Assembly: GCA_027019465.1 (NCBI GenBank)
Contig: JALUWM010000092.1
Coordinates: forward strand, 1-47,100
Direction of reading: 5' to 3'
Source of the DNA: Campylobacterales bacterium
GTDB taxonomy: Bacteria > Campylobacterota > Campylobacteria > Campylobacterales > Nautiliaceae
DNA: 47,100 nt
Shown here: piece after piece, positions 1 through 47,100 of the stretch
How the letters are laid out: each line of letters begins with the position of its first letter
Position numbering within the stretch: the stretch's first letter is position 1
Translations under genes and position numbers: made by a program
Notes under the pieces: generated by a model
The model's input: the letters and a program-made list of their open reading frames with translations, nothing else
What the model was told of the DNA's origin: nothing
Databases searched by the model: none

Positions 1-58
1 CAGGGCTAACATTTAGTTGTTCTACTATTACTTCTTTTACTTCATCAAATAATGCCAT
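1..58 (-). CDS. acpP: Acyl carrier protein, N-terminal part (cut by window edge)
   Basis: The first 19 codons read MALFDEVKEVIVEQLNVSP on the minus strand, then the window ends. This is the usual start of acyl carrier protein, which carries growing fatty acyl chains on a phosphopantetheine arm; the modified serine lies beyond the window. A GGAG ribosome site sits just upstream of the ATG. It lies 94 bases downstream of fabG on the same strand, the common fatty acid synthesis order, so identity is fairly sure despite the short piece. Confidence 0.85.
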   Translation of the reverse strand, partial: MALFDEVKEVIVEQLNVSP

Positions 59-152
59 TATTTGCTCCTTTAATTTTTTTATTTCAGTATTTTAACATAA
101 AATTTATTTAATTTACAAATTTTATCTCTTTTCCCTTTTTATTCTATTTTTA

Positions 153-896
153 TCACATATACATTCCGCCATTAACTTTTAGCGTTTCTCCTGTAATATA
201 GCCAGCCTCATCACTTAAAAGAAATGCTACAGCATTTGCAACTTCTTTTGGATTTGCAAGTCTTTTTAAAGGAATTTTATTTAAAATCTCACTTTTTACT
301 TTCTCAGGCAGATTTTTTGTCATATCCGTATCAATAAATCCAGGAGTCACATTGTTAAATCTGATATTTCTAGGAGCACCTTCTAGGGCAAATGTTTTTG
401 TCATTGCAATTACCCCGCCTTTACTTGCCACATAATTAGCCTGTCCTACATTTCCACTCTCGGCCACCACACTTGCGACATTTACAACAGCTCCAAATCT
501 TTTTTTGCCCATTACTTTTAAAGCTTCCCTGCATCCTACAAAAGTAGAAACTAAATTTGCATCAATTACCTTTTTAAAATCCTCAACACTCATTCTCATA
601 GCAAGTTTATCATTTGTAATTCCCGCATTATTAACTAAATAACTAAGCTCCCCATCATTATCAATAATTGTTTTAATTGCTTCAATAAAAGCTTTTTCAT
701 CGCTTACATCAAATCCTATTACAGCAGCATTTCCGCCATTACTCTCTATTTCTTCTTTTAATTTATCCGCCATCTGGACATTGCTTCTATAATTTATCCA
801 AACTTTAAGACCATATCCCGCCAAAACTTTTGCAATCTCAGCTCCAATTCCTCTACTAGCTCCCGTAATAAGCGCATTTTTACCGCTAAATGTCAT
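153..896 (-). CDS. fabG: 3-oxoacyl-[acyl-carrier-protein] reductase FabG
   Basis: Short-chain dehydrogenase of 247 residues, the usual FabG length. It reduces 3-oxoacyl-ACP with NADPH in fatty acid elongation. The start shows the TGASRGIG cofactor loop, then NNAG near residue 85, the catalytic Ser in VASVV, and the YVASK Tyr/Lys pair. The C-terminus ends GGMYM as in many FabG proteins. The ATG at 896 is chosen over the longer frame because AAAGGAGAAATT stands directly before it. It precedes acpP on the same strand and diverges from mraY. Confidence 0.95.
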   Translation of the reverse strand: MTFSGKNALITGASRGIGAEIAKVLAGYGLKVWINYRSNVQMADKLKEEIESNGGNAAVIGFDVSDEKAFIEAIKTIIDNDGELSYLVNNAGITNDKLAMRMSVEDFKKVIDANLVSTFVGCREALKVMGKKRFGAVVNVASVVAESGNVGQANYVASKGGVIAMTKTFALEGAPRNIRFNNVTPGFIDTDMTKNLPEKVKSEILNKIPLKRLANPKEVANAVAFLLSDEAGYITGETLKVNGGMYM

Positions 897-943
897 AATT
901 TCTCCTTTTTTTAGATACAATTTTACCCAAAAAAAGGATATTT

Positions 944-1999
944 ATGTTATATCTTTTATATGAGCATTTTCATATAAATATTTTTCATTATATTTCAGTT
1001 AGAGCAATTATTGCATTTTTTACAGCTTTTATACTTACTTTATGCTCTTTACCTATATTTATAAAATGGGCAAAACAAAAAACCACTCAACCTATTTATG
1101 ATTTAGCTCCCAAAAATCATAAAAACAAAAGTAAAACTCCTAGTATGGGGGGAGTAATATTCATTTTAAGTGCTTTTATAGCTTCTATTTTAAGCGTAAA
1201 ATTTAACTTTTATGTTTTAATCACTTTCATTACAATGTTAGGATTTATGGGAATTGGAATGATAGATGATTTAGGAAAAATTTTAAATAAAAACAATCAA
1301 GCCGGACTTAGCGCCAAAAGTAAATTTTTTTTACAGACAATTTTAGCTTTTTTTATTTCTTTAATTTTATATTTTCACCATTTCGATACATATTTTTATA
1401 TTCCTTTTTACAAACATCCTCTTTTTAATATGGGATTTTTTGCCGTATTTTTTTGGACATTTGTAATTGTAGGAATGAGTAATGCCGTAAACCTTACAGA
1501 CGGACTTGATGGACTTGCCACTATTCCTAGTATATTTTCATTTTTTACCTTAAGTATCTTTTTATATATTTTAGGAAATGCAATTTTTAGCCATTATCTT
1601 TTTTTTCCATTTGAACTTGGAGTTGGAGAAATAGTTATAATAGCCACAGCAATAACAGGCTCACTTCTTGGGTTTTTATGGTATAACGCAAATCCGGCTG
1701 ATATTTTTATGGGAGATAGCGGAAGTTTGACAATAGGTGCTTTAATAGGAGTTTTGGCAATTTTGGCAAAAAGTGAAATTTTACTGTTTTTTATAGGTTT
1801 TGTATTTATTATAGAAACAATATCTGTTATACTTCAGGTAACTTCTTATAAAACAACAGGTAAAAGAATTTTTAAAATGGCACCTATTCATCATCATTTT
1901 GAACAGCTAGGCTGGAAAGAGAATAAAATTACGGTAAGATTCTGGATAATTGCTTTTATTACAAATTTAATTGCAATTTTAAGTATTAAAATAAGATAA
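944..1999 (+). CDS. mraY: Phospho-N-acetylmuramoyl-pentapeptide transferase MraY
   Basis: Integral membrane enzyme of 351 residues that makes lipid I from UDP-MurNAc-pentapeptide and undecaprenyl phosphate. About ten hydrophobic segments are visible. Family motifs include GMIDDLGK, NLTDGLDGLA, PADIFMGDSGSL and APIHHHFEQ, which carry the acidic and histidine residues of the active site. AAAAAGGA lies 7 bases before the ATG. It begins a plus-strand group with sppA and murD. From memory mraY and murD are also adjacent in C. jejuni, near fabG and acpP. Confidence 0.96.
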   Translation: MLYLLYEHFHINIFHYISVRAIIAFFTAFILTLCSLPIFIKWAKQKTTQPIYDLAPKNHKNKSKTPSMGGVIFILSAFIASILSVKFNFYVLITFITMLGFMGIGMIDDLGKILNKNNQAGLSAKSKFFLQTILAFFISLILYFHHFDTYFYIPFYKHPLFNMGFFAVFFWTFVIVGMSNAVNLTDGLDGLATIPSIFSFFTLSIFLYILGNAIFSHYLFFPFELGVGEIVIIATAITGSLLGFLWYNANPADIFMGDSGSLTIGALIGVLAILAKSEILLFFIGFVFIIETISVILQVTSYKTTGKRIFKMAPIHHHFEQLGWKENKITVRFWIIAFITNLIAILSIKIR

Positions 2000-2010
2000 A
2001 AGGAAAAAAT

Positions 2011-2901
2011 ATGGACGAAAAATTAAATGCTGAGCTTAAAATATTCAAATTAAAAGCATTAAAAGAAAAAATTGTATTATTTGGTGTTGCTTTATTAATA
2101 TTAGCTGAACTTGTTTTTTTATTAATGGCTTTTAAAAGCACTTTTATAAAAAAAACAATAAACAAACCATATATTGCTGTAATAAATATTAATAAAACTA
2201 TAACTGTCCCTTATATCAACAATATTATGGCTAAAATGAATAGTTTAAAAAAAGATAAAAACTGCAAGGAATATCTGCTTATTTTCAATACTCCCGGTGG
2301 AAGTCCCAGCGCAAGTGATGAGTTTAACGCATATCTTAAGTATATAAACAAAATAAAAAAAGTAAATGTTTATGTGGAAAGCATGGCTGCAAGCGGAGGA
2401 TATTATATTATTAGTGCAATAAAACCTATTATTGCAAACAAAAATGCAGTTGTAGGAAGTATAGGTGTTATTATGCCTCATTTTGTTCTAAAAAAACTTG
2501 CTGAAAAACTAGGAATTGAAGAAGACACTTTAACAGTCGGAAAATATAAAGAGCCTGTAAGTCTTTTTAAAAAATTTTCACCGGCTGATAAAAAATATCT
2601 CTTATCCCATCTATTGCTTCCAACATACAACAACTTCCTAAAAACAGTTGCAACAGACAGAAACATATCTATCGAAAAACTAAAAAAATATGCAGATGGA
2701 AAAATATATATAGCTTCTATGGTTAAAGGAATTTTGGTTGATAAAATTTCTAATTTAATCACCGTTGAACAAAATTTAAAGAAAAGATATAACAACAATA
2801 TCGTATTTGTAAATATTTCTCTTTATAAAAAATCTTTACCGTTTTTTAACATCAAACTCTCAAGCGATATAGGGCAAGCCCTAAAGGAAATAGTAAAATG
2901 A
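2011..2901 (+). CDS. sppA: Signal peptide peptidase SppA, short form (S49 family)
   Basis: Membrane-anchored serine protease of 296 residues that degrades cleaved signal peptides. One transmembrane segment spans about residues 21-41. The nucleophile is Ser128 in MAASGGYY and the likely general base is Lys180 in VGKYKEP. The length matches the single-domain SppA type, not the doubled E. coli form. The gene starts 11 bases after mraY behind AAAAGGAA and overlaps murD by 4 bases, so it is co-translated inside a cell wall operon, an unusual place for it. Confidence 0.92.
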   Translation: MDEKLNAELKIFKLKALKEKIVLFGVALLILAELVFLLMAFKSTFIKKTINKPYIAVININKTITVPYINNIMAKMNSLKKDKNCKEYLLIFNTPGGSPSASDEFNAYLKYINKIKKVNVYVESMAASGGYYIISAIKPIIANKNAVVGSIGVIMPHFVLKKLAEKLGIEEDTLTVGKYKEPVSLFKKFSPADKKYLLSHLLLPTYNNFLKTVATDRNISIEKLKKYADGKIYIASMVKGILVDKISNLITVEQNLKKRYNNNIVFVNISLYKKSLPFFNIKLSSDIGQALKEIVK

Positions 2902-4064
2902 AATCTCTTTTTGGATATGGAATTACTACAAAAGAAATAGCAAAAAGCGGAGGATGGCATATTTATGATGATACTTTCAAAGAGATAAGCTTTGATAAAT
3001 ACGGCAATAAACTTTTGCCCTCAAATCTTTTTGATGAAAACAAATCAAAACTTGAAATAACATCACCCGGAATTCCCCCGAATAATTCCTTAATAAAAAA
3101 ATCCAAAAATTTAATAAGTGAGCTTGATTTTTATTATAATCCTGATATTTTTCAAATATGGATAACAGGCACAAATGGAAAGACCACAACAACTCAAATG
3201 ATTAATTTTTTACTTGAAAACAGCCAAATGGGAGGTAATATCGGTATTCCTCTTGGAAAACTTAATAAAAACAAAAAATGGGTTATTGAAGTCAGTTCTT
3301 TTCAGCTTTTTTATACCAAAAAAGCAAAACCTGATATTTTTATTATTTTGCCTTTAAATGAAGACCATATCTCATGGCACGGAAGTTTTGAAGAATACAA
3401 AAAAGCAAAACTCTCCCCTCTTAAAAGAATGTCAAAAAGAGATATTGTAATAATGCCAAAAAAGCTTAATACCAAAACAGATGCTTTTAAAGTTCTTTAT
3501 GAAAATGAAAAAGATTTAATAAATTATTTTAATATAAAAACAAAAGAATTTGAAATTCCGTTTTTGCTTGATGAATTACTGGCAAAAGCTGTTTATAAAA
3601 TACTCTATTTCAAAGAAAAAAATCTAAAAAACTTTAATATTGACCCTCATAAACTGGAAAAAATTGTAGATTCTAAAAATAGAACCTGGATAAATGACTC
3701 TAAAGCTACAAATATAGATGCCACACTTAACGCCCTAAAAAGATATAAAAATAAAAAAATTCATCTTATTATAGGCGGAGATGAAAAAGGGCAAAATTTT
3801 GAAGATTTATTTAAATTTATAAGTAAATCAAATATTGCTATTTATATTATTGGTGAAGATAGAGAAAAATTTATAAATCTAGCTAAAAAATATTCTATTC
3901 CTTTTTTTGATATGCATACTCTTGATAATGCTGTCAAAAAAATTGATAAAAATTTAAAAAATGATGAAATAGCTATGCTTAGCCCATCTTGTGCCAGTTT
4001 AGACCAGTTTAAAAATTACAAAAAAAGAGGAGAAGAGTTTAAAAAATGTATAAAATCATTATAA
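2898..4064 (+). CDS. murD: UDP-N-acetylmuramoyl-L-alanine--D-glutamate ligase MurD
   Basis: Cytoplasmic Mur ligase that adds D-glutamate to UDP-MurNAc-Ala. The ATP loop TGTNGKTTT is at residues 90-98. WINDSKATN and LSPSCASLDQF are MurD-type motifs in the central and C-terminal domains. At 388 residues it is shorter than the roughly 440 of E. coli; the N-terminal UDP-binding domain looks trimmed, but all ligase motifs remain, so it is not taken as broken. It overlaps sppA by 4 bases and the next gene by 19 bases. Confidence 0.94.
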   Translation: MKSLFGYGITTKEIAKSGGWHIYDDTFKEISFDKYGNKLLPSNLFDENKSKLEITSPGIPPNNSLIKKSKNLISELDFYYNPDIFQIWITGTNGKTTTTQMINFLLENSQMGGNIGIPLGKLNKNKKWVIEVSSFQLFYTKKAKPDIFIILPLNEDHISWHGSFEEYKKAKLSPLKRMSKRDIVIMPKKLNTKTDAFKVLYENEKDLINYFNIKTKEFEIPFLLDELLAKAVYKILYFKEKNLKNFNIDPHKLEKIVDSKNRTWINDSKATNIDATLNALKRYKNKKIHLIIGGDEKGQNFEDLFKFISKSNIAIYIIGEDREKFINLAKKYSIPFFDMHTLDNAVKKIDKNLKNDEIAMLSPSCASLDQFKNYKKRGEEFKKCIKSL

Positions 4065-4969
4065 CTTCAATAGCTGTTATATTTTTTTTAGGATGTGCCC
4101 CAAAAATAAATCTAAATGAATATCATCCCATAATTGCCCCAAAAGCGGCCATACTTCCGACTAAAAGAGATATAAATAATAAACCATATATTATAATTTT
4201 TACCAAAAACAGAAATTTTTATGAAGAAAAAGCTAAAGAAGATTTAGCTAATTTATTAATTAATTCCAAATATATAAATATATTAACAAGAAAATCAAAT
4301 ATTATAAACGAAATCAAACTTGCCGAAAATGCAAAAGCAACAAACAGCGACTTAAATCAGGCTAATTTTATAATCATTGAAGATATAACCCCAAAAACAT
4401 ATAATGAAAAATACATTCCTCCTAAATATTACAAAGATAAAAAAGGACATACATATAAAATTCCAGGTTACTATTTATACAAATCCTGCAGCAACGGATA
4501 TATAAATATATATAATGTATTGCCATACCAACTCTTAAAATCCATATATACAACAGGTTGTTTTTCTACAACAACTTCACACTATCAGCATATTAAAAAC
4601 TATGTGATTCTTAACGGAATCTCACAAAGCATAGATAATGCCAAATACCAATTATATAAATTTTTTACACCAAAAGGATATATCTTTGAAATAAGAAAAA
4701 AAGATAATAATATCATACTTCACACCACTCTTGGCAGAAAAAACGGTGCAAAAAAGTATGAAAAAGTAGATATATATACAAAAAAAATAATAAATATGCC
4801 TTTTAGTAATAAAAAAATTATTGAAAATATAAAAATCGGTAATGGAATTATCAGTAATATTGTAAACAAAAATGATTGCTGGGTTATTGTGAAAAAAACA
4901 ATTCAACCAATAAAAATAGGAGATTATATAAAAATGAATTATAAATTCAGTTTTTGGAATATCTTTTAA
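4046..4969 (+). CDS. Lipoprotein with CsgG-like and FlgT-C-like regions
   Basis: A 307-residue protein with a lipoprotein signal, MYKIIITSIAVIFFLGC, so Cys17 is the likely lipidated residue. Residues about 65-110 look like the CsgG family core (a domain that binds or scores the environment of an outer membrane partner), and the last 90 residues resemble the C-terminal domain of flagellar FlgT, ending IKIGDYIKMNY. These are remote, by-eye similarities. It begins inside the end of murD and its TAA overlaps the next ATG, so it is translated together with the LPP20-like gene. A flagellar outer membrane role is possible but unproven. Confidence 0.55.
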   Translation: MYKIIITSIAVIFFLGCAPKINLNEYHPIIAPKAAILPTKRDINNKPYIIIFTKNRNFYEEKAKEDLANLLINSKYINILTRKSNIINEIKLAENAKATNSDLNQANFIIIEDITPKTYNEKYIPPKYYKDKKGHTYKIPGYYLYKSCSNGYINIYNVLPYQLLKSIYTTGCFSTTTSHYQHIKNYVILNGISQSIDNAKYQLYKFFTPKGYIFEIRKKDNNIILHTTLGRKNGAKKYEKVDIYTKKIINMPFSNKKIIENIKIGNGIISNIVNKNDCWVIVKKTIQPIKIGDYIKMNYKFSFWNIF

Positions 4970-5850
4970 TGAGAAAACTAATTTTTCTTTTACCCTCAAT
5001 CCTTTTATTTATAGCCTGTTCATCTCCAAATCCTCCACAATGGTATAATAAAATCTATAATGACAATAATAACATTATTTATGCCACAGGAGTCGGAAAA
5101 ACAAAACAAGAAGCTATAAATAATGCTTTGGCAAATGCAAGTGCCAAAATTTCAGTAATTGTAAAATCTATGTATAAATCTCTTAAATACCAATACAAAG
5201 GGAATGATACAACAAGCTACTCAAATAATTCTATTTTTAATATTGAAACAAAAACAAATCCGATTGAATTTAGTCAATACAAAATCTTAAAACTGCAAAA
5301 AAAAGAGAATTATTATATCCTAATCCAAATAAACAGAATAGAAAATGCAAAATATATATGTAATAATATAAATTATCCTGATATTGATAAAACCTCTTTG
5401 AATATATTTTTAAATTATAAAAAAATTATTTTTCTATTAAATCAAAAAATTAAAAAATTAAAAAACATCAATGCACTTTACCCTTTGTGTAAAAACAAAC
5501 TAACTCAAATCATCAACCTAAAAAAAGAAATTATAAAAAAATTCAATAATTTAAGCGTTTTTATTGTTTCTAATAATAAAAATATAAAAAACATAATGGA
5601 AGATATTTTAAATATTCAAACTTCTAAAAATGGAAATATAAAAATTTTTATTCATCAAAATACAAAATATAAACAAATAGGAAATTATAAAATAACAACA
5701 ATTTATTTGAATTTAAAAATAAAAGCCGATAACCATTCTAAAAATTATTCTCTAATATGTGCCGCCTCTTCCATTCAGGATTTCAATACAGCTAAAGAAC
5801 TGGCTTACCAGGAATGTAAAGGGAAATTAAAAAATCTTTTTAATAATTAA
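4969..5850 (+). CDS. LPP20-family lipoprotein
   Basis: Lipoprotein of 293 residues with lipobox FIAC at Cys17. The following PQWYNKIY and ATGVGKTKQEAINNAL segments are typical of LPP20/FlgP proteins, which form outer membrane or flagellar basal structures in Campylobacterota and Vibrio. The rest is lysine- and asparagine-rich and is not recognised. The ATG at 4969 overlaps the stop of the previous gene (TAATG), and it gives a proper signal peptide, so it is preferred to an upstream in-frame ATG at 4954. Confidence 0.65.
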   Translation: MRKLIFLLPSILLFIACSSPNPPQWYNKIYNDNNNIIYATGVGKTKQEAINNALANASAKISVIVKSMYKSLKYQYKGNDTTSYSNNSIFNIETKTNPIEFSQYKILKLQKKENYYILIQINRIENAKYICNNINYPDIDKTSLNIFLNYKKIIFLLNQKIKKLKNINALYPLCKNKLTQIINLKKEIIKKFNNLSVFIVSNNKNIKNIMEDILNIQTSKNGNIKIFIHQNTKYKQIGNYKITTIYLNLKIKADNHSKNYSLICAASSIQDFNTAKELAYQECKGKLKNLFNN

Positions 5851-5885
5851 AGCTAAATTTTAAGTTTTATTTAAGTTTAATTCAT

Positions 5886-5891
5886 TATAAT
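5886..5891 (+). promoter_or_regulatory. -10 box of the tRNA-Phe promoter
   Basis: TATAAT lies 13 bases before the mature tRNA 5' end and follows a T-rich stretch, in the style of Campylobacterota sigma-70 promoters. No -35 box is evident. Confidence 0.55.
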
Positions 5892-5903
5892 TTCAACCTA
5901 CCA

Positions 5904-5979
5904 GCCCCGGTAGCTCAGTCGGTAGAGCAAAGGACTGAAAATCCTTGTGTCGGCGGTTCGATTCCGTCCCTGGGCACCA
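5904..5979 (+). tRNA. tRNA-Phe (GAA)
   Basis: A 76-base cloverleaf with encoded CCA. The anticodon arm AAGGA-CTGAAAA-TCCTT carries GAA, decoding Phe. The D arm is GCTC/GAGC and the T arm GGCGG-TTCGATT-CCGTC. The acceptor stem GCCCCGG/CCTGGGC has one C-U mismatch at the fifth pair (5:68), where the common Campylobacterota sequence has a proper pair. The 3' end is directly followed by the stop codon of the opposing gene, leaving no space for a terminator. Confidence 0.96.
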
Positions 5980-8118
5980 CTAAAACGGCAAAAATTTCTT
6001 AATCTTGTTTTTCAATATACTTTTTTGTTTAGATTTTATAATATCTTTTAATTCTTTATTGATTAATTTCTTAATATCTTCAAAAGAATTTAAATCTTTT
6101 AATTTCAAATTGACATCATTTAATTTCATACCTTTTAATGAGTTGTTTACTTTTTCATCTAAAAGTTTCTGGGCTTTTTTGATATTTTTATTTATTAAAT
6201 TATTAACTCTATTTTTTATAATTTTGGAAAAGTATTTATTCAGATCGGAACTAATTTTAATTTTAGGAGAATCAATTTTACCTTTTAAAGCAATTAAAAT
6301 TTTAAAATGTTTTATAGAATTTAATTCATTTAAAATTTTTATGCTTTTTTTAGGAATAAAATGAGGTTTATAAAAATAAACAAAAATTTTTGAATTAATA
6401 TTCTTATCTGCAATCACACCGTTTATTTTGATATTAGCCAAAGCTTTTAAACTAAATAAATTCAAATCCAATTTTTTAATATCCACTCTATTGCCATAAC
6501 CTGAAAACTGAATATTTTTTAAATAATTCACATCTACACCCACATCAAAAAATTTACTTTTCCCGGTAATTTTAATAAAAGCCCTTTTATTTAGCAAAGG
6601 TTGATTATCAGAAATGTTACGTGCTTTTATATTCCATTTTGCAATAGAAGTTTCAACTTCACCCAAAGATTTAACCAGCACAAAATCAGGATAATTTGTT
6701 TTATCTTTAAATTTAATATAAATACCTTTTGCCCTTACATATTCATTTTCTTTTTTATTTGAAGAATGAATATAAGGTTTTACTTTTTCGTAAATTAAAG
6801 AAGCTGTTTTTATATATTTACTGATTTTCGGTTTCAACATAGTTTCAGCAAAATTTAAATACTCTTTATTTTTTATCATTTTATATTTTGATTTTATATT
6901 GTTTGTATCTTCATTAAGAACAATTTTTAAATTTTTCAAATCTTTTTCTATTAATCTTTTATCATTACTTAATAAATTTTTATTCTGTTTTATTTTTTTA
7001 AGCAGATTATTTGTCTCTTTTTTAATAGAATTAATATCACCTTCCAGTTTTTGAAAATCATTAAGAGAACTTATTTTAACACTTTTTAAAGAAGTTATTT
7101 TTGATTTTAAATTATCAAACTCGGCTTTATATTTTTTTATATCTACTTTTTTTAAATCTTTATATACTTTTTTGTAATCGGTTTTTAGTTTTTCTATTGC
7201 CTTAAGTGACTTTAACTGCTGTTTTGCCAAAAATTCATCCGCAGACGGTAATTTGATATTTAAATTAAAACCGCTTTTATTTTTTGGTTTATTTGAATTT
7301 GAAGAACTTCTTTTAATCAAATTAAAAATATTTTTATCTGTTTTGGCAATAAATGTTAAATCATCTATTTTATATTTTCTCCATACAATTTTTCCCCAGT
7401 CAAATTTGGTATAAACTTTTTTAAATAAAATATCCCCTATTTGCATATTTTCTATATTTACAGATAAGTTTTTAATGCTTGTATCCACTTTCTCAATAGC
7501 AACTTTTTTATGAAGTATATGAGACAGACCAAATTCTAAAGAATATTTAACAATCGGGTCAAGCAAAAACATAAAAAACAAAATAATCCCCGCTGCTAAA
7601 ATACCTATAAATCCGACTCCTGCTATTCTTATTATTCCATTTTTTTCATTAGGAACAAGCCAAGAGAGATATTTTTTTGTTTTAAGCTTTTCAAAAACTT
7701 TGGTTCTATATAATTTAATGGATTTATCCAAAACAAAATATAAAATAATTCCAAAAACAATTCCCAACACCAAACTACCCATTACAATAGTATTATTAAA
7801 TCCACTCCATCTAAAAAAAGGAATATTATAAAAAAATGTCCATAAAGGTTTCAAGAAAGAAAGATTTAATAAAAAAGCCCCCGTTTTATTAAAAACAGAA
7901 TCAAGAAAATATCCTATAACTTCAAAAAAGGAAAAAGATGCCAAAAAAAGACCAATAGGAATTCTAAATACCAAAACAGTAATAAAAATCAAAATAGTAA
8001 AGAAATTAACAAAAGGTAAAAAACCTGCCATAAGACCTAAAACAACAGCTAAAATCATCATTTTAGTAGATGTTGCTGAGTTTAATTCTTTTAAAAATTT
8101 AAATATAAAATGCCCCAT
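5980..8118 (-). CDS. Large membrane protein, apparent TIGR03546-TIGR03545 fusion
   Basis: A 712-residue protein. Residues about 1-160 hold several membrane segments and a short soluble loop, like the small membrane family TIGR03546. After a further membrane segment near 165-190 comes a long lysine-rich, coiled-coil-prone region (about 270-420) and a C-terminal part, like TIGR03545. From memory the two families are usually separate neighbouring genes of about 155 and 555 residues, and their sum fits this length. Function is unknown; the C-terminal region may be AsmA-like and face the periplasm. Its stop touches the tRNA-Phe gene. Confidence 0.6.
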   Translation of the reverse strand: MGHFIFKFLKELNSATSTKMMILAVVLGLMAGFLPFVNFFTILIFITVLVFRIPIGLFLASFSFFEVIGYFLDSVFNKTGAFLLNLSFLKPLWTFFYNIPFFRWSGFNNTIVMGSLVLGIVFGIILYFVLDKSIKLYRTKVFEKLKTKKYLSWLVPNEKNGIIRIAGVGFIGILAAGIILFFMFLLDPIVKYSLEFGLSHILHKKVAIEKVDTSIKNLSVNIENMQIGDILFKKVYTKFDWGKIVWRKYKIDDLTFIAKTDKNIFNLIKRSSSNSNKPKNKSGFNLNIKLPSADEFLAKQQLKSLKAIEKLKTDYKKVYKDLKKVDIKKYKAEFDNLKSKITSLKSVKISSLNDFQKLEGDINSIKKETNNLLKKIKQNKNLLSNDKRLIEKDLKNLKIVLNEDTNNIKSKYKMIKNKEYLNFAETMLKPKISKYIKTASLIYEKVKPYIHSSNKKENEYVRAKGIYIKFKDKTNYPDFVLVKSLGEVETSIAKWNIKARNISDNQPLLNKRAFIKITGKSKFFDVGVDVNYLKNIQFSGYGNRVDIKKLDLNLFSLKALANIKINGVIADKNINSKIFVYFYKPHFIPKKSIKILNELNSIKHFKILIALKGKIDSPKIKISSDLNKYFSKIIKNRVNNLINKNIKKAQKLLDEKVNNSLKGMKLNDVNLKLKDLNSFEDIKKLINKELKDIIKSKQKSILKNKIKKFLPF

Positions 8119-8142
8119 TTAATTCCTTTAATATTCAATTGA

Positions 8143-8152
8143 TATAATTATA
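8143..8152. promoter_or_regulatory. Overlapping divergent -10 boxes
   Basis: The palindromic TATAATTATA gives TATAAT on both strands between the divergent membrane protein gene and phosphoribosyltransferase gene. Both starts are within 35 bases. Two polymerases could not occupy both boxes at once, so the two genes may compete for transcription. Confidence 0.5.
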
Positions 8153-8167
8153 CCTAAAAGGATAAAA

Positions 8168-8590
8168 ATGAGAGATTATACTTATAATGATTTTCAAAAT
8201 GATTTAAATAAATTAAATATTCCCAAATCTGATGCTATTGTAGCTATTGCTAGAGGAGGTTTGTCACTTGCACATAATTTAGCAGAAATTTTTAATATAA
8301 GAAATGTTTTTACAATAAATGCTGTATCTTATGAAAAAGAACAAAAAAAAGAAAATATAAATGTTTTCAATATTCCAAATTTAGAAAAATTTAAAAATAT
8401 ATTAATTGTTGATGATATCAGCGACAGTGGAGATACTTTTATTGAAGTTTTAAAAATTTTAAAACAAAAATATCCTGATGTAAATTTTAAAACATTATCA
8501 ATTTTTTATAAACCAACTTCAAAATTCAAACCTGATTTTTATTTTCATGAGACAAAAGAATGGATAAAATTTTTTTGGGAAAGATATTAA
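8168..8590 (+). CDS. Phosphoribosyltransferase family protein
   Basis: A 140-residue type I phosphoribosyltransferase. The PRPP-binding motif ILIVDDISDSGDTF is at about residues 78-91, and the IARGG loop near residue 27 binds pyrophosphate. Proteins of this size act on hypoxanthine, xanthine or guanine in purine salvage; the substrate cannot be decided from sequence alone. AAAAGGATAAAA precedes the ATG. It ends 4 bases inside the convergent DUF309 gene. Confidence 0.8.
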   Translation: MRDYTYNDFQNDLNKLNIPKSDAIVAIARGGLSLAHNLAEIFNIRNVFTINAVSYEKEQKKENINVFNIPNLEKFKNILIVDDISDSGDTFIEVLKILKQKYPDVNFKTLSIFYKPTSKFKPDFYFHETKEWIKFFWERY

Positions 8591-8871
8591 GAAGGCTTTT
8601 TTGAATCCAAAAAATCCATAATTTCAATAAACTTTTTTTCTTTTTTATAAAGAAATTTATATTTCTCATATGTCGCCCAGACTTTTTTATAATTTTTTCT
8701 TCCTCGTTTTTTAAGCTCCAATGCAACAGCTGCATTTATAAAGCCTCTATATACATTTTTATAAGGATTAGAAGTTTTTCTTATTGTATGCCAATATTCT
8801 TCCAAAACCTCATGAGCTTCGTAAAATTTGCCATTATTTATTAATTGTTTAAAAATTTTAAAAAGAGACAA
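8587..8871 (-). CDS. DUF309 domain protein
   Basis: A 94-residue protein with the DUF309 signature: FYEAHEVLEEYWH near residue 17 and FINAAVALELKKRG near 45. The conserved His and Glu residues suggest a metal-binding helical bundle, but no function is established. The start is a TTG, supported by AAAAAGGA seven bases upstream. It lies between the convergent phosphoribosyltransferase and the upstream DUF6701 gene on the same strand. Confidence 0.8.
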   Translation of the reverse strand: MSLFKIFKQLINNGKFYEAHEVLEEYWHTIRKTSNPYKNVYRGFINAAVALELKKRGRKNYKKVWATYEKYKFLYKKEKKFIEIMDFLDSKKPS

Positions 8872-8896
8872 AATAAATCCTTTTTATCCCATTATA

Positions 8897-8943
8897 AAGA
8901 AAAGAAAGAAAAAGTCAAGATTACCAGTTAAGCTTTTTGACTT
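8897..8943 (-). terminator. Possible terminator of the DUF6701 gene
   Basis: On the minus strand AAGTCAA and TTGACTT (8912-8918 and 8937-8943) form a perfect 7-pair stem over an 18-base loop that contains the stop codon, followed by a pyrimidine-rich run. The stem is weak for a thermophile, so this is tentative. Confidence 0.35.
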
Positions 8944-10987
8944 CAGATTTATTTGCTTTTACTTTTTTCAAAGAAGCATTTATTTCAGCAGTTCTATTTG
9001 TTTCACTTGATTTTACATTATCTTTACCAATTCCACCCCATCCGATACTGATTTTATTAAATGTAACACTCTCACACGGATGAGTAAGACAATTTTGATT
9101 TGTAGCTGATGGATTTTTATAACTCTCAGCTAAAGGATTATACCAAAGCCAACTTGGAATAGCCAAATGGATTTTTGTGCTGTAAGGAATAGCGTGAGTT
9201 GTTGATAACGATATATTTTCTTTACCGCTTTTGATAGTATGATTTACATCCATAGTTACAAAAGGATGATATGATTTACTTTCATTTACATCTCCAAAAA
9301 TTGAAGAGTTATGCTCTTTATTAACAATCCAACCATCATTAGTCCAATATTCATATTTATATGTAGTATTAAGCTCTTTGCTATAACCTCCTATATTTTG
9401 AACATCAATTCTTCCATATCTAAAAGTTGCGTTTTTATCCAAAGCATCACTCCCCATTACATCATCTTTATCGCTTACATTTATATCTTTTACCGTAAAG
9501 TTAAATTCATTTATTAAAACTCTTGGATTTCTTTTAAAATTAATTTTTAAATTTAAATCTGCACTTCCATTGTGATCGGTTGTGAAAATATCTTTTGTAA
9601 ACTTCAAGTTAATAGTATTAGGTATAGTTATATTTGTTTCATTATTATTTTCTTTTACTAAAATTTTTGTAAGTTTAGAAGGGACACTGCCATAAGAAAT
9701 ATTCAAATCAGAATCTTTTGCATAACATTTTGAATTATAATTTTTTGTAGTTTTATTTTGTTCATTTTGAGCCGTTATATTAATATCCAAAATAGAAGAC
9801 ATATTCAAATCATTTGAAATATAAGTAAATTGCGAATGGTTAAAATTATAATAATTAGCAAATATATTAAAATGATCCGGAATAAATTTTAATTGAATTG
9901 ATGCAGGAATAATAAATAATTGAGAATTAGTATCGTCGTTTTTATCTACTTTAGCAAATTCACTTCCGTTTATTTCCTTTATTGTAATATTTAACTCCCC
10001 TGCTTCCGAATAATTCAAGGTCACATTTACTTCTCCGTTTTTAAATTGTAAATTCTTTCCATTAAGTATTCCTGTAATACAGCCTTTGGAAAAGTTTGTA
10101 TCATTATATTCCAAACTTGGAGAACTATTGCCTTTTAATGTTAATGTCTCATTATAATCTTTAGTAGGATTTCCTTTATAATCTAATGCTTTAATAGTTA
10201 AATTAAATTCTTTTCCAGCTTTAATTTTTTCTTTAGGGATATTAGTGATTATAAATTTATCTGGTCTTATTGCGAAATTATCACTTGAATAACAAATTCT
10301 ATATCCTTTACCTTTCCAATTACATTTATGAATTGTTTTATCTGCACTGCAATCATTATGAGGATAAATAATATAAACATCACCTGAAACAGAACCACTT
10401 CCAGTTCCTCCTACCTCTTTACCATTCGTAGATACAGTTCCTGCTCCTGAACCACCAACACTCTCTTTTCCATAATATGAACAAGTTAAAAATCCCACTC
10501 TTGCATTTTTTGAAGCCTGAGTAACTGTAAATCCTTTAAATAATTTTGGGAAACTTACAAAACTTGTAGAAGCTGCGAAATGCAAAGTATTACTGATAAC
10601 TTTCTTAGTATGCATATCATAAACACTGACATAAACATCAAAACCTTTAGATGAAAGTTTAACAGGTATAGAATTTGTCGGATTAGGAGCTAAAATTAGC
10701 CAAAATTTTTTATTAACTATTTTTGTAGAAATAGTTCTTCTTAAAAAGCCTTGAGGATCAAAATCAAAAGCATCAAATGGGCTGTTATTACCCCTAAGCC
10801 AAGGTAAAGTATTATTAACAACATACCCATTAGAATCAAATCTTATCTTATAACCATTATTACTAGACACTTGCTGGTTTGTACTACTAGCTCCTAATAG
10901 TGTAGCAGTAGAAGAAAGACTAAAACCAAAATCGGATCCGAGCAAGACACCGCTCAGTACAACACTAAATAACCATATCTTTTTCAT
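8921..10987 (-). CDS. Secreted MshQ-like protein with DUF6701 domain
   Basis: A 688-residue exported protein: signal peptide MKKIWLFSVVLSGVLLGS, a Gly/Ser-rich linker near residues 175-205, an Ig-like segment from about 235, then IPASIQLKFIPDHF and FTYISNDLN with ITAQN...TTKNY, and later FRYGRIDVQNIGG with YEYW. These match the DUF6701 domain known from MshQ of the MSHA type IV pilus locus. Here no pilus gene is nearby. It is Asn- and Thr-rich. A surface or minor pilus role is an inference. It has its own TATAAT promoter and a tentative terminator, so it is likely monocistronic. Confidence 0.65.
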   Translation of the reverse strand: MKKIWLFSVVLSGVLLGSDFGFSLSSTATLLGASSTNQQVSSNNGYKIRFDSNGYVVNNTLPWLRGNNSPFDAFDFDPQGFLRRTISTKIVNKKFWLILAPNPTNSIPVKLSSKGFDVYVSVYDMHTKKVISNTLHFAASTSFVSFPKLFKGFTVTQASKNARVGFLTCSYYGKESVGGSGAGTVSTNGKEVGGTGSGSVSGDVYIIYPHNDCSADKTIHKCNWKGKGYRICYSSDNFAIRPDKFIITNIPKEKIKAGKEFNLTIKALDYKGNPTKDYNETLTLKGNSSPSLEYNDTNFSKGCITGILNGKNLQFKNGEVNVTLNYSEAGELNITIKEINGSEFAKVDKNDDTNSQLFIIPASIQLKFIPDHFNIFANYYNFNHSQFTYISNDLNMSSILDINITAQNEQNKTTKNYNSKCYAKDSDLNISYGSVPSKLTKILVKENNNETNITIPNTINLKFTKDIFTTDHNGSADLNLKINFKRNPRVLINEFNFTVKDINVSDKDDVMGSDALDKNATFRYGRIDVQNIGGYSKELNTTYKYEYWTNDGWIVNKEHNSSIFGDVNESKSYHPFVTMDVNHTIKSGKENISLSTTHAIPYSTKIHLAIPSWLWYNPLAESYKNPSATNQNCLTHPCESVTFNKISIGWGGIGKDNVKSSETNRTAEINASLKKVKANKSEVKKLNW

Positions 10988-11016
10988 TTTTTTCCCTTTT
11001 AAAAAAATTTTACTTT

Positions 11017-11022
11017 ATTATA
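11017..11022 (-). promoter_or_regulatory. -10 box of the DUF6701 gene
   Basis: The minus strand reads TTTTTGCTATAAT, a T-run then G then TATAAT, the classic Campylobacterota vegetative promoter. It lies 30 bases upstream of the ATG. An AACATT/AATGTT inverted pair (11028-11044) sits just upstream and might be an operator or part of the murI transcript end. Confidence 0.6.
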
Positions 11023-11048
11023 GCAAAAACATTAATAAAATGTTAATA

Positions 11049-11789
11049 TTATAATTTAAGGCACTTTTTTGCCACTTTTTTAAATTCAGTAGGATTATCG
11101 CTTGAAAAAAGTTTTATGTTAGTTTTATTTACAGAAGTCAAATTATAATTATTTTTTATCATTTCAACTATCGCCTGACCGGAATGAATAAGTTTTGCAT
11201 TTGGAAAATGTTTTTTAAAAGTTTTAGCTAAAAAGGGATAATGGGTGCATCCCAAAATTACAATATCTATTTTTTCTTTATCTATATTTTCAAAATACAT
11301 ATCAAATATTTTATCTGTAATTTCACTTTCTATAAGCCCTTCTTCCACCAAAGGGACAAACAAAGGAGTTGCTATTGAAGTTATATTTTTAAAGCCTTCT
11401 TTTTGAAGAAAATTTTGATATTTATTTGATTTTATTGTTCTTTTTGTTCCTACAAGTAAAATATTAGAATTTTTATCTTCATTTTTAAGAGCTTCCACAC
11501 CCGCTTCAATAACTCCAAAAACAGGAAAAGAAACCTCTTTTTTAAGCTCATTTACAGCTACAGCACTTGCCGTATTACAAGCAACCACCAAAAAATTAAT
11601 ATCAAAATTTTTAAGAAATTCTAAAGCTTCAAGAGAATATCTTATAATAGTGCTTTCATTTTTATTACCATAAGGAACTCTTGCAGTATCTCCAAAATAA
11701 ATAATTTCATCAAAAAGATTTGCTTTTAATATCTCTTTAGCAACACTTATACCGCCTATTCCACTGTCAAATATTCCGCATTTATTCAT
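11049..11789 (-). CDS. murI: Glutamate racemase MurI
   Basis: A 246-residue cofactor-independent racemase that makes D-glutamate for Mur[11 protein letters not shown] at the N-terminus, the first catalytic Cys71 in ACNTAS and the second Cys in LGCTHYP near residue 181 are all present. It overlaps rho by 8 bases, so the two are translationally coupled. The product feeds directly into the MurD step encoded 7 kb away. Confidence 0.96.
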
Positions 11790-13104
11790 TAATTACGCTT
11801 AAAAATTCCTTGTTGTTTTTCGTTTTTAGCATTTTTGAATACATAAGTTTAAGAGCTTCAACTTCATCCATTTCAGAAATAATATTTCTGATAGCCCAAA
11901 CTTTTGCAAGCTCTTCAGCATTTAATAAAAGTTCTTCTTTTCTTGTTCCGGATTTAAGAATATCAATAGCCGGATAAATTCTTCTATCGGCAATTCTTCT
12001 ACTTAAAACTGCTTCCATATTACCCGTTCCTTTAAATTCTTCAAAAATAACCTCATCCATTTTAGAACCTGTTTCAATAAGAGCCGTTGCGATAATAGTC
12101 AAACTCCCACCCTCTTCTATGTTTCTAGCCGCACCGAAAAATCTTTTTGGTTTATGAAGGGCATTTGCATCAACCCCACCGCTTAAAACCTTTCCGCTAG
12201 CAGGTGTAACAGTATTATATGCTCTTGCAAGTCTTGTAATAGAATCAAGCAAAATAACAACATCTTTTTTCATTTCAACCATTCTTTTTGCTTTTTCAAT
12301 TACAAGTTCTGCAACTCTTACATGATTCCCAGCCGGTTTATCAAATGTTGAACTAAAAACTTCACCTTTAACACTTCTTTGCATATCGGTAACTTCTTCA
12401 GGTCTTTCATCTACTAAAAGAACTATAAGCTCAATTTCAGGATGATTTTTTGTAATCCCATGAGCTATCTCTTTTAAAAACACCGTCTTACCGCTTCTTG
12501 GAGGGGCAACTACGAGTCCTCTTTGACCTTTTCCAATAGGTGCAAATAAATCAAGTACTCTTCCTGTAAGCTTTTTTGGCTCAAATTCAAGCTTTATTTT
12601 TTCCTGAGGATAAAGAGGCGTCAAGTTATCAAAAAGGGCTCTGTTTTTTGCTTCTTCAGGCGGGAGATAATTAACGGCTTCTATTTTTAAAAGTGCATAA
12701 TATTTTTCCTGCTCTCTTGGCGGTCTGATTTGTCCTGTTACAATATCACCGGTTCTAAGAGCAAATCTTCTGATTTGTGTTTGAGAGACATAAACATCAT
12801 TTCTTGAATTTTCAAAATTTCCGCCTATACTTCTTAAAAAACCGTATCCATCAGGCATTATTTCCAAAATTCCTGTAAAAAGCAGATAACCGCCTTGTTG
12901 AACTTGAGTTTTTAAAATTTCAAACATTAAATCCTGTCTTTTGTATTCCTGAGGATTTTCAACATTTAATGTTTTTGCGATTGTAATAAGCTCTTCTGTA
13001 GGCATTTTCATTAAATCTTCAATTTTATGCCCTTTAACGGGAATATGTGTTCTTTGTTTACTTTTATCTTGTGTATTTGAGACATCTTTTTTTTGATTTT
13101 CCAT
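11782..13104 (-). CDS. rho: Transcription termination factor Rho
   Basis: A 440-residue hexameric RNA helicase. An N-terminal Rho helix domain (about 28-70) is followed by the RNA-binding cold-shock-like domain with [15 protein letters not shown] (78-92), Walker A APPRSGKT (200-207), [13 protein letters not shown], and the [11 protein letters not shown] motif. The first 25 residues are polar and variable. The presence of Rho fits the scarcity of strong hairpin terminators in this window. Confidence 0.97.
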
Positions 13105-13191
13105 ATAAATTGTCCTTGTAGATTTTGGAGTTTAGCAGTAATTTTGAGATTTTATTCAATTTAATTTTTTTTGTCAAGATTTTTTATTTGA

Positions 13192-13197
13192 TATAAT
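13192..13197 (+). promoter_or_regulatory. -10 box for the rluD-flpA operon
   Basis: TATAAT 19 bases before the rluD start; a TTGTCA at 13171-13176 could act as -35 but the spacing of 15 is short. It would drive the long plus-strand division and envelope run. Confidence 0.55.
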
Positions 13198-13215
13198 TTT
13201 CCCAAAAAGGTAAAA

Positions 13216-14145
13216 ATGAATAAATTTACAGCTTCAAAAGCGCAAAGACTAGATAAATTTTTAAGTGAAAAATTACAAACTTCAAGAAATCAAATAGAAC
13301 AGCTTATAAAAAAAGGGTATGTAAAAATAAACGGCTCAGGTATAAAAAAGGGCGGCATAAAATTAAAAACGGGTGATATTATAGAATATGAAATTCCGGA
13401 TATTGAAAAAAAAGAAACAAAAAAAGTGGATTTTGATATTCCTATTCTTTATGAAGATGAAGATTTACTGGTAATTAATAAACCGTCCGGAATTGTAGTC
13501 CATCCAGCCCCTAGCGTAAAAAAAGCAACTGTAGTTGACTGGCTAAAAGCAAAAGAATTTTCACTCTCTAACCTCGCAGGAGAAGAGAGATTTGGAATAG
13601 TCCATAGAATAGACAAAGAGACAAGCGGGGCTTTGGTTATTGCAAAAAACAATAAAACCCACGAATTTTTATCAAACCAGCTAAAAGACAAATCAATGGG
13701 AAGATACTATATTTTTTTATTAAATCATCCTTTAAAAGAAGCCTTTTGCGTAGATAAACCAATAGCAAGAAATCCAAAAAACAGACTGAAAATGGCAATA
13801 GTTCAAAACGGAAGAAACGCAAAAACACTTTTTATTCCCATAGAACAAAATCTAGGAGCCGCAAAGCTTTATACAGGCAGGACACACCAGATAAGAGTTC
13901 ATTTAAATTCCATAGGCAGATATATTTTAGGAGACAAAACTTACGGTAAAAAAGAACAGAATACAAAAAGAGTAATGCTTCACGCAAAAGAGATATATTT
14001 TACTCATCCAAACGGCAAAAAACTTAGTATAATAGCGCCATTATTTGAAGATTTTAAAAATGAGCTAAAAGGAACTCCATATGAAACAAAAATTAATAAT
14101 CTTAACAGGAAGTTTACTACTTTTGAGCGGTTGTGCAAATCTTAA
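13216..14145 (+). CDS. rluD: RluD-family 23S rRNA pseudouridine synthase
   Basis: A 309-residue enzyme converting uridine to pseudouridine in large-subunit rRNA. The S4 RNA-binding domain covers about residues 10-58. The catalytic Asp133 lies in HRIDKETSG, and TGRTHQIRVHL is near residue 225. RluD versus RluC or RluA specificity is not settled. Its last 65 bases overlap the start of flpA in another frame, which is more than the few bases usual here. From memory, this gene stands in the same position in C. jejuni (Cj1280c). Confidence 0.88.
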   Translation: MNKFTASKAQRLDKFLSEKLQTSRNQIEQLIKKGYVKINGSGIKKGGIKLKTGDIIEYEIPDIEKKETKKVDFDIPILYEDEDLLVINKPSGIVVHPAPSVKKATVVDWLKAKEFSLSNLAGEERFGIVHRIDKETSGALVIAKNNKTHEFLSNQLKDKSMGRYYIFLLNHPLKEAFCVDKPIARNPKNRLKMAIVQNGRNAKTLFIPIEQNLGAAKLYTGRTHQIRVHLNSIGRYILGDKTYGKKEQNTKRVMLHAKEIYFTHPNGKKLSIIAPLFEDFKNELKGTPYETKINNLNRKFTTFERLCKS

Positions 14146-15289
14146 TTTAAATAAACCTGTTCCAAAATCAAATCCAAATCTGCCTACTGTTAAAAATTTC
14201 AAAGCTTATCCTGATAGAAATGCAATGGCTCTTTATTGGAATACAGTTCCAACAATGAAAGGCTATTATATTCAAAGGTATAATCCAAAAAACAAAAAAT
14301 GGAAAGAAATTGCTACAATAAAAGACCCTTATACATCCATTTATGTAGATACAAATCTTAAACCTGGACATATTTATCAATATAAAATCGCAACATTTGA
14401 CAAAAGTGGTATCCCTTCACTTTCAAAAGAAGTAATTCAATCAACAATGCCAAAGCTCTCGCCTGTAATTATTCTTGAAGCAAAACCTATTGTAAAAGGT
14501 AAAATAAAAATAATATTCAGACCCGCCCAAAACGAAAGAGTAAATGAATATATAATAAAAAGATTTGATAATGAAAATGCAAAATGGAAAACAATAGCTA
14601 CACTTTCTCCAAGACTTGATGTTGAATATATTGACAGCGGACTTAAAGATGGAACAATTTACAAATATCAAGTAATTGCCAAAAGTTTTGATGGAATAAA
14701 ATCATTTCCTTCAAAAACAGTAGTTGTTTCAACATTTAAAAGACCTCCTGTTATCACCCAAATAAACGCAACAAATAACTTAGCAAAAAAGATAAAATTA
14801 ACTTTTTCACCAGTAAAAGGGGCTGTAGCATATAAAATATACATTTCTTCATATCCAAACGGTCCTTTTAAATTCTACAAAAAAATTAATTCCACTAATT
14901 TTACAGATTATATAAATAAAGACGGATTTATAAGATATTATAAAGTTACTGCTTTATCAGCCCATAAAACACAATCGCTTCTTAGCGATACACCTGTAAC
15001 TATGGGTCAAACTTTATCAAAACCGGCAAAACCGATAGTTTCAACAAATATAACAGGAAATCAAATAGAGCTTATTTTTACATCTCCCGATAATAGAGCA
15101 ACAAAATATTTAATAATAAGAAAAGAAAAATTATCTCTTTTTAAATCAATACAGAAAAAATTTATAGCCTCTTCAAACAGATTTACAGATATTATAAATC
15201 CAAAAAAATCATATGAATATTATGTTTATGAAATTGATAAATATGGTCTTTTATCAAAAGCACCTGCTGTAATAAAGGTTAATAATTAA
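14081..15289 (+). CDS. flpA: Fibronectin type III lipoprotein, FlpA-like
   Basis: A 402-residue lipoprotein with lipobox LSGC at Cys18, then four fibronectin type III repeats at about 38-128, 130-222, 224-315 and 317-402. Each repeat has the W or F core residue followed by Y-x-I or Y-K-I and a closing Y-Y/Y-Q strand. The C. jejuni neighbour of the same order, FlpA (Cj1279c, from memory), is known as a fibronectin-binding adhesin with such repeats. In this free-living-type organism the role is more likely envelope related, since it lies with ftsEX and an EnvC-like gene. AAAAGGAA precedes the ATG. Confidence 0.8.
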   Translation: MKQKLIILTGSLLLLSGCANLNLNKPVPKSNPNLPTVKNFKAYPDRNAMALYWNTVPTMKGYYIQRYNPKNKKWKEIATIKDPYTSIYVDTNLKPGHIYQYKIATFDKSGIPSLSKEVIQSTMPKLSPVIILEAKPIVKGKIKIIFRPAQNERVNEYIIKRFDNENAKWKTIATLSPRLDVEYIDSGLKDGTIYKYQVIAKSFDGIKSFPSKTVVVSTFKRPPVITQINATNNLAKKIKLTFSPVKGAVAYKIYISSYPNGPFKFYKKINSTNFTDYINKDGFIRYYKVTALSAHKTQSLLSDTPVTMGQTLSKPAKPIVSTNITGNQIELIFTSPDNRATKYLIIRKEKLSLFKSIQKKFIASSNRFTDIINPKKSYEYYVYEIDKYGLLSKAPAVIKVNN

Positions 15290-16392
15290 TGCCGCATATT
15301 GTTATAGACAAATTAAAAGATATAAAATATCCAATAAAAACAAAAAAAGCTGAGTTTTTATTTAAAGCAGAAGATTATATAGGGGTAAAAACATCAAATG
15401 CTAAGTTTTTACTCAATATAAGAAAATACAAAAACGGATATTTAGTTAAATACGATAAAGTTACAAGACCAATAATAAGCGAAATAAAAAAAGCTTATAT
15501 GGATTTTGTAGAATTAAATGAAGCTGAAATTATTTTTGAAAACATACACGGAATAAAAGAAAAATTACCTGATGAAAATATGCTTGATATTAATGATAAT
15601 TTAAGCAAGATTGACATAATTGAAGTTGGGTTTGGAAGTGGAAGACATCTTCTTTATTTAGCAAAAAAATACCCTGATAAAACAATTCTAGGAATAGAAA
15701 TACACAAACCTTCCATCGAACAGGTACTAAAAAGAATAAAAAACGAAAATATAAATAATATAAAAATAATAAATCATGATGCAAGACTGATTTTGAGTAA
15801 AATCCCTTCAAACAACTTACACAGTATTTATGTTCATTTTCCGGTTCCCTGGGATAAAAAAGAGCATAGAAGAGTAATAAACAGCGATTTTATAAATGAA
15901 AGTGTAAGAACTTTACAAAAAAACGGCTTTTTGCATTTAAGAACAGACAGCGAAAATTATTTTGCCTATTCTCTTAAAAAATTTTTGGAAGTAAATAAGA
16001 CCCATATTGAAATAAAAAAAAATCTACCTTATGAAATTACAAGCAAATATGAAGAAAGATGGATAAAAATGGGGAAAAATATTTATGATATTTATATGTA
16101 TTCCCTTGAAATTTCAGAAGAAAAAAAAGAAAATTTTGATTTTTCATTTGATAAAAAGCTTACAAATCTTGATTTTAATGCAAAGATTTATGATAATTTC
16201 ATTATTCATTTGGAAAAAGAAAAAAAAATAGATGAAAATTCCTCTTTAATAAGAGCAACTATAGGAAATTTCAACAGACCTGAACATATTTATATAATAA
16301 ACACTCAAAAACCATATTATTTTAAAAAACCGGCAGAAATCAAAGAAAATTATTTAGCACATCAAGAAATCAAAAGGCTTTTTAATGGGTAA
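15289..16392 (+). CDS. trmB: tRNA (guanine-N7-)-methyltransferase TrmB, long form
   Basis: SAM-dependent enzyme that methylates G46 of tRNA. The SAM site is EVGFGSGRHLLYLA near residues 112-125, followed by GIEIH and by FPVPWDKKEHRR, the TrmB signature. At 367 residues it is far longer than the 239 of E. coli, with about 100 extra N-terminal and 80 extra C-terminal residues, which I believe is usual in Campylobacterota. Its ATG overlaps the last base of the flpA stop, and its end overlaps ftsE by 8 bases. Confidence 0.9.
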   Translation: MPHIVIDKLKDIKYPIKTKKAEFLFKAEDYIGVKTSNAKFLLNIRKYKNGYLVKYDKVTRPIISEIKKAYMDFVELNEAEIIFENIHGIKEKLPDENMLDINDNLSKIDIIEVGFGSGRHLLYLAKKYPDKTILGIEIHKPSIEQVLKRIKNENINNIKIINHDARLILSKIPSNNLHSIYVHFPVPWDKKEHRRVINSDFINESVRTLQKNGFLHLRTDSENYFAYSLKKFLEVNKTHIEIKKNLPYEITSKYEERWIKMGKNIYDIYMYSLEISEEKKENFDFSFDKKLTNLDFNAKIYDNFIIHLEKEKKIDENSSLIRATIGNFNRPEHIYIINTQKPYYFKKPAEIKENYLAHQEIKRLFNG

Positions 16393-17050
16393 ACTAGTTT
16401 TAGCTAAAAATATTACAATAAATTATAATGACACACAAATAATAAAACCTTCATCTTTTAGTATAAACAGCGGAGATTTTGTATTCTTAACAGGAATTAG
16501 CGGAAGTGGAAAAACAAGTCTTATAAAAACACTTTATGCAGAACATAAAATCCAAAGTGGAGAAATGTATATAGGGGAATTTAATTTAAAAAAAATAAAT
16601 AAATCAAAAACTTCTCTTCTTAGAAAACATCTTGGAGTTGTTTTTCAAGATTTTAAACTAATATCAGAATGGAATATAATAAAAAATGTAATGTTACCTC
16701 TACTAATTACAGGAATAGACAAATCCAATGCCAAAGAGATGGCTATGCAATATCTAAATAAAGTAAAACTCTCTCATAAAGCCGACAAATTTCCATTTGA
16801 ACTGAGTGGGGGAGAACAGCAAAGAGCAGCAATTGCAAGGGCAACAATCCATAATCCTGTAATGATTTTGGCAGATGAGCCTATTTCAGGACTTGATGAA
16901 TATTCAGCTTCACTTGTTATGGATTTATTTATAGAAGCAAATAAACTAGGAATTACTATAGTAATAGCTTCTCACTCCATTCCCCAAAATTTTGATATAT
17001 TATTTAAACAATTACATATAGAAAAAGGCAAAATTTATGAACTCGCTTAA
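16385..17050 (+). CDS. ftsE: Cell division ATP-binding protein FtsE
   Basis: A 221-residue ABC ATPase that couples with FtsX at the septum. Walker A GISGSGKTS is at residues 37-45, the signature LSGGEQQRAAIARA near 143, and Walker B ILADEP near 163 with the GLDE D-loop. It overlaps trmB by 8 and ftsX by 14 bases. ATP turnover is expected to be passed through FtsX to a periplasmic coiled-coil partner, which is the next gene but one. Confidence 0.95.
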   Translation: MGKLVLAKNITINYNDTQIIKPSSFSINSGDFVFLTGISGSGKTSLIKTLYAEHKIQSGEMYIGEFNLKKINKSKTSLLRKHLGVVFQDFKLISEWNIIKNVMLPLLITGIDKSNAKEMAMQYLNKVKLSHKADKFPFELSGGEQQRAAIARATIHNPVMILADEPISGLDEYSASLVMDLFIEANKLGITIVIASHSIPQNFDILFKQLHIEKGKIYELA

Positions 17051-17819
17051 AAGCCATTTAACGCTTGTTTTATCACTTATAGCAATATTGTTAAGTATTT
17101 TTTTATTTCGTATTTTTTCACAGGTTATGCATCTTTATCAAAAAAATATTGTTAATAACTATTCAATAGTCATTGTTAGTACAAAACCTATCACATCTTT
17201 AAATATCTCAGAAATTTCATCAATAAATCCTATAAACATAAATTCTGAAATAAAAAAATTAAAAGAAAAATATAAAAATATTGACTTTTCAAATCTAAAA
17301 ATCCCTTTTTTTTATAAATTAAAATTGAAAAACTTTCCTTCACCAAATAAATTACAAGAAATTCAAAAGCAACTTAAAAATTATGATTTTATTAAAAAAG
17401 TAATGACAAAATCTTCTTCCCAAACAAAAATATACAATCTTTTAATACTCCTTAAAACTACAACAAAAATTTTTATGTTTTTAATAGCTATTTTAGGATT
17501 TTTATTAATTATAAAACAGCTGGAAGTATGGAAATTACTACACTACGAAAGAATGTATATAATGGAACTCTTCGGAGCTCCTGTTTGGTTTAAAGGTGCC
17601 TCACTTTTTAAAATAGCTTTTTTAGATTCTATAATTTCTTTAATCTTAACAATGTGTTTAATATTTTTAATAACACATTCAGCTCTTTTTAATAATATAA
17701 TTAATGAACTAAATATAAACTTTCAGTTAAATTATTTTAATGAAATCATTTTATTGTTAATTACGAGCTTTTTAATTTCATTTATTTCTTCAGTAATTGT
17801 TGTAATAGGGAAAAAATGA
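17037..17819 (+). CDS. ftsX: Cell division protein FtsX
   Basis: A 260-residue membrane protein with the FtsX plan: a membrane segment at about 8-28, an external domain to about 135, then three segments near 142-162, 190-215 and 230-257. It has little motif conservation, so the call rests on topology and on following ftsE. In E. coli the external loop binds EnvC. Here the EnvC-like gene starts 4 bases before the ftsX stop. Confidence 0.9.
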   Translation: MNSLKSHLTLVLSLIAILLSIFLFRIFSQVMHLYQKNIVNNYSIVIVSTKPITSLNISEISSINPININSEIKKLKEKYKNIDFSNLKIPFFYKLKLKNFPSPNKLQEIQKQLKNYDFIKKVMTKSSSQTKIYNLLILLKTTTKIFMFLIAILGFLLIIKQLEVWKLLHYERMYIMELFGAPVWFKGASLFKIAFLDSIISLILTMCLIFLITHSALFNNIINELNINFQLNYFNEIILLLITSFLISFISSVIVVIGKK

Positions 17820-18982
17820 AAAAAATTATATTTTTTTTATTGACATCTTTATTGCTATTTGCAAACAACATAACTACAACTCAAAAAAAAATTTCTCAAA
17901 CTAAATTCATAATATCAAAAATGAATCAAAAGCTTGACATAATTGCAGATAACATACAACAAAAAGAGTTATTTATAAATAAGATAAATAAAAAAATAGG
18001 AAATCTTACTATACAAATAAATTTTTTAAATAAAGAACTAAATAATTCTAAAACAAAACTTTCTAATTTTAATAAACTAAAAAATAAATTTATAAAAAAA
18101 TCAACTAAAATACAAAATGAAATAATAAATTTCATATCAGAAAATTATTTTAATTCAACATCAAAGACAGAGAATATCACAGATTTAATAGATAAAGAAA
18201 TAACAAAAAAAATTTTAGAAAGATACTCTAATAAAATAAATTCTCTAATACAAAAAAATAAAAAAATTTTAAATCAAATAACTCTTTTAAATAAAAAAAT
18301 AAATAATATAAAACAAAAACAAGCTCTCTTAATTAAAGCAAAACAAAAATTAGCTCTGCTAAAACGAAATAGACAAAAAGAGCTTTTATTTTTAAAACGA
18401 GACAAAAAAATATATAAAAAAAGACTAAAAACTCTGATAAAAAAAGAAGAAAATTTACAAAATAAACTTGCCCAATTAAATATCATAAAAATAGAAAGAA
18501 GAAAATATATAAGACAACAAAATCAAAACCTAAAAGTCAATCTTAATCTTAATGTTAAAAAATACGGTTCTTTATATTTTACACCAAGTGTAGTAAATTA
18601 CAGAGGCCTTAAAACTATAGCTCCTGTAGAAGGAAAAATAATAAAAAAATTTGGTTCATATATAGACCCTGTTTATCATATAAGAATTTATAATGATTCT
18701 ATCACAATCAAATCTTATAAAAAAAATTCAATGGTAAGGGCAATTTTAAGCGGAAGAATTATTTATATAGGAACAACTAACGGCAAAGGAATAATAATTA
18801 TAAAACATAGAGATAATTTATTTAGTATTTATGCAAATCTTGAAAAAATATCCCCTATTCTAAAAAAAGGTCTTTATGTAAAAAAAGGACAAATTATAGC
18901 AAGGATAAAAAACAACCTGGAATTTGAAATTACATATAAAAACCATCCTATTAATCCTATAAAAGTAATTGCTTTTAACTAA
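17816..18982 (+). CDS. EnvC-like protein with degenerate LytM (M23) domain
   Basis: A 388-residue exported protein. A signal peptide is followed by a long Lys/Asn-rich coiled coil (about 20-250) and a C-terminal LytM fold (260-385). All catalytic positions of M23 peptidases are changed: the H-x3-D pair reads Y and T in the DSITIKS region, YAHL reads YANL, and HLHFE reads NLEFE. Only the structural His in IIIKHRD remains. This is the pattern of non-hydrolytic amidase activators such as EnvC. It is co-translated with ftsEX, and an intact amidase gene lies downstream. Confidence 0.88.
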   Translation: MKKIIFFLLTSLLLFANNITTTQKKISQTKFIISKMNQKLDIIADNIQQKELFINKINKKIGNLTIQINFLNKELNNSKTKLSNFNKLKNKFIKKSTKIQNEIINFISENYFNSTSKTENITDLIDKEITKKILERYSNKINSLIQKNKKILNQITLLNKKINNIKQKQALLIKAKQKLALLKRNRQKELLFLKRDKKIYKKRLKTLIKKEENLQNKLAQLNIIKIERRKYIRQQNQNLKVNLNLNVKKYGSLYFTPSVVNYRGLKTIAPVEGKIIKKFGSYIDPVYHIRIYNDSITIKSYKKNSMVRAILSGRIIYIGTTNGKGIIIIKHRDNLFSIYANLEKISPILKKGLYVKKGQIIARIKNNLEFEITYKNHPINPIKVIAFN

Positions 18983-19022
18983 AATAGCCAATAATAAGTT
19001 TTTAATTTCAACTCTTTTATGA

Positions 19023-19028
19023 TAAAAT
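19023..19028 (+). promoter_or_regulatory. -10 box for pyrH
   Basis: TAAAAT in TGATAAAATAC, 23 bases before the pyrH ATG, in a T-rich context. It would separate pyrH transcription from the ftsEX group. Confidence 0.4.
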
Positions 19029-19038
19029 ACTCTTTTAA

Positions 19039-19770
<732 letters not shown>

Positions 19771-19771
19771 T

Positions 19772-19834
19772 TATTGGTATATTCGTGTATTAGTTAAAAT
19801 ATTACAAATAACCAATCACTAATTACTAATAACC
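19772..19834. repeat. Inverted TATTNGT heptamer arrays between pyrH and rpoZ
   Basis: Left arm 19772-19794: TATTGGT, TATTCGT, TATTAGT, each spaced by one base. Right arm 19804-19834: ACAAATA, ACCAATC, ACTAATT, ACTAATA, contiguous. The arms are complementary at the TATTNGT/ACNAATA core and can fold into an imperfect hairpin just before the rpoZ promoter. Confidence 0.8.
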
Positions 19835-19842
19835 ATTTTTGC

Positions 19843-19848
19843 TATAAT
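19843..19848 (+). promoter_or_regulatory. -10 box for rpoZ-spoT
   Basis: TTTTTGCTATAAT, the typical T-run, G and TATAAT, 22 bases before the rpoZ ATG and directly after the repeat hairpin. Confidence 0.6.
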
Positions 19849-19869
19849 TTCGCTAAAAAAGGACAAAAA

Positions 19870-20073
19870 ATGAGAGTAGAACAAATTAGTGCCGAAGCAC
19901 TTGAAAAAGTAAATTACGATAGATACCTGTTAGCCCAAGCTGTTTCAAAAAGAGTTAATGAACTTTTAAATGGAGCAAAACCTCTTATAGAACTTCCTAA
20001 AAAAAATATGCAACCTACAGAAATTGCCATTTTAGAAATTGCAAAAGATTTAATTAAGGTAAATGAGATTTGA
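19870..20073 (+). CDS. rpoZ: RNA polymerase omega subunit RpoZ
   Basis: A 67-residue omega subunit that assists polymerase assembly. VNYDRYLLAQAVSKRVNEL is the family core. It is short but within range for the phylum. A ribosome site AAAAAAGGA precedes it. Its TGA overlaps the TTG start of spoT, the usual rpoZ-spoT pairing. Confidence 0.9.
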   Translation: MRVEQISAEALEKVNYDRYLLAQAVSKRVNELLNGAKPLIELPKKNMQPTEIAILEIAKDLIKVNEI

Positions 20074-22193
20074 TAAATAGTTTTGATAAATTTTTAAATG
20101 AGATAACAAAAATAAAAACTACCAAAAAGGCTTCCTTTTTACTTTTACAAAGAGTAAATACCCCCAAAATACAAAAAGCCTTAAATTTCGCAATAAAAGC
20201 ACATGAAAATCAAAAAAGAAAAAGTGGGGAAGATTATGTAATTCACCCTATTTTAGTAGCTGCTATTACAAGCTTTTTTAATGATAATGAAGATGTAATT
20301 ATTGCAGCTTTACTTCATGATGTGGTAGAAGATACAAATTATACAATTTATTATATAAAAGATGAATTTGGAGGAGAAGTTGCCAATCTAGTAGAAGGTC
20401 TTACAAAAATAGTAGAAATAAGAGATTATTCTTTAGTTCCAAGCGATTCAAACGAAAAATTAACAAAATCTGCTCTAACTTTTAGAAAAATGCTTATAGC
20501 TTCTATTGAGGATATAAGAGTTTTATTAATAAAACTTTGTGATAGAACACACAATATGCTAACACTTGCTTCACTCCCTTCTCACAAACAAAAAAGAATA
20601 GCAGAAGAGACACTTGTAGTTTATGCCCCAATAGCTCATAGACTAGGAATTGCCAAACTAAAAAACACTCTTGAAGATTTATCTTTTAAATATCTTTTAC
20701 CTGAAGAATATAAAAAAATTGATGAATACATAAAAACAAATCAAAAAGAATTTCAATTAAAATTAAATTCTTTAATTCAAAAGATAGAAAAACTCTTTTT
20801 ATCCAATGGATTTTTAAAAGATGAATTTCATATCAAATCAAGAATAAAACATTATTATTCAATTTATCTTAAAATGCAAAGAAAAGGGATTTCTATAGAA
20901 GAAGTTTTAGATCTTTTGGCTATTAGAATTATTGTAAAAAACCCTTTACAATGTTATGAAACACTTGGAATTGTTCATCTAAACTTCCGCCCTCTTATTT
21001 CAAGATTTAAAGATTATATAGCTATTCCAAAAGAAAACGGATATCAAACAATACATACAACAGTCTATAATAAAAATGCCATTATAGAAGTTCAAATAAG
21101 AACATTTGATATGGATAAAAACGCAGAATTTGGAATTGCCGCACATTGGAAATATAAACTAAATACAGCAATGCCAGATATTAAATGGCTAGAAGAGATG
21201 AAATTTGATGAAAATAATGTAAATGATTTTTATGAACTAGCAAAAAACGACCTTTTTAGCGAAGATATTGTAATTTTCACTCCTTCATTTGAGACAATAA
21301 CCTTGCCCCGCGGGGCTACTGCTCTTGATTTTGCCTATAAAATCCACTCGGATATAGGCAATAAAGCCATTGAAGCAATTGTAAACAAAGAAACAGTTTC
21401 ACTACTTCATCAGCTAAAAACAGGAGACATTGTAAAAATAATAACAGGAAAAGATATTATCCCAAGATGTACCTGGCTAAATGCTATAAAAACCAGTAAA
21501 GCGAAATATGAACAAAAAAGACTTTGTAATAATAAAGAAAAAGAAATAAATAGAAAATTTGCCATTGCTATTTTAAGCACAATATTTGATCTTAATAAAA
21601 TAAAAATAAGAGCATTAGTAAAAGCAAATGCTTTATGCGATAGTATAAGCAAAATAGTAGATGATGAAAAATTTTTAAAAGAAGTAGTTAAAAAAATAAA
21701 TAGAACAATAAAAAAAAGAAACATTTTATACTTTAAAAATATAAAACTAAAAGAATACAAATTCGGAAATTTAAAAATTTTAAGTAATAAACCAATAAAT
21801 GATATAAGATTTAATTATTGCTGTCATCCAAAATTTGGTGATAAAATTCTTGGACTTCTTGATAAAAAAGAAGTTGAAATCCATCACAGATTTTGTAATA
21901 ATGCCGAAAAAAAATTAAATAGTGCCGTTTTTGTGAAATGGATCTCAAACAATCAAAACAGATATTTTTTAGTTGTCAGTTTACCTAATAAAAAAGGTGA
22001 ACTTGCAAAATTCATAACATATCTTACAAAAATGGATATATTTATACATTCAATAAATGCAGGCAAAGACTCCAATAACTGTAAATTGGAAATAGAATTT
22101 GAAGATAAAAGATTTGATACAATCAAATCGAAAATTGGAAAAGAATATAAAATAATAGAATTTATTTCAATAAAAGATGCCTATAACGGATAA
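20070..22193 (+). CDS. spoT: Bifunctional (p)ppGpp synthetase/hydrolase
   Basis: A 707-residue Rel/SpoT enzyme of the stringent response. The hydrolase domain has RKSGEDYVIHP and an intact LLHDVVEDT near residue 90. The synthetase has SRIKHYYSIYLKM, IAIPKENGYQTIH and EVQIRT. A TGS domain (about 395-455) with TLPRGATALDFAY and a C-terminal ACT-like domain follow. Both catalytic sites look intact, so it should make and degrade (p)ppGpp. It starts with TTG overlapping the rpoZ stop. Confidence 0.96.
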   Translation: MINSFDKFLNEITKIKTTKKASFLLLQRVNTPKIQKALNFAIKAHENQKRKSGEDYVIHPILVAAITSFFNDNEDVIIAALLHDVVEDTNYTIYYIKDEFGGEVANLVEGLTKIVEIRDYSLVPSDSNEKLTKSALTFRKMLIASIEDIRVLLIKLCDRTHNMLTLASLPSHKQKRIAEETLVVYAPIAHRLGIAKLKNTLEDLSFKYLLPEEYKKIDEYIKTNQKEFQLKLNSLIQKIEKLFLSNGFLKDEFHIKSRIKHYYSIYLKMQRKGISIEEVLDLLAIRIIVKNPLQCYETLGIVHLNFRPLISRFKDYIAIPKENGYQTIHTTVYNKNAIIEVQIRTFDMDKNAEFGIAAHWKYKLNTAMPDIKWLEEMKFDENNVNDFYELAKNDLFSEDIVIFTPSFETITLPRGATALDFAYKIHSDIGNKAIEAIVNKETVSLLHQLKTGDIVKIITGKDIIPRCTWLNAIKTSKAKYEQKRLCNNKEKEINRKFAIAILSTIFDLNKIKIRALVKANALCDSISKIVDDEKFLKEVVKKINRTIKKRNILYFKNIKLKEYKFGNLKILSNKPINDIRFNYCCHPKFGDKILGLLDKKEVEIHHRFCNNAEKKLNSAVFVKWISNNQNRYFLVVSLPNKKGELAKFITYLTKMDIFIHSINAGKDSNNCKLEIEFEDKRFDTIKSKIGKEYKIIEFISIKDAYNG

Positions 22194-22253
22194 ATGGGTG
22201 GATGAGTAATAATACAAAAATTCATCCAATCATCTATTCATATATCCATATGC
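22190..22253. repeat. Inverted octamer arrays between spoT and tyrS
   Basis: Left arm 22190-22205: ATAAATGG, GTGGATGA. Right arm 22222-22253: TCATCCAA, TCATCTAT, TCATATAT, CCATATGC. They are complementary copies of one octamer, GTNRATGR/YCATYNAC, the same unit found inside pabB. The left arm overlaps the end of spoT and supplies its stop region. Confidence 0.75.
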
Positions 22254-22276
22254 CATTTATAAATTAAAGGAGAATT

Positions 22277-23482
22277 ATGAACAATAAAATTAAAACAGCT
22301 TTAGAAGAGATTAAAAGAGGTACAAATGAAATAATAGGCTTTGATAAAATAGAAGAATTAGTTAAAAAATTTTTAACTACAGGTGAAAGATTTACAATAA
22401 AAGCCGGATTTGATCCAACTGCACCTGATTTGCATTTAGGGCATACAGTTTTACTGCAAAAATTAAAAGTATTTCAAAAATATGGAGCTAAAGTTCAATT
22501 TTTAATAGGAGATTTTACAGCTCAAATAGGAGACCCTACAGGTAAAAGCGCTACTAGAAAAATGCTGACCCCTGATGAAATTGCTAAAAATGCCCAAACT
22601 TACAAAGAACAGGTTTTTAAAATTCTTGATGAAGATTTAACCCAAGTTGTATTCAATTCAAAATGGCTAAATAAATTAGGAGCTGCTGGAATAGTAGAAC
22701 TTACTACAACTTATACGGTTGCAAGAATGCTTGAAAGAGATGATTTTGAAAAAAGATATAAAAATCAAACACCTATTGCAATAAGTGAATTCATCTACCC
22801 GCTTCTTCAAGGATATGATAGCGTAGCACTTAAAAGCGATATAGAAATTGGTGGAACAGATCAAAAATTTAATTTACTGATGGGTAGACAGCTTCAAAAA
22901 ACATATAATCTTGGAAAAGAACAAAGTGTTGTAATGATGCCTTTGCTTGTAGGTCTTGATGGTATAAATAAAATGAGTAAATCTCTTGGGAATTATATAG
23001 GAATCACAGAAGATGCAAATACAATTTTTGCAAAAGTTTTATCTATTAGCGATGAATTAATGTGGGAGTGGTATGAATTACTAAGTGACAAGTCACTTGA
23101 AGAAATTAATACTCTTAAAGACGAAGTAACTAAAGGCAAAAACCCAAAAGAGATAAAAGAAGCCTTAGCTATTGAAATAGTTGACAGATTCCACGGTAAA
23201 AACGCAGGCTTAAAAGCAAAAGAAAATTTTGATAAAATACATAAACAAAATCAGATTCCAGAAGATATACCTGAATTTGAAATTGAACCAATGAATATTG
23301 TAGATGCATTAGTTGAAACTAAATTAGCTTCTTCAAAAAGTGAAGCCAGAAGACACATTAAAGGCGGCGCTGTTAGAATTAATCAGGAAAAAATATCTTC
23401 ACAAGATATTAAACTTGAAAATAGCAAAGAATATATTTTACAGATTGGAAAAAGAAAATTTGCAAAAGTAAAAGTTAAATAA
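22277..23482 (+). CDS. tyrS: Tyrosyl-tRNA synthetase TyrS
   Basis: Class I synthetase of 401 residues charging tRNA-Tyr. The HIGH-type motif HLGH is at residues 53-56, KMSKS at 232-236, and an S4 RNA-binding domain at about 337-401. TTYTVARML and [12 protein letters not shown] are TyrZ-type signatures. AAAGGAGAATT precedes the ATG. It lies downstream of spoT with repeats between them and 10 bases before the next gene. Confidence 0.97.
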
Positions 23483-23492
23483 CGGAGTGAAT

Positions 23493-24587
23493 ATGAGTAA
23501 ATTAAAACCATTAAAAATAGGCAAGCATACAATTAAACACCCTATTTTCCAAGGTGGAATGGGGCTTGGAATAAGCTGGGATAAACTGGCCGGAAATGTT
23601 AGCAAAGAAGGCGGACTTGGTATTATAAGCACAGTTGGAACAGGATATTATGAAAATAAAAAATATGCAAAAGAGCTAATAGAAGGAAGACCTTTTAGCG
23701 AAAAAGATTTTTATAATAAAGAAGCTTTAATAAAAATTTTTGAAAACGCAAGAAAAATATGCGGCGATGCCCCACTTGGTGCAAATGTTTTATATGCCAT
23801 AAATGATTATGGAAGAGTTGTAACAGATTCTTGTGAAGCCGGAGCTAATATGATAATAACAGGGGCTGGTCTTCCTATGGATATGCCAGAATACACAAAA
23901 AAATTTCCAGATGTGGCACTTATTCCAATTGTATCAACAGGAAGAGCTTTTAAGCTTATTGCTAAAAGATGGGAAAAAAGATACGGAAGAATTCCAGATG
24001 CTGTAATAGTAGAAGGACCTTTAAGCGGAGGTCATCAAGGATTTAAATATGAAGATTGTTTTAAAGAAGAAAATCAACTTGAACATTTAGTCCCGGATGT
24101 TAGAGAAGAAGTTGATAAATGGGATAAAAATATTCCTATTATTGCTGCGGGCGGAATATGGGATAAAAAAGATATAGAAAAATTCATCTCTCTTGGTGCA
24201 AACGGCGTTCAAATGGGGACTAGATTTGCCCTAACCTATGAATGTGACGCAAGTGACATATTTAAAGAAATTTTACTAAATGCAAAAAAAGACGATATTT
24301 TATTAATGAAATCACCTGTGGGATATCCGGCCCGTGGAATCAGAACAAACCTTATTAAAAAAGTGGAAAAAAAAGAAGGTCCTAAAATCAAATGTATCTC
24401 AAACTGCGTTTTTCCTTGTCATAGGGGTGAAGAAGCTAAAAAAGTGGGCTACTGCATAGCAGATAGACTTGCTGATGCATACATAGGAGAAGAGGAAACA
24501 GGTCTTTTTTTTAGTGGCGCTTATGCATATAAAGCAGATAAATTAATGCATGTAAAAGATTTAATCAAAGAATTACTAGGAAAATGA
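23493..24587 (+). CDS. NAD(P)H-dependent flavin oxidoreductase (nitronate monooxygenase family)
   Basis: A 364-residue FMN enzyme of the nitronate monooxygenase/enoyl-reductase-II fold. FQGGMGLGIS binds FMN at the N-terminus, VEGPLSGGHQG carries the family His, and AAGGIWDKKDIEKF with GANGVQMGTRF bind phosphate. A cluster of cysteines (CISNCVFPCH) near residue 310 is noteworthy and could bind metal. Substrate unknown. ATG at 23493 is chosen over a GTG two codons earlier because CGGAG is at the right distance. From memory, this matches Cj1270c in order. Confidence 0.85.
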   Translation: MSKLKPLKIGKHTIKHPIFQGGMGLGISWDKLAGNVSKEGGLGIISTVGTGYYENKKYAKELIEGRPFSEKDFYNKEALIKIFENARKICGDAPLGANVLYAINDYGRVVTDSCEAGANMIITGAGLPMDMPEYTKKFPDVALIPIVSTGRAFKLIAKRWEKRYGRIPDAVIVEGPLSGGHQGFKYEDCFKEENQLEHLVPDVREEVDKWDKNIPIIAAGGIWDKKDIEKFISLGANGVQMGTRFALTYECDASDIFKEILLNAKKDDILLMKSPVGYPARGIRTNLIKKVEKKEGPKIKCISNCVFPCHRGEEAKKVGYCIADRLADAYIGEEETGLFFSGAYAYKADKLMHVKDLIKELLGK

Positions 24588-25858
24588 AAACACTCCTTTT
24601 TCTTTTTTTTGCTGTTTTTTTATTTGCCTGCAATACCAAAAATTATAATACAGCCTATCAGGATTATTATAAAAACCAAAGAATTTATATAAATTCAATT
24701 TTGAACAATAATAAAAATAAAGAAATTGCTGCTTTAAAAGAAATTATAAAATGTGGAGAATATCTTAATTTCAATGTAAATGATTATAAACAAAAACTAT
24801 CAAAATTAACATACAAAAAACAAATTAAAAAAGAATATATAAAAATATACTCTTTTAATCCGTTAAAAATAAAAACTTCTCATAAATATAAATTTTATAT
24901 TTTAAAAAAAGACAAAAAATATATAAATTTTATTAACATTTATTATGCAATCACTCCAAAACCATTAATACAAAAAAGATTAAATAAAAATCTGACATTA
25001 AAAATAGCCCAATATAATAAAAATATTGTAAGAATTGTATATTCTTCAAATATACCTATAAAAATAAGTATAAAAAAAATAAAAAATTTATTAATTATAA
25101 ATCCAAATATTACCCAAAAGTACATAAAACAAAAGATAAAATTTCACCACTCATATGCTCAAAAAATACCTTTAAAAAAATATTCACAAAAAATAATAGT
25201 AATAGACCCAGGTCACGGAGGTAAAGACACAGGAGGAATAGGAATAGGAGGAAAATTAGAAAAGACCGCTGTTTTGGAAATTGCAAAAAAAGTCAAATAT
25301 TATTTAGAAAAAGAAGGATATAAAGTTTTTCTTACCAGAAATGCAGACTATTTCGTATCATTACAAAATAGAACACATTTTGCAAATTATAAAAAAGCTT
25401 CCCTTTTTATATCAATACACTGCAATATAGCCCCAAAACATGTAAAATGGATACATGGTGTTACAACTTATTATTTATCACCCACAAGAAGTGCAAGAGC
25501 AATAAGAATTGCAAAAATAGAAAACAAAGGGATTAAAGGGCTTAATTATCTTGACCAAAGTGTAATTTTAGGATTTTTAAATAAAAACAGAATAATTGCA
25601 TCGGATAAATTTGCAATTAATATAGAAAGCAGTATTTTAAATATTCTTAGAAAGCATTATAACAATGTAGTAGATAACGGAGTCAGACCTGCTCCTTTTT
25701 ATGTACTTGTAGGTACACAAATGCCTGCAATTTTAATAGAAACAGGATTTTTAACCAATCCTATGGAAGAAAACAGACTTTTTAATCCTACATATCAAGA
25801 ATATATGGCTAAAGGTATAGCTAAAGGAGTAAAAGCCTATTTTCTTCTAAATCATTAA
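24584..25858 (+). CDS. N-acetylmuramoyl-L-alanine amidase, AmiA/AmiC-like lipoprotein
   Basis: A 424-residue zinc amidase that cleaves the glycan-peptide bond for daughter cell separation. FLFAC (Cys16) looks like a lipobox; residues about 95-180 resemble an AMIN targeting domain. The catalytic domain shows DPGHGGKDTG (His211), Glu226 in GGKLEK, SIHCN (His279) and ILIETGF (Glu near 388). A segment between about 297 and 350 may be the regulatory helix that activators displace. It is downstream of the ftsEX-EnvC-like group and is the obvious target of that activator. Confidence 0.92.
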   Translation: MKTLLFLFFAVFLFACNTKNYNTAYQDYYKNQRIYINSILNNNKNKEIAALKEIIKCGEYLNFNVNDYKQKLSKLTYKKQIKKEYIKIYSFNPLKIKTSHKYKFYILKKDKKYINFINIYYAITPKPLIQKRLNKNLTLKIAQYNKNIVRIVYSSNIPIKISIKKIKNLLIINPNITQKYIKQKIKFHHSYAQKIPLKKYSQKIIVIDPGHGGKDTGGIGIGGKLEKTAVLEIAKKVKYYLEKEGYKVFLTRNADYFVSLQNRTHFANYKKASLFISIHCNIAPKHVKWIHGVTTYYLSPTRSARAIRIAKIENKGIKGLNYLDQSVILGFLNKNRIIASDKFAINIESSILNILRKHYNNVVDNGVRPAPFYVLVGTQMPAILIETGFLTNPMEENRLFNPTYQEYMAKGIAKGVKAYFLLNH

Positions 25859-26481
25859 AATTCTTCCCCGTTTATAAGTTCAAACTCTTTTATCTCCAAA
25901 TTATAATTATAAACTTCTCCACTTTCAATTATATAATACCATCCATAAATTTTAAGTTCTCCACTTTCAAATCTTTCTTTTACAAAATCATATGTCAAAA
26001 GATTTTCAATCTGACGGACAACATTTAACTGTTCTATCTCCCATTCCCTAAGAGCTATATCTTCTATATCATCAACTTTTTCTTTTAAATCTTTTATTAA
26101 ATCAAGCCATCTATTTACCATTGGCAGTTTTTCAAGCTTTTCTTTAGGATAAAAAAGTGCTTTTAAACCTCCACAGTTACTATGTCCGCAAATGACAATA
26201 TTTTTAACTTCTAAATATTTAACTGCATATTCTAAAATAGAAGCCGTACATTTAAGTGTTCCTTCATTTCTATCAGCAGGTGGTACAACATTTGCTATAT
26301 TTCTTACAACAAAAAGTTCTCCTGGAAGTGTTTTTGTAATTAAATTTGGAACAACCCTACTATCAGAACATCCTACATAAAAAGTATGAGGTTTTTGACC
26401 TTCTTTAAGACCTTGAAAAAACTCTTTATCTCTTTCAAAATCCTCTTTTTTAAATCTTACTATTCCGTCAATAATTGGCAT
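25855..26481 (-). CDS. Beta-class carbonic anhydrase
   Basis: A 208-residue enzyme converting CO2 and bicarbonate. Zinc ligands are Cys38 and Asp40/Arg42 in CSDSR, His100 and Cys103 in GHSNCGG. Cytoplasmic, with no signal peptide. In an autotroph or CO2-rich vent setting it would supply bicarbonate or CO2 for fixation. AAAAGGAGA precedes the start. It follows the K+ channel gene by one base and overlaps the amidase end by 4 bases. Confidence 0.95.
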   Translation of the reverse strand: MPIIDGIVRFKKEDFERDKEFFQGLKEGQKPHTFYVGCSDSRVVPNLITKTLPGELFVVRNIANVVPPADRNEGTLKCTASILEYAVKYLEVKNIVICGHSNCGGLKALFYPKEKLEKLPMVNRWLDLIKDLKEKVDDIEDIALREWEIEQLNVVRQIENLLTYDFVKERFESGELKIYGWYYIIESGEVYNYNLEIKEFELINGEEF

Positions 26482-26482
26482 T

Positions 26483-28138
26483 TTAATCTCCTTTTTTTAA
26501 ATTTAATACATATTCAAGTTCGTAAAGATTATTGATTATATATTCAAAATCTTCAATCACTTCATTATTACCTGTTATTAAGAGTTTGTCACCTATTTTC
26601 ATTTCTGTTTCAGGATGAGGCATAAGAATAAATTCATCATCTCTTTTTAAAAGTAAAAAAACAGCTTTTAAAATTTCTTCCCTATTTGCCCTTGATTTTC
26701 TTATATCTCCTAATGTAATTTTCATTTTTTTAAGATATAAACTAAGAGCATAGGCGTTTTCTTCATTTATTTCAACTTCATAATAAATAGGATTAATACC
26801 GGCAATATTTATAAGCATATTTACAATTACCTCTCCCCATTCATTATCCATTTTTCTAATTTCTTTAATAAAAATATCGACCATTTCCCTGGAAATAATC
26901 GTATTTGTATATTCTGCCAAGATTTTTTCTAAAACATAAATTCTATCAAAATTAGCCGCTTGAAAAATTGTTAAATCTTCCAGAGAATTTTCTCTTGCTA
27001 TTGTATAAATTTCAGGATTTAATTTCTTTGCTGTATTTAAAATAGTAAGGTTTAATAAATCATTATTTGTAGCTGCAAATACAGCAACGGCATCTTTTAT
27101 TCCTATTTTTATTAAATTTTCTTTATCTTCATCATCACCAAAAATAACTCCGCCTTTTTTTTCTAAATATTCTTTTGGGTAAATAGGAAAAACTTTATAT
27201 TCAACTCCAGCTTTTTTAAGCCCTTTTTCCAAAGCCTGTGCCATTCTTCCATATCCACAAATAATATATTTTCCATTTGGAAGTAAATCTTTTTTTTCTA
27301 GTTTCAAATTGTGTCCATAAGCCCATAATTCCAAAAGCCATATGTAAGGGGATATCAAATTTAGATATAATCTTTTTGCAATAATATCAAAAGGATTTTG
27401 AATATATCTGATTCCAAGAGACTTAAAATAATCAATCTGATTTTTAGATGTTGCTTTTACAATCAAATCAATTTTTGGATTTAATAATTTACAAATAGTT
27501 GCTATTTGCATATTTTTTGCATCATCTTCAAATAAAGAGATTATACCTTTACAGTTTTTTTGATTAATCCCTGCTAACTTTAAAATATATTGATTTGTGG
27601 CATCTCCAACAGTAGAAGGAACAAATGGATAAAAATCCTCCAAAATAAGTTCTTCTATTTTTAACTCATTTTTATCAATAACAACAAATCTTATATTATT
27701 TTTAGAAGCAGAATTTATTATATCTTTTGTAATTCTGTTATATCCCAAAATAATATAAAAATCTTCAATTAATCCTAAAATCTGTTTTCTAAATTTATTA
27801 ACAGCTATTGCTTTTTTAAGCGCATCATCCTGAATTAATGCAACAATGGTTCCTATTGCATAAAACCACCCTATTACCGTTAAATAAATAGCAACCGTAA
27901 CCCAAAGTTTTTGAGGATAGGTAAAAGCATAAGGCGATTCTCCAAATCCAATTGTTGTAGCCATATAACTCACAAAATAAAAAGCATCAAAAAAATTAAG
28001 ATGATAAATATGCCCTTTATTATCCATTCCCGGAATTAACATCATTCCTAAAATTGAAATAGAAAAAGTAACTAAAAGTACTAAAAAAGGCATTCTTAAT
28101 TTTTTTAATATTATCCAGATTACTTGATTATTTTCCAT
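26483..28138 (-). CDS. Potassium channel protein with two RCK (TrkA-N) domains
   Basis: A 551-residue two-segment ion channel: membrane segments at about 16-36 and 79-101, with a pore between them and a filter MATTIGFGE (residues 59-67) in place of the common TVGYGD. Two Rossmann-type RCK domains follow from about 122 and 289 (YIICGYGRMAQALEKGL), and a TrkA-C-type ending. It may gate K+ flow by nucleotide or ion binding. It is 2 bases downstream of the DUF6394-like gene, a pairing I recall in the phylum. Confidence 0.85.
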   Translation of the reverse strand: MENNQVIWIILKKLRMPFLVLLVTFSISILGMMLIPGMDNKGHIYHLNFFDAFYFVSYMATTIGFGESPYAFTYPQKLWVTVAIYLTVIGWFYAIGTIVALIQDDALKKAIAVNKFRKQILGLIEDFYIILGYNRITKDIINSASKNNIRFVVIDKNELKIEELILEDFYPFVPSTVGDATNQYILKLAGINQKNCKGIISLFEDDAKNMQIATICKLLNPKIDLIVKATSKNQIDYFKSLGIRYIQNPFDIIAKRLYLNLISPYIWLLELWAYGHNLKLEKKDLLPNGKYIICGYGRMAQALEKGLKKAGVEYKVFPIYPKEYLEKKGGVIFGDDEDKENLIKIGIKDAVAVFAATNNDLLNLTILNTAKKLNPEIYTIARENSLEDLTIFQAANFDRIYVLEKILAEYTNTIISREMVDIFIKEIRKMDNEWGEVIVNMLINIAGINPIYYEVEINEENAYALSLYLKKMKITLGDIRKSRANREEILKAVFLLLKRDDEFILMPHPETEMKIGDKLLITGNNEVIEDFEYIINNLYELEYVLNLKKGD

Positions 28139-28140
28139 AT

Positions 28141-28521
28141 TTATCTTTTTGATTTTAATGTATCTCCGATAAATAAAATTACCGAAACAAGATTTGCAAT
28201 TAATGCCCCACCTGAAAGCGAAACAATAGAAACGGCAACAGTAAGATTGAAATCTTTAAATCCGTAAAGACTTACAGCCCATACAACAGATGCTAATATT
28301 AACTGAATATCTGCAACCAGACTTGTAGCAAGCAATACAGCCCCAAGCTGCGTTTTATCTCCTAATTTGTAAAAAGTGGCTATAAGATTAATAACAATAG
28401 CGGCAAACAGCTCATAAGCACTATGCTCGGCAATTTTTGTAGGATCTCCGTAAAAAAACCCAAAATTGAGCGTCATTGCCAAAATAAACCAAAATCCTGA
28501 CATAATTTTATTCATATTCAT
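28141..28521 (-). CDS. Small membrane protein (DUF6394-like)
   Basis: A 126-residue protein with four hydrophobic segments: about 7-25, 36-52, 62-86 and 93-118. It resembles the DUF6394 family found in Campylobacterota, recalled by eye. AAAAAGG six bases before the ATG supports the start. It lies directly upstream of the K+ channel gene with a 2-base gap, so it may act with that channel. No catalytic residues are seen. Confidence 0.7.
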   Translation of the reverse strand: MNMNKIMSGFWFILAMTLNFGFFYGDPTKIAEHSAYELFAAIVINLIATFYKLGDKTQLGAVLLATSLVADIQLILASVVWAVSLYGFKDFNLTVAVSIVSLSGGALIANLVSVILFIGDTLKSKR

Positions 28522-28584
28522 TATAAGCCTTTTTTAAAATTATATTCCTATGAGAAAAAAAAGGAGGTTATAAAAAAGAGAAAA

Positions 28585-29775
28585 TTACTCTTTTGTAACA
28601 CTCTGTAACAGTTTTTCTATGTTTTTAATAATTTTTTGAATAGATTTTATTTCCACTTTTTCTCTAACTGAATGTGGATTTTTGATATTGGGTCCGTAAC
28701 TTGCCATTGATACATTTGGAAATTTTTCTTTTAAAATTCCGCATTCAAGTCCTGCGTGAATAACTTCTAAGTTATTTCTTGTAATTTCCTGTAATTTTAA
28801 AGCCAAATCACTTTTCTCAGGAGCCCAGGCTGGATATTCATCTTCAAAATCCACTTCACATCCAAGGGTTTTAATTTTAATATATTCTTTTATTTCTTCT
28901 AATTTTTCATTTGTATTTGCCCTAGCACTTAACACTATGTTTTCTTCTTCAATCAAAGCAAAATTAACAGATTTACTTGGAAGCTTAAATTCAAAATTAT
29001 ATTCAAGTACCCCATAAGGAAGCTTTCTTAAAAATTTAAGATATTCATTATCATAAATTTGGATTTCTTCACTTCCTTCAAATACTTCTAAAGCCATAGC
29101 ATTTACAGGAATAGAATTTCTTCTCTCCCCTCCTTTAATAAAAGCTAAATTATCAACTTTAAATAAAAGTTCCACTATTGCGTTTGGAATATTTTTATCA
29201 ATATCAACACCACTGTGACCGCCAGGTAAATTTTCAACACTCACTTTTCCATAAGAACCGTTTATTTTTTCCTTTTTTAAAGGATATTTTATTTTTACAT
29301 CAACCCCGCCTGCACAACCTATTAAAATAACATCATCATCTTCACTATCCAAATTTAAAAGATATTTTGATTTTATATTAAGTTCTAAATTTTTAGCCCC
29401 TATAAGACCTATTTCTTCATCGTTTGTAAACAAAAATTCCAAATCATCATACTTTTTCATTAAATAGATCATAATAGCAATTCCAATTCCATTATCTGCC
29501 CCAAGAGACGAATTTTTTGCTTTTAAATATCCATTTTCTTCCATAACTTCAATTTTAGGAGCATCTCCTACACAAACCATATCCAAATGAGATTGAAAAC
29601 ATATTTTTGGAAAATTTTTTCTAGCTAATAAATTTCCAGCCTTATCACTTAAAACTTCATATCCCAAATTTTTTGCATAATTTTCTAAAAACTCCCTTAA
29701 CTCTTTTGTATTACCGCTGCAATGAGGGATTTTTGTAATTTTGATAAAATTTTCCAAAACTTCTTTTAATGCCAT
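28585..29775 (-). CDS. pepD: Aminoacyl-histidine dipeptidase, M20 family (PepD-like)
   Basis: A 396-residue cytoplasmic metallopeptidase that hydrolyses X-His dipeptides. Metal site residues are visible: QSHLDMV, GADNGIGIA, NDEEIGLIGA and the late NPHSVREKVE. It is about 90 residues shorter than E. coli PepD. The ATG at 29775 is chosen rather than one two codons earlier because AAAGGA would otherwise abut the start. Confidence 0.88.
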   Translation of the reverse strand: MALKEVLENFIKITKIPHCSGNTKELREFLENYAKNLGYEVLSDKAGNLLARKNFPKICFQSHLDMVCVGDAPKIEVMEENGYLKAKNSSLGADNGIGIAIMIYLMKKYDDLEFLFTNDEEIGLIGAKNLELNIKSKYLLNLDSEDDDVILIGCAGGVDVKIKYPLKKEKINGSYGKVSVENLPGGHSGVDIDKNIPNAIVELLFKVDNLAFIKGGERRNSIPVNAMALEVFEGSEEIQIYDNEYLKFLRKLPYGVLEYNFEFKLPSKSVNFALIEEENIVLSARANTNEKLEEIKEYIKIKTLGCEVDFEDEYPAWAPEKSDLALKLQEITRNNLEVIHAGLECGILKEKFPNVSMASYGPNIKNPHSVREKVEIKSIQKIIKNIEKLLQSVTKE

Positions 29776-29788
29776 ATTCATCCTTTGA

Positions 29789-29794
29789 TATAAT
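29789..29794 (+). promoter_or_regulatory. -10 box for the small lipoprotein
   Basis: TTTGATATAATT, with TATAAT 17 bases before the small lipoprotein ATG. Confidence 0.5.
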
Positions 29795-29811
29795 TTCTAA
29801 AAAGGTCTTTT

Positions 29812-29997
29812 ATGAAAATATTATTCTTAATAATAGCACTTTTTTTTGCAGGTTGTGTAGATAAAACAGGAATTTCTCTTGATTTATATCCTAATTGTGA
29901 AGAAAATTACGATTTATATGGAGTTTATTATCAAAAATGTAAAAACAATATATATAATTTCAAAAAAAAGAGAAAAATCTGTCTTGATTGTAATTAA
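29812..29997 (+). CDS. Small lipoprotein with C-terminal CxxC
   Basis: A 61-residue protein with a clean lipoprotein signal MKILFLIIALFFAGC (Cys15) and six cysteines in total. Two stand in CLDCN at the very end, with others in PNCEE, QKCKN and RKIC. AAAAAGG precedes the ATG by six bases. The family is not recognised. The cysteine number suggests disulfides or metal binding outside the membrane. It sits in front of a repeat hairpin and cmoB. Confidence 0.75.
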   Translation: MKILFLIIALFFAGCVDKTGISLDLYPNCEENYDLYGVYYQKCKNNIYNFKKKRKICLDCN

Positions 29998-30005
29998 AAT
30001 TATTG

Positions 30006-30082
30006 TATAGTGGTGTATTAGTTATTGGTGTATTTGTCATTTTAACCAATATACCAATATACCAATATACTACTAACAAATA
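30006..30082. repeat. Inverted TATTNGT heptamer arrays before cmoB
   Basis: Left arm 30006-30037 contains TATAGTG, TATTAGT, TATTGGT, TATTTGT. Right arm 30045-30082 contains three ACCAATA units, then ACTACTA and ACAAATA, with 0-1 base spacers. It is the same family as the pyrH/rpoZ repeats and occupies almost the whole gap upstream of the cmoB ribosome site. Confidence 0.8.
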
Positions 30083-30099
30083 CACAAAAAAGGATAGCA

Positions 30100-30987
30100 T
30101 TGAATATTAAAGAGATTTTAAAAGAACGACAAAAATGGTTTGAATGGAAAAATATAGAACCGATATACGAAAAAATTAAACAATGGAAAATGGAAAATAG
30201 AAAATTAAAATACGAATATAAGATAGGAGATATTATAGAAATTAATGGAGAGGAAAATCCTAAAATTTTAGAATTAGCAAAAATGCTTAAACCTTGGAGA
30301 AAAGGACCTTTTAAAATAAATAACATTTTTATTAACAGCGAATGGAAAAGTTATATAAAATGGAATACTATAAAAAAATTTTTGGATTTAGAAAATAAAG
30401 ATATTTTGGATATTGGATGTAATAACGGATATCATATGTTTAGAATGTTAAAATCTAATCCAAAAAGCATAACCGGCTTTGACCCAAGTGCTTTATTTAA
30501 TCTTCAATTTGAATTTATAAATTCATTTATTAAAAGTAATATTGAATATAAACTTCTTGGGGTCGAACATATCCCATATTATGAAAAAAAATTTGATACT
30601 ATTTTTTGTATGGGAGTTTTATATCATAGAAAAGACCCTATTGAAATGCTAAAAGAAGTAAAAGCCGGACTTAAAAAAGGAGGAGAAATAATTTTAGATA
30701 CTTTAATTATTGAAGGGAATGAAGAAGTTGCACTAAGCCCAATCAGATATGCAAAAATGAAAAATATCTATTTTATTCCAACACTTAAAACTTTATATAA
30801 CTGGATTGAAAAAACAAATTTTAAGAGCATTGAATTTATAGGCAAACGATATACAACTATAAACGAGCAACGCAAAACTGAGTGGATAGAAGGTGAAAGT
30901 TTAGAACATTTTTTAAATAAAAATCAAACAAAAACAATAGAAGGGTACGAACCACCTCTACGTCTTTATCTAAAAATAAAAAATTAA
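30100..30987 (+). CDS. cmoB: tRNA U34 carboxymethyltransferase CmoB
   Basis: A 295-residue SAM-type enzyme that turns 5-hydroxyuridine at tRNA position 34 into the 5-oxyacetate form, using carboxy-SAM. LDIGCNNGYHMFRM lies near residues 102-115, GFDPS follows, then CMGVLYHRKDPIEML. RPLRW-like residues are seen as KPWRKGPF near 68. It starts with TTG behind AAAAAAGGA. Residues 28-37 are coded by four AATNGAA heptamers. CmoA, its partner, is not in the window. Confidence 0.92.
   Translation: MNIKEILKERQKWFEWKNIEPIYEKIKQWKMENRKLKYEYKIGDIIEINGEENPKILELAKMLKPWRKGPFKINNIFINSEWKSYIKWNTIKKFLDLENKDILDIGCNNGYHMFRMLKSNPKSITGFDPSALFNLQFEFINSFIKSNIEYKLLGVEHIPYYEKKFDTIFCMGVLYHRKDPIEMLKEVKAGLKKGGEIILDTLIIEGNEEVALSPIRYAKMKNIYFIPTLKTLYNWIEKTNFKSIEFIGKRYTTINEQRKTEWIEGESLEHFLNKNQTKTIEGYEPPLRLYLKIKN
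30182..30209 (+). repeat. In-frame AATNGAA heptamers inside cmoB
   Basis: Four consecutive heptamers AATGGAA, AATGGAA, AATAGAA, AATTAAA lie in the cmoB frame and encode the WKMENRKLK stretch. The same unit recurs across the pyrB/pabB junction. Confidence 0.65.
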
Positions 30988-31083
30988 TTATTCAGGTTTA
31001 GCACCTATCATAAATAAATAAACTAATGTTATGAAGATAACAGTGATACCAAATCCAACACCAACAATCATTCCGAAATCCAT
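30988..31083 (-). CDS. 31-residue single-span membrane protein (unlisted small ORF)
   Basis: The minus strand carries an ORF of 31 residues starting MDFGMIVGVGFGITVIF and ending MIGAKPE. It has a near perfect ribosome site AAAGGAGAAAAA and a TATAAT 32 bases upstream of the ATG. The middle 20 residues are hydrophobic with a GxGFG stretch at the front, so a single helix in the membrane is expected. It resembles small accessory subunits of respiratory or transport complexes, but I do not recognise the family. It converges with cmoB (stop codons touch) and diverges from pyrB. Confidence 0.8.
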   Translation of the reverse strand: MDFGMIVGVGFGITVIFITLVYLFMIGAKPE

Positions 31084-31114
31084 TTTTTCTCCTTTTTTTT
31101 AAAGATATAGTAAA

Positions 31115-31120
31115 ATTATA
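31115..31120 (-). promoter_or_regulatory. -10 box for the 31-residue membrane protein
   Basis: TATAAT on the minus strand, 31 bases upstream of the small ORF ATG, inside the divergent gap with pyrB. Confidence 0.5.
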
Positions 31121-31135
31121 CAAAAAAGGATTTAA

Positions 31136-32011
31136 ATGTCAAAACATTTAACTCATACAAAAGATTTAAATAAAGAAGAAATATTAAAAATTTTTAAATA
31201 TGCAACAAAATATCTTGATGAAAAAAAAAGAAATGAGCTTCAAGGTAAACTGATAATTAATATCTTTTTTGAAAATTCAACTCGTACCAGAAGCTCTTTT
31301 GAAATAGCTGCCAAAAGATTAGGCGCTGATATTGTTAATTTAGATGTTTCAAGAAGCTCAACTGCTAAAGGTGAAACCCTTTTTGATACGGCTGCAAATC
31401 TTGATGCAATGGGACCAAGTGCTATTGTTGTACGTCATAAACTATCAGGTGTGCCTAAGATTCTTTCAAAATATGTAAAAAGCTCTATTATAAACGCAGG
31501 AGATGGAGCTCATCAACATCCAACCCAGGGGCTTTTAGATCTGTTTACCCTTCTTCAAAAATGGGGAAGTTTAGAAGGGAAAAAAATAGCAATCGTAGGA
31601 GACATTAAAAATTCAAGAGTTGCAAATTCAGATATTGAACTTTTTACAAGATTTGGTGCAAAAGTTTTACTTGTGGCACCTCCTCATTTCTTGCCAAAAA
31701 CCAATCTTCCAACAACATATAATTTAAAAGAAGCAATAGATTTTGCAGATGCTGTAATTAGTCTTAGAACACAAACAGAAAGACACTCACAGGTAAGTTT
31801 TTCTTCTCTTAAAGATTACGCAGCTAATTTCCAAATAACAAAAAATTTAATTAAAGATAAAGATATTTTAATAATGCATCCAGGACCTGTACATAGAAAT
31901 ATAGATTTAAGCGATGAAGTAATGGAAGATGAAAGATGTCTTGTTTTAGAGCAGGTTAAAAACGGAGTTGCTGTGAGAATGGGAATACTTAAATATTTAA
32001 TTGAAAATTGA
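31136..32011 (+). CDS. pyrB: Aspartate carbamoyltransferase PyrB
   Basis: A 291-residue catalytic chain that makes carbamoyl aspartate, the first committed step of pyrimidine synthesis. [13 protein letters not shown] is at 44-56 and binds carbamoyl phosphate; [10 protein letters not shown] and [12 protein letters not shown] are also present. No regulatory subunit gene (pyrI) is seen. Its final codons (LIEN, stop) are made of AATTGAA heptamers that continue into pabB. Confidence 0.97.
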
Positions 32012-32026
32012 AAATGGAGAATTTAA
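31999..32026 (+). repeat. AATNGAA heptamers across pyrB stop and pabB start
   Basis: AATTGAA, AATTGAA, AATGGAG, AATTTAA run without break from the last pyrB codons into pabB, providing the pyrB TGA and both possible pabB starts (TTG at 32008, ATG at 32014). Confidence 0.65.
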
Positions 32027-33003
32027 AATTTTTTTTGATTGATTTTGAAGGGAATATTTTTATTAAAGATGTAAAAAATTTAAAAAACATCTATTTCTCA
32101 TTTCCCTTATTCACCCATCCGCCCATCCGCCCATCCACTCATCCACCCATCCACCTAAAAAAATATCCAATATCTTTTGAAAAATATCAAAAAGCCTTTA
32201 ATGAAGTGATTGAAGAAATAAAAAAGGGAAATACTTATTTACTGAATCTAACTTTTCCAACATTAATAGATACAAACTTAAACTTAAAAGAAATTTACTC
32301 TATATCAAAAGCCCCTTTTAAACTTTTTTTTAAAGATAAATTTGTATGTTTTTCTCCGGAAAGATTTGTAAAAATTGAGAATAATAAAATCTATACCTAT
32401 CCTATGAAAGGCACTATTGATGCAAATATTCCAAGTGCTAAAGAAAAAATACTTTCAAATATTAAAGAAATGGCAGAACACACAATGATTGTTGATTTAC
32501 TTAGAAATGATTTAGGAATTATAGGAAAAGATGTAAAAGTAAATAAATTCCGTTTTATAGATAAGATAAAAGCCGGAAATAAAGAGCTATTACAAGTCAG
32601 CAGCGAGATTGAAGCCACACTTCCTAAAAATTGGGGAGAAAATTGGCTTGAATTAATTTTAAAAATGCTACCAGCCGGAAGCATCACCGGAACTCCTAAG
32701 AAAAAAACAGTTGAAATTATAAAAAAAGTTGAAAATTATAAAAGAGGCTATTACACCGGAATTTTTGGAATAACAGATGAAAAAACATTTTTAGATAGTG
32801 CTGTGATTATTAGATATATTGAGAGAGGAGAAGATTTGAGTTCCAAGCTCCAAGTTCTGTCATCAACCCATCCACTCATCAACCCATTAACCCATCAACC
32901 CATTTACTCATTCACTTACAAAAGTGGCGGAGGAATCACAATAGACAGCAATCCATATAATGAATATGAAGAATTAATAAATAAAGTTTATATTCCCCAT
33001 TAA
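32014..33003 (+). CDS. pabB: Aminodeoxychorismate synthase component I PabB
   Basis: A 329-residue chorismate-binding enzyme that makes aminodeoxychorismate, a folate precursor. SPERFVK, PMKGTID, AEHTMIVDLLRNDLG and LPAGSITGTPK are family motifs. Two insertions of Pro/His/Thr-rich sequence (about residues 32-47 and 283-301) are coded by YCATYNAC octamer arrays, yet the frame is kept. No Shine-Dalgarno site precedes the start; the upstream bases are repeats and the tail of pyrB, so re-initiation is likely. A TTG at 32008 is an alternative start. PabA is not in the window. Confidence 0.9.
   Translation: MENLKFFLIDFEGNIFIKDVKNLKNIYFSFPLFTHPPIRPSTHPPIHLKKYPISFEKYQKAFNEVIEEIKKGNTYLLNLTFPTLIDTNLNLKEIYSISKAPFKLFFKDKFVCFSPERFVKIENNKIYTYPMKGTIDANIPSAKEKILSNIKEMAEHTMIVDLLRNDLGIIGKDVKVNKFRFIDKIKAGNKELLQVSSEIEATLPKNWGENWLELILKMLPAGSITGTPKKKTVEIIKKVENYKRGYYTGIFGITDEKTFLDSAVIIRYIERGEDLSSKLQVLSSTHPLINPLTHQPIYSFTYKSGGGITIDSNPYNEYEELINKVYIPH
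32107..32154 (+). repeat. Six YCATYNAC octamers in frame inside pabB
   Basis: TTATTCAC, CCATCCGC, CCATCCGC, CCATCCAC, TCATCCAC, CCATCCAC, with no spacer. Encodes a His/Pro/Thr-rich loop in the N-terminal part of PabB. It is much richer in C than the neighbouring coding sequence. Confidence 0.85.
32839..32915 (+). repeat. Heptamers then seven YCATYNAC octamers in frame inside pabB
   Basis: AGTTCCA, AGCTCCA, AGTTCTG (32839-32859) lead into TCATCAAC, CCATCCAC, TCATCAAC, CCATTAAC, CCATCAAC, CCATTTAC, TCATTCAC (32860-32915). The insert lies in a variable loop just before the conserved SGGGITIDS segment. Confidence 0.85.
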
Positions 33004-34199
33004 CCTTTATAAACTATTCTATTTCTACCAGTTTCTTTGGCTTTATATAATCTTTCATCTGCTTTTTTTATCATTTCAGCCAATGTTTCACCTTCATTTG
33101 CAATTCCCGCGGAAAAAGTAAATTTTATTCCATCTACTATTTGCAGGGAATTTTTTATTTTATGAAGCACAATATATGCCTCTTCTTTTGTAGTGTTTGG
33201 CATAAATACCAAAAATTCTTCACCTCCATATCTTATTATCAAATCATCTTTTCTTAAATTGTTCTTTATATGCTTGGCAAAATAAGTAAGAATTTTATCA
33301 CCTGCTTGATGACCGTATGTATCATTTATTTTTTTAAAGAAATCTATATCAAGTATAGCAACGATTTTTTGTTTATAAAATTTAAAAATCTGCTCAAAAC
33401 TGTTTTCAAGAAAAAAACGATTATATATTTTTGTAAGTCCGTCAATAGTTCTTTCTTCTTTATAGTTAATTAAATAATCATAAATATCTAAAATATTATT
33501 GATTCTTATAATATATTCGTTTTTATCAAAAGGTTTTTTTATAAAGTCATTCGCACCAAGTTTTAAAATTTGAAAAGTTATAAATAAATTTTCAGTACTT
33601 GAAACAATTAAAATAGGTAATTCATCTATATTTTTTGTTTTTCTAATTTCTTTTACCATTTCAACACCATTCATTTTTGGCATTTCTATATCGCTTATAA
33701 CAAAATTTATTTTTTCTTTTTTTATAATTTCAAGAGCTTCTTGCCCGTTTTTGGCTTCAAAAACATTTAAATTTAAGAGTTTTAAAAATTTTTTTTGATA
33801 AAGTCTAATAGATTTAGAATCATCAACCACCAATACATTTTTAAACTGATTTTTATAAATCCTTTTAACAAGTCTTATTAAATAATTTATAATAGAAATA
33901 TCTTCTTTAATAATAAAATCTATTATATCGTTCATAAAAGAAGATTTATAAATTTTATCTTCATATTGAGTCATAACAATAATTTTTGCATTTTGTTCTA
34001 ATAAATATTTTATATGTTCATCTTCATTGGTATCAGGTAATATATAATCAACAATATATAAATCATATTTTTTATCTATTTTTTTTAATTCTTCAAAAGA
34101 AGAGACAACATCACACTTTGCAAAAATAAGATATTTTTCAATATTTGATTTTATTAATTTAGCATATAACTTACTATCTTCTAAAATTAAAACATTCAA
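33000..34199 (-). CDS. Diguanylate cyclase with two receiver domains
   Basis: A 399-residue signalling protein: receiver 1 (1-115, Asp51), receiver 2 (121-240, Asp170 in ISDIEMPKMNG, Lys221 in KKPF), and a GGDEF domain (250-399). The active site reads GGEEF (325-329) with an inhibitory I-site RKDD at 316-319, so it should make cyclic di-GMP and be product-inhibited. The order resembles PleD/WspR types. No sensor kinase is adjacent. It ends 4 bases inside pabB. Confidence 0.93.
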   Translation of the reverse strand: MNVLILEDSKLYAKLIKSNIEKYLIFAKCDVVSSFEELKKIDKKYDLYIVDYILPDTNEDEHIKYLLEQNAKIIVMTQYEDKIYKSSFMNDIIDFIIKEDISIINYLIRLVKRIYKNQFKNVLVVDDSKSIRLYQKKFLKLLNLNVFEAKNGQEALEIIKKEKINFVISDIEMPKMNGVEMVKEIRKTKNIDELPILIVSSTENLFITFQILKLGANDFIKKPFDKNEYIIRINNILDIYDYLINYKEERTIDGLTKIYNRFFLENSFEQIFKFYKQKIVAILDIDFFKKINDTYGHQAGDKILTYFAKHIKNNLRKDDLIIRYGGEEFLVFMPNTTKEEAYIVLHKIKNSLQIVDGIKFTFSAGIANEGETLAEMIKKADERLYKAKETGRNRIVYKG

Positions 34200-34220
34200 A
34201 AAACGACCTTTTTGAGGTTA

Positions 34221-34226
34221 ATTATA
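34221..34226 (-). promoter_or_regulatory. -10 box for the diguanylate cyclase
   Basis: TTGATATAATTAACC on the minus strand places TATAAT 21 bases before the ATG. Confidence 0.55.
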
Positions 34227-34250
34227 TCAAAAAAAGGGAAAAAGAAGGAA

Positions 34251-35693
34251 CTAACAAGAGTAAGTAGTTATAAACTCATATGGATGAGGTCTTCCTTCTA
34301 CCGGAATAATTTCTGTTTCATATTTGTAATCAATATAAGTTTTAATAAACTCTTCGCTCATTACAGCTTTTAAGAAACTGTTTTCATTTTCAAGCTCATC
34401 TTCAACTGCATAAATCGCTTCTCTTAAAGTTGCCGGAAGGGTTTTAATTCCTCTTTGTTTAATTTCATCAAGGCTTAATTCAAACAAATCTTCATCTAAA
34501 GGTTCTCTTGCCGCTTCATAAATTTCAAGATTGTTTTTAATTCCATCAAGTCCTGCAAGTAACATTACACTAAATGCGAGATATGGATTTGCTGTGCTGT
34601 CAGGGAATCTGAATTCTGTTCTAACCGCTTTTTCTCCTGCTCCAAAAGGGATTCTACAACAAGCACTTCTATTTTTTGCGCTATACGCTAAAATATTTGG
34701 AGCTTCAAATCCTGGTTGAAGTCTTTTATATGAGTTCATAGAAGCATCTGTAAATGCTGAAACTGCATCAGCGTGAGCAAATACACCGGCAATATATTTT
34801 TTCGCTATATCACTAAGTCCTGCATATCCCTCTTTATCATAAAATAAGTTTTTACCATTTTTCCAAATTGATTGGTGAACATGCATTCCGTTTCCATTAT
34901 CTCCATAAAGAGGTTTTGGCATAAATGTAGCAGTTTTTCCATTTAAATGAGCTACCATTTTAATAACATATTTAAGTTTTTGAACATTATCCGCAGCTTC
35001 TACAAGAGTTCCGAATTTAACACCTATTTCTCCTTGAGCCTGCGCAACTTCGTGATGAACAACAAATGTTTCAAGCCCTACTTCTTTTAGAGTCTGAACC
35101 ATTTCAGCTCTTAAATCAACCATACTGTCAATTGGAGCTACCGGAAAATATCCGCCTTTTGTTCTTGGTCTATGCCCAATATTTAATTCATCCCCAAAAT
35201 CTGCATAATCATTCCATACACCTTCGCTTGAATCCACTTCATAAGCCTGAGAATTAATTTCATCTTTAATCACAACATTGTCAAATACAAAAAATTCATT
35301 TTCAGGTCCAAAATAAGCAACATCTCCTATTCCGCTTTCTTCTAAATATTTTAAAGTTTTTTTAGCAATTCCTCTTGGGCATTTGTGATATGGGGTATAA
35401 TCTGTATTCAAAACATCACAAAACACTACCATTGTAGGGTCAGCTGTAAATGGGTCTATAAAATGTGTCCCAATTTCAATATCTGGCATTAAAATCATAT
35501 CTGAATCATTAATTGGTTGCCATGCTGGAATACTGCTTCCATCAAAAGGAACGCCATTTTTAAATGTATCTTCATCAATAGCATCCATATCATATGTTAC
35601 ATGATGCCATACACCTTTTATATCCGTAAATCTGAAATCTATAAATTCTATTTCGTTTTCTTTACATTCTTTTAAGAATTTTTCTGCACTCAT
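34251..35693 (-). CDS. glnA: Type I glutamine synthetase GlnA
   Basis: A 480-residue enzyme that fixes ammonia onto glutamate. [29 protein letters not shown] and the NRSACCRIP loop are clear. The segment equivalent to the adenylylation loop (NLYDLP, Tyr397 in E. coli) reads DEDLFELS, so Tyr is replaced by Phe, as reported for H. pylori. Control by adenylylation is therefore unlikely. A good GGAG-type ribosome site lies upstream, and TATAAT is at 35721-35726. Confidence 0.97.
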
Positions 35694-35720
35694 TTGCTCT
35701 CCTTGTTTAGTTTTGAGATA

Positions 35721-35726
35721 ATTATA
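35721..35726 (-). promoter_or_regulatory. -10 box for glnA
   Basis: TTTGATATAATTATC on the minus strand, with TATAAT 27 bases before the glnA ATG. Confidence 0.55.
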
Positions 35727-35785
35727 TCAAAGAAAAAATTTTAGATGCCAAAAAAACTGTATAAAATTTAATCATTGGAGACAAA

Positions 35786-36373
35786 ATGGAATTTATTGAA
35801 ACAATATATGTGAAAAATGGTAACATATTAAATTTAGATTATCACTTAGAGAGGATGAAAAGAACGGCTCAACACTTTAAATGGAAAACTGATATAAATG
35901 AAAAGTTAAAAGTGAAAAGTGAAAAGTATAAAAAAAGTGAAAAGTTAAGGATGAGAGTTGTATATAATGAAAAAGAAATTATTAACATTGAAACTTTTCC
36001 TATAAAAGAAAGAAAATTTAAAAAATTTAAAATAATAAAGACTGATAATTTTGATTATAAATTTAAATACAAAAACAGAGATTTTTTCACTTTACACTTT
36101 TCATTTTACACTAATTTTGACGAGTTTATCCTAATCAAAAATAATCTTATAACCGACACTACAATTTCGAATTTAGCTTTTTATACAGGCAAAGAATGGC
36201 TAACACCAAAATATCCCCTGCTTAAAGGCACTAAAAGAGCTGAACTTTTAGATAAAGGATTTTTAAAAGAAGAAAATATCCAAAAAAGCGATTTAAAATA
36301 TTTCAAAAAAATGGCAATGATAAATGCTATTTTAGGATTTAGAGAAATTGAAGAATATGATATAATTAGCTAA
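35786..36373 (+). CDS. pabC: Aminodeoxychorismate lyase-like class IV aminotransferase (PabC-like)
   Basis: A 195-residue PLP fold type IV protein. EFIETIYVKNG at the start and LITDTTISNLAFY plus PLLKGTKRAELLD later are the branched-chain aminotransferase/PabC pattern. It likely releases 4-aminobenzoate from aminodeoxychorismate, after PabB. It is short for the family (about 240 to 290). Its sequence contains two complementary heptamer arrays. The PLP Lys is not clearly identified; K46 or the K in RMRVVYNEKE are candidates, so the call is moderate. Confidence 0.72.
   Translation: MEFIETIYVKNGNILNLDYHLERMKRTAQHFKWKTDINEKLKVKSEKYKKSEKLRMRVVYNEKEIINIETFPIKERKFKKFKIIKTDNFDYKFKYKNRDFFTLHFSFYTNFDEFILIKNNLITDTTISNLAFYTGKEWLTPKYPLLKGTKRAELLDKGFLKEENIQKSDLKYFKKMAMINAILGFREIEEYDIIS
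35901..35946 (+). repeat. AAAAGTN heptamer array in pabC (left arm)
   Basis: Four contiguous units (AAAAGTT, AAAAGTG, AAAAGTG, AAAAGTA), a 4-base gap, then AAAAGTG and AAAAGTT. It codes for a Lys/Val/Ser/Glu-rich helix-like stretch and is complementary to the array at 36088-36115. Confidence 0.75.
36088..36115 (-). repeat. CACTTTN heptamer array in pabC (right arm)
   Basis: CACTTTA, CACTTTT, CATTTTA, CACTAAT on the plus strand, the reverse complement of the left arm unit. Separation from the left arm is about 140 bases, within the coding frame, so the mRNA could fold back on itself. Confidence 0.7.
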
Positions 36374-36384
36374 AAAGGATATAA

Positions 36385-38124
36385 ATGAACTGGGATTTAA
36401 CAACACTTTTTAACTCAATACCAGAAGCAGAAGAATTTTTAAAAAAAGCAGAATTTAAAGCACAAGATTTTGAAAAACTATACAAGAACAGACTTTATAC
36501 CCTAACACCTGAAGAATTTTTAGAAGTTTTAAAAAAATATGAAGAAATTTTAGAAAATATTGGCAGAAGTTTAACTTATATATTTTTACAATTTGCAACA
36601 GATTCAAATAAAGGAAATTTTTTAGCGGCTTTTGAAGAACTGTCAAACAAAGTAGAAGAGCATCTTATTTGGTTTGAACTTGAATTTATCTATCTTCCAA
36701 TTGATAAACAGCAAAGATTTATTGATAACAGCGGAATTTATAAATATTATTTAATTCATCTCCAACAAACGGCTCCGTATAAACTAAGCGAAAAAGAAGA
36801 AAAAATATTAATGAAAAAAGATTTAACATCTTCTAGCGCTTTTACAAGGCTTTTTGATGAACATATAAGCCGCCTTAAATTTTTCTTTGAAGGTAAGAAA
36901 TTAAGTGAAGAAGAAGTTTTAAGCAAATTATATTCAAATGACAGAAACGAAAGAAAAAAAGCCGGGGTGAGCCTAACTCAAGGACTAAAACCTCATCAAA
37001 ATCTGTTTGCTTTTATCTATAATCAAATCAAAAAAGACTGGAAAATAGATTATGTGGAAATAAGAGGTTACGATAATGCCGAAATGCCAAGACATATGGC
37101 AAACAAAGTTAGCAAAAAAAGTGTAGATGCTCTTGTTAAAAGCGTAAATGAAAATACAAAAATTGTAGAAGAATACTATACAATAAAAAAATCTCTCCTT
37201 GGTTATGATAAATTATATGATTATGACAGATACGCTCCACTAAAATTTACAGATAAAAACTCTGAAATTACTTTTGAAGAAGCAAAAGAGTTAGTACTAA
37301 ACGCATTTAAAAAATTTTCTCCTAAATTTTATGAAATAGCCCTAAAGGCATTTGAAGAAAAATGGATTGATGTTTATCCAAAAGAAGCTAAAAGAGGAGG
37401 AGCATTTTCACACTCAGCAACACCAAACGCACATCCATATGTATTATTAAACTACACAAATCAAAGAAGAGATGTTTTTACCCTAGCCCACGAATTAGGA
37501 CATGCTATTCATCAATATTTAGCAAGAGAAGTTGGCTATCTAAATCAAGATACTCCTCTAACAACGGCAGAGACTGCTAGTATATTTGCAGAAATGCTTT
37601 TGTTTGAGGAGCTTAAAAAAGATTTAGACAAAAAAGAGCTTGCAGAAATTTACGCTTCTAAACTTGAAGATATTTTTGCAACTCTATTTAGACAAATTGT
37701 ATTTACAAATTTTGAAAGAGAAGTTCATTCGTTTGATGAGTTAAAACCAAAGGAATTTAATAAAATATGGATGAGAGAAAATCAAAAAATGTTTGGTGAT
37801 AGCGTATATTTAACAAAAAATTACGAAATTTGGTGGAGTTATATTCCACATTTTATCCATTCTCCATTTTATTGTTATTCATATTCATATGCCCAGCTTT
37901 TAGTCTTAGCACTATTTAGGCTTTACAAAGAAAATTTTGAAAATTTTGAAGAAAAATATATTAAATTCCTTAGCCTTGGCGGAAGCATCCCACCTAAAAA
38001 ACAATTTATGGAACTTTTCGGACTTAATATAGAAAAAGAAGATTTTTGGCAAAAAGGAATAAAAGAAGTAGATAATATACTTTTTGAATTTAAAGGAGTA
38101 ATTAATGATATTACAAACGACTAA
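36385..38124 (+). CDS. pepF: Oligoendopeptidase F, M3 family
   Basis: A 579-residue zinc peptidase that trims oligopeptides in the cytoplasm. The zinc site HELGHAIH is near residue 373, with the third ligand Glu in the TAETASIFAEML segment. The N-terminal helical domain is typical of PepF. A three-codon repeat ENFENFEEK occurs near residue 515. It follows pabC by 11 bases and precedes the SspB-like gene, which starts 19 bases before its stop. Confidence 0.95.
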   Translation: MNWDLTTLFNSIPEAEEFLKKAEFKAQDFEKLYKNRLYTLTPEEFLEVLKKYEEILENIGRSLTYIFLQFATDSNKGNFLAAFEELSNKVEEHLIWFELEFIYLPIDKQQRFIDNSGIYKYYLIHLQQTAPYKLSEKEEKILMKKDLTSSSAFTRLFDEHISRLKFFFEGKKLSEEEVLSKLYSNDRNERKKAGVSLTQGLKPHQNLFAFIYNQIKKDWKIDYVEIRGYDNAEMPRHMANKVSKKSVDALVKSVNENTKIVEEYYTIKKSLLGYDKLYDYDRYAPLKFTDKNSEITFEEAKELVLNAFKKFSPKFYEIALKAFEEKWIDVYPKEAKRGGAFSHSATPNAHPYVLLNYTNQRRDVFTLAHELGHAIHQYLAREVGYLNQDTPLTTAETASIFAEMLLFEELKKDLDKKELAEIYASKLEDIFATLFRQIVFTNFEREVHSFDELKPKEFNKIWMRENQKMFGDSVYLTKNYEIWWSYIPHFIHSPFYCYSYSYAQLLVLALFRLYKENFENFEEKYIKFLSLGGSIPPKKQFMELFGLNIEKEDFWQKGIKEVDNILFEFKGVINDITND

Positions 38125-38524
38125 ATTTAGAAAAATAAAAGCAAAACATGCAAAAGAGCTGTTGGAATTTTTAATTCCAAATGCTGAAGAGTTTGATGTT
38201 TTATGTTCAACTGATAAAATAACTTTTAATCCGGAATTACCAAAACATATAAGCAGTGCTTTTGGCGAAGTTTTGGTGTTTACACTTGCAAACTATACCC
38301 TAAGCACTGCAAAAATAATGGATAATAAATTAACATTTGAAGCCGGATTTGGAGAAGAAAACATAGGAAGCGTGGTAAGTGTGCCTTTAAGTGCAATTAT
38401 TCAAATTACAGAGGAAGAAACACCACTTTTTATAAATGTGGCGGCAACACTTCCAAAACCAGAGCCGGAAAAGACCCAAAATCCGTTTGAATTAAATCCG
38501 AGAAATAAAAAATTTATGAATTAA
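38105..38524 (+). CDS. Conserved protein resembling SspB (ClpXP adaptor)
   Basis: A 139-residue protein of unknown function in the position of Cj1100 in C. jejuni (from memory). By eye it follows the SspB plan: an N-terminal helix with KELLEFL, strands around ISSAFGEVLVFTLANYTL, LTFEAGFGEE, VSVPLSAIIQIT and then a polar, Pro/Glu-rich tail ending in basic residues (NPRNKKFMN). SspB delivers ssrA-tagged proteins to ClpXP and uses such a tail to hold ClpX. The similarity is remote and untested. AAAGGAG precedes the ATG. Confidence 0.5.
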   Translation: MILQTTKFRKIKAKHAKELLEFLIPNAEEFDVLCSTDKITFNPELPKHISSAFGEVLVFTLANYTLSTAKIMDNKLTFEAGFGEENIGSVVSVPLSAIIQITEEETPLFINVAATLPKPEPEKTQNPFELNPRNKKFMN

Positions 38525-39383
38525 TAAAATTCACAACAGCTTCAATCTCTTTTGTTTTTGTTTTAAAAACCATATATGCTTTTCTTTTTAAATTAAGCCC
38601 TTTTATTTTTGCTCCAAATAATTTACCCTCTTTAAGCTCGTCTTTTATAACCATTTTTGAAATAATAGATACAACCTGCTCACTTGAATTTTTAACGGTA
38701 TATTTTAGGGCGGTAGAGTTATGAACAACACTGACGACATTTAAATCATCACATTTAAATCCTTCTTTTTCAAAAACTTTTTTTATAAATTCCCTGGTGG
38801 AAGAATTAGATTCTCTACAGATAATCTTATATTTTTTCAAATCTTCCAACTCAATACTTCTTGGAAGAAGTTTATTTGAAAAAACAACCAGTTCATCATC
38901 CATCCATTCGACATATTCCAAGCCGTTATCTACTTTTTTTGTCACAAAGCCCAAATCAATAACAGCATTTTGAATATCTTCCAATAAAGAGGCATTGCTT
39001 TTAATTACTAAATTTATATCTTTGTTTATTAAACTTTTATAATATTTTATACATTCAGGCAGATTATAACTCCCAAGTGTCGGAGAAGCCCCTATTACAA
39101 AAGGCATATCAAGATTTTTAAATTTTTCTATTTTATTTTCAAATCCTTCTAAAAAGATATCAAATTCTTTTGCAATTTTTAAAAAATTCTGCCCATTTTT
39201 AGTAAGAATAACCCCATTTTTTTTCCGCTCAAAAAGAGTAACTCCTAAATATTTTTCCAATATTCTTATCTGTTGGGTAACCGCCGGCTGAGAGATACCA
39301 AGAACTTTACTTGCTTTTGAAAAACTAAACTCTTTGTTTATCACTAAAAATGTGTAAATTTTATCCAGATATTTTGTAATCAT
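38514..39383 (-). CDS. LysR-type transcriptional regulator
   Basis: A 289-residue regulator with an N-terminal winged helix (SFSKASKVLGISQPAVTQQIRILEKYLGVTLFER, about 20-55) and a co-inducer domain from about 90. The effector is unknown. It converges with the SspB-like gene, overlapping by 11 bases, and diverges from uvrD. LysR proteins usually act on the divergent promoter and their own, so uvrD or its own gene is a candidate target. Confidence 0.92.
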   Translation of the reverse strand: MITKYLDKIYTFLVINKEFSFSKASKVLGISQPAVTQQIRILEKYLGVTLFERKKNGVILTKNGQNFLKIAKEFDIFLEGFENKIEKFKNLDMPFVIGASPTLGSYNLPECIKYYKSLINKDINLVIKSNASLLEDIQNAVIDLGFVTKKVDNGLEYVEWMDDELVVFSNKLLPRSIELEDLKKYKIICRESNSSTREFIKKVFEKEGFKCDDLNVVSVVHNSTALKYTVKNSSEQVVSIISKMVIKDELKEGKLFGAKIKGLNLKRKAYMVFKTKTKEIEAVVNFINS

Positions 39384-39395
39384 TATCTCCTCTTC

Positions 39396-39409
39396 ATAAA
39401 TTGATTTAT
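39396..39409. promoter_or_regulatory. Candidate LysR operator palindrome
   Basis: ATAAATTGATTTAT is a perfect 6-2-6 palindrome 13 bases upstream of the LysR start and just downstream of its -10 box (39415-39420). Location suits autoregulation. Confidence 0.35.
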
Positions 39410-39414
39410 ATCTA

Positions 39415-39420
39415 ATTATA
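39415..39420 (-). promoter_or_regulatory. -10 box for the LysR gene
   Basis: TATAAT on the minus strand, 31 bases upstream of the LysR ATG, next to the palindrome. Confidence 0.45.
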
Positions 39421-39454
39421 ACTAAATCTTATATTAAAAAGCAAAAAAATTTGT

Positions 39455-39460
39455 TATAAT
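39455..39460 (+). promoter_or_regulatory. -10 box for uvrD
   Basis: TTTGTTATAAT, with TATAAT 20 bases before the helicase ATG. It would start the uvrD-truB-csrA-ispE run. Confidence 0.55.
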
Positions 39461-39480
39461 TAAATAAAAAAGCAGGACAA

Positions 39481-41469
39481 ATGAAATTTTTAGATGAATT
39501 AAACGAACAACAACAAAAAGCAGCTACACATATTGACGGAGCTTTATTAATTTTAGCAGGGGCAGGAAGCGGAAAAACAAAAACGATTACTACACGGCTT
39601 GCTTATCTTTTAAATTTAGGAATAGACCCGGCAAACACCCTAACTCTTACATTTACCAATAAAGCCGCAAGTGAAATGAGACAAAGAGCTCTTAGTATGA
39701 TTGAAAACAATATTTCCCACCCTCCCCTTTTAGTAACATTTCATAAATTCGGACTTATGTTTTTAAAACTTTATATTCATTTATTAAATAGAGACAATAA
39801 TTTTGTAATAATAGATAAAGATGACCAAAAAAAGATATTAAAACAAATATCAACCGAATTACCACCAAATTATATGAGTAAAGAAATAAGCAGATATAAA
39901 AATTCATTCTTAAGCCCGGATGAAGTCTATGCTCTTGCTAATGATACAAACTATAAAAAAATGGCTCATATTTATGATAAATATCAAAATTATTTAATAG
40001 AAAATAATTTAGTTGATTTTGACGATTTACTTCTTTTAACATATAAAATTTTAGATGAGAATGACGAGCTAGCAAATGAAATAAGCAATAAATATCAATA
40101 TATTATGGTAGATGAATATCAAGACACTAATGAAATTCAGCTGTTACTTTTAAAAAAACTGTGTAAAAACCACAATAATATTTGTGTAGTGGGAGATGAC
40201 GACCAGAGTATTTACGGATTTAGAGGGGCAAATCATAAAAATATTTTAGAATTTGAAAAAGATTTTAAAGCAAAAGTTATAAAACTTGAATTAAATTACC
40301 GCTCAACAAATCAAATATTAAATGCTGCAAATTCTTTAATATCTTTTAATAAACAACGGTATAATAAAAAATTAATTTCAGCCCTTGGAGATGGTAAGGA
40401 AGTTAGAGTCATAGGCAAATACAATGAACTTACAGAAGCAGAAACAATAGCAAAAGAAATAAAAAATCTTATAAAAAACGGTGTAAATCCAAAAAATATT
40501 GCCATTCTTTACAGAATTAATGCCCTCTCCCGCTCTATTGAAGACGGACTAAGAAATGAAGGAATTGCTTATAAACTCGTAGGTGGAATGAGATTTTACG
40601 AAAGAGAAGAGATAAAAGATTTAATAAGCTATTTAAGAATTTTTGTAAATGAAAATGATGATTACTCTTTTAAAAGAATTGTAAATAAACCAAGACGCGG
40701 AATTGGGAAAACGACCATAAATAAACTAGAAAACGCAAAAGCTGAAAAATCCTTTATTGAATTTATAAAAGAAAACGAACTTGAATTTGTGAGCAAAAAA
40801 ACGGCTAAAACCCTAAAAGAGTTTGTAAAAGATATGGAAATTTTAAGTAAAGCCTCAATAGATAATCTTCCTGAACTTATTGAAGAAAAAATAAATCTTT
40901 CAAAAGCTTATAAAGACGAAGACAAAGCCAGAAATATAGAAGAATTTTACGGACTTATGAAAGATAAATATGATTTAACATTAAGAGAGTTTCTAAATGA
41001 ACTTTCATTAGAATCAGACCAAGACAAGATCACAAATGAAACAATAAATCTTATGAGTATCCACGCAAGCAAAGGGCTTGAGTTTGATTATCTTTATGTA
41101 ATAGGACTGGAAGAAGGATTTTTTCCACTTGGAGATGCTGATATAGAAGAAGAAAGACGCTTAGCGTATGTAGCTATTACAAGAGCAAAAAAAGAACTTA
41201 CTTTATCATTTGTTGAAACAAGATATATAAGAGGTCAAAGAAGCAGGGTTTCAAAAAGCAGATTTTTAACAGAAGCCGGACTTATTAAAGGGGAAAGAGT
41301 AAATCTAAAAGAACACAGTAGCTTAAAAACAGGCTCTTTAGTAAAACATAAAGTTTTTGGTACAGGAAGAGTAATAGGCATAAATAAAGCAGGAAATAAA
41401 ACCAAATTAAAAATTGATTTTGGAGGTAGTATAAGAGAAATCTTAAGTGATTTTGTAGAAAAAGCTTAA
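39481..41469 (+). CDS. uvrD: UvrD/PcrA/Rep-type DNA helicase
   Basis: A 662-residue superfamily 1 helicase that unwinds DNA in repair or replication restart. Walker A AGAGSGKTKT is at 26-35; LTFTNKAASEMR, VDEYQDTNEIQ, GDDDQSIYGFRGA, LNYRST and SIHASKGLEFDYL are the following helicase motifs. The C-terminus has an SH3-like tail (LKTGSLVKHKVFGTGRV) as in PcrA. Precise subclass not decided. Confidence 0.93.
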   Translation: MKFLDELNEQQQKAATHIDGALLILAGAGSGKTKTITTRLAYLLNLGIDPANTLTLTFTNKAASEMRQRALSMIENNISHPPLLVTFHKFGLMFLKLYIHLLNRDNNFVIIDKDDQKKILKQISTELPPNYMSKEISRYKNSFLSPDEVYALANDTNYKKMAHIYDKYQNYLIENNLVDFDDLLLLTYKILDENDELANEISNKYQYIMVDEYQDTNEIQLLLLKKLCKNHNNICVVGDDDQSIYGFRGANHKNILEFEKDFKAKVIKLELNYRSTNQILNAANSLISFNKQRYNKKLISALGDGKEVRVIGKYNELTEAETIAKEIKNLIKNGVNPKNIAILYRINALSRSIEDGLRNEGIAYKLVGGMRFYEREEIKDLISYLRIFVNENDDYSFKRIVNKPRRGIGKTTINKLENAKAEKSFIEFIKENELEFVSKKTAKTLKEFVKDMEILSKASIDNLPELIEEKINLSKAYKDEDKARNIEEFYGLMKDKYDLTLREFLNELSLESDQDKITNETINLMSIHASKGLEFDYLYVIGLEEGFFPLGDADIEEERRLAYVAITRAKKELTLSFVETRYIRGQRSRVSKSRFLTEAGLIKGERVNLKEHSSLKTGSLVKHKVFGTGRVIGINKAGNKTKLKIDFGGSIREILSDFVEKA

Positions 41470-41515
41470 ATGGGAAAATGAGTGAATGGGCAAAGAAGTA
41501 AATGAGTTACTTGTT
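41466..41515. repeat. Octamer array between uvrD and truB
   Basis: Units TTAAATGG, GAAAATGA, GTGAATGG, GCAAAGAA, GTAAATGA, GTTACTTG follow the GTNRATGR octamer, the reverse complement of the YCATYNAC arrays in pabB. It fills the gap just before the truB ribosome site and includes the uvrD stop. Confidence 0.65.
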
Positions 41516-41528
41516 AAAAAGGAATTTA

Positions 41529-42356
41529 ATGGATTGTAAAAATATGCTTTTTGTAGCAAATAAACCAATGTTTATTAGCTCTAATAAATTTTTAAATCAA
41601 TTAAAGAAAAAATATGGAATTAAAAAAATGGGATTTTCAGGAACTCTTGATCCATTTGCGTGTGGATGTTTAATAATTGCAACCGGGCAATATACAAAAT
41701 TTTTCAGATTCCTTAAAAAAACACCAAAAGCATACATTACAACCCTAATACTTGGAGCCTCTTCCCCTACCCTTGATATAGAAAAAATTGAAAAAATAGA
41801 AAATGTAGAAAAAATAGACACAGAAAAAATAAAAGAAGTTTTAAATTCATTTTTAGGAAAACAGCTTCAACTTCCTCCAAAATATTCAGCAAAAAGAATA
41901 AACGGTAAAAGAGCTTATGAACTGGCAAGAGAAAATGAAAAATTTAAATTAAAAGAAACACAAATAGAAATTTCTGATATTGAACTTATAAATTATTCTC
42001 ATCCGTTTATTACATTTAAAACAGTTGTCAGTGAAGGAACATATATAAGAAGTCTCGGATTTGATATAGCTCAAAGATTAGGAACTACCGGAACATTAAC
42101 TTATCTTGAAAGAATAAATGAAGGAAATTTTTTTTATGAATGTGAAAAAAAATTAGATCCTTATAATTATATATGGCCAAAAGAAAATAATTATAACAAT
42201 GAAGAAGATTTGATTTTAGGCAGAAAACTTGATATAAATAATTTTGAAATAAAACAAGAAGGTATTTATAAAATAAAAACTAAAAAATTTTTAAGTATAA
42301 TTGAAATAAAAGAAGATAAAATAAGCTATCTTCTAAACAGGATAAATTTATGTTAG
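41529..42356 (+). CDS. truB: tRNA pseudouridine(55) synthase TruB
   Basis: A 275-residue enzyme that makes pseudouridine 55 in the T arm of tRNA. Catalytic Asp41 stands in [26 protein letters not shown] and [10 protein letters not shown] are family segments. AAAAAGGA five bases upstream supports the ATG at 41529 over one nine codons earlier. Residues about 84-100 are a charged Ile/Glu/Lys insert coded by a 9-base repeat. It overlaps csrA by 7 bases. Confidence 0.93.
41778..41831 (+). repeat. Nine-base IEK repeat inside truB
   Basis: Six consecutive 9-base units close to ATAGAAAAA give [18 protein letters not shown]. It preserves frame by period and lies in a loop following the catalytic region. 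Different from the 7/8-base families. Confidence 0.6.
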
Positions 42357-42601
42357 TAATAAGCAGAAAATTAAATGAAAAAATAAAAATAGGAGAAAAT
42401 ATAGAAATTTATATAATTTCTATTGACAAAAATCAGGTAAAAATAGGTATTGAAGCACCAAAAGAAGTTACTATTTTAAGAGGTGAATTAATAGAAAGTA
42501 TAAAAGAAGAAAATAAAAAAGCAGTAAAATCTATAAACATAGAAAATTTAAAAAATTTTTCAAAGGTTATAAATGAAAATAAAAGCACCAGCAAAAGTTA
42601 A
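42350..42601 (+). CDS. csrA: Carbon storage regulator CsrA
   Basis: An 83-residue RNA-binding translational regulator. [20 protein letters not shown] and [18 protein letters not shown] are the dimer and RNA-binding strands, including the conserved Leu4 and Arg6/Arg42 surroundings. The C-terminal tail is about 20 residues longer than E. coli CsrA; longer tails are known to aid FliW binding in other bacteria. FliW is not in the window. In Campylobacter, CsrA controls flagellin translation, fitting the flagellar genes nearby. Confidence 0.95.
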
Positions 42602-43313
42602 TATGTTCTTAAAAATCACAGGACATGACGGATATTACCATCTTTTAAATTCAAGATTTATGAAAGTTGATAATCTATATGATGAGATAGAAATTGTTGA
42701 ATCAGATAAGTTTGACATAAAAGGCGATATAAATTGTGCCCTAAGAGATAATACTGTTTTTAAGGCCTATGTAGAACTAACTCAGGAATATTCGGAAATA
42801 AAAAAATGGTTTATAGGCAAAGAGATAAGAATTAAAAAAAATATTCCGGAAATGGCGGGACTTGGCGGAGGAAGCAGTGATGCTGCAGCATTTTTAAAAT
42901 TAGTTAATGAAAAAAGTAAACTTAATTTATCTACTGAAGAACTCATAAAAATAGGTAAAAAAATAGGAAGCGATGTTGCGTTTTTCTTATATGATTGCGA
43001 TGTTGCAGATGTTTATGGAAGAGGAGATATTGTTAAACCAAGAAATGAAAAAGCCCTAAATTTAGAAATTTTCACTCCTCCAATTGAATGTTCAACTCCA
43101 GATGTTTATAAAATGTATAAAGAGCAATTTTTTAATCCTAGCCCAACTGATTTAGATAAAAAAGAAACCACTGAAATATTGCAGAATTTTTCTCCCACAG
43201 AACTTAATGATTTACTAAAACCAGCTCTTATGTTATATCCAGAACTTAACAGATATCTACATTATGGATTTTTCAGTGGAAGTGGAAGCAGCTTTTTTAG
43301 ACCTATATCTTAA
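42573..43313 (+). CDS. ispE: 4-diphosphocytidyl-2-C-methyl-D-erythritol kinase IspE
   Basis: A 246-residue GHMP kinase of the MEP isoprenoid pathway. [14 protein letters not shown] opens the protein, [15 protein letters not shown] (near 92-106) is the ATP loop, and [11 protein letters not shown] is the closing GHMP motif. Active-site Lys and Asp ([10 protein letters not shown] region) appear present. It overlaps csrA by 29 bases in another frame, so translation is probably coupled. Its stop meets the convergent FliT-like gene. Confidence 0.94.
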
Positions 43314-43560
43314 AATCTATTCCACTTTTAATATCTTTTTGATTAAATTTTTTTAATTTTTTAATCTCTTGCATATTTTTAAAAAGTCTTAATTTTTCTT
43401 TTTTTATAATCTCTTTTGCAAGATTAATATAACTTAAAATCTCTTTTGCCTCATCAATAGAAGAAAAACAAGGCTCCTTATTAGATATTTGCTGTAATTT
43501 TCCCACGTTTTCATTAATTACAGCAAGTTTTATCTCATTTAATGAATAACTTTCTTTCAT
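43303..43560 (-). CDS. Small FliT-like protein after fliS
   Basis: An 85-residue helical, lysine-rich protein with no recognised family motif. From memory its place after flaG-fliD-fliS matches a small hypothetical gene in C. jejuni (Cj0550). FliT in other bacteria is a chaperone for FliD and lies at this spot, so that role is guessed by context only. Its ATG overlaps the fliS stop (TAATG). Confidence 0.6.
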   Translation of the reverse strand: MKESYSLNEIKLAVINENVGKLQQISNKEPCFSSIDEAKEILSYINLAKEIIKKEKLRLFKNMQEIKKLKKFNQKDIKSGIDFKI

Positions 43561-43937
43561 TAATTAATACCTGTTTCTTCTTTCCACGCCACTATAAGCT
43601 CTTTTAAAACATTTATTACTTGGTCAATATGATCTACATTATCTTCAGCATTTGCTTTTGCTAATAGTTCCAGCTGGTATGCATAAAGTCCATTTAAATA
43701 ATAAGCTATTTGACCACCTTTTTCAAAATCTAATATATTTATAAGTTCTACAAAAATATCAGATGTTTTATTTATAAATTTTACTTTTTTTTCAATATTT
43801 TTTTCTTTTATAGCTTTTTTTACAAAACTTGCAAATCTTAAAGCTCCTTCATACATCATTAACACAAGCTTTGCTGGATCATCTACACCTAAATTTAATT
43901 GATTATAATTATTCATTATATTTGCATTATATGTCAT
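43560..43937 (-). CDS. fliS: Flagellar export chaperone FliS
   Basis: A 125-residue chaperone that binds the C-terminus of flagellin before export. VDDPAKLVLMMYEGALRF near residue 18 is the family signature, followed by amphipathic helices. It sits 10 bases after fliD and overlaps the FliT-like gene, in a flaG-fliD-fliS operon. Confidence 0.94.
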   Translation of the reverse strand: MTYNANIMNNYNQLNLGVDDPAKLVLMMYEGALRFASFVKKAIKEKNIEKKVKFINKTSDIFVELINILDFEKGGQIAYYLNGLYAYQLELLAKANAEDNVDHIDQVINVLKELIVAWKEETGIN

Positions 43938-43947
43938 TTTTTACCCT

Positions 43948-45642
43948 TTATTTAGAATTTATAGCTTGTTGTATTGTCATATTAAGAGATTTACTTTGTA
44001 CATTAAACTGATTTATCGTATCATTATATAAAGCAAATTGTTCTGACATAATATTATATTTTGTATCTAAATATTCGTTCATTGAATCAATTCTATTTTG
44101 ATAATCTTTTTCTTGATTTTGTATATTTTGAGATAATAATTCAAGATCGGAATTATTCCCTGTAGCTATTGAATCAAAGTCACTGTCTAATTTTGTAAAA
44201 GCGTTTGTTGTAAATTGTTCTACCAAATCAGGATGTTTTGCATATGTATTTTGAAATGTTGTTGCATCAAAACTTAACATCCCTGTTCTATTCATACTTA
44301 ATCCCATATCAGCTGCTGAAAAAATAGCCTGAGTTTGATATGAATTCCCATTTAAATCAGATTGTGTCGTAGTATAATTTAAAGTAGTATCAAATAAATC
44401 AGAGCTTAATTTTGAAGATATCATAGTAAAATCACTATTTCCTTGAAAAAGACCTACATTCCCACTATCTTTATTAAAAGCGGTTAAATTTTGTAAATTA
44501 CTTATCATCGCATTATAATCAGCTACAAATTGTTGAATACTTTTTGTTATATCATCTATATTACTATCAATATTAACCTGTGAATCACCACTTGAAAGTA
44601 GATTGATACTAACTCCGGGAATTAAATCGGTTACTTCGTTTTTGCTTCTTTCTATTTCAACATTATTATAATCAAAAACTGCATCTTCGGCCGTTTGAAT
44701 TCTATTTGAATTTGTAAAATCTGTATTATTGTTAATATCTGTTGTTAAATTTGTATCGTCAAATGAAATATCACCTATTTGTTGAAGAGATATTTGTATA
44801 TGTCCATTTGTAAAAGAAGCACTTATTCCTTTAAGTGAATTACCAGATGAGTCTTGTAAATCTCCGTTATTTATTGCATTTACAAAATCGCTCACCGTAG
44901 CTCCATTTGCAACATTCATAGAATAATCAATACCGTTAATTGAGGCTTTAAAAGTTTGTTCAGCACCACTGTTATTAACTTCATCAGTATCAGAGCTATA
45001 AGAAGCTGACTCATAAACAGTTTGATTAAGCCCTAAATCATCTATACTCCCATAATCAAATTTTATAATATTGTCTTTTCCCGTATCATTTGCTTTTAAA
45101 ATTAATTTATAAGGATCATTACCTATACCGGTATCTATAATTTGAGCACTAACTCCTGCATTGGCATTGTTTATCGCATCTTTTAAATCACTCAAAGTAG
45201 CTCCGGCATTTAAATTAATATTTACACTGCTTGTTCCTACTCCTAAAGTTAATGTAGCATCACTATTGGCTATTTGTGTATCAAGACTGGCAAATCCTTT
45301 ACTCTCATAAATATCGTTTTTTGCAATATTTTTAACATTAATATCAAAGACTTGAGGTTTAACCCCTGCACTCGCACTGACACTAACACTGCTTCCATTT
45401 ACATTTGTACTAACTTTTTCAAAAGCAGTTCCTTGTGCTAAATCTATCGTGTCTGATTTTACAGTTGAGGCAATAGTAATGAATTTACTTAAAGCAGTCT
45501 GACGTTTTTGTAATAAATCTAATTTAGATTTTAGAGGATCAATCATTAATTGTTCATCTGCATTTTTTAATTTATCTATTAAATTAGAATTTAATACGCC
45601 ACTCCCTATTCCAAGAGAGCTTAATGTTCCAAAATCAGCCAT
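43948..45642 (-). CDS. fliD: Flagellar filament cap protein FliD
   Basis: A 564-residue cap protein that guides flagellin subunits into the filament tip. Residues 1-100 and the last 80 are helical coiled coils (LLQKRQTALSKFITIA; ending in NVQSKSLNMTIQQAINSK), with beta domains between. No cysteines are seen. AAAGGATAAAA precedes the ATG. It lies 3 bases after flaG. Confidence 0.93.
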   Translation of the reverse strand: MADFGTLSSLGIGSGVLNSNLIDKLKNADEQLMIDPLKSKLDLLQKRQTALSKFITIASTVKSDTIDLAQGTAFEKVSTNVNGSSVSVSASAGVKPQVFDINVKNIAKNDIYESKGFASLDTQIANSDATLTLGVGTSSVNINLNAGATLSDLKDAINNANAGVSAQIIDTGIGNDPYKLILKANDTGKDNIIKFDYGSIDDLGLNQTVYESASYSSDTDEVNNSGAEQTFKASINGIDYSMNVANGATVSDFVNAINNGDLQDSSGNSLKGISASFTNGHIQISLQQIGDISFDDTNLTTDINNNTDFTNSNRIQTAEDAVFDYNNVEIERSKNEVTDLIPGVSINLLSSGDSQVNIDSNIDDITKSIQQFVADYNAMISNLQNLTAFNKDSGNVGLFQGNSDFTMISSKLSSDLFDTTLNYTTTQSDLNGNSYQTQAIFSAADMGLSMNRTGMLSFDATTFQNTYAKHPDLVEQFTTNAFTKLDSDFDSIATGNNSDLELLSQNIQNQEKDYQNRIDSMNEYLDTKYNIMSEQFALYNDTINQFNVQSKSLNMTIQQAINSK

Positions 45643-45644
45643 TT

Positions 45645-46022
45645 TTATCCTTTCTTATCAAATAACATTCCTACAAGTTCCCTCATTTTTTCCATAAGCC
45701 TTAGTGCTTCTTTAGGAGGAAATTTTCTTATTATTTTATCTGTTTTTTTATCTATTACAAATACACTAAAATTATCTATTTTATCATTATATTTAAATTC
45801 TAAATCTGTATTTAGAGGATTCATCTCTTTATTTAATTGCTCTGTTAAATGTTCAAGTTCTTTTTTTATATCTTCAGTTGATTTCTTTTTTATTAAATCT
45901 TTATTGTCTGTTTCAAAATTTTTTTCTATTTTTTGTCTATACATATTTTCATTAGTATGGGTAACATGTTTATTATCATAAGTTGTATTTTGAACATTTT
46001 TGATATTGCTAAAAATATCCAT
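45645..46022 (-). CDS. flaG: FlaG family protein
   Basis: A 125-residue flagellar protein that influences filament length. The C-terminal half LEFKYNDKIDNFSVFVIDK followed by IIRKFPPKEALRLMEKMREL is the FlaG domain. It is first in the operon, behind a sigma-28-type promoter. Confidence 0.88.
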   Translation of the reverse strand: MDIFSNIKNVQNTTYDNKHVTHTNENMYRQKIEKNFETDNKDLIKKKSTEDIKKELEHLTEQLNKEMNPLNTDLEFKYNDKIDNFSVFVIDKKTDKIIRKFPPKEALRLMEKMRELVGMLFDKKG

Positions 46023-46050
46023 TTTTAATCCTTTTAATTTATTGTAAAGA

Positions 46051-46076
46051 ATATCGGCAAATTTTTAAAAATCTTA
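46051..46076 (-). promoter_or_regulatory. Sigma-28 (FliA) promoter for flaG-fliD-fliS
   Basis: Minus strand TAAGATTT (46069-46076) then a 10-base spacer then GCCGATAT (46051-46058), compared with the flagellar consensus TAAAGTTT-N11-GCCGATAA. The flaG start is 29 bases downstream. The position and the seven-of-eight match at -10 support it. Confidence 0.75.
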
Positions 46077-46110
46077 AATTTTTGATAAAATTTTTTAAAA
46101 AAAGGTAAAA

Positions 46111-46401
46111 ATGAAAGTTAGAATACAATGCGATTCTCCTCTTTTACAAGAAACTTTAGAAATTTATTTAAAAGAATTTTTATCAAAAAACGGGCAAGTT
46201 GTAAGTGATAATCCCAAAAAAGGTGATATTATTATAGGCAACGATATTAAAAAGCCTTTTACAAAAGCATCTCTTTTAATACAATTAGAAAAAATTTTTA
46301 ATTTGCCAAAAAAAAATTTTGAAACGGAATTAGATTTACTTATGGAAGATTTTACCAAAAAACTAAAAAGTTTAATAAAGGAGCATTATGGAAAAAGGTA
46401 A
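46111..46401 (+). CDS. Conserved small protein upstream of rsmD
   Basis: A 96-residue protein of unknown family, with good ribosome site AAAAAGGTAAAA. The first 60 residues (VRIQCDSPLLQETLEIYLKEFL, then DIIIGNDIKKPFTKASLLIQLEKIF) have the strand-helix-strand look of a small response-regulator-like or nucleotide-binding fold without the usual Asp. The C-terminus is helical. It overlaps rsmD by 14 bases, so they are likely coupled. Confidence 0.6.
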   Translation: MKVRIQCDSPLLQETLEIYLKEFLSKNGQVVSDNPKKGDIIIGNDIKKPFTKASLLIQLEKIFNLPKKNFETELDLLMEDFTKKLKSLIKEHYGKR

Positions 46402-46975
46402 TATAAAAATAATAGGAGGAAAATATAAAGGCAAAAAACTCTATATGAATGAGAAAGAAACCACAAGAAGCACAAAACAAATACTAAAAGAGTCAATATT
46501 TAACTCTCTTCAATGGGAAATCCCTGATTCCATATGGGTAGAAATGTTCGGAGGAGTAGGAAGTATAGGCCTTGAGGCTATAAGCAGAGGAGCCAACAAG
46601 TCTTACTTCATAGAAAAAGACTCCAATGCTCTTAAAGTACTTCAAAAAAACATAAATTCTTTGCAAAAAGAAGAGAGCAAAAAATGCGAAATATTTTTTG
46701 GAGACGCTTTTGAGAGGGTTTGGGATATTATAGATAATCTTCAAAGAAAAAAAGAAAAAGCATTTTTTTATTTTGACCCTCCTTTTGCGATAAGAGAAGG
46801 TTTTGAAGATATTTATGAAAAAACACAAGATTTAATAAAAAAGATGCCAAAAATTAATGTTGAAAAAATATTAATAGAACACCAAAGTAATTACAAATTT
46901 CCTGAAATACTTGGAAAATATAAAAAAACAAAAACAAAAAAATTCGGAAAAAGTTCCGTAACATTTTATGAATAA
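46388..46975 (+). CDS. rsmD: 16S rRNA (guanine966-N2)-methyltransferase RsmD
   Basis: A 195-residue SAM-type RNA methyltransferase. It starts GNIKIIGGKYKGKKL, has the TRSTKQILKESIFNSL segment, EMFGGVGSIGLEAISRGA for SAM, and the FYFDPPFAIREGF catalytic DPPF. Length equals E. coli RsmD. GGAGCATT precedes the ATG. It is followed 9 bases later by a lipoprotein gene. Confidence 0.94.
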   Translation: MEKGNIKIIGGKYKGKKLYMNEKETTRSTKQILKESIFNSLQWEIPDSIWVEMFGGVGSIGLEAISRGANKSYFIEKDSNALKVLQKNINSLQKEESKKCEIFFGDAFERVWDIIDNLQRKKEKAFFYFDPPFAIREGFEDIYEKTQDLIKKMPKINVEKILIEHQSNYKFPEILGKYKKTKTKKFGKSSVTFYE

Positions 46976-46984
46976 GGATAAAAT

Positions 46985-47100
46985 ATGAAAAAACTACTTT
47001 TAATTCCATTTATTTTTTTAGGATGTGCAAATACACAAATTTCACAAAACCTTAAAAATATAAATCAAAGCAACAAAATTATAGAAAAATATCAGGTAAA
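46985..47100 (+). CDS. Lipoprotein, N-terminal part (cut by window edge)
   Basis: A frame starting ATG at 46985 gives MKKLLLIPFIFLGCANTQ and continues off the end with no stop. FLGC at Cys14 is a lipobox. Nothing further can be said about its family. AAGGATAAAAT precedes the start. Confidence 0.65.
   Translation, partial: MKKLLLIPFIFLGCANTQISQNLKNINQSNKIIEKYQV

Follow-up and report, generated by a model that had tools for sequence, protein, structure and literature searches.

A conserved small gene divergent from pyrB in Nautiliaceae encodes a predicted single-helix membrane protein

Our analysis strongly supports a small ORF divergent from pyrB as a genuine, selected gene for a membrane protein with one predicted helix. 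The ORF lies in a 47,100-nucleotide stretch of Nautiliaceae DNA (the window; Table 1) and encodes a 31-residue peptide, here called the 31-mer. As far as found, only Nautiliaceae and one sister family have this small-protein family. None of the family libraries searched contains it, yet it is of a known kind, the single-helix small membrane proteins. We infer the expression, inner-membrane insertion, topology and partner binding of the 31-mer, and regard it as probably a lineage-specific single-pass inner-membrane protein that acts on a larger membrane protein, either as a small accessory subunit or as its regulator.

Table 1. Features of the small gene and its surroundings (window positions)
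Feature	Position	Strand	Remarks
Small ORF	31083..30988	-	31 codons and TAA; encodes MDFGMIVGVGFGITVIFITLVYLFMIGAKPE; homologues, purifying selection
Shine-Dalgarno AAGGAG	31094..31089	-	ends five bases before ATG
-10 hexamer TATAAT of small gene	31120..31115	-	consensus scan
-35 hexamer TTGACA	31142..31137	-	overlaps first codons (start codon) of pyrB
15-bp quasi-palindrome TATAGTAAAATTATA	31106..31120		TATAAT on - strand, TATAGT on + strand; conserved in relatives
pyrB (aspartate carbamoyltransferase), divergent neighbour	31136..32011	+	Pfam OTCace_N/OTCace
cmoB-type methyltransferase, convergent neighbour	30100..30987	+	PF08003; stop codon abuts small ORF's stop

The position, strand, length and sequence given for the ORF in a preliminary description agreed exactly with our re-reading of the DNA. 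The single hydrophobic helix proposed there was also recovered: the maximum 19-residue Kyte-Doolittle mean is 2.47, and the AlphaFold model of the 31-mer consists of one helix at residues 3–26 with a mean pLDDT of 93.6. The net charge of the window copy is negative. In sequence generated by a first-order Markov model of the same composition, ORFs of 25–45 codons with AGGAG, ATG and a mean of 2.0 or more would occur 0.05 times per 47.1 kb; the small ORF is the only one of this type in the 47.1 kb. The remark that it is too short for standard gene callers was only roughly right, since the ORF measures 96 nt and the minimum gene length of Prodigal is 90 nt.

The promoter of the small gene is of the sigma-70 type and better than first claimed: besides the TATAAT already described, it has a perfect TTGACA at a 16-base spacing (TTGACA-16-TATAAT, 12 of 12 consensus matches), the sole such site that a consensus scan found within 30700-31400. 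The distance from the -10 hexamer to the ATG is 31 bases in the window copy, and the strong ribosome site previously noted is present. The ribosome site of pyrB sits inside the spacer of this promoter. Judging from its two strands, the quasi-palindrome probably supplies both the small gene and pyrB with -10 elements, which overlap and point in opposite directions, and we infer a role for it in the pyrB promoter.

TATAAT is kept in all 18 pyrB-linked Nautiliaceae copies and TTGACA in 17, with a spacer of 16 in 16 of those 17 and of 18 in the other; the -10 to ATG distance among these copies is 30–33 bases, and AGGAG or AAGGAG precedes the start in all relatives compared. Because the promoter overlaps the start and Shine-Dalgarno sequence of pyrB, part of its conservation is shared with pyrB, which favors reading the small ORF as an untranslated by-product of a conserved pyrB promoter. 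Such a by-product is extremely unlikely in view of the synonymous bias described below, the frame and length kept in 19 of 19 genomes, the retained ribosome site, and the coding sequence preserved in one genome (G010) although it has moved from pyrB.

The small ORF is under purifying selection, and its substitutions are mainly synonymous. In comparisons of 19 coding sequences, pN was lower than pS in 169 of 171 pairs (mean pN 0.33, mean pS 0.62); these counts are descriptive and carry no p-value, because the pairs are not independent. Entropy in the same sequences was highest at third codon positions. At the protein level, Met1, Phe11 and Phe17 are invariant among 21 aligned sequences and Gly4, Leu20 and Tyr22 nearly invariant, while most flanking positions vary. 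The periodicity of conservation at 100 degrees was weak (p 0.03 at 100 degrees, 0.11 over 90-110) and fits, as expected, a helix with one packing face.

The preliminary description had named a search for the peptide in relatives as one check, and a lack of conservation among the results that would speak against the gene. The search instead upheld the gene: of 21 Nautiliaceae genomes covered (G000 plus 20 others of the family), 19 carry homologues of 29–32 residues. The absence from the other two, G004 and G019, is uninformative, since pyrB is missing from both assemblies. The gene is divergent from pyrB in 18 genomes, with cmoB downstream and convergent at every pyrB-linked locus whose downstream side was read. 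The named records carrying the locus in a DNA pattern scan were Nautiliaceae metagenome-assembled genomes, one of them labelled only Campylobacterales.

In G010, the small gene lies on another contig, away from pyrB and cmoB, with its own Shine-Dalgarno sequence and flanked by genes for a PLP-type enzyme and a membrane protein; the pyrB gene of this genome, located elsewhere, has no such small ORF upstream. The relocated copy retains the protein together with its own ribosome site, indicating that the protein, not merely the DNA, is kept and that the product probably acts in trans. The G010 pyrB appears to begin GTG GGT, the TTGACA being gone where the small gene has moved away.

Outside Nautiliaceae, the closest family seen (f13) has a PyrB about 72% identical to that of Nautiliaceae. 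Each of its two genomes has, in the corresponding position, an ORF of 31-32 residues that is preceded by a ribosome site and diverged in sequence (MENGTMLVAAFGLLAWFAIEVIYFLNKASKED; MMENGIMEIAAFGILGWFFLQVVYFQKMATE), and the first of these matched the Nautiliaceae profile with an E value of 4e-6. About 390 further Campylobacterota genomes, the remainder of 397 sampled at the level of the class and once more at that of the phylum, yielded no credible relative. Taking a score over the curated cut-off (Pfam, NCBIfam) or a significant E-value (PHROGs) as a family match, we found none in these libraries, and a PDB search with the 31-mer found no relative. CcmD (0.12), TatA (0.31), MWFE (0.21) and adenovirus E3 region (0.0012) fell below the Pfam/NCBIfam cut-offs, with only one or a few members matching in each case.

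Both neighbours of the small gene are soluble housekeeping enzymes. By its layout, the gene appears to be monocistronic, forming its own transcription unit; a sequence scan at the locus found no terminator for it. It is unlikely to be the leader of a same-strand gene, since the next gene on its strand, for an M20 peptidase (ATG at 29781), starts 1.2 kb on, beyond cmoB. A further ORF, of 61 residues, lies on the plus strand at 29812-29997, with a lipoprotein-type signal (MKILFLIIALFFAGC), conserved cysteines and the end ...CLDCN. This ORF, conserved both in Nautiliaceae and in the sister genome G032, has no Pfam match and represents another small-protein family that had gone unrecognised.

The length and hydrophobicity of the 31-mer are in the right range for toxins of type I such as AapA, TisB or Fst, short hydrophobic peptides that damage the membrane and are kept in check by antisense RNA. 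Unlike AapA and TisB, however, the small gene is a syntenic single copy with a short leader: it keeps one conserved place across the whole family, and its 31 bases between the -10 hexamer and the ATG are not a long structured leader. The consensus scan found no plus-strand promoter-like site in 30700-31400, there was no Rfam match, and the net negative charge of the window copy also counts against a toxin. Conserved synteny, a short leader and the absence of antisense signals from these searches thus make a toxin quite unlikely.

Several known small subunits resemble the 31-mer. KdpF, the 29-residue subunit of KdpFABC, shares its length and single helix, and presumably also an LVY-like stretch before a polar C-terminus. 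This identity was rejected, because KdpA was found in none of 33 genomes, including all 21 Nautiliaceae, while control genomes were positive, and because there was no Pfam or NCBIfam match. CcoQ of the cbb3 oxidase is likewise small and single-helix, but it is a subunit of an oxidase whose CcoN Nautiliaceae lack: a COX1/CcoN gene was found in 0 of 19 Nautiliaceae genomes and not in G032, in contrast to 10 of 12 genomes of other families. CcoQ was therefore rejected as well. The profile also gave weak, recurrent matches to proteins of about 490 residues from other families; these lay inside CcoN at one helix (NAVAFVFTSAVIALVYYFMPKEAG) and were dismissed as chance similarity, being short and internal, with E values mostly 0.001-0.1 and 1e-4 at best. 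One CcoN transmembrane helix (VAFVFTSAVIALVYYFMPK; L028, L029 and other CcoN genes) recurrently resembles the helix of the 31-mer, probably by chance; Nautiliaceae have no CcoN.

CydA is present in nearly all Nautiliaceae searched and in G032, and COX1 is absent; cytochrome bd is thus the sole recognised terminal oxidase of these two types there. This, together with the small subunits of the E. coli and C. jejuni bd oxidases (PMC11955535, PMC4325964), favors an extra bd subunit with a CydX/CydY-like role, encoded away from cydAB. CioY/CydY, the 34-residue CioAB component of Campylobacter jejuni (PMC11955535, PMC4325964), resembles the 31-mer: both are single-helix membrane proteins of Campylobacterota, roughly 30 residues long and of the kind missed in routine annotation. 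In contrast, the CydX/CydY/CydZ genes lie downstream of cydB in the cydAB operon, that for CydY immediately so, and a Trp at the helix start is conserved in their products, joined in CydY/CioY by a Pro and a Tyr. The small gene lies at pyrB, and the 31-mer is without that W and P: neither a Trp nor a helix Pro is conserved in the 21-sequence alignment, and the profile of the 31-mer did not match the CydY-like protein. The cydAB operons lie elsewhere and have small genes of their own: one immediately follows cydB and is CydY-like (TTWG..LFFMWPI....Y, including the W, P and Y that are reportedly conserved in CioY), and another, for a small membrane protein, precedes cydA. CydX/CydY/CydZ identity was consequently rejected, and an extra bd subunit is very improbable.

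In the Nautiliaceae cydAB operons (L056, L057, L058, L059, L060, L061), the membrane gene before cydA encodes 74-78 residues (MFKRILFFYIDGFKN...), and the CydY-like gene after cydB encodes 70-71 residues with an N-terminal signal, longer than the 34-residue CioY; the sister genome G032 (L091) also has a 70-residue CydY-like gene. This layout matches that described for epsilonproteobacteria (PMC4325964).

The preliminary description suggested a small subunit of a membrane complex. The selected, single-helix gene is real; the subunit role is plausible and unproven, since no partner is co-encoded and CydX/CydY, CcoQ and KdpF do not fit. Indeed, no co-encoded partner was found in any genome examined. 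The window also contains a potassium-channel/DUF6394 pair near by; it was considered as a partner and dropped, as it adjoins the small gene in neither G008 nor G014. The lack of a co-encoded partner, of a match to a known small-subunit family and of a strong helical-face signal counts against a subunit. The first of these points would also suit a protein that acts without a fixed larger partner, as a homo-oligomer, a modulator of membrane stress or membrane properties, or an adaptor of a membrane protease, and helices of 31 residues bearing Phe and Gly/Ala/Ser positions are able to self-associate. We consider this rather unlikely: near-universal retention and two invariant Phe residues suggest specific contacts, although self-contacts are also compatible.

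Small membrane proteins of this sort most commonly serve a larger membrane protein as accessory subunit or regulator, and we favor this role for the 31-mer. The helix would insert in the inner membrane, with the Lys-bearing C-terminus perhaps inside. Its conserved positions, Phe11, Phe17, Leu20 and Tyr22 with a small or Thr residue at 12-14, would pack against a larger membrane protein encoded elsewhere in the genome. The 31-mer may stabilise or tune this protein, as CydX/CioY, examples of small accessory proteins, does CydA (PMC11955535). Tentatively, an energy-conserving or transport complex found only in Nautiliaceae and the sister family might have the new family as a dedicated subunit, made from its own strong promoter back-to-back with that of the pyrimidine-synthesis gene pyrB.

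With this gene, the poorly charted set of single-helix proteins shorter than 50 residues gains a well-supported, lineage-specific family. The host is a deep-sea vent bacterium; our literature searches turned up no work on small proteins in Nautilia and no such small proteins studied in autotrophic vent bacteria. Because the small gene is retained throughout the family, these bacteria probably require it for a core membrane function.
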